64,000 nucleotides of DNA from assembly GCF_001019615.1 (NCBI RefSeq), contig NZ_JNBQ01000006.1, forward strand, positions 62,001-126,000, given 5' to 3'. This document shows positions 1 through 64,000 of the stretch, one piece after another. The notes under the pieces were generated by a model, which was not told where the DNA came from, searched no databases, and worked only from the letters and a program-made list of their open reading frames with translations. The translations under genes and the position numbers were made by a program. Numbering within the stretch: the stretch's first letter is position 1; the number at the start of each line of letters is the position of its first letter. This stretch comes from Cellulosimicrobium funkei. GTDB taxonomy: Bacteria > Actinomycetota > Actinomycetes > Actinomycetales > Cellulomonadaceae.

Positions 1-417
1 AACACGAGCTTCGTCGAGTCCACCACCGGCGCCGGCGAGGGCGCGCGCACCGGTCTCGCCTCGGTCGTCACGGGCGTCGCGTTCCTGCTCGCGACGTTCC
101 TGTCGCCGCTCGTCGCGCTCGTCCCCTACGAGGCTGCCGCACCGGCGCTGGTCTTCGTCGGGTTCCTCATGATGACGCAGATCGCCGGCATCTCCTGGAA
201 GAACGTGGAGATCGCGATCCCGGCGTTCCTCACGATCATCGTCATGCCGTTCACGTACTCCATCGCGGACGGCATCGGCGCGGGCTTCCTCGCGTTCGTC
301 GTCATCAAGCTCGCGCTCGGGAAGATCCGCGCGATCCACCCGCTCATGTGGGTCGCGTCGGCGATGTTCCTCGTGTACTTCCTCCTGGGCCCGATCCGGG
401 AAGCCCTCGGCCTCTAG
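1..417 (+). CDS. NCS2-family purine permease, C-terminal part (5' end outside window)
   Basis: The reading frame enters from the left edge and ends at TAG 415-417, leaving 138 residues. It opens with TSFVESTTGAGEG, the conserved segment of AzgA/PbuG-type hypoxanthine/guanine/adenine permeases, and continues with about four hydrophobic helices and the loop GISWKN. Family knowledge makes it a proton-coupled nucleobase importer in the cytoplasmic membrane; the exact purine cannot be told from this part. The stop codon overlaps the likely -10 element of manA. Confidence 0.85.
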   Translation, partial: NTSFVESTTGAGEGARTGLASVVTGVAFLLATFLSPLVALVPYEAAAPALVFVGFLMMTQIAGISWKNVEIAIPAFLTIIVMPFTYSIADGIGAGFLAFVVIKLALGKIRAIHPLMWVASAMFLVYFLLGPIREALGL

Positions 418-420
418 GCT
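415..420 (+). promoter_or_regulatory. Leaderless -10 element (TAGGCT) for manA
   Basis: TAGGCT ends 6 bases before the manA ATG at 427, the spacing expected if transcription starts on the start codon. Its TAG is also the stop codon of the permease. No Shine-Dalgarno sequence precedes the ATG. Inferred from pattern only. Confidence 0.55.
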
Positions 421-426
421 CGGCCC

Positions 427-1776
427 ATGACGAGCGCGGCGGACGAGCGGTCGGAGGAGGCGTCGGTCGACGCCCTCCCCGCCGCCCGTCCGCGCGCGTT
501 CTACCGGCTGGAGAACACCGTCCAGCCGTACGACTGGGGCTCGACGTCGGCGATCCAGGACCTCCTGGGGGTGGAACCGGACGGTCGTCCGGCGGCGGAG
601 CTGTGGATGGGCGCGCACCCGCTCGCGCCGTCGCGCGTCGTGCCCGACGGCGCGGCGCACCCGGGCGAGGCGCCTCGCCCGGGCGGGGCGACGGCGTCGG
701 GCACGTCGCTCGCCGACCTGGTGCGCGCGGACCCGGTGGGGGTGCTGGGCCAGCGCGTGCTCGACCAGTACGGTCCTCGGCTGCCGTTCCTCCTCAAGGT
801 GCTCGCCGCCGAGCGTGCGCTGTCGCTGCAGGTCCACCCGCACCCGCACCGGGCCCGCGCCGGGTTCAACCGCGAGAACCGGGAGGGCGTGGCGCGCGAC
901 TCGCCGCTGCGCAGCTTTCACGACGACCAGCACAAGCCCGAGATGGTCGTGGCGGTGTCGCGCTTCGAGGGCCTGTCCGGCTTCCGGCGGCCGGCGCGCA
1001 TCCTCGAGCTCCTCGACGGGCTCGACGGCGACCTCGTCGCCCGCATGCGTGCCGCGCTCCGCGCCCGTCCGACCGAGGCCGGCGTCCGTGAGGCGTTCAC
1101 GCTCGCGCTCCATGCCCGGTCCGAGCCCGACGTCGCGGCGGACCTCGTGCGGACCGTCGCCTCGGTCCGGGCTCGGGCCGAGCGCGGCCCGGTCACGGGG
1201 TCCGGCAGCCCGCGGCGCACCTCGCGGCGCGCCGACGCCACGGTGCTCGCGCTCGCCGAGCAGCACCCGGGCGACCCGGGCGCCGTCGTCTCCCTCATGC
1301 TCAACCGGGTCACGCTCGCGCCGGGGGAGTCGATGTTCGTGCCGTCCGGGCACGTGCACGCCTACTTGTCCGGCTGCGCGGTCGAGGTCATGGCGAGCTC
1401 CGACAACGTCCTGCGCGCCGGTCTCACGAGCAAGCTCGTCGACGTCGACGCGCTGCTCGAGTGCGCAACGTGCACGCCCGGGCCTGCCGCGCGCCCGCGC
1501 CTGATCGACGACGGGTCCGGCCTCGTCACCTACCGCCCGCCGGTCGCGGAGTTCGCGCTCCGGGCGGGGCAGGTCGCAGGTGACGCCCCGGTGCCCCTGC
1601 CCGCCGTCGGCCCGCGCGTCGTGCTGTGCCTCGACGGCGCGGTGACGCTCGAGGGCTCTGGGGAGGGCCCCGTTGAGACGCGGCTGGCGCGCGGCGAGTC
1701 GGTGTTCGTGCCTCACGCGACCGGGACGGTCGTCGTGCGTGGCGACGGGCGTGTCGTCGTCGCCTACGTGCCCTGA
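427..1776 (+). CDS. manA: Mannose-6-phosphate isomerase, class I
   Basis: This 449-residue cytosolic zinc enzyme interconverts mannose-6-phosphate and fructose-6-phosphate, feeding GDP-mannose synthesis and mannose use. Class I signatures are visible: an early PYDWGS, zinc-ligand segments QVHPHPHRA and DDQHKPEM, and PSGHVHAYLSG followed by EVMASSDNVLRAGLT. It is somewhat longer than the usual 390-420 residues, with extra polar residues after the first strand region and a Ser/Arg-rich stretch near residues 250-275. The ATG is chosen because TAGGCT lies 6 bases upstream. A mannosyl donor is plausibly needed by the Pmt enzyme elsewhere in the window (inference). Confidence 0.93.
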   Translation: MTSAADERSEEASVDALPAARPRAFYRLENTVQPYDWGSTSAIQDLLGVEPDGRPAAELWMGAHPLAPSRVVPDGAAHPGEAPRPGGATASGTSLADLVRADPVGVLGQRVLDQYGPRLPFLLKVLAAERALSLQVHPHPHRARAGFNRENREGVARDSPLRSFHDDQHKPEMVVAVSRFEGLSGFRRPARILELLDGLDGDLVARMRAALRARPTEAGVREAFTLALHARSEPDVAADLVRTVASVRARAERGPVTGSGSPRRTSRRADATVLALAEQHPGDPGAVVSLMLNRVTLAPGESMFVPSGHVHAYLSGCAVEVMASSDNVLRAGLTSKLVDVDALLECATCTPGPAARPRLIDDGSGLVTYRPPVAEFALRAGQVAGDAPVPLPAVGPRVVLCLDGAVTLEGSGEGPVETRLARGESVFVPHATGTVVVRGDGRVVVAYVP

Positions 1777-1826
1777 CCAGGACCCGGCCCTGCCCCTCCG
1801 GCCCAGGGTGACGTGCACCTCTTTCT

Positions 1827-1854
1827 TTACTCTAGGTAATGAGTTAAGGTAACT
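1827..1854 (+). promoter_or_regulatory. Two palindromes overlapping the MarR -10 region
   Basis: TTAC-N5-GTAA (1827-1839) is followed by the perfect AGTTA-AGG-TAACT (1842-1854). The second contains TAAGGT (1845-1850), which ends 7 bases before the GTG start at 1858, so it would be the -10 of a leaderless transcript. The arrangement fits MarR autorepression of the marR-MFS operon, by analogy with other MarR systems. Confidence 0.5.
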
Positions 1855-1857
1855 ATC

Positions 1858-2316
1858 GTGCCTGCCGCGGACCCCACTGCCCCCTCCCGGAACCAGTGCC
1901 GGCCCGCCACCCTCGGCGGTGAGCTCCGCGTGGCGCTCACGCGCATCTCGCGCCGCCTGCGCGCCCAGCGCGGCGAGGCCGACCTGCCCGAGGGCCGGTT
2001 CGGCGTGCTCACCGTGCTGCACAAGCACGGCGCGATGTCGCCGAGCGAGCTCGCCGACCACGAGCGCGTCAGGCCGCCGTCGATGACCCGGGCCGTCAAC
2101 GCCCTCGTCGAGATGGGGCTCGTCGAGAAGGGCGAGCACCCGAGCGACCGTCGTCAGGTCGTCGTGCGGCTCACCGACGCCGGCGTGCGCGAGGTCAAGG
2201 AGACCCGCCGCCGCCGGGACGCGTGGCTCACGCAGCAGCTGTCCTCCCTCACGCCCGACGAAAGAGAGACCTTGGCCCGCGCCAGTGAGCTGTTGACCCG
2301 GATCGCCGCCCGATGA
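1858..2316 (+). CDS. MarR-family transcriptional regulator
   Basis: A 152-residue winged-helix regulator. After a short N-terminal tail it shows FGVLTVLHKHGAMSPSELA (first recognition region), RPPSMTRAVNALVEMGLV (recognition helix) and the wing HPSDRRQVVVRLT, all standard for MarR. It overlaps the following MFS gene by 4 bases (ATGA), so the two are translationally coupled. It most likely represses this operon and is released by a small-molecule ligand. GTG 1858 is preferred because the palindromic promoter leaves almost no room for a leader. Confidence 0.88.
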   Translation: MPAADPTAPSRNQCRPATLGGELRVALTRISRRLRAQRGEADLPEGRFGVLTVLHKHGAMSPSELADHERVRPPSMTRAVNALVEMGLVEKGEHPSDRRQVVVRLTDAGVREVKETRRRRDAWLTQQLSSLTPDERETLARASELLTRIAAR

Positions 2317-3659
2317 GCGCGACGTTCTCCTCCCTGAAGTACCACAACTACCGCGTCTGGTTCGGCGCCGCGCTCGTCGCGAACGTCGGCACCTGGATGC
2401 AGCGCGTCGCGCAGGACTGGCTCGTCCTCACCGACCTCACCGACAACTCGGGCATCGCGGTCGGCGTCGTGACGGCGCTCCAGTTCGCCCCCGTGCTCGC
2501 GCTGTCCGCGTGGGCGGGCCTGCTCGCCGACCGGCTCCCGCGCCGCCGGCTCCTCATGGCCACCCAGGGCGCGATGGGGGTCCTCGCGCTCGCCCTGGGT
2601 GCGCTCGTGCTGTCCGGGAACGTCGAGCTCTGGCACGTCTACGTGTTCGCCGGCCTGCTCGGCGTCGTGACCGCGTTCGACAACCCCGTGCGCCAGACGT
2701 TCGTCGCCGAGATGGTCCCCGCCGACAAGCTGTCCAACGCCGTCGGGCTCAACAGCGCGTCCTTCAACGCCGCGCGCCTCGTGGGGCCGGGCGTCGCCGG
2801 GCTCCTCATCGCGGCCGTCGGCTCGGGCTGGCTGTTCATCATCAACGGCGTGACGTTCGGGGCGACGATCCTCGCGCTCCTGTACATGCGCACGCGCGAG
2901 CTCCACGTGCTGCCCAGCGCGCCGCGCGAGAAGGGCCAGATCCGCGAGGGCATCCGGTACGTGCGGGGGCGCACCGACATCATCGTCATCATGGTCGTCG
3001 TCGGGGTCGTGTCGACGTTCGGGCTCAACTTCCAGCTCACGTCCGCGATGATGGCGAAGGTCGAGTTCGGCAAGGGCCCGGGGGAGTACGGGATCCTCGG
3101 CTCGATCCTCGCGATCGGGTCGCTCACCGGTGCCCTGCTCGCCGCGCGGCGCGAGCGCCCGCGCGTCCGGCTCGTCATCGGGTCCGCGTTCGGGTTCGCC
3201 GTCGCGACGGGCGTCATGGCCGTCATGCCGACCTACCCGAGCTACGCGATCGCCTGCATCCCGGTGGGCCTCGCGTCGCTCACGATGATGACCGCCGCGA
3301 ACTCCACGATCCAGATGTCCGTCGACCCCGTCATGCGCGGGCGCGTCATGTCGCTCTACATGATCGTGTTCCTCGGCGCGACGCCGGTCGGGTCGCCGCT
3401 CGTCGGCTGGATCGCCGAGGCGTGGGGTCCGCGCTGGGCCATCGGCGTCGGGTCGATCACCGCCGGGCTCGTCGCCGTGGGCGCCGCCGTCTGGGCGGTG
3501 CGCAACTGGCACCTCGAGGTCCGCTATCGCGTCCTCCAGCGCCCGCACCTCGTCGTGCGCTACCTCGACGCGGGCACCCCGGCGGACCGGTCGGCCCGCG
3601 CCGAGACCCGCCGACGCCTGGGCGTCGAGGACGCGGAGGAGGCGGCCCGCGCCGCCTGA
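2313..3659 (+). CDS. MFS exporter of the EntS/MFS_3 type
   Basis: A 448-residue, roughly 12-helix permease. The N-terminus FSSLKYHNYRVWF and WMQRVAQDWLVL match the MFS_3 (enterobactin-exporter-like) family, as do the loop ADRLPRRRLL and the motif FDNPVRQTFVAEMVP. Such proteins export siderophores or drugs by proton antiport; the substrate is not predictable here. The ATG overlaps the marR stop. The C-terminal 60 residues are a charged cytoplasmic tail. Transcription should end at the long hairpin 34 bases downstream. Confidence 0.88.
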   Translation: MSATFSSLKYHNYRVWFGAALVANVGTWMQRVAQDWLVLTDLTDNSGIAVGVVTALQFAPVLALSAWAGLLADRLPRRRLLMATQGAMGVLALALGALVLSGNVELWHVYVFAGLLGVVTAFDNPVRQTFVAEMVPADKLSNAVGLNSASFNAARLVGPGVAGLLIAAVGSGWLFIINGVTFGATILALLYMRTRELHVLPSAPREKGQIREGIRYVRGRTDIIVIMVVVGVVSTFGLNFQLTSAMMAKVEFGKGPGEYGILGSILAIGSLTGALLAARRERPRVRLVIGSAFGFAVATGVMAVMPTYPSYAIACIPVGLASLTMMTAANSTIQMSVDPVMRGRVMSLYMIVFLGATPVGSPLVGWIAEAWGPRWAIGVGSITAGLVAVGAAVWAVRNWHLEVRYRVLQRPHLVVRYLDAGTPADRSARAETRRRLGVEDAEEAARAA

Positions 3660-3692
3660 GCCCGTGCCTTGCGCCTCGCGGCCCCGGGCGCC

Positions 3693-3745
3693 GAGCACGA
3701 CATGAGGGTCGTCATGGAGCTCATGACGACCCTCATGTCGTGCTC
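3693..3745. terminator. Long perfect hairpin between convergent MFS and serC
   Basis: Two perfectly complementary 24-base arms (3693-3716 and 3722-3745) flank the 5-base loop GAGCT. It sits between converging gene ends and would work as a terminator on either strand. There is no T tract. The perfect 24-bp stem is longer than needed for termination. Confidence 0.8.
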
Positions 3746-3781
3746 GACGCGGGGTGGGGGCGTGCTCGACGGCGGACGGTG

Positions 3782-4936
<1,155 letters not shown>

Positions 4937-5171
4937 CGCGCGTGGCACGTCGGCCGGGGGCGGCGTCCGCGGACGCGCGACGATGGTCGTCGCGTCGCGG
5001 ACGGGTGCCGGAGCGTCCGGTGGGGGCAGGCACCACGGGTTCTCCCGCGCGGACCCCGGGCCGGGTCACGGGCTCGCCATAGACTGTCCCCAGCGGCCCG
5101 CCGGTGCGGGCAGGCGCCCCGTGGCGACGACGACCGGGCGCCCCGAGCCGACGAGCGACTGGGAGCGTGAC

Positions 5172-5882
5172 GTGACCGATCTGATCGATACCACCGAGAT
5201 GTATCTGAAGACGATCTACGAGCTCGTGGAAGAGGGCATCGTCCCGCTGCGCGCGCGCATCGCGGAACGCCTCGGGCACTCGGGCCCCACGGTGTCGCAG
5301 ACGGTCGCGCGCATGGAGCGCGACGGCCTCGTGGTCGTCACGGGCGACCGCCACCTGGAGCTCACGTCCGTCGGCCACGACAAGGCGACGCGCGTCATGC
5401 GCAAGCACCGGCTCGCGGAGCGGCTGCTCACCGACGTGATCAAGCTCGACTGGGAGTACGTGCACACCGAGGCGTGCCGCTGGGAGCACGTCATGAGCGA
5501 GCTCGTCGAGGAGCGCCTCATCGGGCTGCTCGACCACCCGCACTTCGACCCGTACGGGAACCCGATCCCGGGCCTGCCGGAGCTGGGGGAGCAGTTCGAG
5601 GAGGTCGACTTCCTCGACGGCGTCGTCTCGCTCCCGGTGCTCCTCGCGGAGCACGGGCGGGACGGCGCGGAGGTGCGCGTCGTGCTCCAGCGGATCGCCG
5701 AGCCGATCCAGGTCGACGTCGAGCTGCTCGCGCGGCTCGCGGAGGCCGAGGTGCTGCCCCGACGGACGCTCGTCGTGCGGTGGGCCGGGGACGCCGGCGT
5801 GATGGTGCAGGGGGAGGGCGCGGAGGTCGTGCTGGACCTGCCCGACGACGTCGCGCGCCACCTGTTCGTCGCCCGCGGCTAG
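5172..5882 (+). CDS. ideR: Iron-dependent repressor, DtxR/IdeR family
   Basis: The 236-residue product begins [20 protein letters not shown], nearly the same as mycobacterial IdeR. The DNA-binding helix-turn-helix follows ([17 protein letters not shown]), then GDRHLELT and the dimerisation/metal domain with [23 protein letters not shown] and GNPIPG. Residues 140-236 match the C-terminal SH3-like domain. With Fe2+ bound it should repress iron-uptake genes and control iron storage. GTG 5172 matches the family N-terminus; GGGAG lies upstream, and a possible -10 TAGACT lies at 5090-5095. The frame stays open upstream, but that stretch does not resemble the family. Confidence 0.92.
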
Positions 5883-5953
5883 TCGTCCGTTCACCCGCAA
5901 ACGATCCGTGACCTGCGACGATGCGATCGTCCGCATCGATTCGTAATGGGAAC

Positions 5954-5982
5954 GTGACTTTTGCCGAGGCGTCCTGTACGGT
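5954..5982 (+). promoter_or_regulatory. Candidate promoter for the c-di-AMP riboswitch/NlpC transcript
   Basis: GTGACT and TACGGT are separated by 17 bases, about 45 bases before the riboswitch begins. The -10 is good and the -35 moderate. A small hairpin at 5919-5938 just upstream could end the ideR transcript. Confidence 0.4.
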
Positions 5983-6029
5983 CGGTGCTGCTCCATCGGA
6001 ATACCCATTCGACGGAGTCCTCGCGCGGA

Positions 6030-6196
6030 ACGCCTAACCCTGTCACCGCACGAGGCCAACGACGACCCGATGACAGGGACGGGGGACCCACTTCCGGGTG
6101 CTGGAGACAGCGCCCTTGGGGTGAAGCCCGACGGACCTCGGTCCGCCGGGCCGGGTGACTCTTCCACCCGAACCCGACAGCTGACCTCGCAGGCGT
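6030..6196 (+). promoter_or_regulatory. Cyclic di-AMP riboswitch (ydaO-yuaA class)
   Basis: The leader carries the class's conserved blocks in order: CGCCTAACCCTGTCACCGC, then GACAGGGACGGGGGACCCA, TTGGGGTGAAGCC, CCGGGTGACTCTTCC, and ACCCGACAGCTGACCTCGC. The closing stem P1 pairs 6030-6035 with 6191-6196, and a second stem pairs 6038-6045 with 6071-6078. The 3' side of P1 ends four bases before the ribosome binding site GGAGAGG (6200-6206). Known members in Actinobacteria precede cell-wall hydrolases and turn them off when c-di-AMP is high. The position suggests control of translation, although transcriptional control cannot be excluded. Confidence 0.88.
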
Positions 6197-6212
6197 CTTG
6201 GAGAGGCACAAA

Positions 6213-7016
6213 GTGACCGTGAGCACGACTCGCGCCCGCCACCGCGCGGCGCGGCGTCCCGTGACGCCACTCAGCTCTATCGCCCAGGCCGCGTCGGACC
6301 AGATGTCGACCGTCGGTCGCCGCACCGCCGTCGTCGCCGCGTCCTCGGGCCTCATCGTCTCGATGATCGGTGCCGCCGCCCCGGCGACCGCCGCCCCCGT
6401 CGACAACGAGTCCGGCAAGCTCAACGCCGTCGACCTCAGCGCCCTCACGGCGCAGGCCCGTCAGGCTCTCGAGGCCGCCCCCGCGGTGACCGTCGCGGCC
6501 GACGCGGCGTTCACGATCGAGCAGGCCGCCGCGCCTGTCACCGTGACGCCCGCTCCCGAGCCGGAGCCCGAGCCCGAGCCGGAGCCGGAGCGCACCACCC
6601 AGACGAGCCGCTCGCAGGAGCGTCAGTCGCAGTCCGAGGCCCCTGCCCAGCAGGAGGCGTCCGTCGACGTCCCCGCGTCGGCCTACGGCTCGACCATCGT
6701 CTCGATCGCCGCGCGCTACGTGGGCGTCCCCTACGTCTACGGCGGCACCACCCCCGACGGCTTCGACTGCTCGGGCTTCACCAGCTACGTCTACGCGCAG
6801 GTCGGCATCAGCCTGCCGCGCACGTCGAGCGCTCAGGGCTCCGTCGGCACCAAGGTGTCGCGCGACCAGGCGCAGCCGGGCGACCTCATCTGGACGCCGG
6901 GCCACATCGCGATCTACGCGGGCGACAACATGATGATCGACGCCCCGCGCCCCGGGAAGACCGTCCAGTTCCGTCAGATCTGGCAGTCGAACCCCACCTT
7001 CATCCGCGTGGCCTGA
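6213..7016 (+). CDS. Secreted NlpC/P60 peptidoglycan endopeptidase
   Basis: A 267-residue protein. GTG 6213 is chosen because GGAGAGG lies 6 bases upstream; an in-frame TTG at 6198 would sit on that site. The first ~65 residues are Arg-rich and end in a hydrophobic run with APATAAP, a signal-peptide cleavage region. A Glu-Pro repeat linker (around residues 115-130) leads to a C-terminal NlpC/P60 domain: YVGVPYVYGGTTPDGFDCSG holds the catalytic cysteine, PGHIAIYAG the histidine. It cleaves stem peptides during growth or separation. The riboswitch upstream ties it to c-di-AMP and turgor/cell-wall control. Confidence 0.92.
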   Translation: MTVSTTRARHRAARRPVTPLSSIAQAASDQMSTVGRRTAVVAASSGLIVSMIGAAAPATAAPVDNESGKLNAVDLSALTAQARQALEAAPAVTVAADAAFTIEQAAAPVTVTPAPEPEPEPEPEPERTTQTSRSQERQSQSEAPAQQEASVDVPASAYGSTIVSIAARYVGVPYVYGGTTPDGFDCSGFTSYVYAQVGISLPRTSSAQGSVGTKVSRDQAQPGDLIWTPGHIAIYAGDNMMIDAPRPGKTVQFRQIWQSNPTFIRVA

Positions 7017-7056
7017 TCGCCCACGCTCTCAGGGCCCCAGCGGTCACTGGCCTGAC

Positions 7057-7098
7057 GAACCCCGTCGCCTCGCGCATCGTCGCGGGGAGGCGGGGTTC
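7057..7098 (+). terminator. Terminator hairpin after the NlpC/P60 gene
   Basis: GAACCCCG (7057-7064) pairs with CGGGGTTC (7091-7098), with further GC pairing inside, 40 bases after the stop codon. Confidence 0.7.
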
Positions 7099-7203
7099 GT
7101 GGCATTCTTGACGTGTTCGTGACTCGTGGCAGACGGACGGGCGCGCTGGTCTCGGCTAGGTTGGTCGTCCGATGGCACCGGGCCGTCGAGAGGAGAGTCG
7201 CTC

Positions 7204-8151
7204 ATGACCCGCACGGAATCCGTCCTCGTCGGCGTCGACGGCTCGGCACCGAGCCTGCACGCCCTGGACTGGGCCGCGGCGTACGCGCTCCAGGTGGGCT
7301 GGCCGCTCCACATCGTCTGCACCTACTCCTTGCCGTCGTTCACGGCAGCCTCGCTGGACGGCGGCTACGCGGCGCTCGACGACTCGGCCATCCAGGAGGG
7401 CGCGCGTGCCGTCCTCGAGGAGGCGCGCGCCCGCTCCGAGGCTGCCGGGGTCCGGACCACGGCCACGGTGACGACGGGGGACGCCGCGGGAGTGCTCGTC
7501 GAGATGTCGCGTGAGCACTCGCTCGTCGTCGTCGGCACGCGCGGCAGGGGCGGATTCACCGAGCGCCTGCTGGGCACCGTGTCGTCGGCGCTGCCCGCGC
7601 ACGCCCACTGCCCGACCGTCGTCGTGCCGTACCGCTCCGACGCGAAGGACGCCGAGGGCGCGCCGCAGGAGCTGCCCGCCGTGAAGCCGCTACGACGCAT
7701 CGTCGTCGGCGTCGACGGGTCGCCCTCGGCGGAGATCGCCCTGCGCCACGCGATCCGTCAGGCGCAGGCCTGGGACGCGGAGCTCGTCGCGGTCGCGGGT
7801 GTCCCGGTCGGAGCCGGCGCCGGTCTCCTCGCGTGGCTGCCCGCGTCGATCGACCACGAGCAGGTCCTCGCGGACATCACCGAGGGCCTGAACGTCATCA
7901 TCGACCGCCACGAGGCGGAGCACCCGGGGCTCACGATCAAGCGCATCGTGCTCGACGGCACGGGCGCGGAGCTGCTCACGGAGTTCTCGACGGCCTCCGA
8001 CCTCATCGTCGTCGGATCCCGCGGTCGCGGCGGCTTCCGGGGGCTCCTCCTCGGCTCCACGAGCCAGGCGGTCCTGCACCACTCGGCGTGCCCGGTCATG
8101 GTCGTGACGAAGAAGTGCGAGGACGACGCGCCGGCGGCCGAGGACGGCTGA
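7204..8151 (+). CDS. Tandem universal stress protein (UspA x2)
   Basis: A 315-residue cytosolic protein of two UspA domains. The first opens SVLVGVDGSAPS and has the ATP-binding signature GTRGRGGFTERLLGTVS; the second opens IVVGVDGSPSAE and has GSRGRGGFRGLLLGSTS. Both keep the G-x2-G-x9-G-S/T nucleotide motif. Such proteins act in stress and dormancy responses. ATG 7204 follows the site GAGAGGAGAG, and a -10 TAGGTT (7157-7162) gives a leader of about 35 bases, so the longer in-frame start at 7126 is unlikely. Confidence 0.92.
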   Translation: MTRTESVLVGVDGSAPSLHALDWAAAYALQVGWPLHIVCTYSLPSFTAASLDGGYAALDDSAIQEGARAVLEEARARSEAAGVRTTATVTTGDAAGVLVEMSREHSLVVVGTRGRGGFTERLLGTVSSALPAHAHCPTVVVPYRSDAKDAEGAPQELPAVKPLRRIVVGVDGSPSAEIALRHAIRQAQAWDAELVAVAGVPVGAGAGLLAWLPASIDHEQVLADITEGLNVIIDRHEAEHPGLTIKRIVLDGTGAELLTEFSTASDLIVVGSRGRGGFRGLLLGSTSQAVLHHSACPVMVVTKKCEDDAPAAEDG

Positions 8152-8162
8152 CCGACGACCGG

Positions 8163-9014
8163 TCAGCTCCGGTTGCGGTAGAGCCGCATCGTGATCGGGG
8201 CGAGGACCGCCGTCAGGACGACCGACGCGACGAGGACCCACACGATCCCCTCCGTCGCCGGCTCTCCCGCCATGAGGCCGCGGACCGCGGTCACGAGGTG
8301 CGTGACGGGGTTGACCTCGACGAACCGCTGGAGCACCACGGGCATCGTGGACGGGTCGACGAAGATGTTCGACGCGAACGTCAGCGGCATGAGCACGAGC
8401 ATCGACGTCCCCATGACGGCGTTCGGCGAGCGCAGCACGAGCCCGAGCGCGGTGAACACCCAGCTCAGCGCGAACGCGAACACGAGCAGCAGCACGATCC
8501 CGAGCACCACCCCCACCACGCCGCCCGGCGGACGGAAGCCCAGGACGAGGCCGAGGGCGAGCGTCACGACCGACGCGATGGTGTAGCGGACGGTGTCGCC
8601 GAGCAGCGCTCCGACGATCGGGGCGGGCCGCCACACCGGCAGCGACCGGAACCGGTCGAACACGCCCTTGCTGATGTCCGTGTTCATCGTGTAGCCGGTG
8701 TAGATCGTCGTGAAGAGCACCGCCTGCACGAGGATGCCCGGCAGGAGGAACTGCAGATAGCTCTGCACGTCCCCGGCGAGCGCGCCGCCGAACAGGTACG
8801 TGAACATGAGCGTGAAGATGATCGGCGAGACGGTGACGTCGAAGAGCTGCTCCGGCACGTGCTTGATCTTGAGCAGCGCGCGCCACGTGTAGGTGAAGGT
8901 CGCGGACACGGGCGAGGGGCGCGACGGCCGCTGCTCGAGTGCGACGGCGGCCCGCAGCGCGTTCGCCTCCGGCGCGCGCAGCTCCGCGGCGGTGATGGTG
9001 GGGTCGACGGCCAT
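8163..9014 (-). CDS. ABC-2 type transporter permease (DrrB-like)
   Basis: A 283-residue integral membrane protein. After a 40-residue cytosolic N-terminus it shows about six helices, with LLPGILVQAVLFTTIYTGY and DRFRSLPVWR typical of the DrrB/NodJ family of export permeases. Its ATG overlaps the stop of the ATPase gene (TCAT on the plus strand), so the two are translated together. Partner of the ATPase in drug, polyketide or lipid export; substrate unknown. Confidence 0.9.
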   Translation of the reverse strand: MAVDPTITAAELRAPEANALRAAVALEQRPSRPSPVSATFTYTWRALLKIKHVPEQLFDVTVSPIIFTLMFTYLFGGALAGDVQSYLQFLLPGILVQAVLFTTIYTGYTMNTDISKGVFDRFRSLPVWRPAPIVGALLGDTVRYTIASVVTLALGLVLGFRPPGGVVGVVLGIVLLLVFAFALSWVFTALGLVLRSPNAVMGTSMLVLMPLTFASNIFVDPSTMPVVLQRFVEVNPVTHLVTAVRGLMAGEPATEGIVWVLVASVVLTAVLAPITMRLYRNRS

Positions 9015-10015
9015 CAGGCCACCTCCTCGATCGTCTCGTCGTCCTCCATGGGCTGGCCGGTCAGCGCGAGGAACACCTCGTCGAGGCTCGGCTGGCCGAG
9101 CGTGAACTCGGGCACCACGATGCCCTCGTCCCCGAGCGCGGGCAGGATGCGCGCGACGTCGGCCGCGCCGTCGTCGGGCACGCGTGCCGTGAGCGCGTAC
9201 GGGTCGTTCGCGAGCGTGATCTCCGTGCCGAGCAGTGCGCCCACGACCTCCGCGGCCCGGCCCCGCTGCGTCGCGTCGGCGAGGCGCAGGTGAACCGCGC
9301 CCTCGCCCACCGACCGCTTGAGCTCCGTCGCGGTGCCCTCCGCGATGACCTTGCCGTGGTCGATCACGGCGATCCGGTCGGCGAGCTGGTCCGCCTCCTC
9401 CAGGTACTGCGTCGTCAGCAGGACCGTCGCGCCGTCGGCGACGAGCACGCGCACGATGTCCCACACCTGGTTGCGGCTGCGCGGGTCGAGGCCCGTCGTC
9501 GGCTCGTCCAGGAAGATCACGCGGGGGCTCATGACGAGGCTGGCGGCGAGGTCGATGCGGCGCCGCATGCCGCCCGAGTACGTCTTCACCTGGCGGTCGC
9601 CCGCGTCGCCGAGGCCGAACGCCTCCAGGAGCTCGGCCGAGCGCCCACGCGCCGTGCCGCCGAGGAACCCGTACAGCCGCGCGAGCATCACGAGGTTCTC
9701 CGTGCCCGTGAGGTCCTCGTCCACGGACGCGTACTGCCCGGTGAGCCCGACGACGGAACGCACCTTGTCGGCGTCGTGCACCACGTCGTGGCCCAGCACG
9801 CGCGCCGTCCCCGCGTCGGGCCGCAGGAGCGTCGCGAGCATGCGGACGGCCGTCGTCTTGCCCGCGCCGTTCGGCCCGAGCACGCCGAACACGGTGCCCT
9901 CGGGGATGAGCAGGTCGATGCCGTCGACCGCCTTGGTCACGGACTTCCCGGTCGTGAAGTGCTTGACGAGGCCGCGCGCCTCGACGGCGAGGTCGCCGCG
10001 TGCAGTGTCGGTCAT
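9014..10015 (-). CDS. ABC transporter ATP-binding protein (DrrA-like)
   Basis: A 333-residue ATPase with Walker [11 protein letters not shown]-loop [16 protein letters not shown], signature [10 protein letters not shown], Walker [12 protein letters not shown] and the C-terminal DrrA extension ending near [12 protein letters not shown]. It energises the downstream permease. The start MTDTARGD follows GGAGGGG; the frame extends upstream by 20 codons without support. No regulator lies in the same operon. Confidence 0.92.
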
Positions 10016-10199
10016 GTCCCCTCCGCGGGATGGTCGTTCGTCGCTGCCGACGAGCCGCCCGGCTCCCCGGGCCACCCACGCACCGACCGTCGGGGCCGGC
10101 AGAACTCATCGGTCGTGCACGTCTTCCATCCTGCGCCGCGCGGGCGCCCGACGACCAGTGCGATTCGTCAGGAGCAGAGCGGAGTGTGGCTGCGCGAAG

Positions 10200-10258
10200 T
10201 AGAGCCTCCGGTCGTGAGGTAGAACCCGTGGGGATCTACCTCGCGGCCGGAGGCTCTA
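10200..10258 (-). terminator. 24-bp inverted repeat after the aspartate aminotransferase gene
   Basis: Arms 10200-10223 and 10235-10258 pair with two mismatches around an 11-base loop. It lies 20 bases past the aminotransferase stop and insulates the ABC transporter genes from readthrough. Confidence 0.7.
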
Positions 10259-10279
10259 TCTCGCGGGGGTCGGAGACCT

Positions 10280-11563
10280 CTACTGCGCGGCGGCCTCCGC
10301 GGCGGCGAGGAGGACGCAGGTCGCGACGCCGTCCATGGCGACGCGAACCTCCTCGATCGGGGGGAGGGTCGGCGCGAGGCGGAGGACCTTGTCCTCGGGG
10401 TCGTTGCCGTAGGGGAACGGGGCGCCGGCGGGCGTGAGCGCGATGCCGGCTGCCTTCGCGAGCTCGACGACGCGCGAGGCGGTGCCCGGGACGACGTCGA
10501 GGCTGACGAAGTAGCCACCCTTCGGCTCGGTCCACGACGCGACGCCGGCGTCGCCGAGACGCTCGGAGAGGATGCTCGTGACGGCGTCGAACTTGGGGGC
10601 GATGATGTCGCGGTGCTTGCGCATGTGGGCGCGCACGCCGTCCGCGTCGCCGAAGAACAGCGCGTGGCGGAGCTGGTTGACCTTGTCCGGGCCGATGGAC
10701 TGGGCGGACAGGTGCTTCTTGTACCAGGCGACGTTCGCGGGGGACGACCCGAGGAAGGCGACACCGGCGCCGGCGAACGTGATCTTCGACGTCGAGGCGT
10801 AGAGGATCACGCGGTCGGGGTGGCCGGCCTCGGCGGCGAGCGCGATCGCGTCGGCGCTGCGGACCTCGTCGTCGGTGAGGTGGTGCAGCGCGTACGCGTT
10901 GTCCCACAGGATGCGGAAGTCCGGCGCCGCGGCGGGCACGGACACGAGCGCGCGCGCCACCTCCTCGGTGACGACCGACCCGTCGGGGTTCGCGTAGGTC
11001 GGCACGACCCACATGCCCTTGATGGTGGGGTCGTTCACGACGAGCTCGGCGACGGCGGCGGCGTCGGGGCCGTCGGCGGTCATGGGCACGGTGACCATCT
11101 CGATGCCGAGCGCCTCGCACACGGAGAAGTGGCGGTCGTAGCCGGGCACGGGGCAGATCCAGCGGACCTTCTCCTCACGGCCCCAGGGGCGCTCGGAGCC
11201 GGGGACGCCGAAGAGGGTCGCGTACGCGAGCGTGTCGTACATGAGCGTGAGGCTCGCGTTGCCGCCCGCGAGGAGCTGCTCGACGGGGACGCCGAGCAGC
11301 TCGGCGAAGATCTCCCGGAGCTGCCGGAGGCCGTCGAGGCCGCCGTAGTTGCGGACGTCGGTGCCGTCGGCGTCGGTGTGCACGCCCTCGCCCGGGAGCG
11401 CGAGCAGGGCCTCGGAGAGGTCGAGCTGCTCGGCCGAGGGCTTGCCGCGCGTGAGGTCCAGCTTCAGCCCCAGGGCCTGCAGGTCGGCGTAGGCGCGACG
11501 CAGGTCGTCCAGGGACGACGCGAGGGTGGTGGTACCGGGTGCGGTGTGCTCGGGCGTGGTCAC
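10280..11563 (-). CDS. Aspartate aminotransferase, actinobacterial MocR-like (AspT) type
   Basis: A 427-residue fold-type I PLP enzyme of the Aminotran_MocR group found in Corynebacterium and Mycobacterium, which interconverts aspartate and oxaloacetate with glutamate. Family signatures: KLDLTRGKPSAEQLDLS, AGGNASLTLMYD, CPVPGYDRHF, PTYANPDG, DNAYALHHL and YASTSKITFAGAG with the PLP lysine. It lies 10 bases after rocD, yet TAGAGT stands 7 bases before GTG 11563, so it probably also has its own leaderless promoter. The GGAGG beside the GTG is too close to act as a ribosome site. Confidence 0.88.
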   Translation of the reverse strand: MTTPEHTAPGTTTLASSLDDLRRAYADLQALGLKLDLTRGKPSAEQLDLSEALLALPGEGVHTDADGTDVRNYGGLDGLRQLREIFAELLGVPVEQLLAGGNASLTLMYDTLAYATLFGVPGSERPWGREEKVRWICPVPGYDRHFSVCEALGIEMVTVPMTADGPDAAAVAELVVNDPTIKGMWVVPTYANPDGSVVTEEVARALVSVPAAAPDFRILWDNAYALHHLTDDEVRSADAIALAAEAGHPDRVILYASTSKITFAGAGVAFLGSSPANVAWYKKHLSAQSIGPDKVNQLRHALFFGDADGVRAHMRKHRDIIAPKFDAVTSILSERLGDAGVASWTEPKGGYFVSLDVVPGTASRVVELAKAAGIALTPAGAPFPYGNDPEDKVLRLAPTLPPIEEVRVAMDGVATCVLLAAAEAAAQ

Positions 11564-11570
11564 CCTCCGG

Positions 11571-11576
11571 ACTCTA
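11571..11576 (-). promoter_or_regulatory. -10 element TAGAGT overlapping the rocD stop codon
   Basis: On the minus strand TAGAGT is followed by 7 bases and the aminotransferase GTG. Its TAG is the rocD stop. This is the same arrangement as at manA. Confidence 0.45.
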
Positions 11577-12833
11577 CCGACCCCGCGCAAGGACCGTGAG
11601 CGCGTCCTCCAGGGCGGACAGCCCGGTCTCGAGGTCGTCGGCCGAGATGGTCAGCGGGGGAGCGAGGCGGATGGTGGAGCCGTGCGTGTCCTTGGCGAGG
11701 ACGCCGCGGGCGAGCAGGGCCTCGCACAGGTCGCGCCCCGTCCCGCGGGCGGGGTCGAGGTCGAGCCCCGCCCACAGCCCGAGGCCGCGGGCGCCGTCGA
11801 GCAGCCCCGCGTCGACGAACCCGCCGAGCCGGTCCTGGAACCGCGCGCCGAGCTCGCGCGCCCGGCGCTGCGGCTCGCCGGAGGCCAGGAGGTCGACGAC
11901 GGCGAGACCGACCGCGCACGCGAGCGGGTTGCCGCCGAACGTGCTGCCGTGCGTGCCCGGGGTGAGCACCGCGAGCACGTCGCGCCGACCCACGACGGCG
12001 GACACGGGCAGGATCCCGCCGCCGAGCGCCTTGCCGAGCGTCACGAGGTCGGGGCGCACGCCCCACGTCTCGGTCGCGAGCGTCGTCCCCGCGCGGCCGA
12101 GCCCGGACTGGATCTCGTCCGCGACCAGCAGCACGTCGCGCTCGGCGGTGAGGGTACGCAGGCGCGGCCAGTAGTCGGCGGGCGGCACGACGACGCCGGA
12201 CTCGCCCTGCACGGGTTCGAGCAGCACCGCGACGGTGGTCTCGTCGATCGCGGCGGCGACGGCGTCGACGTCCCCGTACGGCACGAGGCGGAAGCCGGGG
12301 GTGTACGGGTCGAACCCGCGGCGCGCGTCCTCGTCGTCGGAGAACGACACGATCGTCGTCGTGCGGCCGTGGAAGTTCCCGGAGCCGACGACGATCGTCG
12401 CCTCTCCCGGTCGCACGCCCTTGACGTCGTAGCCCCACTTGCGCGCGGTCTTGATCGCGGTCTCGACCGCCTCGGCGCCGGTGTTCATCGGGAGCACGAG
12501 GGAGTCGGCCCCGCCGGTGGTGAGCGGTCCGACGAGCGCGGCGAGCGCCGCGGCGAACGGGTGCAGGAGGTCGTGGTCGAACGCGCGCGACGTGAGCGTG
12601 ACGCGGCCGAGCTGCGCGGTCGCGGCCGCGACGAGCGCAGGGTGCCGGTGCCCGAAGTTGAGGGCGGAGTAGCCCGCGAGGAAGTCGAGGTAGCGGCGGC
12701 CGTCGACGTCGGTGACCCACGACCCCTCGGCCGTCGCGACCGTCACGGGCAGCGGGTGGTAGTTGTGCGCGAGCGCGTCGCGCGGCGTCTCGTCCGCCGG
12801 CCCGGCGACCGGGCGGACGTCCTGCGCGGTCAC
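11574..12833 (-). CDS. rocD: Ornithine aminotransferase (class III)
   Basis: A 419-residue PLP enzyme turning ornithine and 2-oxoglutarate into glutamate semialdehyde and glutamate. Signatures: YLDFLAGYSALNFGHRHP, LVLPMNTGAEAVETAIKTAR (ornithine-type cofactor region), VGSGNFHGRT, LLEPVQGESGV, VADEIQSGLGRAG, LGKALGGGILPVSAV (PLP lysine) and HGSTFGGNPLA. GTG 12833 overlaps the upstream gene by 4 bases, so both are translated as a pair. The family is normally about 400 residues, so it is full length. Confidence 0.93.
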   Translation of the reverse strand: MTAQDVRPVAGPADETPRDALAHNYHPLPVTVATAEGSWVTDVDGRRYLDFLAGYSALNFGHRHPALVAAATAQLGRVTLTSRAFDHDLLHPFAAALAALVGPLTTGGADSLVLPMNTGAEAVETAIKTARKWGYDVKGVRPGEATIVVGSGNFHGRTTTIVSFSDDEDARRGFDPYTPGFRLVPYGDVDAVAAAIDETTVAVLLEPVQGESGVVVPPADYWPRLRTLTAERDVLLVADEIQSGLGRAGTTLATETWGVRPDLVTLGKALGGGILPVSAVVGRRDVLAVLTPGTHGSTFGGNPLACAVGLAVVDLLASGEPQRRARELGARFQDRLGGFVDAGLLDGARGLGLWAGLDLDPARGTGRDLCEALLARGVLAKDTHGSTIRLAPPLTISADDLETGLSALEDALTVLARGR

Positions 12834-13744
12834 GACGCGCTCCCGGCGGCCGCGGCCGATCCTGCGGCCATCTCGCGGATCTCGAGCGTGCAGCACTTGG
12901 CGCCGCCGCCTCCGCGCAGCAGCTCGGACGTGTCGACGGCGATCGTCTCGTAGCCACGCTCGCGCAGCGCCGCGGCGAGCCGCTCGGCGCGCGGGGCGTG
13001 CACGACGTGCGCGCCGTCGCTCACCGCGTTGAGGCCGAGCACGACGGCGTCCTCCTCGGTCGCGAGGAGCGCGTCGGGGTACCGCTCGCGCAGCACCTCC
13101 TGCGCCGCGGGCGAGAACGCGGGCGGGTAGTAGACGACGTCGACGGGAGGCGGGCCGGTGAGGGCGGGGTGCGCGCCGCCGTCGGACCCCCGGACGCCCG
13201 ACGCCTCACCGGAGTCCCCGCGCAGCACCGTGAGCGCGGTGTCGAGGTGGTAGAAGCGCGGGTCGACGAGCTCGAGCGTCACGACCTCGCGCCCCCACAG
13301 CGCCGCGGCCTCGGCGTGCGCGGCGCGGTCGGTGCGGAAGCCCGTCCCGGCGAGCACGACGTCGCCCGCCACGAGGAGGTCGCCCTCGCCCTCGTTGACG
13401 TGCTCGGCGAGGTGGGTGACGTAGCCGTGGTCGGCGAACCACTTGAGGTAGGCGGGGCCCTCGGGCCCGCGCTCGGGGTGCGTGAACCGCGCGGAGTAGA
13501 CGAGGCCGTCGACGACGGTCGCGCCGTTGGCGGCGTAGACCATGTCCGGCAGGCCCGGGACGGGGTCGATCGTCTCCACGGCGTGGCCGAGGTCGCGGTA
13601 GGTGTCGCGCAGGCGCTCCCACTGGGCGACCGCGAGCGGGGTGTCGACCGGGGTGCGCCGGTCCATCCACGGGTTGATCTCGTAGCTCACGGTGAAGTAC
13701 GTGGGCCGGCACATGAGGTAGTGCCGGGGCTGGCCTGGGCGCAT
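12830..13744 (-). CDS. Guanidino-group modifying enzyme (dimethylargininase/arginine dihydrolase-like)
   Basis: A 304-residue enzyme of the amidinotransferase fold. It begins PRHYLMCRPTYFTVSYEINPWM and keeps the family residues around AANGATVVDG, FADHGYVTH, EGEGDLL, FYHLDTALT and the C-terminal nucleophile in GGAKCCTLEIR. The pairing with rocD resembles the Rv2323c-Rv2322c locus of mycobacteria, where the protein is annotated dimethylargininase. Because the next gene uses ornithine, a reaction giving ornithine from arginine is also possible (inference). Start ATG has GAGGAGG 6 bases upstream. A variable loop lies near residues 180-195. Confidence 0.82.
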   Translation of the reverse strand: MRPGQPRHYLMCRPTYFTVSYEINPWMDRRTPVDTPLAVAQWERLRDTYRDLGHAVETIDPVPGLPDMVYAANGATVVDGLVYSARFTHPERGPEGPAYLKWFADHGYVTHLAEHVNEGEGDLLVAGDVVLAGTGFRTDRAAHAEAAALWGREVVTLELVDPRFYHLDTALTVLRGDSGEASGVRGSDGGAHPALTGPPPVDVVYYPPAFSPAAQEVLRERYPDALLATEEDAVVLGLNAVSDGAHVVHAPRAERLAAALRERGYETIAVDTSELLRGGGGAKCCTLEIREMAAGSAAAAGSAS

Positions 13745-13910
13745 CGCCGCCTCCTCGCGGGAGCCGGGCCTGCCGGGGTGGTGCGGCCCGGGTGGTGGCC
13801 GGACGGGGGATGCGTCCGGTGCTGCTGGTGGGCTGCCGGTTGGCTGCTGGATGCCAGCGTACGTCCGCGAACCGGGCGCGTCCTGGGACGACGCGCTCTC
13901 ACGCAGGGTG

Positions 13911-13939
13911 TTGACAGCGATATTCTATCGATATATCGT
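13911..13939 (+). promoter_or_regulatory. PadR promoter with embedded palindrome
   Basis: TTGACA (13911-13916), a 17-base spacer and TATCGT (13934-13939) form a near-consensus promoter. The perfect palindrome CGATATATCG (13929-13938) overlaps the -10. The AT-rich patch stands out in an otherwise GC-rich gap of 304 bases. Likely autoregulated by the PadR protein that follows; a leader of about 100 bases results. The rest of the gap (13745-13910) shows nothing clear. Confidence 0.6.
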
Positions 13940-14048
13940 TACCGTATCGCTGAGCCCGAGACGAGACTCGCGACCACCGCGAGGCCGCGTCGGCCCGCCA
14001 CCGCTCCGCGGATCACCCGGAGCCCCACGAACACAGGAGACACATCCC

Positions 14049-14948
14049 ATGAGCTACGCACACCAGCACCGGGGCAGGACCCCGGAGAACGTCCAGAACA
14101 TGTCCCAGCCGTTCGGCGCGCGTCCCGGGCCGCGCCCGGACCGCCGTCGTCGCGACGGCTTCCCACCCGTGCCCGACGACGCGGCCTGGTTCCGCGGCGA
14201 CGGCCCCTCCGGCCGTGGTCGGGGCGGCGCGCGCCGCGGCGGTGGCCGCGGGTTCGGCGGCCCGGCCGACGGCGGGCGGGGCTTCGGCCCCGGCGGGCCG
14301 GGCGACGACCGGCGAGGGTTCGGCCCGGGCTTCGGGCCGGGCGGCCCCGGCGGTCCCGGGTTCGGCCCGGGCCACGGCGGTCGTCGGCACGGCGGTCGCG
14401 GTCGCGGCCCCGGGCGCGCCGGTCGCGGCGACGTCCGCGCCGCCGTCCTGCTGCTCCTCGCCGAGCAGCCCATGCACGGCTACCAGGTCATCCAGGAGAT
14501 CGCCGAGCGGAGCGAGGGCCAGTGGCGCCCGAGCCCCGGCGCGGTCTACCCGGCGCTGAACCTGCTCCAGGACGAGGGGCTCGTCGAGCTCTCCGCCGAC
14601 GGCGGGCGCCGCCTCGCGACGCTCACCGAGGCGGGAGCCGCGTACGTCGCGGAGCACGCCGCCGAGCTGGGCGACCCGTTCGCCGACGCCGCCGGTCGCG
14701 GCGGGCGCTCGCGGCGCGAGCTGCGCGCGGGCGTCGAGGCCGTCGCCGCGGCGGTCCACCAGGTCGCCCGTACGGGCACCGACGAGCAGGCGCAGGCCGC
14801 GGCGGAGCTTCTCGAGCGCACGCGCCGCGAGCTCTACCTGATCCTCGCCGGCCCGGCTGCGACAGGCGCGGCGTCCGCCGCGGGCGACGCCGCGTCGTCG
14901 GGCACGCCCGTGGAGGACGCCCCGGTCGAGGACGCGCCGACCGCCTGA
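14049..14948 (+). CDS. PadR-family regulator with a long Gly/Arg-rich N-terminal region
   Basis: A 299-residue protein. Residues ~25-128 are low complexity, rich in Gly, Arg and Pro with GFGPG-type repeats. The PadR winged helix follows from RGDVRAAVLLLLAEQPMHGY, with EIAERSEGQWRPSPGAVYPALNLLQDEGL, the standard PadR core; a helical C-terminal dimerisation region and an acidic tail follow. ATG 14049 follows AGGAGA. No transporter lies downstream in the same direction, so its target is unclear apart from its own promoter. The disordered arm may bind DNA unspecifically (speculative). Confidence 0.87.
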   Translation: MSYAHQHRGRTPENVQNMSQPFGARPGPRPDRRRRDGFPPVPDDAAWFRGDGPSGRGRGGARRGGGRGFGGPADGGRGFGPGGPGDDRRGFGPGFGPGGPGGPGFGPGHGGRRHGGRGRGPGRAGRGDVRAAVLLLLAEQPMHGYQVIQEIAERSEGQWRPSPGAVYPALNLLQDEGLVELSADGGRRLATLTEAGAAYVAEHAAELGDPFADAAGRGGRSRRELRAGVEAVAAAVHQVARTGTDEQAQAAAELLERTRRELYLILAGPAATGAASAAGDAASSGTPVEDAPVEDAPTA

Positions 14949-14960
14949 CCTCCCCGACCC

Positions 14961-15020
14961 GCCGAACCCGGGGTCGCTCCCCACCCGCAGCCGCGGACGA
15001 GGAGCGACCCCGGGTTCGGC
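14961..15020. terminator. Perfect 20-bp hairpin between convergent padR and tetR
   Basis: Arms 14961-14980 and 15001-15020 match perfectly around a 20-base loop. The stem core CGAACCCGGGGT recurs in the hairpin at 30792-30847. Confidence 0.75.
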
Positions 15021-15049
15021 GTCTCTGCGTCCGCCGACCCGGTGGGCGT

Positions 15050-15676
15050 TCAGTCCTCGCTCGGGCCGAACGCCGCGAGGAACGTGTCCACGCCGTCGTC
15101 GATCGTGCCGCGCAGCTCGGCCGGGTCGAGCACCCGCGAGCCGTACCCGCTCGTGACGAGCGCGTCGTCGGCCACGAGCGCGAGGAGCTGGCGGGCCGCG
15201 CGACGCGGGTCGCGCACGCGCAGCCGTCCTGCGGTCGCGAGCTGGGCGAGCTTGCCCGCGAGCCGGTCGATCGTGCGCTCCCGGCTGCCCCGGCTGACCT
15301 CGTCGACGACCGCGGGGAACCGCGCGCGCTCGCCGAGCTGGAGCCGGATCACGGCGGCCCCGTCGTCGTGCGTCACGCAGCCGACGAGGGCGTCGCCGAG
15401 CCGCGTCAGCTCGCCCCGCAGGTCGTCGCCGTCGAGGTCGATCGCGTCGATCACGGCGTCGACCCGTTCGTTCGCGCGCCGCGCGCCGCGTCGCAGAGTC
15501 TCCTCGAACAGCGTGGCCTTGTCGCCGAAGTGGCTGTAGACGGTCGGCTTCGCCACCCCCGCGACGCGGGCGACCTCGTCGATGTTCCCGCCGTCGTAGC
15601 CGTCGCGGGAGAACACCTCGAGGGCGGCGTCGAGCATCGCCTCGCGGCGGTCCGTGCGGGGCTGGGCGGTGGCCAT
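15050..15676 (-). CDS. TetR-family regulator
   Basis: A 208-residue regulator with a canonical N-terminal helix-turn-helix: REAMLDAALEVFSRDGYDG, IDEVARVAGVAKPTVYSHFG, DKATLFEETL. The C-terminal half is all-helical, of the type that binds small hydrophobic ligands. It diverges from the MFS gene with only 54 bases between them, so it most likely represses that pump and itself from the shared operators. Confidence 0.88.
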   Translation of the reverse strand: MATAQPRTDRREAMLDAALEVFSRDGYDGGNIDEVARVAGVAKPTVYSHFGDKATLFEETLRRGARRANERVDAVIDAIDLDGDDLRGELTRLGDALVGCVTHDDGAAVIRLQLGERARFPAVVDEVSRGSRERTIDRLAGKLAQLATAGRLRVRDPRRAARQLLALVADDALVTSGYGSRVLDPAELRGTIDDGVDTFLAAFGPSED

Positions 15677-15696
15677 GGCTTGATCTTACCTGGGGG

Positions 15697-15741
15697 TTGT
15701 GCAGACTGAACTCCTGCGTATAGTGAACGCATGAGTTCAGT
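15697..15741 (+). promoter_or_regulatory. Promoter and operator of the divergent tetR/MFS pair
   Basis: TTGTGC (15697-15702), 16 bases, then TATAGT (15719-15724), which ends 6 bases before the MFS ATG: a leaderless start. Two inverted repeats overlay it: ACTGAACTC (15705-15713) with GAGTTCAGT (15733-15741), and TGAAC-N6-GTTCA (15724-15739) spanning the start codon. These are the best candidates for TetR binding. Confidence 0.6.
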
Positions 15742-17152
15742 TGCGGAAACCAGAGAGTTCACCGGAGCGTCCGGCGCCGCGCGGTCGAACGCGGGCATCG
15801 TCCTCCTCACCGCGGGCGGGGTCCTCGCCCTGCTCGCCACGACGATCGTCGGCGCCACGGTCCCCGCCCTCGCGCACGAGCTGGGCGCGGGGTCGTCGGT
15901 GCACTGGGTCACGACGGCGTACCTCCTCGCGACCGCCGTCGCGGTCCCGCTCGGAGGGTGGGCGAGCCTGCGGTTCGGTGTGCGCGCCACGTGGCTCACG
16001 GGCCTCGCGGTGTTCGTCGTCGGGGCGACGGTCGCGGCGCTCGCCCCCGACCTGGGGACGCTCGTCGTCGCGCGCGGGGTCCAGGGGCTCGGGGGTGGGG
16101 CACTCGAGCCGCTCATGCTCACCGCCGTCGCGCGCGCCGCAGGCCCGGCGCGCATGGGCCGGGTCATGGGCGTCGTCGCTGCCGCGATGTCGATCGGCCC
16201 GCTCGCCGGGCCGGTGCTCGGCGGCGTCGCCGCGGACACCGTGGGCTGGCGGTGGTCGCTCGGGCTCATCGCCGTGCTCGGGGTGGTCGTGCTCGTCGGG
16301 TCGGTCGTCACGGTCCGCGACGCCGAGCGGACGCCGGTCCGGCTCGACGCCGTCGGCCTCGCCCTCCTCGCGACCGCGACGTCGACCGCGCTCGTCGCGC
16401 TCTCCCGCGGGGCCGCGGCCGGTGTCGACGGCGGGCTCGTCGCGCTCGTCGCCGTGTCGGCGCTCGGCTTCGTCGCCTTCGTGCTCGTCGCCCGGCGTCG
16501 CGGGGCGGCGGCGATCGTCGACCTCGGGACGTTCCGGTACCCGGGGTTCGCCCCGGGCATCGTCATCATGGCGCTGCTGGGCCTGTCGATCTACCCGCTG
16601 TTCTTCGGCCTGCCGCAGTACCTCGTGAGCGTCGCCGGGCTCTCCGCGTCCGTCGCGGGCGCGATGCTCGTGCCGTACGCCGTCGGGACGCTCGTCGCGA
16701 TGCCCGTCGCGGGTCGGTGGAGCGACCGGCTCGGCGCGCCCCGCCCGGTCGCGGCAGGCGCGGTCGTCGCCCTCGTCGGAGCGGTCCTCCTCGTCACGAG
16801 CGGACCGTCGACCCCGTTCGCGGTGTTCGTCGTGGCGTCCCTCGCGATCGGGCTGGGCCTCGGCTCGATCGGCAGCCCGACCGTCTCCGCGGTCTATCGC
16901 GCGCTGCCGGTCCCGCTCGTCCCCTCGGGCAGCACCGTGCTCTTCATCGGCAACCAGCTCGGCGGGGCGCTGGGCGTCGCCGTCCTGGCGGCGATCCTCG
17001 CTGCGGCCGGCGGCCGCGGCGCGGGAGGGTGGCCGGCGGCCGCGGGCGCCACGCCGTTCTGGCTCGCCGTCGTCGCCGCGGTGCTCGTGGCCGTGCTCGC
17101 CCCGGCGCTCCGCGCGCCGGCGGTCTCACCGACCGCCGGTGCTGCCGCGTGA
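15731..17152 (+). CDS. MFS multidrug transporter (DHA2/EmrB-QacA type)
   Basis: A 473-residue membrane protein with about 14 hydrophobic segments. DHA2 signatures include the first helix with IVGATVPALAHEL, WVTTAYLLATAVAVPLGGW, RGVQGLGGGALEPL and antiporter motif C GPLAGPVLGG. Exports drugs or toxic compounds by proton antiport. No Shine-Dalgarno precedes the ATG; TATAGT six bases upstream supports a leaderless mRNA. Regulated by the adjacent TetR protein (inference from the shared operators). Confidence 0.88.
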   Translation: MSSVAETREFTGASGAARSNAGIVLLTAGGVLALLATTIVGATVPALAHELGAGSSVHWVTTAYLLATAVAVPLGGWASLRFGVRATWLTGLAVFVVGATVAALAPDLGTLVVARGVQGLGGGALEPLMLTAVARAAGPARMGRVMGVVAAAMSIGPLAGPVLGGVAADTVGWRWSLGLIAVLGVVVLVGSVVTVRDAERTPVRLDAVGLALLATATSTALVALSRGAAAGVDGGLVALVAVSALGFVAFVLVARRRGAAAIVDLGTFRYPGFAPGIVIMALLGLSIYPLFFGLPQYLVSVAGLSASVAGAMLVPYAVGTLVAMPVAGRWSDRLGAPRPVAAGAVVALVGAVLLVTSGPSTPFAVFVVASLAIGLGLGSIGSPTVSAVYRALPVPLVPSGSTVLFIGNQLGGALGVAVLAAILAAAGGRGAGGWPAAAGATPFWLAVVAAVLVAVLAPALRAPAVSPTAGAAA

Positions 17153-17178
17153 GCGCCCGGCACGACGGCGGGACGCCC

Positions 17179-17676
17179 CTAGCGGTGGGCGGACAGGCGG
17201 GCCTCGAGGCGTCGCAGCGACACGTGCATCATCACGCGCAGCGCGAGCCCGACGAGCGGCGCGGTCACCGCGCGGGGTACGGGGCCGGCGAGGTAGGCCT
17301 GCTCCCACCACACGACGCGGCAGCGGTCGGGGCCGTGCGGCACGACGTCGAACCCGGCGTCGCCGAGCAGCACCGGACCGAGCTTGCGCACGCGCGTGGT
17401 CCCCGTGCGCTCCGCCGCGACGGACGGGCGGTCGAGCGACTCGACGACCATGCGGTCCGTGAACCCGCGGCCTGTGCGCCCGACGCGCGGCCCGCTCACC
17501 ATCGTGAAGCGGTCGCCGACCTCCGGCCCGCGGGCGGCGGGGGTCGCCATCACGGTGAGCGGGATCCAGCGCGGGTGCGTGCGCGGGTCGGCCACCCACG
17601 CGAACGCGACGGACGCGTCGACGTCGAGCTCGCGCGCCACGGCGACCCGCCGCACGGGTCGGTTCGGGCGTGTCAC
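17179..17676 (-). CDS. SRPBCC-fold (polyketide cyclase/START-like) protein
   Basis: A 165-residue small protein with the SRPBCC pattern: an N-terminal strand ELDVDASVAFAWVADPRTHPRW, then GPEVGDRFTMVSGPRVG and a long C-terminal helix with APLVGLALRVMMHVSLRRL. The fold forms a hydrophobic ligand cavity; its ligand is unknown. GTG 17676 overlaps the upstream EcsC-family stop by 4 bases, so it is the second gene of that pair. Confidence 0.75.
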   Translation of the reverse strand: MTRPNRPVRRVAVARELDVDASVAFAWVADPRTHPRWIPLTVMATPAARGPEVGDRFTMVSGPRVGRTGRGFTDRMVVESLDRPSVAAERTGTTRVRKLGPVLLGDAGFDVVPHGPDRCRVVWWEQAYLAGPVPRAVTAPLVGLALRVMMHVSLRRLEARLSAHR

Positions 17677-18593
17677 TCCGCGTCGCGCGCGGGGGTGTGG
17701 TCCCGCCGCCCGCGCCCGGGCAGGAGGCGACGGCGGCGCCGCGGGCTCGCGGCGTCGTCGGGCACGGGGACGAGCCGCGGCGGCGCGTCCTCGACCGGTG
17801 ACTCCACGACCTCCAGGAGCCGCCCGAACACCGACGGCGGCGGGCCGAACGCGCGCCGGGACTGGCCGATCACGCCGTGCCCGAGCGCGCGCGCCCCCGC
17901 GACGCCCACCACGGCGCCGACGCCGAACGGGACGAGCCTCCCGATCGCGAGGCCGGACTGCTTGGCGAGCTGCGTGCGCAGGAAGCGGTTGCCGAGCGCC
18001 TTGTTCACCTTGACGAGCGTCCCGGCGGGCATGCTCGTCAGCAGGACCTTGCCCCACGCGAGGCCCGACCCCTGGGTCGCGCGCTCCACGTCGCGGGCGC
18101 CCTTCTCGCCGAGCACCGTGGCGAGGAGCAGGGCGCGGCGGCGCGCGACGTCGTCCACGGCGATCCCGTGCACGTCCGCCACCGCGAGCGCGAACGCCGC
18201 GGAGGACGCGAAGAACGTCGCGATGTCGCTCGACGTCAGCGCGATCCCGACCCCCGTCCCGACCGCCGGGAACGCCGCCACCGCACCGACGGCGCCGCCC
18301 GCGGCCTGGATGACGAGCAGGTACTCGCGCTCGAGGATCCGCACGATCTGGGCAGGGCTCGCCTCCGGGTTCCGACGGCGGACCCCGTCGACGTGCGCCC
18401 GGATGACGTGCGACGGGATCGTCACGGCCTTGTCGAGCGCCGCGTCGAGCAGCGGGGTGGGCCGGTAGGCGGCCCAGTCGACGGCGTCCTGCGTCGAGAC
18501 GTCCGCGCGCGTGCCCTCCGGGGGCGGCGTGCCGTACGCGGGCGTGCCGCCACGAGGCACTGGAGTTCTCGAGGGGTCCTGCTGCTGCGCCAT
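17673..18593 (-). CDS. EcsC-family protein
   Basis: A 306-residue protein. A Pro/Gly-rich N-terminus leads to the EcsC domain (residues ~40-245): LDKAVTIPSHVIRAHVDGVRRRNP, a hydrophobic stretch AAGGAVGAVAAFPAVGTGVG, then ALAVADVHGIAVDDVARRRALLL, matching EcsC family members. It probably associates with the membrane; function is not established. The C-terminus is basic. GGGAGG lies 5 bases before the ATG. Translation is coupled to the SRPBCC gene. Confidence 0.8.
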   Translation of the reverse strand: MAQQQDPSRTPVPRGGTPAYGTPPPEGTRADVSTQDAVDWAAYRPTPLLDAALDKAVTIPSHVIRAHVDGVRRRNPEASPAQIVRILEREYLLVIQAAGGAVGAVAAFPAVGTGVGIALTSSDIATFFASSAAFALAVADVHGIAVDDVARRRALLLATVLGEKGARDVERATQGSGLAWGKVLLTSMPAGTLVKVNKALGNRFLRTQLAKQSGLAIGRLVPFGVGAVVGVAGARALGHGVIGQSRRAFGPPPSVFGRLLEVVESPVEDAPPRLVPVPDDAASPRRRRRLLPGRGRRDHTPARDAE

Positions 18594-18625
18594 GGCGCCT
18601 CCCGTCATCGCGTGCCGGTCCCGCG

Positions 18626-19144
18626 TCAGGCGGGTGTCTCGACCTCCCGGCCGGCACCCTCCGGCTGGAAGAGGTACTCGACCTCGGCCCCGGCCTTGAC
18701 CGTCCTCCCTACCGTGCACGCCTTGTCGATCGCTCGCGCGGCGACGGTGACGAGACGGTCGCGCGCGTCGTCGTCGAGCGAGGTGAGGTCGATGTCGTAC
18801 GTACCGGTGATCTTCGGGTAGCGCTCCTCCTCGAGCAGCTTGGCGCCCTCGACGTGGATCGTCACCGCGTAGTCGTCGCCGAGCCGACGCGCGAACGTCC
18901 GGTCCGTGCTCATGCCCGCGCACGCGGCGAGGGCGATCTTCAGCAGCTCCCCGGGCGTGAACACCGCGCCCTCGCTCGCCGGGCCGATCGACACCTGGGC
19001 GCCGCGTGCCGAGTGCCCCGTGTAGGTGCGCGTGCCCGTGCGCTCGACCCACAGCGCGTCGGCCGGCGCGGGGGACGGTGCGGGCACGTCGTGCTCCGCC
19101 TCGTCGGCGGGGCTCAGGCTGGTCTCGGAAGGCTGCGTCGTCAT
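18626..19144 (-). CDS. OsmC-family peroxiredoxin-like protein
   Basis: A 172-residue protein with the OsmC core: RTYTGHSARGAQVSIGP, FTPGELLKIALAACAGMSTD holding the first redox cysteine, and IDKACTVGRTVKAGAEVEY holding the second. The two cysteines fit thiol-dependent reduction of organic hydroperoxides. The first 25 residues are acidic and likely disordered. GAGGA precedes the ATG. Confidence 0.87.
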   Translation of the reverse strand: MTTQPSETSLSPADEAEHDVPAPSPAPADALWVERTGTRTYTGHSARGAQVSIGPASEGAVFTPGELLKIALAACAGMSTDRTFARRLGDDYAVTIHVEGAKLLEEERYPKITGTYDIDLTSLDDDARDRLVTVAARAIDKACTVGRTVKAGAEVEYLFQPEGAGREVETPA

Positions 19145-19259
19145 GCGTGAATCCTCGCACTCGTCGGGTCGCGGCGTCCGGGAGGTCCGCCCTCCGGAGA
19201 ACGCGCGGCGGGCGCGGGCGATTCCCTCGTCGCTGCCCGGGCGAGGTCGGTCGAGCCGC

Positions 19260-19297
19260 CCGGGTCGCGTCGGTCGGGGCGGGCCGACGCGACCCGG
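19260..19297 (-). terminator. Terminator hairpin after ndh
   Basis: Perfect 14-base arms (19260-19273 and 19284-19297) flank a 10-base loop, 10 bases past the ndh stop. Confidence 0.7.
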
Positions 19298-19306
19298 ACG
19301 GCGGTC

Positions 19307-20731
19307 TCAGGCCGCCCGGACGGGCTCCGGCGCGGGGACCGGTTCCGCCGGCGTGGGGGTGTCCTCCTCGGCCGGACGCTCGGCCGATCGCGCGGTCGTG
19401 GCGCGCGGGGTCGGGGCGGCCGCCACGAACGCCTCCCGGGGGTGCTGCACCGCAGCGAGGGAGACGACGTCGCGCCCGAACAGCGCGCCCGTCGCCCACA
19501 CGGCGACCACGCGGGCCGTGCGCTCCCACGTCGGGATCGCGAGCACGTGGTAGCCGCGGTGCATGAGCCACGCGAGGCGCCCGCGCACGACGAGGCGGCG
19601 GTACTCGAACACGCCCGAGCCGAGGCCGAGCGTCGCGACGACGCCGAGGCTCCCGTGCACGTACGGCCGCGTCGGGCGGCCACGGCGGGCGGCGACGAGG
19701 TTGCGGGCGAGACGCCGCCCCTGCCGTACCGCGTGCTGCGCGTTGGGGACGGTGAGCGCGCCCGGTCGCGGGACCGCGAGGTCGGGGACGGCGGCGCCGT
19801 CGCCCGCGGCCCACGCGTCAGGGACCGTGTCGTCCACGGTGCCGACCCGCAGGTCGGGCCGGGTGACGAGGTAGCCGCGCGCGTCCACGGGCAGGTCCGT
19901 GTGCGTCGCGACGACGGGGTTCGCCGCGTTGCCTGCCGTCCACACGAGCAGCCCCGTGGCGAACGACTCGCCCGTCGACAGCGTCACGACGCCTCCCTCC
20001 GCGGACACCAGGCCGGCCTCCAGGTGCACGTGCGCGCCGCGGCGCTCGAGCTCGCGGACGACCCACCGCCCCGGACGCTCGGTGACCTCCGGCAGGATGC
20101 GCGCGTTGCGCTCGACCAGGTGGAACCGCAGCTCCGCCGGGTCGATCTCGGGGTAGACGCGCGTGAGGTCGTGCGCGAGCGACAGGAGCTCGGCGAACCC
20201 CTCGACGCCGGAGAACCCGCCGCCGACGAACGTCACGGTGAGCAGGCGCTCGCGCTCGGCCCCGGCGGGCAGGCTCGCCGCACGGTCGAACGACGTGAGC
20301 AGCCCGTCGCGGATCGCGACGGCCTCCTCGACGTGCTTCATGCCGATCGCGTGCTCGGCGACGCCCGGCACGGGGAACACGCGCGTCACGGCGCCCGCCG
20401 TGACGACGACCGTGTCGTACGGGAGGTCGTACGGCTCGCCCGAGCGCGGCCGCACGACGACCGCGCGGCGCGCGTGGTCGACGCGCTCGACCGTCCCGTC
20501 GACCAGGCGCGTGCGGTGCAGGTGGCTGCGGTGCGCGACCGCGGCGTGCCGCGCCTCGACCGAGCCCGCGACGACCTCGGGCAGGAACGGCTGGTAGGTC
20601 ATGTACGGGCGCGGGTCGACCAGGACCAGCTCGACCTCGCCGCAGCGCAGCTCGCGCCGCAGGCGCTTCTCGAGCTCCCGGGCCGCCGTGAACCCGGCGT
20701 AGCCCCCACCGACGACGACGATGCGTTCCAT
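19307..20731 (-). CDS. ndh: Type II NADH:quinone oxidoreductase
   Basis: A 474-residue flavoprotein that passes electrons from NADH to menaquinone without pumping protons. FAD-binding RIVVVGGGYAGFTAARELEK opens the protein, the NADH-binding Rossmann motif is LTVTFVGGGFSGVEGFAEL, and the second FAD contact is AWAAGDGAAVPD. PYMTYQPFLPEV is typical of actinobacterial Ndh. The C-terminus carries the amphipathic membrane-binding region followed by an unusual Pro/Ala/Glu-rich tail of about 45 residues. GGAGG lies 6 bases before the ATG. Confidence 0.9.
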   Translation of the reverse strand: MERIVVVGGGYAGFTAARELEKRLRRELRCGEVELVLVDPRPYMTYQPFLPEVVAGSVEARHAAVAHRSHLHRTRLVDGTVERVDHARRAVVVRPRSGEPYDLPYDTVVVTAGAVTRVFPVPGVAEHAIGMKHVEEAVAIRDGLLTSFDRAASLPAGAERERLLTVTFVGGGFSGVEGFAELLSLAHDLTRVYPEIDPAELRFHLVERNARILPEVTERPGRWVVRELERRGAHVHLEAGLVSAEGGVVTLSTGESFATGLLVWTAGNAANPVVATHTDLPVDARGYLVTRPDLRVGTVDDTVPDAWAAGDGAAVPDLAVPRPGALTVPNAQHAVRQGRRLARNLVAARRGRPTRPYVHGSLGVVATLGLGSGVFEYRRLVVRGRLAWLMHRGYHVLAIPTWERTARVVAVWATGALFGRDVVSLAAVQHPREAFVAAAPTPRATTARSAERPAEEDTPTPAEPVPAPEPVRAA

Positions 20732-20871
20732 CACTGCCTCCTGTGACGTGAGCGTGCCGGGCGCCTGGTGCGCCCTTCCGGCGCGCTCACCCTGTCGACC
20801 GGGTGGCGAGCCGTTCCGTGACACCACGGCGACGTGCCGTGCGTCACCCTCGCCCGGCCGGGTGCGGTGCC

Positions 20872-20877
20872 TAGACT
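20872..20877 (+). promoter_or_regulatory. Leaderless -10 element (TAGACT) for thyA-folA
   Basis: TAGACT ends 7 bases before the thyA GTG at 20885, and no ribosome site is present. Confidence 0.55.
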
Positions 20878-20884
20878 GGCGGGC

Positions 20885-22449
<1,565 letters not shown>

Positions 22450-23409
22450 TCAGGCGGGGTCGAGGCGGCGGAGGGCGTCGAGGACCAGGTCCCAGAAGCG
22501 GGTGTCGTCGAGGGTGACCGCGACCTGGGTGCGGCACTCGTCGGGCTCGTCGCCGCGCAGGTCCGCGACCGTCATGCCGGTGGTCAGCACGCCCTGGAGC
22601 TCGACGTCCAGCGGTGCGCGGCGTGTCGTGAGGACCTCGGGGTCGATGACGTACGCGACCGCGCACGGGTCGTGGACGGGCGGGTAGAGGAAGCCCTGCG
22701 CCGAGCGGTAGGTCGCCCCGTAGAAGTCGAGCAGCTCGCCGACGAACCGGGAGGCGGCGGTGCCGAGCGCGGCGAGCCGCTCGCGCACGTCGGGCGTCGC
22801 GACGGCCTGGTGCGTGAGGTCCAGACCGACCATCGTGACGGGCCACGGCTCGTTCAGCACCACGTGCGCGGCCTCCGGGTCGGCGAGCACGTTGAACTCC
22901 GCGACCGGGGTGCGGTTGCCCACGTGGTAGCCCCCGCCCATCATCACGACCTCCCGCACCCGCGGCACGATGCGCGGCTCCTTGCGCGCCGCCATCGCGA
23001 CGTTCGTCAGCGGCCCCGTCGGCACGAGGGTGATCTCGCCCGGCTCCGCGCCCATGACCGTGTCCACGATGAGGTCCACGGCGTGACGACGGTCGACGGC
23101 GCGCCGCGGCGCGGGCAGGACCGGCCCGTCCATCCCGGAGTCGCCGTGGATGTCCGGCGCGACGATCCGCGGCCGGACGAGAGGGCGGTCGCACCCTGCC
23201 GCGACCGGGACGTCGATCCCGGCCAGCTCGGCAACGGCGAGCGCGTTCCGCGTGACCTTCTCGAGCGTCTGGTTCCCGGCGACCGTCGTCACGGCCACGA
23301 GCTCGACCGCGGGGCTGCCGTGCGCGAGCAGCATCGCGATCGCGTCGTCGTGGCCGGGGTCGCAGTCGAGGAGGACGCGGCGTGGCGCGTCGGCACGTCC
23401 GGTGGGCAT
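22450..23409 (-). CDS. Inosine-uridine-type nucleoside hydrolase
   Basis: A 319-residue hydrolase that splits nucleosides to ribose and free base. The Ca2+-binding motif LLDCDPGHDDAIAMLLA opens the protein, with GNQTLEKVTRNAL, LVPTGPLTNVAMA, MMGGGYHVGN, AEFNVLADPEAA and the C-terminal HDPCAVAYVIDP. Purine versus pyrimidine preference is not clear. ATG 23409 is preceded by GGGCGC and a weak -10 GAGGAT, so it may be leaderless; the frame extends 12 codons further upstream. Confidence 0.88.
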   Translation of the reverse strand: MPTGRADAPRRVLLDCDPGHDDAIAMLLAHGSPAVELVAVTTVAGNQTLEKVTRNALAVAELAGIDVPVAAGCDRPLVRPRIVAPDIHGDSGMDGPVLPAPRRAVDRRHAVDLIVDTVMGAEPGEITLVPTGPLTNVAMAARKEPRIVPRVREVVMMGGGYHVGNRTPVAEFNVLADPEAAHVVLNEPWPVTMVGLDLTHQAVATPDVRERLAALGTAASRFVGELLDFYGATYRSAQGFLYPPVHDPCAVAYVIDPEVLTTRRAPLDVELQGVLTTGMTVADLRGDEPDECRTQVAVTLDDTRFWDLVLDALRRLDPA

Positions 23410-23537
23410 GCGCCCATCCTCGCGCGCCGACCGGGTGCCGGCCACGCTCCGGCCGACGGTCGCCGTCCGTGCGGGCGCACTTCGCCTCCGACGGCCGCCG
23501 ACGGCTAGGCTGTCCCCCGGCCCGTCCCCGGGGCCGC

Positions 23538-23610
23538 GCGCCTGTAGCTCAGGGGATAGAGCACCGCTCTCCTAAAGCGGGTGTCGCCAGTTCGAATCTG
23601 GCCAGGCGCA
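23538..23610 (+). tRNA. tRNA-Arg (CCU anticodon)
   Basis: A complete cloverleaf of 73 bases: acceptor GCGCCTG/CAGGCGC, D arm GCTC/GAGC, anticodon arm CCGCT-CTCCTAA-AGCGG with CCT, and T arm GCCAG-TTCGAAT-CTGGC. CCA is not encoded. A -10 TAGGCT lies at 23506-23511. Confidence 0.97.
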
Positions 23611-23642
23611 CCGAACGCTCTCTGCTCCCGAGCGGGGGCTGC

Positions 23643-24020
23643 TCAGCCGACGACGCGCACCGCGACCACCTGGCACTGCACCGGGTACGACTCCGCGCAC
23701 ACCTCGGCCCACACCTCGACGGCGTCGCCGTCGACGAGGGCGGCGCCGTCCACCCGCTCGCCGTCCGCGTCCAGGACCACGGTGCTCGCGGACAGGAGCG
23801 ACATGCCCTCGTAGTAGGGGTCGGACGCCTCGACGAGCCGCGGCGCGCCCTCGTCACGGTCGACGGTCCCGTCGACGTCCGCGGGCCGGTCCGGGGGCGC
23901 GGCGGCCCCGGCGGAGTCGTCGGCGGTCGCACACCCCGCCAGGAGCGGAGCGAGCCCGGCGACGAGGGCCAGCGCGAGAGCCGTCGCGCGGAGTGCGGGA
24001 TCGTGCGGGGACCGGCGCAT
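23643..24020 (-). CDS. Small predicted lipoprotein
   Basis: A 125-residue protein with a lipoprotein signal peptide: basic start, hydrophobic run, and lipobox LLAGC, the cysteine at about residue 29. The mature part is acidic with two cysteines near the end (AEVCAESYPVQCQ) that could form a disulfide. No known domain is recognised. It is likely to be anchored on the outer face of the membrane. Confidence 0.72.
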   Translation of the reverse strand: MRRSPHDPALRATALALALVAGLAPLLAGCATADDSAGAAAPPDRPADVDGTVDRDEGAPRLVEASDPYYEGMSLLSASTVVLDADGERVDGAALVDGDAVEVWAEVCAESYPVQCQVVAVRVVG

Positions 24021-24062
24021 CCTCGGATCCTCCCACCGTCGCCGCGGCGCGACGGTGTGCTC

Positions 24063-25142
24063 CTAGGCGGAGGCGGGCGTGGACGGTGCGGGGGTCGGCG
24101 CCGTGCCGGTGCTCCCGCCCGTCTCGGCCTCGGTGCCCTCACCCGTTCCCGCGCCGGTGCCCTCGCCCGTCCCAGGGAGGGGTTCCGTCGGCTCGGGCGC
24201 CGGCGTCGTCGGGTCCGGTGAGGGCTCCTGCGTGGGTTCCTCGGTGGGTTCCGGCGTCGGCGTGGTCGAGGGCTCGTCGGTCGGTGCCGGGGTCGGCGTG
24301 GTCGACGGCGCGGGCGCCGGCTCCTGCGTCGGCACGGTCGACGGGTCCACGGCCGGGTTCGACGGCGCGGGCGTCGCGGGGTCGTCCGTACCCGTCGAGC
24401 GCTCGCGGCTGATCGTCGTCCCCGAGCCCTCCACGCCTCGCACGGCGTCCGAGATCGGCTTGCCGATCGCGAGCTCGACCACGAGGACGACACCCATCAC
24501 GACGACGAACAGGGCCAGCGCCGAGACGGTCAGCACCCGCCCGCGGCCGTAGCGGTCGACGAGCCGAAGCCAGGCGTTCTGCGCCGGCTCCGGGTCGGTG
24601 CCCTGCTCGGGCGGAGCACCGACGTCGCCCCGGTTCACGGTCTCCTGCGTCGCGGTCGCGTCGTCGCCCTGCTCGACAGACGTCGCCGCGCCCGCGTCGG
24701 ACGCCGGGTCCGCCACGACGACCGTCCCGCGCGGCACGCTCGCGACGGCGGTCGTGACGGTGGTGGTCGTCGCGCGGTCGCGCGCGGTGCTCCCGCCGGT
24801 GGTCACCTGCACGACCTTGCCGACGACGGGCACGAGCTGCTCGCGCGTCTTCTGGATCGAGCGCGTGTAGACGTAGTTCGCGACGACGGTGAGGGCGCTC
24901 GCGATGCCGGCGCCGATGATCGTGCCGGCGGTCCCGAAGTACGACAGCAGCACCGTGGTGCTCACGGCGGCGAGAGAGCTCGCGACGACCTGCGTGAGGG
25001 AGAGCCGGGCCGGGGCCTCGCGCTCCTTCGCGGGCGTGGTCTCCGCGGCGGCGCGTCCGGCCTCGCGGCCGGCGTCGTGAGGCGCGGAGCGGGGTGCGGG
25101 GGAGTCGTCGCTGTCGGGGCGGGGTGCGGGGCGTGTCGTCAC
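24063..25142 (-). CDS. Membrane protein with Pro/Thr-rich extracellular tail
   Basis: A 359-residue protein of unknown function. An acidic N-terminal 45 residues precede a hydrophobic region (two adjacent segments around VLLSYFGTAGTIIGAGIASA), a cytosolic Thr/Asp-rich linker, and a further helix LTVSALALFVVVMGVVLVVE near residue 215. The remaining ~120 residues are a low-complexity Pro/Thr/Glu tail that probably spans the cell wall and could be O-mannosylated. The GTG start at 25142 is the most 5' reasonable choice. Confidence 0.7.
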   Translation of the reverse strand: MTTRPAPRPDSDDSPAPRSAPHDAGREAGRAAAETTPAKEREAPARLSLTQVVASSLAAVSTTVLLSYFGTAGTIIGAGIASALTVVANYVYTRSIQKTREQLVPVVGKVVQVTTGGSTARDRATTTTVTTAVASVPRGTVVVADPASDAGAATSVEQGDDATATQETVNRGDVGAPPEQGTDPEPAQNAWLRLVDRYGRGRVLTVSALALFVVVMGVVLVVELAIGKPISDAVRGVEGSGTTISRERSTGTDDPATPAPSNPAVDPSTVPTQEPAPAPSTTPTPAPTDEPSTTPTPEPTEEPTQEPSPDPTTPAPEPTEPLPGTGEGTGAGTGEGTEAETGGSTGTAPTPAPSTPASA

Positions 25143-25634
25143 GTGGTGCGGGTTTCCGGTCGGCGGCGGGCAGGACCACCCGCCGCCACCGGCCGTGGAC
25201 GACGGCCGCGCGCCAGGGACCGGCGTCGGGCCACGGGCGTCCTCCCACGGTAGGCCGCTCGTGTGGACCTCGCTCAGGGGCGTCGTGCCGGGGGCTCAGA
25301 GGAACGGGAGAGATCCTGTGACGTCGCCGGTCGGAGCGCTGCGGCGGGCGCGCCGGCGACGATCGTCTCGCCCGGGCGGCGCGGGACCCGGGGCGACGGG
25401 GAGGGCGACCCGACGGTCGCGACGTATCCTGCCGAGGGCTGCACGGACCGCCGTCGGGCGCCGCGGCAGCCTCACCGTGGGGCACGCGCTGTGGTGTGCA
25501 CCACAGTGCGCGGGCGGGTGGCCGGGCCCTCGAATTCGCGGAATCCCGCGCATGTTGTGGACGCTCGTCCAGGTGGTTCTCAGACGCCTCTGGGGCAGCA
25601 AGGGTAATTCACCCGTCCAGGACCGTGGGCCGTG
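25143..25634. other. Gene-free stretch with one near-perfect palindrome
   Basis: No open frame here has a convincing start, codon pattern or family match. The only clear structure is CTGTGGTG-TG-CACCACAG at 25489-25506, a two-base-centred palindrome that could be an operator. A short frame starting with ATG near 25551 (MLWTLVQVVLRRLWG) lacks a ribosome site and is not called. Confidence 0.4.
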
Positions 25635-25795
25635 TTGACGCCTGGCATCCCGCCGTGCAAGATAGTCCTCGACAGCGCGCATCGCCTGCCCCCTGCGCGG
25701 TGCGCGCTGTTTCACACTTCTCCGGGAGAACACCCCGGAATAGTTCGGAACGACGGCCCCGGAACACGAATTCTCGTGATCCGGGGCCGTTCGTC
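25635..25795 (+). ncRNA. Candidate structured small RNA or attenuated leader
   Basis: TTGACG (25635-25640), a 17-base spacer and CAAGAT (25658-25663) make a promoter with start near 25670. The next 125 bases hold no gene but three consecutive hairpins: ACAGCGCGCA/TGCGCGCTGT (25672-25681 with 25701-25710), TCCGGG/CCCGGA (25721-25726 with 25734-25739) and a two-part stem ACGGCCCCGGA/TCCGGGGCCGT (25753-25763 with 25780-25790) that has an inner CACGA/TCGTG stem. The last resembles a terminator. It could be a free small RNA, or an attenuator before the gene at 25928. No known RNA family is recognised. Confidence 0.45.
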
Positions 25796-25927
25796 GTCCC
25801 GCCTCCGACGTGTCCCACGCTCGACCTTCCGGAGGACGGCCACGGACCGGCGTCGCCCGGCGGACCGGGTCGCCGACCTCCGGCGCGCCGCGCCGGGCCT
25901 CGCGAGGCGGACGGTTAGCGTCGGAGG

Positions 25928-28900
25928 GTGAATGCCGCAGCCCGCACCAGCTCAGCCGCCCGGAGCGTGGCCGATCCTGCTCGGCTGCCCGCGACCGCTC
26001 CCGACGGGACCGACCAGGTCGACGCGCCGGACGACGACGTGACGCCGCCCCGCCCCGTGCTCGTCCCCGAGCGCACCACGGCCGACCTCGTCGACGAGGC
26101 CGTGACGCGGTGGCGCGCCGGCCTCGTCGAGCTCGCCGGGGGGTCGTCGCTCGCCGACGTCTCGCTCCTCGGCGACGCCGTCGTCGACCTGACGGCGGCC
26201 CACCCCTCGGGCGTCGCCCAGCTCTTCGCCGGGCGACCGACCCGGCTCTCGAACCTGTTCCGCGAGGGCGGGTCGCTGCCCGCCGCGCGGCGCCGCGCGC
26301 GTGCCGTCGTGGTCCGCGCGGCCGAGCACGCCCAGCGCTACGGCGTCGCGCCCACGTACCTGGCGATCGGGGTCGCGACCTGGACCCAGAGCCTCGCGGC
26401 ACCGCTCGCAGAGGACGACGTCGCGGCGCTGGCGCGGGTCGCGGGTCGCACCCCCACGACGATCGTCCCGAGCGCGGGCGACGACGTGGCCGCGCCGGGC
26501 GCCGCCGGACCCGGCGACGCCACGGACGGGGACTCGCAGGGACTCGCGGCTCCCGGCGCGCAGGGCGAGCCCGTCGTGCACGACGGCGCACGCGTCCCCG
26601 ACGCCGGTCACCACCCCCGGGACGCGGTCGACGAGGGCGAGCAGGAGCCGACGTCCCGCACCGTGCGCGCCCCCGTGCTCCTGCGCCCCCTGACCGTGAC
26701 CCCGCGCGGGGACGGCGAGACCGACTACGAGCTGACCCTCGAGCCGACGGCCGAGATCAACCCGCTCCTCGCGCGCACGCTGCGCGCGCACGGCGCGCTC
26801 CTCGACCCGGTGACGCTCGCGCGCTCCACGTTCACCGGCGCGGGCTTCGACCCCGGCGACGCGACCCGTCGCATCGCCGCGCTCGGCCAGGCCGTCCTCG
26901 ACGACTTCGACCTGACCCACCGCGTCCTCGTCGGGACGTTCGTGCACCCCGGGCAGGTCCTCGTCGACGACCTCGACGAGCTCGCGCCCGCACTGGAGCG
27001 GCACGAGGTCGTCGCCGCGCTCGCCGGGGACGAGAAGTCCGCCACCGCGCTGCGCGCCGAGCTGCCCGCGCGGCGCGTCGGCGACGCGGACCCCGTGCAC
27101 GAGCGCGGCGCCGGCGACCTCGACCCGTCCCAGCGCCACGTCGTCGACGTGCTCGCGAGCGGGTCGCACCTCTTCGTCGACGCGCCGGCCGGTTCCGACG
27201 TCGCCGGCACGCTCGCGGCCGTCGTCGCCGAGGCGGCGGCGTCGGGGCGCCACGTGCTGTACGTCCCGGGCCACCGCCGGGCCGCGGACGCGCTCCTCGC
27301 ACGGCTCGACGAACTGGGCCTGGGCGGCCTCGTGCTCGACATCGTCCCGGAGCCGACGTGGCGCGAGACGGCGTCCCACCGCCTCCTGTCCGCGATGGCG
27401 ACCGAGCCCGAGCCGGGCGAGGACGAGGACCTCGCCCGGACGCGCGACGCTCTGCTCGGCGCGCGGGCCCGGCTCGCCGGGTACATCGAGGCGCTGCACC
27501 TCGTGCGGGACCCGTGGGGCGTGTCCGCCTACGACGCGCTCCAGGCGCTCGCCCGGCTCACCGCCGAGCGCCCGGCACCCGACACCCGGGTGCGCCTGAC
27601 GACCGACGTCGTGCTCGGCGTCGGGCCGCAGCGGGAGCGGATCGCGGCCGAGCTGCGCGAGGCCGCCCTGCTCGGCGCGTTCACCGCACGGGCGACCTCG
27701 ACCCCCTGGTACGGCGCCGCCCTCACCACGCCGCAGGAGGCGCACGACGCGCTCGTGCGCGTCGAGCGGCTGCGCACGCACACGCTCCCGCAGCTGCGCG
27801 CCCAGGTCGAGCAGGTCGCGCAGCGCACCGGGCTCACGCCCGCGACGACGCTGCGCCAGTGGGGCGACCAGCTCACCATGCTCGGAGGGATGCGCGGGAC
27901 GCTCGACGTGTTCCAGCCGCTCATCTTCGAACGCACCGCCCAGGACATGGTCGAGGCGACCGCGACCAAGCAGTGGCGCGAGCAGCGCGGCGTCGAGATG
28001 GGCTGGTTCGTCCGGCGCCGGCTGCGCCGCCAGGCGCGCGACATGGTCCGCCCGGGCGTCCGCGTGCCCGACCTGCACGCCGCGCTCGTCGAGGTGCAGG
28101 CGCAGCGCGCGGTCTGGCAGGAGCAGTGCCCGCGCGGTGGCTGGCCCGTCCTGCCCGAGGGGCTGTCGGCGATCGAGGACACGCACGAGGCCGTGCGCAT
28201 CGACGTGGAGGAGCTCTCGCCCGCGCTCGACGGCACCCCCGGTGGCAACGACCTCCTCGACGCCCCGCTCGACGCGCTCGCGACGCGGCTGGACGCGCTC
28301 GCCGAGGACGCCGAGTCGCTCGACTCCCTGCCCGCGCGGACCGCGATCCTGCGCCGGCTCACCGACCTCGGCCTCGGCGAGCTCCTCGCCGATCTCGCGG
28401 CGCGCCGCGTCGAGCCCGACTTCGTCGGACCAGAGCTCGAGCTCGCGTGGTGGAGCTCGGTCTTCGAGCAGGTGCTCGCCCAGGACCAGGCGCTGGCCGG
28501 CCAGGACGGCGCCGGTCTCGACGCGCTCGCGCGCCGGTTCCGCGACCTCGACCGCACGCACGTCGCGTCCCTCGCGGCGCCCGTCCGCGCGGCGGTCCGC
28601 GACCACCTCGGGACCGCGATGCGCGAGCACCGCGACGAGGCCGAGGACCTGTTCACCGAGCTGCTCGAGGGCCGGCTCGTGAGCCTGCGGGAGACGGCCG
28701 AGAAGCACCCCGCCGTGCTGCGGCGCCTGCGTCCCGTGCTCGTCGCCACGCCGACCCTCGTGCCGCACCTCGTCCCCGCCACGCGCACCGTCGACCTCGT
28801 GGTGCTCGACGCGATCGAGCACGCGCCCGTCGAGCTCGTGCTCTCCGCACTCGCGCGCGGGAGGCAGGTCGTCGCGGTGGGCGACCCGCGTGCCGCGTCG

Positions 28901-30061
28901 ACCGACACCGTGCGCGACCTCGCCGAGCTCCTGCCGTCGGTCGAGCTCCTCGCCGACGGGTCGCGCCGTGACCCGTTCGTCACGACCTTCCTCGCCGAGC
29001 ACGGCTACGACGGCGTCCTGCGTCCCGCGCCCCTGCCGCGTGCCGAGGTCCTCGTCCAGCTCGACGTCGTCGACGGCGCCGGCATGCCCGACCCGACGTC
29101 GGGCGCGGTCGAGAGCACCCAGGCCGAGGTCGACCGGGTCGTCGAGGTCGCGATCGAGCACGCGCTCACGCGTCCCGACGAGTCCCTCGCGATCGTCACC
29201 GTCACCCCGCTGCACGCCGACCGCATCCGCGACGCCCTCCTCGTCGAGGTGCGCCAGAACCCCGCGCTCGCCGGCTTCTTCTCCGGGTCCCGCGCCGAGC
29301 CCGTCGTCGTCGCCGACGTGTCCGGCGTCGCCGGGCTCGTGCGCGACACCATCGTCCTGTCGGTCGGGTTCGGCCGGACGCCGCACGGCCGCGTGCTGCA
29401 CCGGTTCGGCATCCTCAACACGCCCGGCGCCGAGGCGATGCTGCTCGACTCCGTCGGCGCCACCCGCCGCCGCCTCCACGTCGTGTCGTGCTTCACCGCG
29501 GGCGACCTCGACCCCGAGCGCCTGCGCGGGGCCGGGGCCCGCCTCCTCGCCGAGGTCCTCGACCTCGCCGAGCAGCGCAGCGGCGCCGCCGACCAGGTGA
29601 CCCTCGGCAACGGCGTCGACCTCGGCGGCAGCCCCGACCGCCTCGTGCTCGACCTCGCCGAGCGCCTCTGGCGCGCCGGCCTCGTCGTCGAGACCGACTA
29701 CGGGATCGGCGACGGCGACCGCATACCGCTCGTCGTCGGCCACCCCGACCTGCCCGGCGAGCTCCTCGTCGCGGTCCTCACCGACGACGCCGCGTACGTC
29801 GCCGAGCGCAGCGTGCGCGTGCGGGACCGGCAGGTGGCCGAGCGCCTCGAGCGCATCGGGTGGACCGTCGCGCAGGTGTGGTCCGCGGCCGCGTTCCTCG
29901 ACCCCGCCAAGGAGGCCGAGCGCATCCGGCGGGTCGTGCAGGCAGTGCGCGACGAGCGGCTCCCGGAGACCGGGGGCGTCGCGCAGACCGGCGGGGGCGA
30001 CAGGATCGTCGTCGTGCCGGTGATCGACGACGACGAGCAGCACGGCGACGACGACCTCTGA
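25928..30061 (+). CDS. Large SF1-helicase-like protein with degraded ATPase and Vsr-like nuclease motifs
   Basis: A 1377-residue cytosolic protein. The order of parts follows DUF4011-type SF1 helicases with a C-terminal Vsr-like (MTES_1575) endonuclease fold. The Walker A site reads APAGSDVA (residues 419-426) where helicases have GPPGTGKT, so the lysine is Val425. The motif II position is LDAIEH (D961), and motif III is VGDPRAAS (985-991). In the C-terminal domain (~1240-1355) the expected RIDLAV is RIPLVV (P1267) and the acidic E of the E-x-D pair is Leu1284, although D1286, VRDRQ and the final GWTVAQVWS are kept. It is therefore probably without ATPase or nuclease activity. TAGCGT lies 6 bases before GTG 25928. 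Confidence 0.75.
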   Translation: MNAAARTSSAARSVADPARLPATAPDGTDQVDAPDDDVTPPRPVLVPERTTADLVDEAVTRWRAGLVELAGGSSLADVSLLGDAVVDLTAAHPSGVAQLFAGRPTRLSNLFREGGSLPAARRRARAVVVRAAEHAQRYGVAPTYLAIGVATWTQSLAAPLAEDDVAALARVAGRTPTTIVPSAGDDVAAPGAAGPGDATDGDSQGLAAPGAQGEPVVHDGARVPDAGHHPRDAVDEGEQEPTSRTVRAPVLLRPLTVTPRGDGETDYELTLEPTAEINPLLARTLRAHGALLDPVTLARSTFTGAGFDPGDATRRIAALGQAVLDDFDLTHRVLVGTFVHPGQVLVDDLDELAPALERHEVVAALAGDEKSATALRAELPARRVGDADPVHERGAGDLDPSQRHVVDVLASGSHLFVDAPAGSDVAGTLAAVVAEAAASGRHVLYVPGHRRAADALLARLDELGLGGLVLDIVPEPTWRETASHRLLSAMATEPEPGEDEDLARTRDALLGARARLAGYIEALHLVRDPWGVSAYDALQALARLTAERPAPDTRVRLTTDVVLGVGPQRERIAAELREAALLGAFTARATSTPWYGAALTTPQEAHDALVRVERLRTHTLPQLRAQVEQVAQRTGLTPATTLRQWGDQLTMLGGMRGTLDVFQPLIFERTAQDMVEATATKQWREQRGVEMGWFVRRRLRRQARDMVRPGVRVPDLHAALVEVQAQRAVWQEQCPRGGWPVLPEGLSAIEDTHEAVRIDVEELSPALDGTPGGNDLLDAPLDALATRLDALAEDAESLDSLPARTAILRRLTDLGLGELLADLAARRVEPDFVGPELELAWWSSVFEQVLAQDQALAGQDGAGLDALARRFRDLDRTHVASLAAPVRAAVRDHLGTAMREHRDEAEDLFTELLEGRLVSLRETAEKHPAVLRRLRPVLVATPTLVPHLVPATRTVDLVVLDAIEHAPVELVLSALARGRQVVAVGDPRAASTDTVRDLAELLPSVELLADGSRRDPFVTTFLAEHGYDGVLRPAPLPRAEVLVQLDVVDGAGMPDPTSGAVESTQAEVDRVVEVAIEHALTRPDESLAIVTVTPLHADRIRDALLVEVRQNPALAGFFSGSRAEPVVVADVSGVAGLVRDTIVLSVGFGRTPHGRVLHRFGILNTPGAEAMLLDSVGATRRRLHVVSCFTAGDLDPERLRGAGARLLAEVLDLAEQRSGAADQVTLGNGVDLGGSPDRLVLDLAERLWRAGLVVETDYGIGDGDRIPLVVGHPDLPGELLVAVLTDDAAYVAERSVRVRDRQVAERLERIGWTVAQVWSAAAFLDPAKEAERIRRVVQAVRDERLPETGGVAQTGGGDRIVVVPVIDDDEQHGDDDL

Positions 30062-30116
30062 TCTCTTGGCCGACCCGTCCGGGGTCATCACTCTGGGCGC
30101 GGGATCGGAGGAGCGA

Positions 30117-30183
30117 CTGCCCGCGTGGTCGGGCTGGGTGCGGGGCCGGGCGAACTGCCCGCGTGGTCGGGCTGGGTGCGGGG
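30117..30183 (+). repeat. Two exact copies of a 29-bp direct repeat
   Basis: Copies at 30117-30145 and 30155-30183 are identical over 29 bases, with a period of 38. They lie in a 374-base gap after the helicase-like gene. Two copies only, so it is not a CRISPR array. Confidence 0.85.
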
Positions 30184-30272
30184 TGGGAGGCGGCGCCGGG
30201 TCTACCATCCGCCGCTCGTTCCTCGCGGCTCCCGCCAGGCCCGCCACGACCCGGCGCCGCCTCCCACCCCGC
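30178..30272. repeat. Inverted repeat with perfect 25-bp arms
   Basis: Arms 30178-30202 and 30248-30272 are perfectly complementary around a 45-base centre. The left arm starts inside the second direct repeat. It may terminate the long upstream transcript, or be a remnant of a small palindromic element. The rest of the gap (30273-30430) shows no gene. Confidence 0.75.
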
Positions 30273-30435
30273 CATGTCGTCTCACCCTGCGCTGCGCTCC
30301 CGGAGATCACACTGGCTACTCGGCACAGGGGTCGTCGCGCCGCCCGGGTCCGGCGTCTGGTGCCCTCGAGCGTCCTTCCCCCATGCGCGGGTGGTGGTCC
30401 ACGCCCGGTCGGCTCAGCGGTGGGACGATGGAGGC

Positions 30436-30675
30436 GTGAGCACCACGTCCGACTCGAGTCCTGACCGCCCGCACGACGTGACCGACGGCGCGGGGCGGCG
30501 TCGGCGGCCGCGGCGGGCCGTGCGACGGGGGACGGAGAGCGAGGTCGTGTCCGGGGTGAGCGCCGACGAGCGGTCCGAAGGCTGGGGCGACAGGGCGCAG
30601 CCCGGTCGCGGCAGCCGCGGCGAGAACGACGACCGGCTGCTCGGGGACGTCCCGCCGCACTACGGGCGGCACTGA
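30436..30675 (+). CDS. Small conserved actinobacterial protein of unknown function
   Basis: A 79-residue, highly charged protein without a hydrophobic core. The first half is Asp/Arg-rich, and the C-terminus ends DDRLLGDVPPHYGRH, an ending I associate with small actinobacterial proteins found near large helicase-like genes. GACGAT lies 6 bases before the GTG, which suggests a leaderless start. Probably mostly disordered; no function can be assigned. Confidence 0.6.
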   Translation: MSTTSDSSPDRPHDVTDGAGRRRRPRRAVRRGTESEVVSGVSADERSEGWGDRAQPGRGSRGENDDRLLGDVPPHYGRH

Positions 30676-30791
30676 CCGCGCGGCACTGACGGCGGGGCAC
30701 CGACCGCGCAGCACTGCCGGCACTGACACGGGCGAGGCCCGCGGTCGGTCCGTCGTGGCGGTCGTCGGCGCCGCGCTGCTCGCTGAGGTGC

Positions 30792-30847
30792 CGAACCCGG
30801 GGTCGTTCCCCCTTCACGGCGTGAGGTGAGGAGCAACCCCGGGTTCG
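30792..30847. terminator. Hairpin between the small protein gene and mscL
   Basis: Arms 30792-30809 and 30830-30847 pair at 16 of 18 positions, and an inner TCAC/GTGA stem shortens the loop. It shares the stem core CGAACCCGGGGT with the hairpin at 14961-15020. The flanking genes converge, so it can serve both. Confidence 0.7.
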
Positions 30848-30899
30848 TCCGAGAGTCGTCGTGCCGCGGAATCTCAGGCGGCGGTCGGGCGACTCGGGA

Positions 30900-31367
30900 T
30901 CAGAAGCCCCGCGGCGGCGTCGGGCCGCCCGGTGCCGCGCCGGGACCGCTGCCCGCCTGGGCGGCGAGGAGGTCGCGGATCTCCTGGAGGACGCGCACGT
31001 CCTCCGCCGGTGCCTCGGGCTCGGGCTCGACGTCCTGCTTGCGGCGCTCGGCGAGCTTGTTCATCGGGAGGACGATGACGAAGTAGAGCGCGATCGCGAT
31101 GATGAGGAACTGGAGGAACGCGTTGAGGAGGCCACCGACGGAGAGGACCGAGGCCTCGACGCCGTCGTTGGCCGGGCGCAGCGTGATGTCCCAGAGGTTC
31201 GAGATGTCCGGCTTGCCGAAGATGGCTCCGATGATCGGGTTGATCAGGTAGGTGACGATCGCGTCGACGACGGAGGCGAACGCCGCGCCGATGACCACGC
31301 CGACCGCCAGGTCGATCGCGTTGCCTCGGAGCACGAACTCCTTGAATCCCTGGAACACGCCCTTCAT
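30900..31367 (-). CDS. mscL: Large-conductance mechanosensitive channel
   Basis: A 155-residue channel that opens under membrane tension to release solutes on osmotic downshock. Start MKGVFQGFKEFVLRGNAIDL is the family N-terminus and pore helix; GVVIGAAFASVVDAIVTYLI and the second helix FLQFLIIAIALYFVIVLPMN follow, then the cytosolic helix VRVLQEIRDLLAAQ and a Gly/Pro tail. GAGAGGGAAG precedes the ATG; the longer frame upstream is not part of the gene. Confidence 0.95.
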   Translation of the reverse strand: MKGVFQGFKEFVLRGNAIDLAVGVVIGAAFASVVDAIVTYLINPIIGAIFGKPDISNLWDITLRPANDGVEASVLSVGGLLNAFLQFLIIAIALYFVIVLPMNKLAERRKQDVEPEPEAPAEDVRVLQEIRDLLAAQAGSGPGAAPGGPTPPRGF

Positions 31368-31523
31368 GTGCTGCTTCCCTCTCAGATCGGTGGTCCGCGT
31401 GGCGGCGGTGCCACGACGGGTGCACGCGCGATCCTTCCAACGCGGGTGCCGACGGGCAACGGCCTGCCCCGGCGGGTCGCTCACCGGCGTCGGGTCCACC
31501 CGTCAGCGCGCTCGGGTCGACCG

Positions 31524-32252
31524 TCAGGGCACGAGGACGGCCGTGATCCCCGTCTGCCCGCTCACCGCCGCGAGCCGGACCGCCTCCTCGGGCCGCACGG
31601 CGACGAGCGTCACGACGTCCGAACCCGACCCGCCCGTGCCGAGCAGGCCGCCGCCGCCCTCGGGTTCGGGTGCCGGCACGACGACGGCCGCGCGGGCGAG
31701 GTAGGGGTCGGCGGTCGCGGCGTCCTGGCCGTCGGTCGGCACGTCCGTGAGCGCCGTCGTGAGCACCGGGTCACCCGCGGCGAGGAGGTCGACGCGGTCT
31801 CCCGGCCCGAGGAGGGCCGCGACGCCGGGGTCGAGCCGGACGGGCGCGACGACCGTGCCCGCGGGAGCCGCGGCGGCGAGCTCGCCGCCGGTGACGAGCG
31901 CGTCCTGGAGCAGGGTGCCCGCGGCCAGGGCGACGGTCGCGCGGCGTCCGACGACGTCGTCGGCTCCTGCCGCGGACCCTGCTGGGACGAGCTCCGCGGA
32001 CACCCGGTCGACGCGGACGTCCGCCTCCGTCAGCAGGGCGCCCGCCGGCACCTCACGTGTGGTCACGACGGCGGGTGCGGTCGGGGGAGGGGGAGGGCGC
32101 AGCGCCCCGACGACCACGGTGGCAGCGGCGCCGCAGCACAGCGCGGCCACGAGGAAGCGGGCCCGCCACCACACCCCGCGCAGCAGCCGCCGGCGCCCGG
32201 GCGCGCGGTCGGGTCGCGGGTGGGGGTCCGGCAGGCGGGGCGAGCGCAGCAT
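31524..32252 (-). CDS. SAF-domain membrane protein (CpaB/RcpC-like)
   Basis: A 242-residue protein with a basic N-terminus, one transmembrane segment (FLVAALCCGAAATVVVGAL) and an outer SAF domain: REVPAGALLTEADVRVDRV, RRATVALAAGTLLQDALV, PVRLDPGVAALLGPGDRVDLL. SAF proteins of this kind serve in Flp pilus assembly, but no pilus gene is nearby, and solo copies are common next to mscL and FmdB-type genes in Actinobacteria. TACGGT lies 7 bases before the ATG at 32252 (minus strand, 32260-32265), indicating a leaderless start. Confidence 0.78.
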   Translation of the reverse strand: MLRSPRLPDPHPRPDRAPGRRRLLRGVWWRARFLVAALCCGAAATVVVGALRPPPPPTAPAVVTTREVPAGALLTEADVRVDRVSAELVPAGSAAGADDVVGRRATVALAAGTLLQDALVTGGELAAAAPAGTVVAPVRLDPGVAALLGPGDRVDLLAAGDPVLTTALTDVPTDGQDAATADPYLARAAVVVPAPEPEGGGGLLGTGGSGSDVVTLVAVRPEEAVRLAAVSGQTGITAVLVP

Positions 32253-32409
32253 GCGCGTGACCGTAGCCGCACGCCGGGCGAGAGAGGCGCCGACCGGTGC
32301 GGACCTGTGGACGGGACGCGGCGGCGGCGCCCGGACGTACCGTCCGGACCGAGGCTGTGGTCGACCGCCGTCGGCAGGACCGCCGCGGACCACGCCCGCG
32401 CGCGTCAGG

Positions 32410-32715
32410 TCAGGAGGCGGACGAGCTTCCCGACGAGGACGAGGCGCTGCTCGAGCTGCCGGAGGTGCTGCTCGCGCCGGACGCCGCGGAGGAGGAGGCA
32501 GGCTTCGAGGCGGCGGGTGCCGTCGAGGACTTCCCGCCCGAGCGCGAGTCCGTGCGGTAGAAGCCTGAGCCCTTGAACGTCACGCCGACCGAGGAGAACA
32601 CCTTGCGCAGGCGACCCGAGCACTCGGGGCACACGGTGAGGGCGTCGTCGCTGAACGACTGGTGGATGTCGAAGGCGTGACCGCAGGCGGTGCACGTGTA
32701 CGCGTAGGTGGGCAC
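32410..32715 (-). CDS. FmdB-family zinc-ribbon protein
   Basis: A 101-residue protein. The zinc ribbon PTYAYTCTACGHAFDIHQSF ... CPECSGRLRKVF occupies residues 1-45 with two CxxC pairs, followed by VGVTFKGSGFYRTDSR, the standard FmdB ending. The last ~45 residues are a Ser/Ala-rich low-complexity tail. The family is linked to regulation or RNA/DNA binding but its role is unknown. GAGGAG precedes the GTG. The CIRCE element lies about 90 bases upstream. Confidence 0.9.
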   Translation of the reverse strand: MPTYAYTCTACGHAFDIHQSFSDDALTVCPECSGRLRKVFSSVGVTFKGSGFYRTDSRSGGKSSTAPAASKPASSSAASGASSTSGSSSSASSSSGSSSAS

Positions 32716-32807
32716 GGGTTCTCCTCGTTCACGAGACGGCCGTCGGGGCGGCCACCGGCGGGTCGGGATCGGGTCGGTCTCGGCCGGGTCGTCGGTGTCA
32801 ACACCGC

Positions 32808-32834
32808 CTGGCACTCGAAACTTCCGAGTGCTAA
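32808..32834 (+). promoter_or_regulatory. CIRCE element (HrcA heat-shock operator)
   Basis: The sequence CTGGCACTC (32808-32816), nine bases, GAGTGCTAA (32826-32834) matches the CIRCE consensus TTAGCACTC-N9-GAGTGCTAA at 7 of 9 and 9 of 9 positions. It lies between the divergent FmdB-type and penicillin acylase genes. On the plus strand CTGGCA and TAATCA at its edges can serve as -35 and -10, as in actinobacterial groES promoters. Neither neighbour is a classical HrcA target. Confidence 0.8.
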
Positions 32835-32867
32835 TCATACGCGGCCCGGTGCTCGCTCCGGGCCGGG

Positions 32868-32873
32868 TAGTCT
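32868..32873 (+). promoter_or_regulatory. Leaderless -10 element (TAGTCT) for the penicillin acylase gene
   Basis: TAGTCT ends 7 bases before GTG 32881. It lies 34 bases beyond the CIRCE element, so the gene may have two promoters, one controlled by HrcA. Confidence 0.5.
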
Positions 32874-32880
32874 CGCATCC

Positions 32881-35544
32881 GTGTCTGTGCACGAACCCGC
32901 CGAGGCCCCCGCCGGTGACTCCGTCCCCGGTGCCGACCCCGCGACGCCGGCCGAGGCGCCGGCTCCGCCCCGGCGCCGGCGTTCGGGACGACGGCGCGTC
33001 CTGATCGGCGTCGCCGTGCTCCTGGTCCTCGCGATCGTGGCCGGTGCCGCCTTCGTCGTCGTCACCGTCCGCCGGCCGCTGCCGCAGACGTCCGGCGAGG
33101 TCGAGCTCCCCGGGCTCGAGGGTCAGGTCACGGTGCTGCGCGACGCCCAGGGCGTGCCGCAGATCTACGCGGACACGCCCGAGGACCTCTTCCGCGCGCA
33201 GGGCTACGTCCAGGCGCAGGACCGCTTCTTCGAGATGGACTACCGCCGGCACGTCACCGCGGGCCGGCTCGCCGAGCTCGTGGGCGACAACCCCGACGCG
33301 ATCGCGGCGGACACCGTGACCCGGACGTTCGGCTGGCGGCAGGTCGCCGAGGAGGAGTGGGACGTCGTCTCGCCCGAGACGAAGGCGTACCTCCAGGCCT
33401 ACGCCGAGGGCGTCAACGCGTACCTCGAGAACCGCAGCCCGTCCGAGATCGCGATCGAGTACACCGTGCTAGGACTCCAGGTCGACGTCGCCGAGCCCGA
33501 GCCTTGGGACCCCGTCGACTCGCTCGCCTGGCTCAAGGCGATGGCGTGGGACCTCCGCGGCAACTACGACGACGAGCTGGAGCGCGCGCTGTCGTACAGC
33601 ACCCTCCAGGACGCGGGGCGCGTCGCCGCGCTGTTCCCCGCCTACTCGTCCGACGTCAACGCGCCGATCCTCGACCCCGGCGAGCTCGACAACCCGCAGC
33701 AGGTCGCGCTCGAGCTCGGCCCCGAAGCCCGCGCCGAGTACGGCTCGGACCCTCTCCAGGGCGCGCTCGAGGCCGCCGACCGCGCGCTCGACGCCGTCCC
33801 CGTGCTCATCGGGCGCGGCGAGGGCACGGGCTCCAACTCGTGGGTCGTCTCCGGCGACCACACCGCGAGCGGCAAGCCGATCCTGGCGAACGACCCGCAC
33901 CTGGCCCTCGGCGCCCCTGGGATCTGGGCGCAGGTCGGGCTGCACTGCAACGAGGTCGGGCCGCAGTGCGCGTTCGACGTCGCGGGCTTCTCGTTCGCCG
34001 GCTTCCCCGGCGTCATCATCGGCCACAACGCGCAGCTCGCGTGGGGCCTGACGAACATGGGCGCCGACGTCACCGACTTCTTCGTCGAGCGCGTGCGGGA
34101 CGACACGTACCTGCGCGGCGACGAGTGGGTGCCGCTCGAGACCCGGACCGAGACGCTGAGCGTCGCCGGGGGAGAGGACGTCGAGCTCGAGATCCGCTCG
34201 ACCGTGCACGGGCCGATCGTCTCCGAGGCGATCCCCGCGACCGAGTCCGCCGTCGACACCCCCGCCCTCGACACGCGCCTGGGCGAGTACGCCGTCTCCC
34301 TCCAGTGGACCGCTCTCGAGCCCGGCCGCACCGCCGACGCGGTCTTCGCGTTCAACCTCGCGCAGGACGCCGACGACATGCAGGCCGCCGCGGCGCTGTT
34401 CGAGGTGCCCGCGCAGAACATCGTCTTCGCGACGGTGGACGGCCAGATCGGCTACCAGGCGCCCGGCAAGATCCCCGTCCGCCAGGCGGTGCCCGACGCC
34501 GAGGTGCCCTCCGACGGCACGTGGCCCCGCGACGGCTCCGACGAGCGCTACGACTGGCAGGGGTACGTCCCGAGCGAGCAGATGCCGCGCGTCGTCGACC
34601 CGGCCGAGGGATTCGTCGTGGCCGCCAACCAGGCCGTCCTGCCGACCGGCGTCGCGCCGTTCCTCACGACCGACTGGGACTACGGCTACCGCTCGCAGCG
34701 CATCCGCCAGCTCCTCGAGGCCGAGATCTCCGCGGGACGGCCCGTCGACGTCGACACGATGAACGAGATCCAGACCGACGACCGCAGCCCCTACGCCGAG
34801 GTGCTCGTGCCGCTCCTGCTCGACCAGGAGATCGACGACAGCTTCGAGGCCGAGGGCCAGGCGCTCCTCGCGGACTGGGACTACCGGACCGACACCGACT
34901 CCGCCGCGGCCGCCTACTTCGCCGCGGTCTGGCGCAACCTGCTCCAGCTCACCTTCTGGGACGACCTGCCCGAGTCGGCGCGACCGAACGGCGGGAGCCG
35001 CTGGCTCGCCGTCGTGCAGAACCTCCTCGAGAACCCGACCGACCCGTTCTGGGACGACCGCCAGACCGTCAGCGTCGTCGAGACGCGCGACGAGGTCCTC
35101 ACCCAGGCGCTCGTCTCCGCCCGCCTCGACCTGACCGTGGAGCAGAGCAAGCAGCCCTCCGACTGGGCCTGGGGGACGCTCCACGTGCTCGCGCTCGAGC
35201 ACCCGATCCTCGGCGGCGAGTCCATCCCCGGCCCCGTCCGCAACTGGGTCAACCCCGACCCCGTCGGCATGCCCGGCGGCTCGTCGATCGTCAACGCGAC
35301 GGCCTGGGACGCGGCCTCCGGCTCGTTCGACGTGACGGCCGGCCCGTCGATGCGGATGGTCGTCGACCTCGACGACCTCGACGGCTCCACCTGGGTCACC
35401 GTCACCGGCACCTCCGGCCACCCGGCGTCCGCGCACTACTCCGACCAGCTCAAGACCTGGGCCCGCGGCGAGACGTACGACTGGCCGTTCTCCACCCAGG
35501 CCGTCGCCGAGGCCAGCAAGGACGAGCTCACGCTCGTCCCGTAG
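32881..35544 (+). CDS. Penicillin acylase-family Ntn hydrolase
   Basis: An 887-residue protein with a basic Pro-rich N-terminus, a transmembrane helix (VLIGVAVLLVLAIVAGAAFV) and a large outer domain. VTVLRDAQGVPQIYADTPED and FRAQGYVQAQDRFFEMD open the alpha part; the precursor cleaves at GTG-SNSWVVSG, making Ser318 the N-terminal nucleophile of the beta chain. FPGVIIGHNAQLAWGLTN and GQIGYQAPGKIPVR are standard. It should remain membrane-anchored outside the cell. Members hydrolyse beta-lactam side chains, acyl-homoserine lactones or acyl peptides; the substrate here is not predictable. Confidence 0.9.
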   Translation: MSVHEPAEAPAGDSVPGADPATPAEAPAPPRRRRSGRRRVLIGVAVLLVLAIVAGAAFVVVTVRRPLPQTSGEVELPGLEGQVTVLRDAQGVPQIYADTPEDLFRAQGYVQAQDRFFEMDYRRHVTAGRLAELVGDNPDAIAADTVTRTFGWRQVAEEEWDVVSPETKAYLQAYAEGVNAYLENRSPSEIAIEYTVLGLQVDVAEPEPWDPVDSLAWLKAMAWDLRGNYDDELERALSYSTLQDAGRVAALFPAYSSDVNAPILDPGELDNPQQVALELGPEARAEYGSDPLQGALEAADRALDAVPVLIGRGEGTGSNSWVVSGDHTASGKPILANDPHLALGAPGIWAQVGLHCNEVGPQCAFDVAGFSFAGFPGVIIGHNAQLAWGLTNMGADVTDFFVERVRDDTYLRGDEWVPLETRTETLSVAGGEDVELEIRSTVHGPIVSEAIPATESAVDTPALDTRLGEYAVSLQWTALEPGRTADAVFAFNLAQDADDMQAAAALFEVPAQNIVFATVDGQIGYQAPGKIPVRQAVPDAEVPSDGTWPRDGSDERYDWQGYVPSEQMPRVVDPAEGFVVAANQAVLPTGVAPFLTTDWDYGYRSQRIRQLLEAEISAGRPVDVDTMNEIQTDDRSPYAEVLVPLLLDQEIDDSFEAEGQALLADWDYRTDTDSAAAAYFAAVWRNLLQLTFWDDLPESARPNGGSRWLAVVQNLLENPTDPFWDDRQTVSVVETRDEVLTQALVSARLDLTVEQSKQPSDWAWGTLHVLALEHPILGGESIPGPVRNWVNPDPVGMPGGSSIVNATAWDAASGSFDVTAGPSMRMVVDLDDLDGSTWVTVTGTSGHPASAHYSDQLKTWARGETYDWPFSTQAVAEASKDELTLVP

Positions 35545-35567
35545 TCCCGGCGCCTCGTCCCGGCGTC

Positions 35568-35604
35568 GGCTGGGCGCACGACCGGCGTGGTCGTGCGCCC
35601 AGCC
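35568..35604. terminator. 16-bp perfect hairpin between convergent genes
   Basis: Arms 35568-35583 and 35589-35604 are perfect around the loop GGCGT, between the converging penicillin acylase and DUF6326-like genes. Confidence 0.8.
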
Positions 35605-35631
35605 CGAGACCGGGTGGGGACTGCTCCGGGG

Positions 35632-36129
35632 TCACGCTCGCTGTCGGGCGCGGGCGGTCCCAGGGTCCGGGCGGACCGCCGTGGTCGCCCTGGTCGTCGG
35701 GGGTGCCGTGCGCGGCCAGGTCCAGGCGTACCGCACGACGAGGCCGAGAAGGACCAGCTCCAGCGCGATGCCCAGACAGTAGAAGTACAGCCAGGACTCG
35801 CCCATCGCGTTGAAGGCCGTGACGGGGACGTAGAGCACGGCCACGACGAGGTTCGTGATCCGGCTCGCACGGGCGGGCAGCGTCATCGACAGCACGACCA
35901 TGAGGATCGGGACGGCCATGAGGGTGAGCGCCGTGGTGGAGAACGTCTGAGAGAGGTCGAACGTGAAGACCTTGCCGTCGAGGATGTCCTCGACGATGCC
36001 GGGCGTGAAGAACCCGAGGATGTCGACGTAGGCGTACAGGAACATGAAGCTGGTCCACGTCGCGGCGAGCTTGGCTCTCACCGGGACCGGTCGGTCTTCC
36101 AGCGTGGTGGTGGGCTGACGCGCGCTCAT
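35632..36129 (-). CDS. Four-helix membrane protein, DUF6326-like
   Basis: A 165-residue protein with four hydrophobic segments. The first contains WTSFMFLYAYVDILGFFTPG, followed by IVEDILDGKVFTFDLSQTF, which I associate with the DUF6326 family. No function is known. GAGGGAG precedes the ATG. It diverges from the two-component system genes and is a plausible target of them (inference from position). Confidence 0.7.
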   Translation of the reverse strand: MSARQPTTTLEDRPVPVRAKLAATWTSFMFLYAYVDILGFFTPGIVEDILDGKVFTFDLSQTFSTTALTLMAVPILMVVLSMTLPARASRITNLVVAVLYVPVTAFNAMGESWLYFYCLGIALELVLLGLVVRYAWTWPRTAPPTTRATTAVRPDPGTARARQRA

Positions 36130-36279
36130 CAGGGGCTCCCTCGTCGTGGTGCGGATCGATAGGTCCACGATCGCGGGGCGCGACGGCGGGCACACCGGCC
36201 TGGAGGCCGGAGTGCGCCCGGCCGATGGCACGGTCGCGCACTCGTCCTTTCGGCGGGTACGCCGAGGCGCGCCGATCCC

Positions 36280-36285
36280 TAGGCT
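36280..36285 (+). promoter_or_regulatory. Leaderless -10 element (TAGGCT) for the histidine kinase gene
   Basis: TAGGCT ends 6 bases before GTG 36292; no ribosome site is seen. Confidence 0.55.
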
Positions 36286-36291
36286 GGAGCC

Positions 36292-37431
36292 GTGACCACC
36301 GTCCGGCGCTCCCTCTGGCACGAGCCGCGGCCCACCGACGTGCCGCCCGTCGGACGTCTCGACTGGCTGCTGGTGGGCGTGCTCGCGGCCGTCGCCGTCG
36401 TCGAGGGCGTCGTCCGGCCGGGTCTGGCCTGGCGACCCCTGGTGGTGGTGCTCGCCCTGGCGCTCGTGCCCGCACTGCTCTGGCGGCGGAGCCACCCCCT
36501 GACGGCCGCCCTGGTCGGGTGGGGTCTCGCCGGGCTGCTCTCGGTCCTCCAGCTCGTGGCGCACGACGGTGACCTCGGCCTCTACGCCATGATGGCCGTC
36601 CTGGTCCTGCTCTACTCCCTGGTGCGGTGGGGCTCGGGACGAGAGATGGTCCTGGGGACGGCGTTCGTGACGGTCGTCGTCGCGCTGGGGATGTACGTCT
36701 CCTCCGCGGGCTGGGTCGACGTGTTCGGCGGCATCGTCCTCCTGCTGCTGCTCGTCTCCCTCGCCGCGGTGTTCCGCTACCGCGCCGACCTCTGGCATCG
36801 TCGGCAGCGCGAGATCCGCAACCAGGAGCGGGTCGCGCTGGCGCGCGAGCTGCACGACACCGTGGCCCACCACGTCTCGGCCATCGCGGTGCAGGCTCAG
36901 GCCGGCGGCGTGGTCGCCGGCGCCCAGCCGGAGAAGGCCGCCGAGGTCCTGGCCGCGATCGAGTCCGAGGCGTCGCGAACGCTGGCGGAGATGAGGTCCA
37001 TGGTGCAGGTGCTGCGTGAGGAGGAGGCCGTCTCGTACTCGCCGCCGCTGGGTGTCGCCGACCTGCCCGCTCTGGCGCGCACCGGCACGACGCCCGTCGT
37101 CGAGGTCACGCTGGACGGTTCGTCCTCCCGGCTGGCCCGACCCGTGGACACCGCGCTCTACCGGCTCGCGCAGGAGTCGCTGACCAACGCCCTACGGCAC
37201 GCCCGGAGCGCGACCCGCGTCGGGATCGACGTCCGCCGGGAGGGCGACGCCGTCAGGCTGCGCGTCAGCGACGACGGGCTGACCGAGCCGGGGCCGGCCC
37301 CGGAGCCCGGGTTCGGCCTGCTGGGCATGGCCGAACGCGCCCAGCTCCTCGGTGGGTCGCTCTCCGCGGGGCCGGGGCCCGAGGGCGGCTGGGTCGTCGA
37401 GGCCGTGCTGCCGGTGGCGGCGCCGGCATGA
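36292..37431 (+). CDS. NarL-type sensor histidine kinase (HisKA_3)
   Basis: A 379-residue kinase. Residues ~20-165 hold five to six transmembrane helices with little outside loop, so it senses within or near the membrane. The HisKA_3 dimerisation helix contains VALARELHDTVAHHVSAI with phospho-acceptor His188; the ATPase part has QESLTNALRHA (N box) and GFGLLGMAERAQLLGG. It overlaps the response regulator gene by 4 bases. Signal unknown. Confidence 0.9.
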   Translation: MTTVRRSLWHEPRPTDVPPVGRLDWLLVGVLAAVAVVEGVVRPGLAWRPLVVVLALALVPALLWRRSHPLTAALVGWGLAGLLSVLQLVAHDGDLGLYAMMAVLVLLYSLVRWGSGREMVLGTAFVTVVVALGMYVSSAGWVDVFGGIVLLLLLVSLAAVFRYRADLWHRRQREIRNQERVALARELHDTVAHHVSAIAVQAQAGGVVAGAQPEKAAEVLAAIESEASRTLAEMRSMVQVLREEEAVSYSPPLGVADLPALARTGTTPVVEVTLDGSSSRLARPVDTALYRLAQESLTNALRHARSATRVGIDVRREGDAVRLRVSDDGLTEPGPAPEPGFGLLGMAERAQLLGGSLSAGPGPEGGWVVEAVLPVAAPA

Positions 37432-38084
37432 GCGTCCGCGTCGTCGTCGCCGACGACCAGGAGCTGGTCCGGGCCGGCCTGGTGATGATCCTCGGCGCGC
37501 AACCCGACCTCGAGGTCGTGGGGGAGGCGGCGGACGGTCGCGCAGCGCTCGACCTGGCGACCCGGCTGCGTCCCGACGTCCTCCTCGTCGACATCAGGAT
37601 GCCCGGGCTCGACGGCATCGAGGTGACGCGGCGCCTCGCAGGGCCGGACGTCACGAGCCCGACAGCGGTGGTCGTGATCACCACCTTCGACCTCGACGAG
37701 TACGTCCTCGGCGCCCTCCGCGCCGGCGCCCGCGGCTTCCTGCTCAAGGACGCCGGGCCGGAGCTCCTCGTTCAGGCCGTCCACGCGGCGGCCGACGGGG
37801 ACGCGCTGATCGCCCCCAACGTCACGCGCCGGCTGCTGGCGACCTTCGCCGACCAGACGCCACCGGTACCGGCCCAGCCCGTCAGCCCGCTCACCGAGCG
37901 CGAGGAGGAGGTGCTCGCGCTGGTGGCGCAGGGTCGGACGAACGCCGAGATCGCCGGCGAGCTCTTCGTCGGCCTGAGCACGGTCAAGTCCCACGTGGCC
38001 TCGTTGATGACCAAGCTCGGGGCCCGCAACCGTGTCGAGATCGCGATGTGGGCGTACGACACCAGGCGCGCAAGAGCCGGCTAG
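37428..38084 (+). CDS. NarL/FixJ-type response regulator
   Basis: A 218-residue regulator. The receiver has VVADDQELVRAGL, phospho-acceptor Asp55 in VDIRMPGLDG, and the conserved lysine in FLLKDAGPELL. The LuxR helix-turn-helix is PLTEREEEVLALVAQGRTNA with FVGLSTVKSHVASLMTKLG. Partner of the upstream kinase. The 89-base gap to the convergent cyclo-ligase gene has no clear terminator. Confidence 0.92.
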   Translation: MSVRVVVADDQELVRAGLVMILGAQPDLEVVGEAADGRAALDLATRLRPDVLLVDIRMPGLDGIEVTRRLAGPDVTSPTAVVVITTFDLDEYVLGALRAGARGFLLKDAGPELLVQAVHAAADGDALIAPNVTRRLLATFADQTPPVPAQPVSPLTEREEEVLALVAQGRTNAEIAGELFVGLSTVKSHVASLMTKLGARNRVEIAMWAYDTRRARAG

Positions 38085-38173
38085 CGGGACGGGTCGCGGC
38101 GCAGGCACAGGCCCGTGGGGGGTCTGGTCTCCCGCCGGCGAGATGACCTCGGCGTGCAGACGTGCGCAGCCGG

Positions 38174-38806
38174 CTACGGGAGCCAGCGCCAGCCGAGGGG
38201 GGTCGCGACGGCGTCGACGGTCTTGTCGTGGGACTCGACCGGGAGCGGGCGGTCGGACGCGTCGTACACCTCCTCGGGGAAGACGACGGCGACGACCTTG
38301 GTCCCGGGGCGCAGGTGCTCGAGGGCGCGGTCGTACCAGCCGCCGCCCTGGCCGAGCCGGACGCCGCGCGAGTCGACGGCGAGCGCGGGGGCGACGACGA
38401 CGTCGGCCTGCGCGATGGCCTCGGCGCCGAGCGGCGGGGTGCCGGGTTCGGGGGGTCGGCCGGGGGCGCGGACCTGGAGGTCGGCCGGGCCGTCGTACAC
38501 GGCCCAGTCGCGCTGGAGGCCGGCGCCGAGCACGGGGAGCAGGACGCGCACGCCGCGTGCGGAGAGACGTTCGAGCATCTCCGTCGTGCCGGGCTCGGCA
38601 GGGCGGGCCGCGTAGGTCGCGACGCACGTGGCGGCGGCGACCTCGGGGATGGTCTCGACGACGTCGGCGATCGCGGCGGCCGCTTCCTTGCGGAGCCGCT
38701 CGGACCGCGCCTGGCGGTTGGTGCGGATGGCCTTGCGGAGGATCTCCTTCGCGTCCTCGGCTTCGATGCTTCCGTGCAGGGGGTACGGCTGGACCGGGCC
38801 ACTCAT
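38174..38806 (-). CDS. 5-Formyltetrahydrofolate cyclo-ligase
   Basis: A 210-residue ATP-dependent enzyme converting 5-formyl-THF to methenyl-THF. Features: ILRKAIRTNRQARSER near the start, GVRVLLPVLG, VVVAPALAVDSRGVRLGQGGGWYDRAL (nucleotide and folate site) and VVAVVFPEEVYD. In Actinobacteria it usually sits between FmdB/mscL genes and galU-moeA-rimJ; here other genes separate it from both groups. Confidence 0.9.
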   Translation of the reverse strand: MSGPVQPYPLHGSIEAEDAKEILRKAIRTNRQARSERLRKEAAAAIADVVETIPEVAAATCVATYAARPAEPGTTEMLERLSARGVRVLLPVLGAGLQRDWAVYDGPADLQVRAPGRPPEPGTPPLGAEAIAQADVVVAPALAVDSRGVRLGQGGGWYDRALEHLRPGTKVVAVVFPEEVYDASDRPLPVESHDKTVDAVATPLGWRWLP

Positions 38807-38907
38807 GTCCCTATTGTCACCCGGCTCGCGGTTCCGTGCGGACGCCGCGCGGGTGACCTTCGGCCCTGGTGGGCCGGATCGGGTTCCTTCGACGGGTATC
38901 GGGTGCC

Positions 38908-38952
38908 TATGATCGGGGAGAGCCAGTAGTTCGGACTCCTGACAAATGAGTC
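38908..38952 (+). promoter_or_regulatory. Promoter -10 and nested palindrome before the fusion/GH94 operon
   Basis: TATGAT (38908-38913) is a strong -10 without an obvious -35. Downstream, GACTC-CTGACAAAT-GAGTC (38934-38952) is nested inside CGGAC...GTCCG (38932-38960). A repressor there would block the operon, as expected for a sugar-inducible system; no regulator gene is adjacent. Confidence 0.4.
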
Positions 38953-38985
38953 GTTGTCCGGCAGAGGTCGACCAGTGAGGACGCC

Positions 38986-41232
38986 ATGACCGCGACGACG
39001 CCCGCGAAGCCCAGCGCGACCACCCAGCGACCGCGGGGGAGCGCCCACGTCCGGACCGCGAGGGCCGCCGTCGTGCTCGCCGCGGGGCACGACGCCGCGT
39101 CGCGCGAGCTCCTGTCCCGGCCGCTGGGCAGCGCGACGGTCGTCGAGCTGGCCGTGGCGAACGTGCGCCGCGTGGTCGACGCGAGCCGCATCGTCGTCGT
39201 GGTGGCGCCGGACGACCCGACGGTGCGCGAGCTGCTCGGCGAGGACGTCGTCTACGTGGAGCAGGAGGCGCCGCTCGGCACGGGCGACGCGGTCCTCGCG
39301 GCACGCGGGGCCGTCGCCTCCGTGCTGGGGCTCGGGGTCGACGAGCCGGTGCTGGTCGCGTACGCGGACACGCCCCTGCTGCGCTCGGAGTCGCTCCTGG
39401 GCCTGCTGACGCGCCACACGCTCACGGGCGCGGACCTGTCGCTCCTCTCCGCCGTCGTGGACGACCCGGACGGCTACGGCCGCGTGGTGCGTGCCGAGGG
39501 CGAGATCACGGCGATCCTCGAGTCGTCGGAGGCGGGCGGTGTCGCCGAGCCGCGCACGGAGATCAACGTCGGTGCCTACGTCGCGGCGCCCGGGCTGCTG
39601 TTCGGCGAGCTCGAGCGCATGGCGTCCGACGGCGAGCACCGCCTCACGGAGCTGGCGCGCCGCGTCATCGGGGCGGGGAAGCGCATCTCGTCGTACCGGA
39701 TCGTCGACGTCGACGAGGTGCGCGGCATCAACACGCCGGACGAGCTCGCGCAGGCGGCGGACATCGTCCTCAAGCGCCTGTTCGTCCCGAAGAAGAACAC
39801 GGACACCAAGATCGTCTTCGGGACGGGCGGCTGGCGCGCGGTCATCGGCGAGGGGTACACGCTCGCGAACGTGCGCCGGCTGTGCCAGGCGATCGCGAAC
39901 GAGACGATCCGCCGGGGACTGGACGCGAAGGGCGTCGTGATCGGCGGCGACCGCCGCTTCCTCTCGCGCGAGTCGGCCATCGCGGCGGCCGAGGTCTTCG
40001 CGGGCAACAACATCGCGGTCACGCTCCTGCCCGACGACGTCCCGACCCCGCTCGTGACGTTCGCCGCCCCCTACCTCGGCGCGGCGTACGGCATCATCGT
40101 CACCTCGAGCCACAACCCGCCCGAGTGGAACGGCATGAAGGTGTTCCGCCAGGACGGCTCGCTCCCGCTCGACGACGAGACCGACCGCTACCAGGACGAG
40201 GCCAACGCGCTGTCGGTCGACGACGTCATCACGCTCGACATCGACGTGGCGCGCCGCGCCGGCGTCGTGGTGGACCGGTCGCTCACCGACCCGTACGTCG
40301 ACGCGATCGAGAAGATCATCGACGTGGACGCCGTGCGTGGCTCGGACCTCCAGGTGATCGTCGACCCGATGTACGGGACGAGCCAGCTCACGCTCGGCAC
40401 GATCCTGTCCGACATGCGCGTGCGCTCGGAGTTCATCCACGCGACCCACAACCCCCTGTTCGGCGGGGTCGCGCCCGCGCCGGACCTCCAGCGCCTGAGC
40501 ACGCTCGTGACGATGATCCAGCAGGGCGGAGGCCGCTACGACCTCGGCATGGCCACGGACGGCGACTCCGACCGCATCGGGATCGTCGACGAGACCGGCG
40601 AGTACATCTCCACGAACGACCTGCTCCTCCTCCTGTACTGGTACCTGCACGAGGTCCGCGGCGAGAAGGGCGGCGTCGTGCGCAACCTCGCGACGACGCA
40701 CCTGCTCGACCGCCTCGCAGCCCACTTCGGCGAGGAGTCCCGCGAGGTCAAGGTCGGCTTCAAGCACGTCACCGCGGGCATGGAGGACATCGGCGCCGTG
40801 CTCGGTGGCGAGTCGTCCGGCGGCCTGACGATCCGCGGCTGGATCCTCGGCAAGGACGGCATCTTCGCGTGCGCCCTGGTGGCCGAGATGCTGGCCCGCA
40901 CGGGCAAGCGGATCTCCGAGCTGCGCGCGATGATCTACGAGATCACGGGTCGCCTCTACACGCTCGAGGCGGGCGTGCCGGCGACGCCGGAGATGCGCGT
41001 CGAGGTGCCTCGGCGCCTCGAGGCGGAGCCGCTCACGCACGTCGGCCCGTACCCCGTCGTCTCGGTGTCCCACCTCGACGGCACCAAGATCCTCCTCGAG
41101 AACGACAACTGGGCGCTCCTGCGGTTCTCCGGCACCGAGCCCGTCCTGCGCATGTTCGTCGAGGCGGACTCTCCCGAGAAGGCCGCCGAGCTCCTCGAGT
41201 GGCTCCAAGGGTTCGTCACCGCCGGCGTCTGA
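38986..41232 (+). CDS. Fusion: GlmU-like nucleotidyltransferase + phosphohexomutase
   Basis: A 748-residue two-domain protein. Residues ~25-255 follow the GlmU uridyltransferase: LAAG (31-34), PLGTGDAV, YADTPLL with Asp128, GYGR (163-166), EINVG with Asn194, and Asn249 in GINTP. The entry loop that should read GxGTRM...PK is replaced by HDAASRELLSRPL, so activity is uncertain. Residues ~265-748 are a complete alpha-D-phosphohexomutase: Ser375 in TSSHNP, metal loop DGDSDR (525-530), sugar loop GGESSGG and phosphate loop RFSGTEP. With the GH94 gene 75 bases downstream, it may act on GlcNAc-1-phosphate or glucose-1-phosphate. GAGGA precedes the ATG. Confidence 0.85.
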   Translation: MTATTPAKPSATTQRPRGSAHVRTARAAVVLAAGHDAASRELLSRPLGSATVVELAVANVRRVVDASRIVVVVAPDDPTVRELLGEDVVYVEQEAPLGTGDAVLAARGAVASVLGLGVDEPVLVAYADTPLLRSESLLGLLTRHTLTGADLSLLSAVVDDPDGYGRVVRAEGEITAILESSEAGGVAEPRTEINVGAYVAAPGLLFGELERMASDGEHRLTELARRVIGAGKRISSYRIVDVDEVRGINTPDELAQAADIVLKRLFVPKKNTDTKIVFGTGGWRAVIGEGYTLANVRRLCQAIANETIRRGLDAKGVVIGGDRRFLSRESAIAAAEVFAGNNIAVTLLPDDVPTPLVTFAAPYLGAAYGIIVTSSHNPPEWNGMKVFRQDGSLPLDDETDRYQDEANALSVDDVITLDIDVARRAGVVVDRSLTDPYVDAIEKIIDVDAVRGSDLQVIVDPMYGTSQLTLGTILSDMRVRSEFIHATHNPLFGGVAPAPDLQRLSTLVTMIQQGGGRYDLGMATDGDSDRIGIVDETGEYISTNDLLLLLYWYLHEVRGEKGGVVRNLATTHLLDRLAAHFGEESREVKVGFKHVTAGMEDIGAVLGGESSGGLTIRGWILGKDGIFACALVAEMLARTGKRISELRAMIYEITGRLYTLEAGVPATPEMRVEVPRRLEAEPLTHVGPYPVVSVSHLDGTKILLENDNWALLRFSGTEPVLRMFVEADSPEKAAELLEWLQGFVTAGV

Positions 41233-41307
41233 CGGCACCGGCATCTTTCCCCCGCTCCACCCCGCCCCGCCCCAGCCCCCACCCCCACGACAGGAACCAG
41301 AGCAACG

Positions 41308-43764
41308 ATGCGCTACGGCCACTTCGACACCGCGCACGACGAGTACGTCGTCGAGCGCCCCGACGTCCCCGTCTCGTGGACGAACTATCTCGGCAGCAAG
41401 AACCTGTGCACCGTGCTGTCGCACACCGGCGGGGGCTACTCGTACTACAAGAGCTCGCAGTACGGCCGGATCACGCGCTTCCGGCAGAACGGTGTCCCGG
41501 TCGACCGGCCGGGCCACTACGTGTACCTGCGCGACGACGCGGACGGCGACTTCTGGTCGGTGTCGTGGCAGCCGGTCGGCAAGCCGTTCGTCGGCCCCGG
41601 CGAGGAGCTCGACCCCGCGGGCGGCGCGGGCCGCTGGACGACCCGGCACGGGCTCGGCTACTCGACGTTCCGTGCCGAGTACAAGGGTGTCGACGCCGAG
41701 CAGACGGTCTTCATCCCCGTGGACGACGACGTCGAGGTCTGGGACGTCCGGCTGACGAACACGACGGACGAGGTGCGTGAGCTCACCGTCGGGTCGTACG
41801 TGGAGTTCAGCTTCCACACGATCACGATCGACAACCAGAACCTCCAGATGTCGCTCTACGCGTCCGGCTCCTCCTACGAGGACGGCATCATCGAGTACGA
41901 CTTCTACTACGAGCCGTGGACGTACCACTTCTTCGCCTCGAGCGAGACGCCGTCGTCGTACGACTCGCTGCGCGACAACTTCATCGGCCCGTACCGCTCC
42001 GAGGCGAACCCGATCGCGATCGAGCGCGGGCACGGTTCGAACGAGTCCGCGACGACGCAGAACCACTGCGGCTCGCTCCAGCACACGATCACGCTCGCGC
42101 CGGGCGAGACCAAGCGCCTCGTCTACATGCTCGGCTACGGCTCGCGCGACGCGGCCGGTCGGGCGATCCAGGCGAAGTACTCGGACGTCGCGACGGTCGA
42201 CGCCGAGCGCGCACGGCTCCGCGCGTTCTGGCGTGCCAAGCAGGACAAGCTGCGGATCCGCACGCCCCACGAGGGCATGAACACGATGATCAACTCGTGG
42301 ACCCTCCTCCAGGCGGAGACGTGCGTGCAGTGGTCGCGCTTCGCGTCGTTCGTCGAGGTGGGCGGCCGCGCGGGCCTCGGGTACCGCGACACCGCGCAGG
42401 ACGTCATGAGCGTCATCCACTCGAACCCGACGAAGACGCGCCAGCGCATCGTCGAGCTCCTGCGCGCCCAGACGGAGGCCGGGTACGGCCTGCACCTCTT
42501 CGACCCGAAGGCGTTCGACCCCGACGCCGAGAAGCTGCCCGACGTCCCGTCACCGACCATCGTGCCCACGGTCGACCCGAAGGACCTCATCCACGGGCTC
42601 GAGGACACGTGCTCGGACGACCACCTGTGGCTCGTGCCGTCGGTCGTCGAGTACGTCAAGGAGACGGGCGACCGCTCGTTCCTCGACCTGGAGATCCCGT
42701 TCGCCGAGGGCACGCCCGGCACGGTCTACGACCACCTGGTCAGGGCGCTCGAGTTCTCCGCGGAACAGGTGGGCCAGAACGGCGTCGCGCTCGGCCTGCG
42801 CGCCGACTGGAACGACTGCCTCAACCTCGGCGGCGGCGAGACGTCGCTCGTGACCTTCCTGCACGCATGGGCGATCGGCGCGTTCCTCGAGATCGCCGAG
42901 CCGCTCGCCGCGGCGGGCGACGAGCGGGCCGAGGCGGACGTCGCGCGGTTCACGGCCGAGCGCGAGCGCATCGCCAAGGTCGCGGACGCCCAGCTCTGGG
43001 ACGGCCGCTGGTGGATCCGCGGCTACACGCGCGACGGAGTGAAGATCGGCTCGGCAGAGAACGAGGAGGGCAAGATCTTCCTCGAGCACCAGGCCTGGCC
43101 CGTCATCGCGGGCATCACGAGCCAGGAGCGCGGCGAGGCGTCGATGGACGCGGTGCGCGAGCTGCTCGGCTCCGAGTACGGCAACCACCTCAACTGGCCG
43201 GCGTTCACGAAGGTCGACGACACGGTCGGGTTCGTCACCCGCGTCTACCCGGGCATCAAGGAGAACGCCGCGATCTTCTCGCACCCCAACGCGTGGCCGA
43301 TCATCGCCGAGGCGATGCTCGGGCGCGGCGACGAGGCCGTGCAGTTCTACGACGCGATCCTGCCGTACCACCAGAACGACAACATCGAGGTGCGGGGCGC
43401 GGAGCCGTACGCGTACGTCCAGTTCCTCTACGGCCGCGACCACGAGTGGTTCGGCAAGGCGCAGAACCCGTGGCTCACCGGGACGGCCGGCTGGATGTAC
43501 ACCGCCGTGACCAAGTACGTGCTCGGCGTGCGCCTCGCGCTCGACGGCCTCGTCGTCGACCCGTCGATCCCGAAGGACTGGGACGGGTTCGAGGTGCGCC
43601 GCGAGTGGCGCGGCGCCGTCTACGACATCGAGGTCCGCAACCCCGACCACGTGTCGAAGGGCGTGCGCTCCGTGACCGTCGACGGCGTCGAGCACGACCC
43701 GGGCGCCCCGATCCCCGCGCTGCCGGAGGGCACCGAGGCGAAGGTCGTCGTCACGCTGGGCTGA
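41308..43764 (+). CDS. GH94 phosphorylase, N,N'-diacetylchitobiose phosphorylase-like
   Basis: An 818-residue cytosolic enzyme of family GH94, which splits beta-linked disaccharides with phosphate. RPGHYVYLRDDADGDFWSVS, GGRAGLGYRDTAQD, TCSDDHLWLVPS and RADWNDCLNLGGGE are visible; Asp503 in the WND triplet is the general acid. These stretches resemble the Vibrio chitobiose enzyme as I recall it, more than Cellulomonas cellobiose phosphorylase, which has GRGMGFRDSNQD at the same place. Expected products are GlcNAc-1-phosphate and GlcNAc. No signal peptide. Cellobiose, cellodextrin or another beta-glucoside remains possible. It is the second gene after the mutase fusion. Confidence 0.85.
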   Translation: MRYGHFDTAHDEYVVERPDVPVSWTNYLGSKNLCTVLSHTGGGYSYYKSSQYGRITRFRQNGVPVDRPGHYVYLRDDADGDFWSVSWQPVGKPFVGPGEELDPAGGAGRWTTRHGLGYSTFRAEYKGVDAEQTVFIPVDDDVEVWDVRLTNTTDEVRELTVGSYVEFSFHTITIDNQNLQMSLYASGSSYEDGIIEYDFYYEPWTYHFFASSETPSSYDSLRDNFIGPYRSEANPIAIERGHGSNESATTQNHCGSLQHTITLAPGETKRLVYMLGYGSRDAAGRAIQAKYSDVATVDAERARLRAFWRAKQDKLRIRTPHEGMNTMINSWTLLQAETCVQWSRFASFVEVGGRAGLGYRDTAQDVMSVIHSNPTKTRQRIVELLRAQTEAGYGLHLFDPKAFDPDAEKLPDVPSPTIVPTVDPKDLIHGLEDTCSDDHLWLVPSVVEYVKETGDRSFLDLEIPFAEGTPGTVYDHLVRALEFSAEQVGQNGVALGLRADWNDCLNLGGGETSLVTFLHAWAIGAFLEIAEPLAAAGDERAEADVARFTAERERIAKVADAQLWDGRWWIRGYTRDGVKIGSAENEEGKIFLEHQAWPVIAGITSQERGEASMDAVRELLGSEYGNHLNWPAFTKVDDTVGFVTRVYPGIKENAAIFSHPNAWPIIAEAMLGRGDEAVQFYDAILPYHQNDNIEVRGAEPYAYVQFLYGRDHEWFGKAQNPWLTGTAGWMYTAVTKYVLGVRLALDGLVVDPSIPKDWDGFEVRREWRGAVYDIEVRNPDHVSKGVRSVTVDGVEHDPGAPIPALPEGTEAKVVVTLG

Positions 43765-43790
43765 CGACCGCGTCGACCACGGCACGACCC

Positions 43791-43830
43791 GACGGTCCGT
43801 GCGCCACCACGCGGTGGCGCGCGGGCCGTC
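43791..43830 (+). terminator. Terminator hairpin after the GH94 gene
   Basis: 18-base arms (43791-43808 and 43813-43830) pair with two G-U-type mismatches around a 4-base loop. Confidence 0.72.
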
Positions 43831-43908
43831 GGTGGTGTCACCCTGTGCACCGAGGACCGGGCGCCCGCCCGTGCCCGCCGACAGCTCCCCGAGGACGGTC
43901 ACCGCCGG

Positions 43909-44559
43909 ATGACGCACAAGATCACGCGCGGCTGGACCGTCACCAAGCCGTGGCCCGTGACCCTGCGGGACGACACGCTGGGCGGGTCTATCGTGCTGCG
44001 CCCGCTGCGCCGTCGGGACGCGAACGCCTGGATGCGCCTGCGCGCGCACAACGCGGACTGGCTCGAGCGCTGGGAGGGCACGTCGCCGCGGCCCGGCAGC
44101 GGGGGAGGACCGCCGACGTTCGCCGAGTACGTCCGCGTGCTGTCCGCGCAGGCGCGGGCCGGGTCGTCGCTGCCCTTCGCCGTCGAGCTGGACGGCGAGC
44201 TCGTCGGCCAGCTCACGGTCTCGTCGATCACGTACGGGTCGCTGTGCGGCGCGAGCATCGGCTACTGGGTGAGCGAGCACGTCGCGGGCCGCGGCGTCAT
44301 CCCGACGTCGGTCGCCATGGCGACGGACTACTGCTTCGCGGTCCTCGGCCTGCACCGCATCGAGATCAACATCCGCCCGGAGAACGGCCCGAGCCTGCGC
44401 GTCGTGGAGAAGCTGGGCCTGCGCGACGAGGGCGTGCGCGAGCGGTTCCTGCACATCCAGGGGGCGTGGCGCGACCACCGGACGTTCGCGATCACGAGCG
44501 AGGAGGTCCCCGACGGTCTCCTCGCGCGCTGGCAGGCGACCCGCCGCGAGACCATCTGA
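43909..44559 (+). CDS. GNAT acetyltransferase, RimJ/RimL-like
   Basis: A 216-residue acetyltransferase. IVLRPLRRRDANAWMRLRAHN opens the GNAT fold; SIGYWVSEHVAGRGVIPTSV is the acetyl-CoA loop and LHRIEINIRPENGPSLRVVEKLGL the C-terminal signature of the RimJ/RimL group, which acetylate protein N-termini. In many Actinobacteria this gene follows galU and moeA and precedes a SepX/GlpR gene. The second neighbour is kept here; the first two are not. Confidence 0.88.
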   Translation: MTHKITRGWTVTKPWPVTLRDDTLGGSIVLRPLRRRDANAWMRLRAHNADWLERWEGTSPRPGSGGGPPTFAEYVRVLSAQARAGSSLPFAVELDGELVGQLTVSSITYGSLCGASIGYWVSEHVAGRGVIPTSVAMATDYCFAVLGLHRIEINIRPENGPSLRVVEKLGLRDEGVRERFLHIQGAWRDHRTFAITSEEVPDGLLARWQATRRETI

Positions 44560-44608
44560 GCCGACCGACACGCCGGAGCGCGTGCGGAGCGTGGCCGCGC
44601 GCCTCGCC

Positions 44609-44614
44609 TACGGT
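44609..44614 (+). promoter_or_regulatory. Leaderless -10 element (TACGGT) for the SepX/GlpR-like gene
   Basis: TACGGT is followed by six bases and GTG 44621, which is the start that gives a family-like N-terminus. Confidence 0.5.
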
Positions 44615-44620
44615 CGTGAT

Positions 44621-45889
44621 GTGGAATCGGCCTCGGGGATCGTCGCGCTCGCGGTGTTCCTGCTGTGGGTCGGGTTCTACGTCCCGCACCGGGTGCGCCA
44701 CCGGCAGCAGCTGCTGGAGGCGCGCACGGGCGACCGCTTCTCCGGCTCCCTGCGCGTCCTGGCCGTCGCCGGCCCGGGCGGCGGAGGGATCGACCGCTGG
44801 GACGCGCGGCTCGACGGCGTCACGACCGTCGCTGCGATCGCCTCCGGTCCCGCCGGCGGTGGTCGCCCCCTGCTCGGGGGAGCGGGGCCGCAGGCCCGGT
44901 CCGAGGACCGGACGCACGAGGAGGAGGGAACGCACGCCATGGGGAGCACCGAGAGCGCGTCACCCTCGCGCGGGGCACCGCCGCGCCGTCAGCCGGTGTC
45001 CGAGCAGTCCCGCCTCGCCCTCCTCGAGCGGCGCGCCGCCGCGGCGCGCCGTCGTCTCACGCTGACGGTCGTGCTGCTGCTCGCCAGCGTCGCGGTGTGG
45101 GTCGTCGTCGCGCTCGGGTACCTCCCGTGGTGGGCCGGCGTGGTCCCGACGGCGTTCCTCGGGCTCATGCTCGTGCTGGGCCGTCGTGCGGTGCTCGCCG
45201 CGCAGCGGTCCGACGCCGCGTGGCTGGCCGAGCGTCGTGCCGCCGCCCGCGCCGCGCGCGGGACCGTCCTGGGGGCGCCGCCCGCGCCCCGGGGCGCCCG
45301 TCCGCGCGTCACCGGCCGCGCCGTGCACGGGTCGCAGGTGAGCACGCAGATGATCCCGCGCGTCACGCCCCAGGACCTCGCGCGGGCGAACGCCACCGCG
45401 GAGGCGCTCTCCGGGACGTCCGCGGCGTCCGCCTCGTCGCCGCGCGAGCGCGTGACCGCGTCGAGCACGACGGCGGCCGAGGACTCCGGCTCCGAGGAGC
45501 CCGCCACTGCCCGCGGGGGCTCGGGCGCGACGTCGGTGGTCGTCACGGAGACGTCGGTCGAGGCGACGGAGGTCGTCGAGGTCGAGATCGTCGACGAGGA
45601 CCACGTGCCCTCGGGCCGCGCCTGGGACCCAGTGCCCGTGCCGCCTCCGACGTACACGATGAAGCCGACGGCACCGCGCCGCGAGCCCGCCCCGCTCACG
45701 GACGACGACGTCGTCTCGCCCGCGCGGGCGGGCGCCGCACCCGCTCCGGCCACCGGGGTCGAGGTCGTCGTGGACGTGCCGTCCGGCGCGCCCGAGCCCG
45801 CCGTGGGCGACGAGCGCAAGCCGTCGACCGAGACGCTGGGTCTCGACCTCAACGAGATCCTCGCCCGGCGTCGGGCCGCGGGGCAGTAG
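44621..45889 (+). CDS. SepX/GlpR-like membrane protein of cell division
   Basis: A 422-residue protein. An N-terminal helix (IVALAVFLLWVGFYV) is followed by PHRVRHRQQLLEARTGDRFS, the pattern of actinobacterial SepX/GlpR proteins, which lie after rimJ. Two more helices occur near residues 150-190 (LTVVLLLASVAVWVVVALG and AGVVPTAFLGLMLVLG). The rest is disordered and acidic, ending STETLGLDLNEILARRRAAG. Known members are septum or polar proteins that work with FtsZ or the MoeA-like Glp. Assignment rests on position and N-terminus, not on a full comparison. Confidence 0.62.
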   Translation: MESASGIVALAVFLLWVGFYVPHRVRHRQQLLEARTGDRFSGSLRVLAVAGPGGGGIDRWDARLDGVTTVAAIASGPAGGGRPLLGGAGPQARSEDRTHEEEGTHAMGSTESASPSRGAPPRRQPVSEQSRLALLERRAAAARRRLTLTVVLLLASVAVWVVVALGYLPWWAGVVPTAFLGLMLVLGRRAVLAAQRSDAAWLAERRAAARAARGTVLGAPPAPRGARPRVTGRAVHGSQVSTQMIPRVTPQDLARANATAEALSGTSAASASSPRERVTASSTTAAEDSGSEEPATARGGSGATSVVVTETSVEATEVVEVEIVDEDHVPSGRAWDPVPVPPPTYTMKPTAPRREPAPLTDDDVVSPARAGAAPAPATGVEVVVDVPSGAPEPAVGDERKPSTETLGLDLNEILARRRAAGQ

Positions 45890-45893
45890 CTCC

Positions 45894-45932
45894 CCCCGGG
45901 GGCGGCCGGTTTGGTAGACCCCGCCCCCGGGG
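45894..45932 (+). terminator. Terminator hairpin of the SepX/GlpR-like gene, overlapping the tRNA-Ala promoter
   Basis: Perfect 12-base arms (45894-45905 and 45921-45932) flank a 15-base loop. The loop holds TTGGTA (45911-45916), and TAGTCT (45936-45941) follows the stem, so the -35 of the tRNA-Ala promoter is inside the loop (spacer 19). Confidence 0.65.
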
Positions 45933-45954
45933 TGCTAGTCTGTTCCTCGCTCGA

Positions 45955-46027
45955 GGGGCTATGGCGCAGTTGGTAGCGCGTCTCGTTCGCAATGAGAAGG
46001 TCGGGGGTTCGAATCCCCCTAGCTCCA
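45955..46027 (+). tRNA. tRNA-Ala (CGC anticodon)
   Basis: A 73-base cloverleaf: acceptor GGGGCTA/TAGCTCC with the alanine identity pair G3-U70, anticodon loop TTCGCAA with CGC, and T arm GGGGG-TTCGAAT-CCCCC. CCA is not encoded. Confidence 0.97.
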
Positions 46028-46033
46028 CCCTCG

Positions 46034-46066
46034 AAAGGGCCGCTGACACATATCAGCGGCCCTTTT
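46034..46066 (+). terminator. Intrinsic terminator of tRNA-Ala
   Basis: AAAGGGCCGCTGA (46034-46046) pairs with TCAGCGGCCCTTT (46053-46065) around CACATA, with one further T following: one of the few terminators in the window with T residues. The next 165 bases to 46235 hold no recognised feature. Confidence 0.85.
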
Positions 46067-46235
46067 CGTTCCTGTCGGCGCGCCGAGTCGGCGCGCCGAG
46101 CGGCTGCGCCCACCGCCCGGCTCCGCCCTCGTACCTGGCCACGTCTCGCCCCAGGGCACCGCGACCAAGGCACCTCGGGGTCACGGGTGATTCTCGGCTC
46201 GCTGACCAGCCTCGCCTCGCTCGACCGGTCTCCCC

Positions 46236-46979
46236 ATGCTTCTGTGTGGCCACCGCACCGTTGCCGAGACGAGGGGGCCCGCGTGGGTGCAGCGCTGCTG
46301 CGACGTGGTGTCGTCGGATGAGCCCTTCGCCGCGGCGGTCCAGGTCGTCGCGCCACGAGAGGCCTCGCTGGGGGCGGGCCTGTCGGCCGCGCTGAGCGCG
46401 CGGGGCTGGTGGCCGGTGCGGCGCGAGGTCGTCGCGGGCACCTCGTCGGCGTCGCCCGTCGTGCTCGTCCCGGAGGACGACGCCGGGCGTCCCTTGAAGG
46501 ACGTCGGTGCGCTCGCGTCGGTGCCGGCGGTGTGCATCGCCTCGGCCGACGTGCTGCCGGGGCTTCTCGGCTATGCGGAGCGCGGCGCCGTCGTCCTGCA
46601 CCGGGACGCGCCGTTCGCGCTGCTCGTCCTGCTCATCGAGGACGCGTTGCGCGGCGCCCGGGCGGAGGGTCGCGCAGAGAGCCTTCGCGCCCGCATCGAC
46701 GAGACCCGTGCACTCCGGACCCTCAGCCCCCGCGAGACCGAGACCCTCGTCGACCTCATGGAGGGCCTGACGGCAGCGGACATCGCTGCGCGCACCTTCC
46801 GCTCCCTGCACACCGTGCGGAGCCACATCAAGGCGGTGCTCACCAAGCTCGGCGTGACGTCGCAGACCGCGGCGACCGCTCTCGCGGAACGGTGCGGCGT
46901 GCCGCGGCCGCTGCACCGGGCCAGGGCGCAGTTCACCAATTGTGGCGATGTGCCGCCGGCCGCACGTCGCCGACGCTGA
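46236..46979 (+). CDS. Orphan LuxR-type regulator with receiver-like N-terminus
   Basis: A 247-residue protein. The C-terminal LuxR helix-turn-helix is clear: LSPRETETLVDLMEGLTAAD with TFRSLHTVRSHIKAVLTKLG. Residues ~25-145 have the alternating strand-helix layout of a receiver (SPVVLVPEDDAG, VPAVCIASADV, AVVLHRDAPFALLVLLIEDAL) but lack the phospho-accepting aspartate triad. No kinase is adjacent. It probably controls the two genes downstream. The N-terminal start is uncertain; other starts lie within the first 30 codons. Confidence 0.72.
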   Translation: MLLCGHRTVAETRGPAWVQRCCDVVSSDEPFAAAVQVVAPREASLGAGLSAALSARGWWPVRREVVAGTSSASPVVLVPEDDAGRPLKDVGALASVPAVCIASADVLPGLLGYAERGAVVLHRDAPFALLVLLIEDALRGARAEGRAESLRARIDETRALRTLSPRETETLVDLMEGLTAADIAARTFRSLHTVRSHIKAVLTKLGVTSQTAATALAERCGVPRPLHRARAQFTNCGDVPPAARRRR

Positions 46980-47025
46980 GAGCGGGTCGCACCGGCCCGT
47001 CTGACCTAGTGAAGGGGCACTTGTC

Positions 47026-47601
47026 ATGGCACAGTCAATCGTGGAAGTCGTCAAGGTCATCGCACCGATCGCCCTCCAGGCGCTCGCCACCGCCGCCCAG
47101 GCACTGCTCGCCGACGAGGCGACCGCGGCCGCCGTCGAGCGTCTGCCCGAGAAGAAGGCCGCTCCGGCGGACGACGACTGGGGCGCCATCATCACGACGG
47201 ACACCTGGCAGTTCTGCGAGTCGAAGTTCGCCACGCAGTACGACTACTACTACCAGGGCCTGGGTTCGAAGCCCGTCAACGGTGCGCTGCCCATCGCCGC
47301 CGCCGAGGACATCATCGTGTGGGAGCAGAAGAACAACGTCTCCGACGTCCAGGCGTACCTGCAGACGGTGTTCAGGGACTCGATCGGGGCCTCCGACTCG
47401 ATCGAGATCTCCCAGAACCTGGGGACTCTCTTCATGGACCGCTTCAAGGAGGAGTCCCTCGACTGGACGCCCTTCTCCAAGCGGTACAACTTCCCGGACA
47501 AGCTCATCGTCGACACCTTCATGGTCACGGCCTCCGCCCACGATGAGGACGACAACCTGGCGGGCGTCGCGAGCTACTGCTTCGTCGCCTACAACGGGTG
47601 A
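47026..47601 (+). CDS. Unknown protein, first of an accessory pair
   Basis: A 191-residue acidic protein without recognised domain. Residues 4-29 form a hydrophobic/amphipathic helix (IVEVVKVIAPIALQALATA) too polar at its ends for a cleaved signal. The rest is aromatic-rich, with QYDYYYQGLG and WEQKNNVSDVQAYL, and uses more A/T-ending and Tyr/Asn/Lys codons than neighbouring genes. AAGGGG lies upstream of the ATG. The next gene starts 6 bases after its stop, so they form an operon and may be functional partners. Confidence 0.65.
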   Translation: MAQSIVEVVKVIAPIALQALATAAQALLADEATAAAVERLPEKKAAPADDDWGAIITTDTWQFCESKFATQYDYYYQGLGSKPVNGALPIAAAEDIIVWEQKNNVSDVQAYLQTVFRDSIGASDSIEISQNLGTLFMDRFKEESLDWTPFSKRYNFPDKLIVDTFMVTASAHDEDDNLAGVASYCFVAYNG

Positions 47602-47607
47602 CCGGTC

Positions 47608-48339
47608 ATGGTCATCATCTACCGGGGCATGAAGGTGGACCCGGCCCACGACGACCAGCCGCTGGTCGAGGACGGCAACGGGAACGCGCTGGGCGTGCGG
47701 TCGACCGGGGCGAGCCCGGACGTCGTGACCTACCAGCAGAACACCCAGGCGTGGGTCGCGCCGGAGCACCTCGGGGAGCCTCAGGGCATCTCGGTGGCCG
47801 TCGGCTCGGGCTGCAACCTGCCGAACCACCGGCGGCCCAAGGGTGCACCCTGGAACGGGACGGGCGCGGCCGGGCTGCGTGTGTGGCAGCTCGACTCCGC
47901 CACGCTCACGCCGGCCCAGCTCGCTGCGGTCGCGGCGCCGATCCCGGGCCAGCCGCACCACTACGTCGTCGCGCCCGGAGAGGCGATGTCGCTCGCGCAG
48001 TACCAGGGCTACGTCGCGGGCACGATGGGAGACTGGACGTTCGCGCCCGACCCGGATCCCGTGTGCGTGGCGGCAGTCTTCGAAGGAGCAGCGGTGGAAC
48101 CGCATCTCGTCCGGCTCGCCGGCGGCGTGGCCGACGGCGACCACCCTGCCGAGCTCGTCGACGCGATCGTCGAGGCCAACCGGGCGGGCACCGGCCGCGA
48201 CGAGCTGATCGCCGGGATCGAGTCCGAGGTCGCTCGTGCCGAGGCAGCCGGGAACGACGACGGGGCCGAACGGCTGCGCGGGGTGCTCGACCGCCTGACC
48301 GGGTGGTGTGCTCCGTCGAGCCGGATCGAGCTGACCTGA
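47608..48339 (+). CDS. Unknown protein, second of the accessory pair; distant ADP-ribosyltransferase look possible
   Basis: A 243-residue protein without recognised family. It opens MVIIYRGMKVDPAH and later has GISVAVGSG and HHYVVAPGEAMSLAQYQGY. The early YRG, a central strand with Ser and a late HYVVxP with Glu recall the R-S-E layout of small ADP-ribosyltransferase toxins such as Tse2, but this is only pattern resemblance. The last ~75 residues are a separate helical region (VDAIVEANRAGTGRDELIAG). No signal peptide. If the first part is a toxin, the preceding gene might encode its partner. Confidence 0.6.
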   Translation: MVIIYRGMKVDPAHDDQPLVEDGNGNALGVRSTGASPDVVTYQQNTQAWVAPEHLGEPQGISVAVGSGCNLPNHRRPKGAPWNGTGAAGLRVWQLDSATLTPAQLAAVAAPIPGQPHHYVVAPGEAMSLAQYQGYVAGTMGDWTFAPDPDPVCVAAVFEGAAVEPHLVRLAGGVADGDHPAELVDAIVEANRAGTGRDELIAGIESEVARAEAAGNDDGAERLRGVLDRLTGWCAPSSRIELT

Positions 48340-48465
48340 GCCGTCGTCACGGACGGCGGGAGGTCCTGGCGGGGTCGGAGGTCTGTGGGCCGATCCCGTC
48401 AGGGCCTCCTCGTCACGTCGGTGACGCTCGTCGGTGGCGGTCGGGCAGGCGGGTGCGCGCGCACC

Positions 48466-48471
48466 TATCCT
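48466..48471 (+). promoter_or_regulatory. Leaderless -10 element (TATCCT) for the FGE gene
   Basis: TATCCT is followed by six bases and GTG 48478. Confidence 0.5.
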
Positions 48472-48477
48472 GACCGT

Positions 48478-49380
48478 GTGGCCCTCACCGAGCTCGTCAC
48501 CGTCCCCGGCGGGACGTTCCGCATGGGTTCCGACCGCCACTATCCGGAGGAAGGGCCGGCGCACGACCGGGAGGTCGGGCCGTTCCTGCTGGAGCGGCAC
48601 GCGGTGACGAACGCGCAGTTCGCGGCGTTCGTCGCGGACACCGGCTACGTGACCGTCGCGGAGCGCGCGCCCGACCCGGCCGACTTCCCGGGGGCCGACC
48701 CGGCGGACCTGGTGCCCGGGGGTCTCGTGTTCACCCCGACGCCGGGTCCGGTCGACCTGCGCGACTGGCGGCAGTGGTGGCGGTGGCAGCCGGGGGCGTC
48801 GTGGCGTGCGCCGCAGGGGCCGGGGTCCGACGTCGACGACCGTCTGGACCACCCCGTGGTGCTCGTCGCGTTCGAGGACGCGTCGGCCTACGCGGCGTGG
48901 GCGGGCCGGCGCCTGCCCACGGAGGCCGAGTGGGAGCGCGCGGCGCGGGGCGGGCTGGACGACGCCGAGTTCGCGTGGGGCGACGAGCTCGCGCCGGGCG
49001 GTCGCCCGATGGCGAACACGTGGCGGGGCCGGTTCCCGTACCTCAACGAGGGGTGGGGCGGCACGTCGCCCGTCGGTTCCTACGAGCCGAACGCGTACGG
49101 GCTGGTGGACCTCGTCGGGAACACGTGGGAGTGGACGGCCGACACGTTCGGCCCCCGTCACGTCGTCCCGGGGACGCGCGGGCCCGACGCCGGTGCGCGG
49201 CCGAACCTCCTCGCCCCGACGACGTCGCCGCAGGTCCTGCGCGTCACCAAGGGCGGCTCGCACCTGTGCGCGCCGGAGTACTGCCGCCGGTACCGGCCCG
49301 CGGCCCGGTCCCCGCAGTCGGACGACAGCGCGACGACCCACCTCGGGTTCCGCTGCGCCGCGGACGTCAACGCCGGCTGA
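48478..49380 (+). CDS. Formylglycine-generating enzyme (sulfatase-activating)
   Basis: A 300-residue enzyme that oxidises the active-site cysteine of sulfatases to formylglycine, using copper and oxygen. VTVPGGTFRMGSDRHYPEEG and RLPTEAEWERAARGG mark the FGE-sulfatase fold; GNTWEWTADTF follows. The KGGSHLCAPEYCRRYRPAAR segment holds Cys264 and Cys269, the copper-binding pair with the spacing of Streptomyces FGE. No sulfatase gene lies in the window, so its client must be elsewhere. The start is set by the -10 at 48466. Confidence 0.9.
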   Translation: MALTELVTVPGGTFRMGSDRHYPEEGPAHDREVGPFLLERHAVTNAQFAAFVADTGYVTVAERAPDPADFPGADPADLVPGGLVFTPTPGPVDLRDWRQWWRWQPGASWRAPQGPGSDVDDRLDHPVVLVAFEDASAYAAWAGRRLPTEAEWERAARGGLDDAEFAWGDELAPGGRPMANTWRGRFPYLNEGWGGTSPVGSYEPNAYGLVDLVGNTWEWTADTFGPRHVVPGTRGPDAGARPNLLAPTTSPQVLRVTKGGSHLCAPEYCRRYRPAARSPQSDDSATTHLGFRCAADVNAG

Positions 49381-49388
49381 CGGACGAC

Positions 49389-49417
49389 GAAGGCCCCCGC
49401 CGTCGGCGGGGGCCTTC
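49389..49417 (+). terminator. Terminator hairpin after the FGE gene
   Basis: Perfect 13-base arms (49389-49401 and 49405-49417) around GTC, followed by CTCC. It may also serve the convergent gene from 49462. Confidence 0.85.
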
Positions 49418-49461
49418 CTCCTGTGCAGGGAGCGGATGGAGCGCTCCGTGCGGCGAGCGCG

Positions 49462-49959
49462 TCAGCCGCAGGTGTACGTGACACCGTCCTCGAAGTGCGT
49501 GCCCGGACCGAGCTCGGCGCACTTCTCGAGGACCGCGGAGGTGGTGACGCCGATGATGATGGCGACGACGATCGAGATCACGAGCATGATGGCGCCGACG
49601 ATGATGCCCGCGAGGGCGATGCCGTTCTTGTAGCCGGCCTTCTTCGACTTGTTGTAAGCGATGATGCTGACGATCAGTCCACCGATCGACAGGCAGCCGA
49701 GGAACGACAGCACGAGGCCGACGATGCCCATCGTCTTGCCGGGGTCCTGGGCCGGGGCGGAGTACCCGGGGGTGCCGCCCTGGGGGGCGCCGTACTGCGG
49801 GGACTGCGGAGCGCCGTACTGGGGCGCCTGCGGGGCGCCGTACTGCGGGGCCTGCGGCGGCTGCTGGGGCTGGCCCGGCTGCGGAGCGCCGTACGAGGGC
49901 GGTCCGGACGGCGTCCCGCCGGGCTGCGGGTTCTGGTCGGGCTGGTCGGGGGTCGACAT
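49462..49959 (-). CDS. DUF4190 membrane protein with Pro/Gln-rich repeats
   Basis: A 165-residue protein. Residues 1-75 are Pro/Gln/Gly-rich with four PQYGAPQ-like repeats. Two transmembrane helices follow (TMGIVGLVLSFLGCLSIGGL and IIVGAIMLVISIVVAIIIGV) joined by the conserved AYNKSKKAGYKNG loop of DUF4190. A short outer tail has two cysteines (KCAELG, YTCG). The tail resembles proteins that carry extra outer domains. Function unknown. GAGGAG precedes the ATG. Confidence 0.82.
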   Translation of the reverse strand: MSTPDQPDQNPQPGGTPSGPPSYGAPQPGQPQQPPQAPQYGAPQAPQYGAPQSPQYGAPQGGTPGYSAPAQDPGKTMGIVGLVLSFLGCLSIGGLIVSIIAYNKSKKAGYKNGIALAGIIVGAIMLVISIVVAIIIGVTTSAVLEKCAELGPGTHFEDGVTYTCG

Positions 49960-50148
49960 GCGATCTCCTCGGCGATGGGTTCGGGCCCGGTCAGTATGCC
50001 GGTCGATGCCGCCCGGCGCCCCGAGCGCCCGCGGCGCGTCCCGAACACGGGTCGCGGGCTCGCTCCCCGTCCACCCGACGGGCCGACCGTCACGAGTCCC
50101 ACACATCCCTCGGTCTGCGGGGCGTGGGGCATGCGCGATGATGGGGGC

Positions 50149-51777
50149 GTGAACTCTCGGAAGGTCCGATTCGTCCCTCTCGCCCTCCCCGTCGTCCTCA
50201 GCCTCGGTGCCGCTGCGGCGCTCGGTGGGTGTGCCGCGGAGACCGCGAAGGCCGACGGGCCGTCCTCGGGAGAGACCGGGCTCGTCGCGCGTGCGGCGGA
50301 GCCGAGCGACGGGGTCCTCGTGCTCGACTCGACCGACCCGGCGGAGCTCGCCCTGACGAGCAGCCAGGCGTTCTTCACGTCCGCGCCCGTCGTCGTCCTC
50401 GCCGTCGCCGACGACGAGTCGGCGCGGGCCACGGCGGCTGCCGCGGCGGTCGAGCTCGCCGCGCCCGTCCTCCTCGTCGGCGGGGCCATCTCCGACGGGG
50501 GGCTGCGCACGGAGCTCGCCCGGCTCGGCACGGTCGCGGTCGTCGAGGTGGGCGAGGCGGACGCGCCCCCGGGGCAGGAGGACACGGGAGAGACCCCGGA
50601 GCGCGCGACGCTGGGCGACGTCGAGGGCGTCGAGCGGGTCCTGCTCGACGTGGGGGCGCTCGGCGACGACGGGGCACTCGACCCGCACGACCTCGACGAC
50701 GTCCGTGGCGCGCTGCCCGAGCGCGGCGAGCCGGAGACGCTGACCGAGGTGCTCGCCCTCACCGAGCCGGGGGGCCTCGACGCGCCCGGGGGCCCGCAGG
50801 CCGCGGCGATCGCGACCGCCCGCGCGGCCGGGGCGGTGCCCCTCGAGGTGCCGCGGGGCGACCCGCGCTCCTCGGCGGAGGTCGTCGACGCGATCGCGGC
50901 CGCGAAGGCGCTCGCGGTCGTGGGCATCGGGGAGAGCTTCGGGTCCGCGGAGGACCTGGCGTGGCGGCTGCGCACGGCCGAGGCCGGCGACCTGCTCCCG
51001 AGCGGGTCGCAGCTCGTGCTCGCCGACGGCGTGCGGTACGTGGCGGTCGAGGCGGACGCGGTGACCCCCGGGCTCGAGGCGGTGGGGGAGTGGGCGGTGA
51101 CCGACGCCGTCACGCGCGCGCAGGACGCGGCGGCGTCGTACGCGGAGGCCGTGCCGGAGGAGACCGTGGTCCCGGTGCTCGAGGTCCCGGCGACCCGAGC
51201 GTCGTCGAACCCCGGCGAGGACCGGGACTACTCGACCGAGATCCCGGCCGAGGAGCTGCTGCCGCTCGTGGACGCGGCGGCCGAGGCGGGAGTCATGGTC
51301 GTGCTGCGCCTCGAACCGGGCCGCGCGTCGTTCGACGAGCAGGTGACCGAGTACGCGGACGTGCTCGCCCGCCCGACCGTGGGCGTGGCCCTCGACGTCG
51401 ACGCGCGTCGGGTCGGCGACGGGTCGCCGACCGGCACCGTGGACGCGGCCGAGCTGGGCGCGGCGATCGACGCGGTCGGGGAGGTCGTGCGGACGCAGGG
51501 GCTCCCGCAGAAGCTGGTCGTGCTCCAGCGCTCGGACAAGGACGCGATCCGGGGGGCGTCTGACCTGGACCTGGGGTCGGGAGAGGCGGCCGTGGTCCTC
51601 CAGCCCACCTCGGGCGACAGCTACGGCGCCCGGGTGCGGGACTGGGGGCTGCTCCTGGACGGGCTGCCGCAGGGTGTGGTCGGCGGCTGGACGACCGGTT
51701 CGTCGGACCCTGCCCGTGACGTCGAGGGCGTGCTCTCGCTCGACCCGAGCCCGCGGTACGTCGCGCCGTCGCGCTAG
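50149..51777 (+). CDS. Large predicted lipoprotein of unknown function
   Basis: A 542-residue protein with a lipoprotein signal: VNSRKVRFVPLALPVVLSLG then lipobox LGGC. The mature protein alternates strands and helices. The first half (FFTSAPVVVLAVADDESARA, APVLLVGGAISDGGLRTELA) resembles cell-wall-binding repeat 2-type modules. The second half (VPVLEVPATRASSN, LPLVDAAAEAGVMVVLRLEP, PTVGVALDVDA) reads like a TIM barrel. GATGAT lies 6 bases before GTG 50149, which suggests a leaderless start. Confidence 0.7.
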   Translation: MNSRKVRFVPLALPVVLSLGAAAALGGCAAETAKADGPSSGETGLVARAAEPSDGVLVLDSTDPAELALTSSQAFFTSAPVVVLAVADDESARATAAAAAVELAAPVLLVGGAISDGGLRTELARLGTVAVVEVGEADAPPGQEDTGETPERATLGDVEGVERVLLDVGALGDDGALDPHDLDDVRGALPERGEPETLTEVLALTEPGGLDAPGGPQAAAIATARAAGAVPLEVPRGDPRSSAEVVDAIAAAKALAVVGIGESFGSAEDLAWRLRTAEAGDLLPSGSQLVLADGVRYVAVEADAVTPGLEAVGEWAVTDAVTRAQDAAASYAEAVPEETVVPVLEVPATRASSNPGEDRDYSTEIPAEELLPLVDAAAEAGVMVVLRLEPGRASFDEQVTEYADVLARPTVGVALDVDARRVGDGSPTGTVDAAELGAAIDAVGEVVRTQGLPQKLVVLQRSDKDAIRGASDLDLGSGEAAVVLQPTSGDSYGARVRDWGLLLDGLPQGVVGGWTTGSSDPARDVEGVLSLDPSPRYVAPSR

Positions 51778-51873
51778 CCCGGAGGCGCTTGGCCGCGCCG
51801 GGAGCGGCGGGTTAGGGTGTGTCGCTCGCAAAAGCCGAATCGATTCGATCCCAGCCAGACGACGAGGTACCCG

Positions 51874-53379
51874 ATGGTCTCGGTCATCCCCCAGCCCCTG
51901 CACGTCGAGCCCGGGACGCACCACGTCCCCGTCGCCACGCTGGAGGTCCACGCGCTCGGTCTCGAGCGGACCGCCCCGTGGCTCGGGGACCTGGCCGCCT
52001 CGCTCCTGAGCGGCCTCGACGGCGTCGCCGCGACGCGCGACGACCCGGCGTCCGGAGCCTCGGTCGCTGCCTCGTCGGGCTCTGCGACCCGCACCGCGCT
52101 CGTGCTCCGGATCGACGAGCTGGCCGGTCCGGAGGGTTCCACGAGCCCGGAGCGGTACAGCCTCGTCGCGGACGACGCAGGGATCACCGCGACGGCGGCC
52201 GAGCCCGCCGGGCTGCTCTACGCGGTGCAGACGCTGCGGCAGCTCGTCGAGGCGCCCGGCCCGGGCGACGAGCCCGCGCGGGTGCCCCACGTCGTCGTGC
52301 ACGACGCGCCCCGCTACCCCTGGCGCGGCCTGTCCGTGGACGTCGCGCGGACGTTCTTCGGTCCCGACGCGCTGCGCGCCGTGATCGACGTCGCGGCGGC
52401 GTACAAGCTCAACGTGCTCCACCTGCACCTCACGGACGACCAGGGCTGGCGCATCGAGTCGCCGTCCCGGCCCGAGCTCGCCAAGCTCTCCTCGGGGAGC
52501 GACACGTCCGGCGGCACGGGCGGGCACCTGTCGCTCGCGGACTTCCGCGCGTTGCAGGACTACGCCGCGGAGCGCTTCGTGCGGGTCGTGCCGGAGATCG
52601 ACGTCCCCGGCCACATCAACGCGGCGACGCACGTCTACGGCGACCTCATGCCCGACGGCGTCGCGACCGACGCCTACTCGGGCATCGAGGTCGGCTTCTC
52701 GCGCCTCACGTTCGACCTGCCCGCGACCGAGCCGTTCCTGCGCGACGTCTTCACGGACCTCGCCCACGCCACGGACGGCGAGCACGTGCACCTCGGTGGC
52801 GACGAGGTGCTGAAGATGGAGCCCGCGGAGTACGCGCGGTTCGTCGAGCTGTGCGAGCGCCTGGTGCTCGAGGCCGGCAAGAAGCCGGTCGCGTGGCAGG
52901 AGGCCGCGAAGGCGCCGCTGCGCCCGGGCACGATCGTGCAGTACTGGGACACGCACCCCATGGACCTCACGTACCTGGTCGACGCCGCGAAGGCCGGGGC
53001 GCGCATCATCCTGTCGCCGGCGAACCGCGTCTACCTCGACATGCGCTACACGGCCGAGTTCGACCCCACCCTGGGGCAGGACTGGGCGGGTCTCGTCGAG
53101 GTGCGCGACTCCTACGACTGGGAGCCCGAGGAGGTCGTGCCCGGCCTGCCGGTCGAGACGATCGAGGGTGTCGAGGCGGCGGTGTGGACCGAGCGCATCC
53201 CGACGCTCGACGCGCTGTTCACGATGCTCCTGCCGCGCCTGAGCGCCGTCGCGGAGGTCGGCTGGACCGCCCCGGACCGCAAGGACTGGGACGGCTTCCG
53301 TCGCCGCGTCGCCCGCGAGGCGCACGTCTGGCGCCGCGCGGGGATCGCGTTCCACGAGTCCGCGCAGGTCGACTGGTGA
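51874..53379 (+). CDS. GH20 beta-N-acetylhexosaminidase (cytosolic)
   Basis: A 501-residue glycosidase releasing terminal GlcNAc or GalNAc. The GH20b-like N-terminal domain precedes the barrel: RGLSVDVARTFFGPDALRAV, LNVLHLHLTDDQGWRIE, VVPEIDVPGHINAA, HLGGDEVLKM with catalytic pair Asp310-Glu311, and WQEAAKAP. There is no signal peptide, so it acts inside the cell on imported chitooligosaccharides or recycled wall fragments, which fits the GH94 enzyme. A -10 TAGGGT lies near 51812, and GAGGT precedes the ATG. Confidence 0.92.
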   Translation: MVSVIPQPLHVEPGTHHVPVATLEVHALGLERTAPWLGDLAASLLSGLDGVAATRDDPASGASVAASSGSATRTALVLRIDELAGPEGSTSPERYSLVADDAGITATAAEPAGLLYAVQTLRQLVEAPGPGDEPARVPHVVVHDAPRYPWRGLSVDVARTFFGPDALRAVIDVAAAYKLNVLHLHLTDDQGWRIESPSRPELAKLSSGSDTSGGTGGHLSLADFRALQDYAAERFVRVVPEIDVPGHINAATHVYGDLMPDGVATDAYSGIEVGFSRLTFDLPATEPFLRDVFTDLAHATDGEHVHLGGDEVLKMEPAEYARFVELCERLVLEAGKKPVAWQEAAKAPLRPGTIVQYWDTHPMDLTYLVDAAKAGARIILSPANRVYLDMRYTAEFDPTLGQDWAGLVEVRDSYDWEPEEVVPGLPVETIEGVEAAVWTERIPTLDALFTMLLPRLSAVAEVGWTAPDRKDWDGFRRRVAREAHVWRRAGIAFHESAQVDW

Positions 53380-53383
53380 CGCG

Positions 53384-55024
53384 TCAGATCCAGGTCGGCA
53401 GCCACATGTGCAGGCGCCAGAACCAGTACGGCACCTGCCACGCCGTCCAGATCGGGTAGAAGAACACGCTGACGGCGCCGATCGTCGTCAGCAGGACCGT
53501 GAGCCCCACCTTCACGCGCGCCCGCGCGACCGGGCGGTGCTCGGTGCGTTCGAGCGCGAGCGTCATCGCGTAGACGAGCGTGAGGACGACCCACGGCGTG
53601 AACACGATCGAGTAGAACGTGAAGATGGTCCGCTCGGCGTAGAGGAACCACGGCGCCCACCCGGCGACGATGCCGCTGAGCACGGCGAGCGCCCGCCAGT
53701 CCTTGAGCCGCACGAGCGCCCAGAGCGCGACGAGGATCGCGAGCGCCGCCGTCCACCACAGCACGGGGTTGCCGAGCGACGTGATCGCGCGCGCGCAACG
53801 CTCCACCTCGCACCCCGCCTCGCCGGTGTCGTAGGAGCGCCAGTAGAACGACGTGGGACGCCACTGGAGGATCCACCCGAGCGGGTGCGCCTCGTAGGTG
53901 TGCTCGGACGTGAGCCCGTTGTGGAAGTCCCACATCTTGAGGTGGTACTCCCACAGCGACCGCAGGCCGGGCGGGAGCCACTGGACCCCCTCGCCGGGGT
54001 GGTCGAGCGCCCACTGGCGCATGTAGGCCCCGGGAGTGCGGAACCACGACGTCCACGACGCGAGGTAGGCGAGCGCCGCCGTCGGGAGCATGACGAGCGC
54101 GGCCGGGACCGCGTCGCGCACGAGCGCGTCCTCCCACCAGCGCCCGACGCCCGCGGTGCGGCGCGCGGTCGCGTCCCACAGCACCGACACGACGGCGAAG
54201 ACGGCGAGGAAGTACAGCCCCGACCACTTGACCCCGCACGCGAGGCCCAGCGCGACGGCCGCCGCGAAGCGCCACCACCGCCACCCGAGGCCCGGTCCGT
54301 AGCGTCCGATCGTCCCGCCGGCGTCGAGGATCGCCCCGCAGCGCTCGGCGAGCCGCCGGCGCGCCTGCTCGCGGTCGAGCAGCAGGCACCCGAACGCGAC
54401 GAGCACCCAGATCATGAGCATGTTGTCGAGCAGACCCGTGCGAGAGTGCACGATCGCCTCACCGTCCACGGCCATGAGCGCTCCCGCGACGATCCCCATC
54501 GCGGTGGAGGCGAACAGGCGTCGGGCGATCCGCGCCACGAGCACGACGGCGACCACCCCGACGACCGCGGACGCGATGCGCCACGACCACGGGTTCTCCG
54601 CCCCGCCGAAGAACCTCATCCCGAGCGCGATCATCCACTTGCCGAGCGGGGGGTGGACCACGTAGTCCGCCGTCGGGAGGAACGTGTTCACGTCCCCGGC
54701 CTCGAACGCCGGGTTCGGCTCCTCGGGCCAGTCGGCCTCGTACCCGACCTGGAGCAGCGTCCACGCCTGCTTGACGTAGTACGTCTCGTCGAACACGAGC
54801 GTGCCCGGGCGACCGAGGTTCCACAGCCGCAGCACCGCCGCGACGGCGGCGACGATCGCGACCCCGAGCCACCCCCACAGCCTGTCGTGCGCGGTCGCCC
54901 CGAGCGCCGGACGGCGGGGCCCGAGCAGGGCGAGCAGGAGGCGCTCGCGGTGGGTCAGGTCGGGCGCGTCGGCGGCGTCCTGCTCGGGGGGCGCGGGCGA
55001 CGCGTCGGCGGGCGGCTGGGACAC
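53384..55024 (-). CDS. Protein O-mannosyltransferase (Pmt)
   Basis: A 546-residue GT39 enzyme with about 11 membrane helices that transfers mannose from polyprenyl-phosphate mannose to Ser/Thr of secreted proteins. LWNLGRPGTLVFDETYYVKQ holds the Asp-Glu catalytic pair; HPPLGKWMIALGM, HSRTGLLDNMLM, GVKWSGLY and the C-terminal KVGLTVLLTTIGAVSVFFYP are typical. TACGAT on the minus strand (55032-55037) lies 7 bases before a GTG at 55022-55024, so this start is preferred; an ATG three codons upstream overlaps that -10. It diverges from rsmI as in many Actinobacteria. Possible targets include the Pro/Thr-rich tail encoded at 24063-25142. Confidence 0.9.
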   Translation of the reverse strand: MSQPPADASPAPPEQDAADAPDLTHRERLLLALLGPRRPALGATAHDRLWGWLGVAIVAAVAAVLRLWNLGRPGTLVFDETYYVKQAWTLLQVGYEADWPEEPNPAFEAGDVNTFLPTADYVVHPPLGKWMIALGMRFFGGAENPWSWRIASAVVGVVAVVLVARIARRLFASTAMGIVAGALMAVDGEAIVHSRTGLLDNMLMIWVLVAFGCLLLDREQARRRLAERCGAILDAGGTIGRYGPGLGWRWWRFAAAVALGLACGVKWSGLYFLAVFAVVSVLWDATARRTAGVGRWWEDALVRDAVPAALVMLPTAALAYLASWTSWFRTPGAYMRQWALDHPGEGVQWLPPGLRSLWEYHLKMWDFHNGLTSEHTYEAHPLGWILQWRPTSFYWRSYDTGEAGCEVERCARAITSLGNPVLWWTAALAILVALWALVRLKDWRALAVLSGIVAGWAPWFLYAERTIFTFYSIVFTPWVVLTLVYAMTLALERTEHRPVARARVKVGLTVLLTTIGAVSVFFYPIWTAWQVPYWFWRLHMWLPTWI

Positions 55025-55067
55025 GCTGGCCATCGTAGGGGCACGCGGGTGTGGAACCCTGGGAGCC

Positions 55068-55958
55068 ATGTCCTCCTCGACCGACGTGCCCGACGCCGAC
55101 CGGCCCACGACCCCGCGGGAGGCCGGGCACCTGGTGCTGGGCGGCACCCCGATCGGCAACGCGGAGGACGCGAGCCCGCGGCTGCGGCGGCTGCTCGCCG
55201 AGGCAGACGTCGTCGCGGCGGAGGACACGCGCCGCCTGCACGCGCTCGCGGGCCGCCTGGGCGTGCAGGTCGGCGGGCGCGTCGTCAGCTTCCACGAGCA
55301 CAACGAGTCCGACCGCGCGGACGACCTGCTCGACGTCGTCGACGGCGGCGGGACGGTGCTCGTCGTGTCCGACGCGGGCATGCCGAGCGTCTCCGACCCG
55401 GGCTTCCGCGTCGTCGCGCGCGCCGTCGAGCGCGGGGTCCCGGTCACGACGGCGCCCGGGCCGAGCGCCGTCCTCACCGCCCTCGCGCTCTCGGGTCTCC
55501 CGACGGACCGCTTCTGCTTCGAGGGCTTCCTGCCGCGCAAGGCGGGCGACCGGTCGCGGACGCTCGCCGCGCTCGCCGACGAGCCGCGCACGCTCGTGTT
55601 CTTCGAGGCGCCGCACCGCGTGGCGGAGACGCTCGCCGCGATGGCCGAGGCGTTCGGCGCGGACCGGCCGGCCGCCGTCGCGCGCGAGCTCACCAAGACG
55701 TACGAGGAGGTGCTGCGCGGGCCCCTCGCCGAGCTCGCGGAGCGCGCCGCCGCGGAACAGCTCCGCGGGGAGATCTGCGTCGTGGTCGGCGGTGCGCCGC
55801 CGCGCGGCCCGGTCCCGCTCGCCGAGCTCGTCCCGGGCGTGCTGGCGCGCGTCGACGGCGGCGAGCGGCTCAAGGAGGTCGTCGCGGACGTCGCCCAGGA
55901 CGCGGGGGTCGCCAAGCGCGACCTCTACGCGGCGGCGCTGGAGGCGCGCCGCCGCTGA
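55068..55958 (+). CDS. rsmI: 16S rRNA 2'-O-ribose methyltransferase I
   Basis: A 296-residue SAM-dependent enzyme methylating C1402 of 16S rRNA. LVLGGTPIGNAEDASPRLRR and AEDTRRLHALA open the domain; FHEHNE, VLVVSDAGMPSVSDPGFRVV, TTAPGPSAVLTALALSGL, FEGFLPRK and ELTKTYEEVLRG follow. The N-terminal ~20 residues are extra. The ATG lies 7 bases after AACCCT, consistent with a leaderless start. Confidence 0.93.
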   Translation: MSSSTDVPDADRPTTPREAGHLVLGGTPIGNAEDASPRLRRLLAEADVVAAEDTRRLHALAGRLGVQVGGRVVSFHEHNESDRADDLLDVVDGGGTVLVVSDAGMPSVSDPGFRVVARAVERGVPVTTAPGPSAVLTALALSGLPTDRFCFEGFLPRKAGDRSRTLAALADEPRTLVFFEAPHRVAETLAAMAEAFGADRPAAVARELTKTYEEVLRGPLAELAERAAAEQLRGEICVVVGGAPPRGPVPLAELVPGVLARVDGGERLKEVVADVAQDAGVAKRDLYAAALEARRR

Positions 55959-55977
55959 GCCCGCGCGGGACGGGCCG

Positions 55978-56577
55978 TCAGCGCCCGACGGCGGTGCTCG
56001 GTTCCAGCGCGACGCCCGCCGCGGCGAGCTCCTCGCGCGCCGCGGCGCCGAGCTCGGGCGTGACCGGCACCGTGAGGTCGGTGAGGACCCGGGTGGCGAG
56101 CCCGAGCGCGTGGGCGTCGAGCGCCGTCGCGCGCACGCAGTGCGACTCGGCGATCCCGACGACGTCGACCGCCTCGATCCCGGCGTCGCGCAGGACGTCC
56201 GCGAGCGGCCGGCCGCCGACGTCGACCCCCTCGAACCCGGAGTACGCGGCCTGGTACTCGCCCTTCTTCACCCCCGCGTCGGGCGCGAGGTCGGCCAGGG
56301 CGGGGTGCAGCTCGGCGTTCGGGGTGCCCGCGATCCCGTGCGGGGGCCACGTGTCGACGAAGTCCGGCTCCGGGCTCCAGTGCTCGCCCGGGTCGACGTG
56401 CCAGTCCTGGGTCGTGACGACGAGGTCGTAGGCGTCGCGGTGGTCGCGCGCGTGGTCGGCGATCCGCTGCGCGACGGCGTTCCCGCCCTCGACCCCCAGC
56501 TCCCCGCCCTCGCAGAACGTGGGCTGGACGTCGACGACGATCAGCGCGCGGCGCACCGCGGGAGTGTTCTCGCTCAT
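55978..56577 (-). CDS. pncA: Nicotinamidase/pyrazinamidase
   Basis: A 199-residue hydrolase turning nicotinamide into nicotinate for NAD salvage; it would also activate pyrazinamide. The catalytic triad is visible: Asp in ALIVVDVQPTFCEGG, Lys in VKKGEYQAAYSGFEG and Cys in AESHCVRATALDA. Metal ligands lie in TQDWHVDPGEHW. The start MSENTPAV has GGGCGC directly upstream and a weak -10 CAGAGT; the long open frame before it is not part of the gene. Confidence 0.92.
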   Translation of the reverse strand: MSENTPAVRRALIVVDVQPTFCEGGELGVEGGNAVAQRIADHARDHRDAYDLVVTTQDWHVDPGEHWSPEPDFVDTWPPHGIAGTPNAELHPALADLAPDAGVKKGEYQAAYSGFEGVDVGGRPLADVLRDAGIEAVDVVGIAESHCVRATALDAHALGLATRVLTDLTVPVTPELGAAAREELAAAGVALEPSTAVGR

Positions 56578-56701
56578 GCGCCCACTCTGCCACCCGGGCC
56601 GGGGGCACGGGAGAACGCCGGGAACGCCGGGGACGCCGGGCGCGTCCCGCGCGCGGGTGCGAGAGTGGGAGCAGCCGTACCCGAGCACCCGGGAGGACCC
56701 G

Positions 56702-57172
56702 ATGAGCGACGACCCGACGCCCGCCGCGACCCCTCCGGCCGGCGCGCCGGAACGCCCGATCGGCTACTGGCTCAAGCTCGTGGACCGGCTCATCGACGAG
56801 AGCTTCGACGGCGTGTTCCAGCACTCGGGGCTCACGCGCCGGCACTGGCAGGTGCTCAACACCATCCGTGACGGCGTGAGCGAGGAGACGAGCGTCGACG
56901 GCGTCCTGTCGCCCTTCACCGGGGCGGCGACCGGGCACGGGGCCAGCGCCGTGACGGCGGAGATCGACGACCTCGTGCGGCGGGGCTGGGTCACGCGCGA
57001 CGGCTCCGGCCGGCTGGCCGTGACCGTCGCCGGCAACCACGCCTACCACGACCTGCTCGACGCCGTGTCGGTCTCGCGCGAGCGGGTCGCGGACGGCATC
57101 AGCCGCGCGGAGTACGCCCAGACGGTCGCGACGCTCGAGCGCATGGCGCGCAACCTCGGCTGGACGGGCTGA
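56702..57172 (+). CDS. MarR-like winged-helix regulator
   Basis: A 156-residue protein. After a Pro/Ala-rich tail, YWLKLVDRLIDESFDGVFQH begins a MarR-like fold, with LTRRHWQVLNTIRDG, a recognition region AVTAEIDDLVRRGWVTRDGS and the wing RLAVTVAG. The usual acidic-basic wing is short. GGGAGGA precedes the ATG. It stands alone between the nicotinamidase gene (divergent) and alaC. Target unknown. Confidence 0.75.
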   Translation: MSDDPTPAATPPAGAPERPIGYWLKLVDRLIDESFDGVFQHSGLTRRHWQVLNTIRDGVSEETSVDGVLSPFTGAATGHGASAVTAEIDDLVRRGWVTRDGSGRLAVTVAGNHAYHDLLDAVSVSRERVADGISRAEYAQTVATLERMARNLGWTG

Positions 57173-57300
57173 CCTCCGCCCGGGGCGAGCGCGCCGCGAG
57201 ACGCGGCCACGCGGCGTCGGGCAGCAGGCGTACCCTGCGAGACCCGCGACCCGCGCGCACCCCCGCGCCCGGGCGCCCCGCACAGAGCTGGAGCACTGCG

Positions 57301-58485
57301 ATGGAGTTCCGCCGGATCCCCGGTCTGCCGCCCTACGTCTTCACCATCATCGACGGGCTCAAGATCGAGGCACGCCGAGCGGGGCGCGACGTCGTCGACC
57401 TCGGCTTCGGCAACCCCGACCTGCCCAGCCCGCAGGTCGCGGTCGACAAGCTCGCCGAGGCCGCGCAGAACTCGCGCAACCACCGCTACTCCGCGTCGCG
57501 CGGGATCCCCAAGCTCCGCGAGGCCGTCGCGGGCCTGTACCAGCGCCGGTTCGGCGTGAGCCTCGACCCGGACACCGAGATCATCTCGACCATCGGCGCC
57601 AAGGAGGGCTTCAGCCACCTCATGTGGGTGCTGCTGCAGCCGGGCGACGTCGCGCTCGTCCCCACGCCGAGCTACCCCATCCACATCTGGGGCCCCTACT
57701 TCGCGGGCGCCGACGCGCGCCAGGTCCCCATCGGCGACGGGACCGACGCCGCGGGGTACATCGACCGGATCATCGAGGCGTGGGAGCTGGGCTGGCCCAA
57801 GCCGCGCGTCGTCGTGCTGTCGTTCCCGCACAACCCGACGACGACGGTCGCGACCAAGGAGGACCTCCAGCGGCTCGTCGACTGGGCGCGGGACAAGGAC
57901 GTCGTGCTCGTGCACGACCTCGCGTACGCGGACATGACGTTCGACGGGTTCGAGCCTCCGTCGATCATGGAGTGCGAGGGCGCGCGCGAGGTCGCGGTCG
58001 AGCTGTACTCCATGACGAAGTCGTTCTCCATGGCGGGCTGGCGCGTCGCGTTCCTCGTGGGACGCCGTGACGTCGTCGGGGCGCTCGCCAAGCTCAAGAG
58101 CTACCTCGACTACGGCACGTTCCAGCCGATCCAGATCGCCGCGACCGTGACGCTCAACGAGGCGACGGAGTTCCCGCAGGAGATCTCGTCGGTGTACGCG
58201 TCGCGTCGCGACGCCCTGTACGACGGCCTGCAGCGCATCGGCTGGGACATCCACAAGCCCGGCGGCACCATGTTCGCGTGGGCCCGCATCCCCGAGCCCT
58301 ACCGCGACATGGGCTCGATCGAGTTCGCGACGCACCTCGTCGAGGAGTGCGACGTCGCCGTGTCCCCGGGCGTCGGGTTCGGCCCCGGCGGCGACGAGTT
58401 CGTGCGGTTCGCGCTCATCGAGAACGAGCACCGCATCGGTCAGGCGATCCGCGGTCTCAAGCGCGGCCTCACCCGGCTGGCGTAG
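57301..58485 (+). CDS. alaC: Alanine transaminase, AlaC type
   Basis: A 394-residue PLP aminotransferase closely matching E. coli AlaC: RRIPGLPPYVFTIIDGLK, DLGFGNPDLPSPQVAV, YSASRGIPKLREAVAG, VPTPSYPIHIWGPYFAGA, FPHNPTTT, VHDLAYADMTFDGFEPPSI, SMTKSFSMAGWRVAF (PLP lysine) and RFALIENEHRIGQAIRG. It makes alanine from pyruvate with glutamate. GGAG precedes the ATG by 8 bases. Its 3' end overlaps the convergent SDR gene by 17 bases. Confidence 0.92.
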   Translation: MEFRRIPGLPPYVFTIIDGLKIEARRAGRDVVDLGFGNPDLPSPQVAVDKLAEAAQNSRNHRYSASRGIPKLREAVAGLYQRRFGVSLDPDTEIISTIGAKEGFSHLMWVLLQPGDVALVPTPSYPIHIWGPYFAGADARQVPIGDGTDAAGYIDRIIEAWELGWPKPRVVVLSFPHNPTTTVATKEDLQRLVDWARDKDVVLVHDLAYADMTFDGFEPPSIMECEGAREVAVELYSMTKSFSMAGWRVAFLVGRRDVVGALAKLKSYLDYGTFQPIQIAATVTLNEATEFPQEISSVYASRRDALYDGLQRIGWDIHKPGGTMFAWARIPEPYRDMGSIEFATHLVEECDVAVSPGVGFGPGGDEFVRFALIENEHRIGQAIRGLKRGLTRLA

Positions 58486-59278
58486 GCTTCGTCCCCGTCC
58501 ACACGTCGTCCCCGCGCAGCACGGCGTCGGCACCGCCGTCGTCGTAGATCGTCTGCCCGGTGACGTGGGTGTTCGCGGGGTCGGTGAGCCACAGCAGCAG
58601 GCTTGCGACCGACTCGGGCGACTGGTGCCCGTGCAGCGGCATCGGGACGGCGGCGTCGACCATGGCGGCGGACTCCGGGGTCGCGAGCAGCTCGGAGGTC
58701 ATGGGCGTGAGCACCGTCCCCGGGGCGACGGCGTTGAGCGGGATCCCTCGACCCGCCCACGCCGGGGTGACGCACTCGCGCCGCACCCACCGCGAGAGCG
58801 CTCGCTTGGACGACGGGTAGCTGAGGTAGCCGACCGCGGGCCCCTGGTCCGCGAGCGTCGCGGCGACGCGCAGCGCCGTGTCCTCGTCGTCCGCGAGGCA
58901 CGCGGCGACGAGCTCGTCGGACACCGGCTGGAGGGTCGCCATGGACGAGACGACGGCCACGCGCGGCGCGTCCGACCGTTCGAGCGCCGGGAGCAGCGCG
59001 GCCAGGAGCCGCGTGACGCCGAAGAAGTTCACGGCGACGGTCTTCGGCACCGGGGCGGAGATGCCCGCGCACGCGACGACCCCGTCGACGCGCCCGTCGG
59101 TGAGCGTCGTGGCGCGGTCGACGGCGCGTGCCCGGCCGTCGGGGGTGCTCAGGTCGGCCTCGACCTCGGCGTCGCGCAGGTCGACACCGACCACGCGGTC
59201 TCCCCGGTCGCGCAGCAGCGCCGCGGTGGACGCACCGACTCCCGACGCCGAACCCGTGACCACGTACGTCCGCGACAT
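58469..59278 (-). CDS. Short-chain dehydrogenase/reductase
   Basis: A 269-residue Rossmann enzyme. The cofactor motif is TYVVTGSASGVGAS, then ACAGIS, the catalytic serine in VAVVSSM and YPSSK for the Tyr-Lys pair, and PGTVLTPMTSELL. The acidic DLR after the second strand suggests NAD(H). It looks like the 3-alpha-hydroxysteroid dehydrogenase/carbonyl reductase group, but the substrate is unknown. AGGAGGT precedes the ATG. Confidence 0.87.
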   Translation of the reverse strand: MSRTYVVTGSASGVGASTAALLRDRGDRVVGVDLRDAEVEADLSTPDGRARAVDRATTLTDGRVDGVVACAGISAPVPKTVAVNFFGVTRLLAALLPALERSDAPRVAVVSSMATLQPVSDELVAACLADDEDTALRVAATLADQGPAVGYLSYPSSKRALSRWVRRECVTPAWAGRGIPLNAVAPGTVLTPMTSELLATPESAAMVDAAVPMPLHGHQSPESVASLLLWLTDPANTHVTGQTIYDDGGADAVLRGDDVWTGTKPTPAG

Positions 59279-59407
59279 GCGTACCGACCTCCTCGCCGGC
59301 TCCTCCGGCCCTCGGAGGAGCCTCCGGTACCAGCGTGCCTCGCCGCGGGCGTGCGCGTGGCCGCCGAAAGACCGGGTCGGCGGGCCAGAGGTCCTGTGGC
59401 GCCGGGG

Positions 59408-59842
59408 TCAGGCCGGCGCCGCCGTGGGCGGCGTCCGACCGTGCCGCCCCTGGTACCTGTCGACCTGGCGCCCCGCCGCGGCGACGGCGCGGTCGTCGAC
59501 CAGGTCGTAGACGAGCGTCCCGACCCAGACGATGAGCGTCGCCCAGACCCAGGTCCAGAAGCCGTCGATGTCGAACCCGCTCGACGGGGACAGCAGCGTG
59601 GTGACGATGAGCGAGCCGAGCACGGTGACGATCCCCAGGGTCCACGTCCAGCCGTGGACGTGCTTGCCGAGGAGCCGCACCACGAGCGGGCGCAGGAGGG
59701 TGATCGTCACGGTGAACAGCGCGACCGCGACGAGCCCCCACAGCCAGCTCATGGTCATCCCCTCGAGCACCAGGTTGGCGATGACGAGCGTCACCCCGTA
59801 CGCGACGGCGGCGACGACGAAGCTGAGCACCTTCGGGTTCAT
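59408..59842 (-). CDS. Phage-holin-superfamily-IV-like four-helix membrane protein
   Basis: A 144-residue protein with four hydrophobic segments (VLSFVVAAVAYGVTLVIANL, WLWGLVAVALFTVTITLLRP, LGIVTVLGSLIVTTLL, TWVWATLIVWVGTLVYDL) and a hydrophilic tail, matching a chromosomal family (PF04020 type) named after holins. In Actinobacteria these are usually not of phage origin. GGGAGGGG precedes the ATG. Function unknown. Confidence 0.8.
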   Translation of the reverse strand: MNPKVLSFVVAAVAYGVTLVIANLVLEGMTMSWLWGLVAVALFTVTITLLRPLVVRLLGKHVHGWTWTLGIVTVLGSLIVTTLLSPSSGFDIDGFWTWVWATLIVWVGTLVYDLVDDRAVAAAGRQVDRYQGRHGRTPPTAAPA

Positions 59843-59971
59843 GGCGCCCCTCCCTGAGGGCCGGTGAGGCGGGAGGACCCGCCTCCTTCTCTCCAGTGTG
59901 GCGCTGATCGACGCTCGTGCGCGGCGAGCGCGGCCCGTGCGACGGCGCCCGCGGCGCGCGACGATGGGCGC

Positions 59972-61225
59972 ATGCCCACGAACCGGACGGTCCCGCGTCG
60001 GGCGTGGCCCGCGCCCGTGGTGGGGGCCGTCGTCGTGCTGCTCGCTGCCTGCACCCCCGACGACGGTCCGGAACCCGCCCCGGGCCCGTCGGTCACCACG
60101 GCCACCGCCGAGCCGAGCGAACCCGCCGAGTCGAGCACGACGGCGCCCGCGCCGGCGCCGGGACTCGTCGTCGTGCCCGAGGTGCGGGTCGACGTGACCG
60201 AGGTGGCGACCGGGCTGCCCGCGCCATGGGGGCTCGCGGCGCTCGCGGACGGGACCCTGCTCGTCTCGCTGCGCGACGAGCGCGGTCTGGTCGTCGTGGA
60301 CCCGGCGACGGGCGCCGTCGAGCCGGTCACGGGACCGGGCGCGGACGACCTGCGCGACGGCACGGTCGCGACGGGCGAGTCGGGTCTGCTCGGGGTGGCG
60401 GTCGGACCCGAGGGCGGCGCAGCACCGGGGGAGGTGTTCGTCTACCGGACCGCCGCCGGAGGCAACGAGGTCCTGCGGGGGACGCTCGCCGGTCGCGAGC
60501 TGTCGGCCCTCACCCCGGTCCTCCAGGGCATCCCCGCGGCCTCCACGCACGACGGCGGCCGGCTCGCGTTCGGGCCGGACGGCTACCTGTACGTGACGAC
60601 GGGGGACGCGCAGCAGCGTGGTGCGTCGCAGGTGGCGGGTGCGCTCAACGGCAAGATCCTGCGCCTGACGGTGGACGGGGCTCCGGCACCGGGTAACCCT
60701 GACCCGGCCTCGCCGGTGTGGAGCCTCGGCCACCGCAACGTCCAGGGCGTCGCGTGGGACGTGACGGGGCGCATGCTCGCGTCGGAGTTCGGGCAGGACA
60801 CGTTCGACGAGCTCAACGTCGTCGTGCCCGGCGGGAACTACGGCTGGCCGGAGGTCGAGGGGGTCGGCGGCGAGGCGGCGGGGTTCGTCGACCCGGTGGC
60901 GACGTGGTCGACGTCGGACGCCTCGCCGAGCGGGCTGGCCGCGACCGGCGAGGGCGCGTACCTGGCGGGGCTGCGGGGCCAGGCGCTGTGGCGCGTGCCG
61001 TTCGCGTCCCCCGACGGCGGGGCGTCGGCCGACGCGTTCGGCGCGCCCCAGGCGGTGCTCACGGACCGGGGTCGGCTGCGCGCCGTCCTGGTGGACCCGG
61101 CGACGCCGCTCGGGGACGACGGGAGCTCCGTGCTGTACGTGCTGACCAACAACACCGACGGGCGCGGGGACCCGCGCGACGGCGACGACCGGCTGCTGCG
61201 GGTCGCGGTGACGCCGGCGGGGTGA
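59972..61225 (+). CDS. PQQ-dependent sugar dehydrogenase-family lipoprotein (GSDH)
   Basis: A 417-residue predicted lipoprotein, lipobox LLAAC. The beta-propeller has VATGLPAPWGLAALADG, TGESGLLGVAVGPE, STHDGGRLAFGPDGYLYVTT and WSLGHRNVQGVAWD, EFGQDTFDELNVVVPGGNYG, all of the glucose/sorbosone dehydrogenase (GSDH) family. Members oxidise aldoses with PQQ at the outer face of the membrane; the catalytic histidine lies in STHDGG. GACGAT six bases before the ATG suggests a leaderless start. Confidence 0.9.
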   Translation: MPTNRTVPRRAWPAPVVGAVVVLLAACTPDDGPEPAPGPSVTTATAEPSEPAESSTTAPAPAPGLVVVPEVRVDVTEVATGLPAPWGLAALADGTLLVSLRDERGLVVVDPATGAVEPVTGPGADDLRDGTVATGESGLLGVAVGPEGGAAPGEVFVYRTAAGGNEVLRGTLAGRELSALTPVLQGIPAASTHDGGRLAFGPDGYLYVTTGDAQQRGASQVAGALNGKILRLTVDGAPAPGNPDPASPVWSLGHRNVQGVAWDVTGRMLASEFGQDTFDELNVVVPGGNYGWPEVEGVGGEAAGFVDPVATWSTSDASPSGLAATGEGAYLAGLRGQALWRVPFASPDGGASADAFGAPQAVLTDRGRLRAVLVDPATPLGDDGSSVLYVLTNNTDGRGDPRDGDDRLLRVAVTPAG

Positions 61226-61254
61226 CCGGCACGACCCGCGGGCTGACCAGTCGG

Positions 61255-61284
61255 TTTGGAGCACGATAACGAATCGGTTACGGT
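61255..61284 (+). promoter_or_regulatory. Promoter of rpf with a long untranslated leader
   Basis: TTTGGA (61255-61260), 18 bases and TACGGT (61279-61284) make a good promoter. Start of transcription near 61291 leaves about 200 bases before the likely GTG. The leader lacks the conserved blocks of the c-di-AMP class. Confidence 0.5.
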
Positions 61285-61493
61285 CGAGTGTCTCGCGTTG
61301 CCGCTCACCGGGGACAGGTGTATTGGCCGGCCGTGGGACGCGGTCTCCGTAGAGCACCCAGGGTGCCGGGGGTCCGCAGGACGGCCGGATCGGCTGGTCG
61401 AACCGGGTGACGCCCGCGCCGCGGCGTGGGACGCCCCGGGGCGCGCGTGCGCCGTCGACCCCCGTGCCCGGGACCCCCGACGACTGGACCAGA

Positions 61494-62780
61494 GTGCACA
61501 ACCCCTTCCGCTCCCGCGCGCCCCAGAACCGTGACGTCGAGACCGCGACCTCCGACGTCGCTCCCACCGAGACCACCCCGGAGACCTCCGCGACGCCCAG
61601 CCGTCGCGCCGCCCGCTCCGCGCGGACGCTGCGCACCACGCGCCGCCGCCGCTGGTCGATCGTCACGGCGGCCACCGCCGTCGCGCTCGTCGGCTCCGGC
61701 GCCGTCGCGTACGGCGAGGCCAACAAGACCGTGACGATCGACGTCGACGGCGAGCTGACGACCGTCAGCACGCTCGCCGGCTCGGTGTCCGGCGCGCTCG
61801 ACGCCGCCGGGATCGAGATCGGTGCGCGCGACCAGGTCGCGCCCGACCCCGCGTCGGCCCTCGACGACGGCGACGAGGTCGTGGTGCGTCTCGGCAAGCA
61901 GGTCACCGTCCAGGCCGACGGCGAGCAGTCCGACGTCTGGCTCACCGCGCTCGACGCGGACGAGGCGCTGAGGACCCTCGCCGAGCGCGGGGGCGACGTG
62001 CGCCTCGTCGCGTCGCGGTCGGGAGAGCGCGCGTCGCTCGACCTGCGCCTCGACACCGACGGCCCGGTGAACGTCGTGGCCGACGGCGAGACGACGGTCG
62101 CGCCCGACGGCAGCATCGGGATCCCCGCGATCCTCGAGCAGCAGGGCATCGAGCTCGGCGAGCTCGACCGCGTGAGCGTCCAGCGCGTCGAGGCCCCCGA
62201 GCCGGGCGCTCCGACCGTCTCGCTCGTCGTCCAGCGCGTCGTCGTCGAGCAGCAGCAGACGACGACCCCCGTGCCGCACGAGACCGTCGAGAAGACGGAC
62301 GCCGCGCGGTACAGCGACGACCCGGCGGTCGTCTCGCAGAAGGGGGCCGACGGCGTCACCACGACGACCTTCGAGGTGACCCTCGTGGACGGCGTCGAGG
62401 AGTCGCGGGAGCAGCTGACCCAGGAGGTCACGACCGCCCCGGTCGACCAGGTCGTCGTCAAGGGGACCAAGGAGCGGCCGAAGGACCCCCGCGCGCTCGG
62501 GCAGCTCATGGCTGCCGAGCGCGGCTGGACCGGGTCGCAGTGGACGTGCCTCGAGAAGCTGTGGACCAAGGAGTCCAACTGGAACCCGAGGGCGGACAAC
62601 CCGACGTCGAGCGCCTACGGCATCCCGCAGTCGCTGCCCGGCTCGAAGATGGCGAGCAAGGGCGCCGACTGGGCGACCAACCCCGCGACCCAGATCGCGT
62701 GGGGCCTGGACTACATCGCCGGCTCCTACGGATCGCCGTGCGGCGCGTGGTCCCACTCGCAGGCGACCAACTGGTACTGA
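61494..62780 (+). CDS. Resuscitation-promoting factor with DUF348, G5 and lysozyme-like domains
   Basis: A 428-residue secreted peptidoglycan hydrolase. GTG 61494 gives HNPFRSR, a start typical of actinobacterial Rpf; an in-frame ATG 29 codons upstream lacks a family match. A basic region and one helix ([20 protein letters not shown]) are followed by three DUF348 units ([50 protein letters not shown]), a G5 domain ([18 protein letters not shown]) and a C-terminal lytic-transglycosylase-like domain with catalytic Glu in [17 protein letters not shown] and SSAYGIPQ. It should cleave wall glycan to promote growth after dormancy. Confidence 0.88.
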
Positions 62781-62810
62781 GCACGGACCTCCCGAGCCGA
62801 CCCGGCTCCG

Positions 62811-62845
62811 GACGGGCCCGCGACCTCCGAGGTCGCGGGCCCGTC
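62811..62845 (+). terminator. Terminator hairpin after rpf
   Basis: Perfect 16-base arms (62811-62826 and 62830-62845) around the loop CCG, followed by GTCGTCC. Confidence 0.85.
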
Positions 62846-62894
62846 GTCGTCCGGCGGCCCCGAGACGGCCCCGCGGCGCGCTGCGCGGGCCGAC

Positions 62895-62900
62895 TAAGAT
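62895..62900 (+). promoter_or_regulatory. Leaderless -10 element (TAAGAT) for metG
   Basis: TAAGAT ends 7 bases before the metG ATG at 62908. Confidence 0.55.
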
Positions 62901-62907
62901 CGCCCGC

Positions 62908-64000
62908 ATGACCCACATCCTCTCGGCCGTGGCGTGGCCGTATGCCAACGGCCCGCGCCACATCGGCCACGTCGCAGGTTTCGGTGTCCCGTCGGACGTC
63001 TTCAGCCGGCACATGCGCATGGCGGGTCACGACGTCCTCATGGTCTCGGGGACCGACGAGCACGGGACGCCCATCCTCGTGCAGGCGGACAAGGAGGGCG
63101 TGACGCCCCAGGAGCTCGCGGACCGGTACAACCGCGTCATCGTCGAGGACCTGCACCAGCTCGGGCTGTCGTACGACCTGTTCACCCGGACCACGACGCG
63201 CAACCACTACGCCGTCGTGCAGGAGATGTTCCGCACGGTCCACAAGAACGGGTACATGGTCGAGCAGACGACCATGGGCGCGATCTCGCCGTCGACGGGC
63301 CGCACGCTTCCGGACCGCTACATCGAGGGCACGTGCCCCATCTGCGGCTACGACGGCGCGCGCGGCGACCAGTGCGACAACTGCGGCAACCAGCTCGACG
63401 CGATCGACCTCATCAACCCGCACAGCCGCATCAACGGCGAGACGCCCAAGTTCGTCGAGTCGAACCACTTCTTCCTCGACCTGCCCGCGTTCGTCGACGC
63501 GCTGGGGGACTGGCTGCGCACGCGCACCGAGTGGCGCCCGAACGTCCTCAAGTTCTCGCTCAACCTGCTCGACGACGTGCGCCCGCGCGCCATGACGCGC
63601 GACATCGACTGGGGCATCCCCGTCCCGCTGGAGGGTTGGGAGTCCAACCCGAGCAAGCGCCTCTACGTGTGGTTCGACGCGGTCATCGGCTACCTGTCGG
63701 CGTCGATCGAGTGGGCGCGGCGCAGCGGCGACCCGGACGCGTGGCGCGCGTTCTGGAACGACCCCGAGGCCCGCTCGTACTACTTCATGGGCAAGGACAA
63801 CATCACGTTCCACTCCCAGATCTGGCCGGCCGAGCTGCTCGGCTACGACGGCCGGGGGAGCAAGGGCGGTGCGCCGGGTGCCTACGGGAACCTCCAGCTC
63901 CCGACGGAGGTCGTGTCGAGCGAGTTCCTCAACGTCGAGGGCCAGAAGTTCTCCTCCTCGCGCGGCGTCGTGATCTACGTGCGCGACATGCTGGCCCGCT
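62908..64000 (+). CDS. metG: Methionine-tRNA ligase, N-terminal part (3' end outside window)
   Basis: The first 364 codons of a class I aminoacyl-tRNA synthetase. [20 protein letters not shown] is the HIGH region; [19 protein letters not shown] and the zinc-finger pairs CPICG and CDNCG (one knuckle insert) follow, then [37 protein letters not shown] and KFSSSRG, the variant KMSKS loop. The frame runs to the window edge. It charges methionine to tRNA, including initiator tRNA. Confidence 0.96.

What the first reader, a model, noticed from the sequence alone, without database searches (positions are those of the whole stretch)
38986..43764. Nucleotidyltransferase-phosphohexomutase fusion paired with a chitobiose-type GH94 phosphorylase
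Seen: a GlmU-like domain fused in one frame to a complete phosphohexomutase, 75 bases before a GH94 gene whose conserved stretches look like N,N'-diacetylchitobiose phosphorylase. Known: in Vibrio chitin loci a phosphohexomutase sits beside the chitobiose phosphorylase. Inference: GlcNAc-1-phosphate made by GH94 is either isomerised to GlcNAc-6-phosphate or uridylylated to UDP-GlcNAc by one polypeptide, linking chitin breakdown straight to wall synthesis. The transferase keeps metal and UTP residues (Asp128, Asn249, GYGR) but lost the GxGTRM/PK loop, so it may bind nucleotide as a sensor. I know of no described fusion of this kind.
Basis: partly seen in the sequence, partly recalled or inferred. 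Interest (0 to 1): 0.82.

Follow-up and report, generated by a model that had tools for sequence, protein, structure and literature searches.

The report
Dead GlmU domain fused to sugar-phosphate mutase
A soil bacterium makes a sugar-phosphate mutase joined to a copy of a wall-precursor enzyme that has lost its catalytic loop but kept most of its binding pocket, encoded next to an enzyme that probably splits the chitin fragment chitobiose, so the joined copy may act as a fuel gauge deciding whether chitin sugar is burned or built into cell wall.

Summary
ORF 38986-41232 encodes one 748-aa protein: a GlmU-type uridylyltransferase domain (aa 26-262) joined to a complete four-domain phosphohexomutase (aa 275-741). 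After 75 bases comes an 818-aa GH94 protein whose closest solved relative is Vibrio proteolyticus chitobiose phosphorylase (1033 bits; next 500). The fusion is conserved: 32 of 37 loci of the first scan carry it, also in Chloroflexota and one Acidobacteriota MAG. In 39 of 42 fused loci examined, GH94 is the next gene. In 31 of 31 comparable fusions the catalytic GTRM loop and the essential lysine are gone, while Gln93, Gly98, Thr99, Asp128, Asn194, Thr221 and Asn249 (UTP/UDP-GlcNAc/metal pocket) are kept. The host also has a normal GlmU. Most likely: GH94 phosphorolyses chitobiose, the mutase turns GlcNAc-1-P into GlcNAc-6-P, and the dead GlmU domain binds UDP-GlcNAc (or GlcNAc-1-P) and tunes the mutase. 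Binding and regulation are inferred from conservation alone. A bifunctional uridylylating enzyme is disfavoured, not excluded: three fusion-carrying Actinomycetaceae genomes show no detectable GlmU. No description of this fusion appeared in the held papers searched.

The parts
38986..41232 (+). Fusion gene, 748 aa: pseudo-GlmU uridylyltransferase domain + alpha-D-phosphohexomutase
   Evidence: AF2 model mean pLDDT 84.2
39061..39771 (+). GlmU-type N-terminal domain (aa 26-262)
39088..39129 (+). Place of the lost catalytic loop (aa 35-48; GlmU GTRM..PK)
   Evidence: G, T, R, M and K each 0 of 31 fusions, each 14 of 14 GlmU references; the loop is a few residues shorter, so the exact column for K depends on the alignment
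39808..41208 (+). Phosphohexomutase part (aa 275-741) with phosphoserine loop SHNP, metal loop DGDSDR, sugar loop GESSGG, phosphate loop RFSGTEP
41308..43764 (+). GH94, N,N'-diacetylchitobiose phosphorylase type, 818 aa
38926..38946 (+). Operator-like sequence GTAGTTCGGACTCCTGACAAA, 15 of 20 to TTTGTTAGGnTTCCTAACAAA, upstream of the fusion
   Evidence: 2 of 300 random stretches of the window score as high; 18 of 20 in four of the 26 upstream stretches examined (L024, L030, L095, L106), 12 or fewer in twelve. The consensus was drawn by eye from some of the same loci
38174..38802 (-). Divergent neighbour, 5-formyltetrahydrofolate cyclo-ligase family (not thought to be part of the pathway; start codon not settled)
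   Evidence: PF01812
43909..44559 (+). GNAT acetyltransferase (RimJ-like), downstream neighbour (not thought to be part of the pathway)

Best explanation
A two-gene chitobiose catabolism unit. Shown: gene order, families, conserved catalytic motifs of the mutase, loss of the GlmU catalytic loop with conservation of most of the rest of the pocket. Inferred from families: GH94 splits intracellular (GlcNAc)2 with phosphate into GlcNAc and alpha-GlcNAc-1-P, and the mutase turns GlcNAc-1-P into GlcNAc-6-P for NagA and glycolysis. Inferred from conservation only: the N-terminal domain is a catalytically dead GlmU that still binds UDP-GlcNAc (or GlcNAc-1-P/UTP) and adjusts the mutase. When wall precursor is plentiful, GlcNAc-1-P is burned; when it is scarce, GlcNAc-1-P is spared for the separate, normal GlmU. 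The sign of the regulation could be the reverse.
For: GH94 identity. GH94 is the next gene in 39 of 42 fused loci examined. An unfused relative of the mutase (44%) lies directly after a 53%-identical GH94 in Subdoligranulum, with ABC sugar transporter genes nearby. Chloroflexota G874: fusion + GH94 beside a ROK regulator (best match NagC, below its cut-off) and ABC sugar transporter genes. Terriglobia MAG: AmpG-type transporter (below its cut-off), fusion, GH94, GH3 in a row. Host has a NagA-type gene (208.5 bits, below the curated cut-off of 225.65) and nine GH18 matches. Loop residues 0 of 31; Gln93, Gly98, Thr99, Asp128, Glu192, Asn194, Thr221, Asp241, Gly247, Asn249 31 of 31. Outside the loop, GlmU-invariant columns are invariant in the fusions 17 of 32 times, other columns 16 of 204 (Fisher p 6e-9, not corrected for relatedness). 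A GlmU over the family cut-off in 6 of 7 fusion genomes tested. Precedent for the mode: GMPPA, a catalytically inactive GDP-mannose pyrophosphorylase paralogue that binds GDP-mannose and inhibits GMPPB (PMC11228364, passages).
Against: No ligand binding or regulation was measured, and I did not relate the pocket to the mutase site in space. Sugar-pocket positions are not all kept: Glu179 27 of 31, Gly165 29 of 31, Arg166 28 of 31; of the 31 rows several are close relatives. Fusions occur without a chitobiose phosphorylase in G823 (no GH94 at E 1e-20) and G1057 (only a 34-41% GH94), and unfused relatives of the mutase occur in genomes without one (G1089, G1091 none; G1090 only a 27% match in a 2812-aa frame). 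In G684 and G1057 a UTP-glucose-1-phosphate uridylyltransferase (PF01704) gene sits just upstream, so the mutase may handle glucose phosphates too. Three fusion genomes lack a detectable GlmU.
Confidence: 0.5

Rival explanations
1. Bifunctional enzyme: despite the altered loop the N-terminal domain still makes UDP-GlcNAc from GlcNAc-1-P and UTP, so one protein sends chitobiose-derived GlcNAc-1-P either to catabolism or to wall synthesis.
For: Much of the GlmU pocket and both metal ligands are kept (ligand roles partly recalled). Non-canonical uridylyltransferases exist: GlmR makes UDP-GlcNAc (PMC10128056, passages). Of 101 genomes of the Actinomyces minihominis family, 3 of the 4 fusion carriers show no other GlmU match, against 11 of the other 97 (E 1e-20); a GlmU of the same family used as query found none in those three at E 1e-3.
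Against: GTRM and the essential lysine are lost in 31 of 31; 6 of 7 fusion genomes tested have a GlmU over the cut-off; 11 relatives lack a GlmU match without having the fusion, so draft gaps or another enzyme must account for them (GlmR was not searched for); the three carriers form one clade in the tree (99/96; the fourth, G1033, was not in it), so they may be a single event.
Confidence: 0.13
2. Structural role only: the dead domain is a folding, oligomerisation or docking module that holds the mutase and GH94 together, with the pocket kept by inertia.
For: Fusion and GH94 are nearly always neighbours (39 of 42 loci examined).
Against: Residues such as Gln93, Asp128, Asn194, Thr221 and Asn249 would not be expected to stay invariant over three phyla while the loop is lost.
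Confidence: 0.2
3. The unit acts mainly on glucose sugars: GH94 on cello-oligosaccharides and the mutase as a phosphoglucomutase feeding UDP-glucose, with the domain sensing UDP-glucose.
For: A UTP-glucose-1-phosphate uridylyltransferase gene lies next to the fusion in G684 and G1057; mutases of this superfamily can be promiscuous (PgcA acts as a phosphoglucosamine mutase, PMC6797236, search listing).
Against: GH94 scores twice as many bits against V. proteolyticus chitobiose phosphorylase as against any cellobiose phosphorylase; the domain is GlmU-type, not GalU-type (E 2.9e-44 versus 1.2e-8); NagC-like and AmpG-type neighbours.
Confidence: 0.12

Closest known systems
[quoted passage not shown]
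   Same: A mutase gene beside a chitobiose phosphorylase gene; same inferred pathway (PMC5209532, passages)
   Different: The passages seen do not mention a fusion; the fusion to a dead GlmU domain is the new part. The Vibrio mutase sequence itself was not compared here
GlmU N-terminal uridylyltransferase domain
   Different: Catalytic loop and essential lysine lost; acetyltransferase half replaced by a mutase
GMPPA, non-catalytic regulator of GDP-mannose pyrophosphorylase GMPPB
   Same: A dead sugar-nucleotide pyrophosphorylase that keeps product binding for regulation (PMC11228364, passages); here that is the proposal
   Different: GMPPA is a separate protein regulating a pyrophosphorylase; here the domain is GlmU-type and fused to a mutase, and binding and regulation are only inferred
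GlmR (YvcK), UDP-GlcNAc-binding regulator and accessory uridylyltransferase
   Same: Ties UDP-GlcNAc level to hexosamine flux (PMC7525490 search listing; PMC10128056 passages)
   Different: Different protein; proposed to act on GlmS, not on a catabolic GlcNAc-1-P mutase

Membership tests
GlmU uridylyltransferase (N-terminal half) | GlmU-type nucleotidyltransferase fold | tested here: met
GlmU uridylyltransferase (N-terminal half) | GxGTRM catalytic loop and PK lysine (K25) | tested here: not met
   0 of 31 fusions, 14 of 14 GlmU references (L106 and GlmU reference L067 dropped)
GlmU uridylyltransferase (N-terminal half) | Gln76 and Asp105 (UTP) and Asn227 (metal; recalled) | tested here: met
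   Gln93, Asp128, Asn249 in 31 of 31
GlmU uridylyltransferase (N-terminal half) | C-terminal left-handed beta-helix acetyltransferase | tested here: not met
   Pfam finds only the mutase domains after aa 275
Alpha-D-phosphohexomutase superfamily | Four domains with phosphoserine, metal, sugar and phosphate loops | tested here: met
   PF02878, PF02879, PF02880, PF00408; S375, D525, D527, D529, E609, S611, R713, S715-T717 invariant in 27 of 27
Alpha-D-phosphohexomutase superfamily | Activity on GlcNAc-1-P | not testable with these tools
   Below the cut-off of every NCBIfam mutase model it matches; needs an assay
GH94 chitobiose phosphorylase | GH94 domains | tested here: met
   PF17167 537.6 bits, PF06165 254.3 bits
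GH94 chitobiose phosphorylase | Closest to characterised chitobiose rather than cellobiose phosphorylases | tested here: met
   1v7v 1032.8 bits; 8bou (chitobiose) 500.2; best cellobiose phosphorylase 498.8. No tree was built
GH94 chitobiose phosphorylase | Phosphorolysis of (GlcNAc)2 | not testable with these tools
   needs an assay
Dead pyrophosphorylase regulators (GMPPA-like mode) | Catalytic residues lost, pocket kept | tested here: met
   (by sequence; three sugar-side positions kept in only 27-29 of 31)
Dead pyrophosphorylase regulators (GMPPA-like mode) | Binds the nucleotide sugar and changes partner activity | not testable with these tools
   needs binding and kinetic assays

The most novel reading that the evidence does not exclude
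The loop-less GlmU domain is an active, non-canonical GlcNAc-1-P uridylyltransferase. Chitobiose phosphorylase plus the fusion then form a direct kinase-free route from chitin to UDP-GlcNAc, and in a clade of Actinomycetaceae this protein has taken the place of GlmU.
Probability: 0.12. Interest if true: 0.9.

Novelty: new variant of a known kind. Interest (0 to 1): 0.6.

Why it matters
Chitobiose phosphorylase yields GlcNAc-1-P, which sits exactly at the branch between burning chitin sugar and building peptidoglycan. A dead GlmU welded to the enzyme that commits GlcNAc-1-P to catabolism would be a built-in gauge at that branch, and a bacterial case of a pseudo-pyrophosphorylase regulator. It is directly testable with two purified proteins. 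If the domain proved active instead, it would be a new UDP-GlcNAc synthase and might explain the three fusion-carrying Actinomycetaceae without detectable GlmU.

Tried and rejected
Ordinary bifunctional GlmU-mutase: lowered, because the catalytic loop and lysine are absent in 31 of 31. Cellobiose-type GH94: disfavoured by bit scores. Sequencing artefact or one-strain oddity: rejected; the fusion recurs in many genera. Frame breaks in L032 and L036 look like local errors or decay and were left as they are.

Fusion as a general actinobacterial trait: rejected; only the window's own genome scores above 100 bits among 396 phylum-level genomes, and 12 of 297 in the order, own genome included, have it. 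GlmU replacement as the main story: not adopted; 11 of 97 fusion-free genomes also lack a match, 7 of those 11 lack PF01704 too, as does the fusion carrier G1002, and GlmR was not searched for.

Mistakes and limits: translated the cyclo-ligase in the wrong frame and found nothing, corrected. In one search the query labelled UDPGP was by error the Actinomyces fusion itself; only one search uses the real UDPGP protein. L106 was dropped from the count because its N-terminal motif was not found; L067 was dropped from the GlmU references for the same kind of reason. Of 43 fused loci known, G448 was not fetched with its flank, so 42 were examined for GH94; the loci include near-duplicates of one genus and are not independent. 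G487, G501, G516, G616, G617 and G658 were taken as the same as loci from matching coordinates or contig lengths. The operator consensus was made by eye from some of the loci then scored, and for five of the 26 upstream stretches (L020, L025, L034, L035, L089) most random stretches score as high. In one search the N-terminal domain was barely tested because the mutase filled the list, so it was folded alone. Papers were mostly seen as listings; read passages. GH94 phylogeny was not built.

Full report
What is there. The window lies in a genome close to Cellulosimicrobium cellulans (98% identity of the fusion to C. cellulans records; contig C6 of G000). ORF 38986-41232 encodes 748 aa: an N-terminal nucleotidyltransferase domain and a complete four-domain phosphohexomutase. 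After 75 bases comes an 818-aa GH94 protein. The upstream neighbour is a divergent 5-formyltetrahydrofolate cyclo-ligase gene, the downstream one a GNAT acetyltransferase. No transporter or nag gene was identified directly beside the pair, but a GH20 hexosaminidase gene lies about 8 kb downstream at 51817-53379.

GH94 identity. Vibrio proteolyticus chitobiose phosphorylase (1v7v) matches over the whole length at 1032.8 bits. The next solved sequences are another chitobiose phosphorylase (8bou, 500.2) and cellobiose phosphorylases (498.8 and lower). GH94 chitobiose phosphorylases release alpha-GlcNAc-1-phosphate (PMC8950772, passages). No tree was built and no activity of this protein is known.

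The mutase. Catalytic loops are invariant across 24 fused and three unfused sequences. The closest solved relatives are Thermus 1tuo and archaeal mutases. In a tree of 25 rows the 17 fused mutases fall on one side of a branch (83/74, short of firm support), with an unfused Ardenticatenia mutase next and Chloroflexota and Acidobacteriota fusions outside the actinobacterial ones. One origin, perhaps in Chloroflexota, with later spread fits this but is not proven. The host has four other mutase matches, on long branches in that tree.

Distribution. One search gave 37 loci: 32 fused (L032 and L036 with frame breaks), one cut at the contig start (L038), four unfused (L040-L043). Only the own genome exceeds 100 bits among 396 phylum-level genomes. 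The fusion is in 12 of 297 genomes of the order, in 4 of 301 genomes of the phylum of the Anaerolineales MAG (52 genomes matched; in the other 48 the frames are shorter and GlmU-like) and in 4 of 101 of the family of Actinomyces minihominis. GH94 is the next gene in 31 of the 32 fused loci (in L008 it is cut by the contig end) and in 8 of 10 further loci (the gap reaches about 430 bases in L088), 39 of 42 in all; a 43rd, G448, was not examined. The exceptions are L031, whose genome has an 88% GH94 at the edge of another contig; G1057, with only a 34-41% GH94; and G823, with none at E 1e-20.

Context elsewhere. Chloroflexota G874: the pair lies beside a ROK regulator best matched by NagC (180.7 bits, cut-off 650) and ABC sugar transporter genes. 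Terriglobia MAG: AmpG-family transporter (141 bits, cut-off 350), fusion, GH94 and a GH3 of unsettled type in one direction. Subdoligranulum plasmid record: a 53% GH94 directly followed by a 44% unfused mutase, with ABC transporter genes further on. These point to N-acetylated amino sugars. Against a purely GlcNAc role, a PF01704 uridylyltransferase gene sits just upstream of the fusion in G684 and G1057. Operator-like TTTGTTAGGnTTCCTAACAAA sequences lie upstream in several actinobacterial genera (18 of 20 positions in L024, L030, L095 and L106, 17 in L026 and L105; 15 in the window; 12 or fewer in twelve of the 26 examined). The consensus was partly drawn from these loci.

Does the domain still catalyse? 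Six of seven fusion genomes tested have a GlmU over the family cut-off, so the fusion is not needed for UDP-GlcNAc there. The seventh, the A. minihominis genome, has none; with G1002 and G1057, three of four fusion carriers among 101 family members lack a detectable GlmU, against 11 of the other 97. The three form one clade in the tree (99/96), draft gaps cannot be excluded, and other enzymes can supply UDP-GlcNAc (GlmR: PMC10128056). This keeps an active, non-canonical domain alive at about 0.12.

Mechanism. The best reading is a catabolic branch with a gauge: GH94 makes GlcNAc-1-P, the mutase commits it to GlcNAc-6-P, and the dead GlmU domain reads UDP-GlcNAc. The closest precedent in mode is GMPPA, which is catalytically inactive, binds GDP-mannose and inhibits GMPPB (PMC11228364, passages). 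The pathway up to the mutase is well supported by families and neighbours. Binding and regulation rest on conservation alone.

Literature. In the held library, the searches listed no paper that by title or shown abstract describes this fusion; listings were capped, and subscription papers are mostly missing. A mutase beside a chitobiose phosphorylase is known from Vibrio (PMC5209532, passages).

Noticed in passing
window 51817-53379 (+): GH20 beta-N-acetylhexosaminidase family gene (240 bits) about 8 kb downstream of the GH94 gene.
   Followed up: partly
window 47608-48339 (+): Protein with a weak match to the Tse2 ADP-ribosyltransferase toxin family (E 3.3e-6), next to an ORF at 47026-47601 without a Pfam match and a formylglycine-generating-enzyme domain gene at 48385-49380.
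   Followed up: no
window 25928-30061 (+): 1377-aa ORF with a C-terminal MTES_1575-type nuclease domain.
   Followed up: no
G684, G1002, G1057 and 11 other genomes: 14 of 101 genomes of the Actinomyces minihominis family show no GlmU apart from the fusion at E 1e-20; only 24 of 101 have a match over the GlmU cut-off, and many others match only up to about position 290-350 of 452, as if most of the acetyltransferase half were missing.
   Followed up: partly
L010: Record titled Sphaerisporangium cinnabarinum ATCC 31213 carries a Cellulosimicrobium-like locus with the same lengths and near-equal identities as C. funkei L011, so it looks mislabelled (the two were not aligned to each other).
   Followed up: no
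L030 6484-7839 (+) and L104 8577-9929 (-): PF01704 UTP-glucose-1-phosphate uridylyltransferase gene just upstream of the fusion in two Actinomycetaceae genomes.
   Followed up: partly
L031: Oerskovia merdavium fusion without GH94 behind it; an 88% GH94 starts at base 103 of another contig, which suggests a rearrangement or an assembly join.
   Followed up: partly
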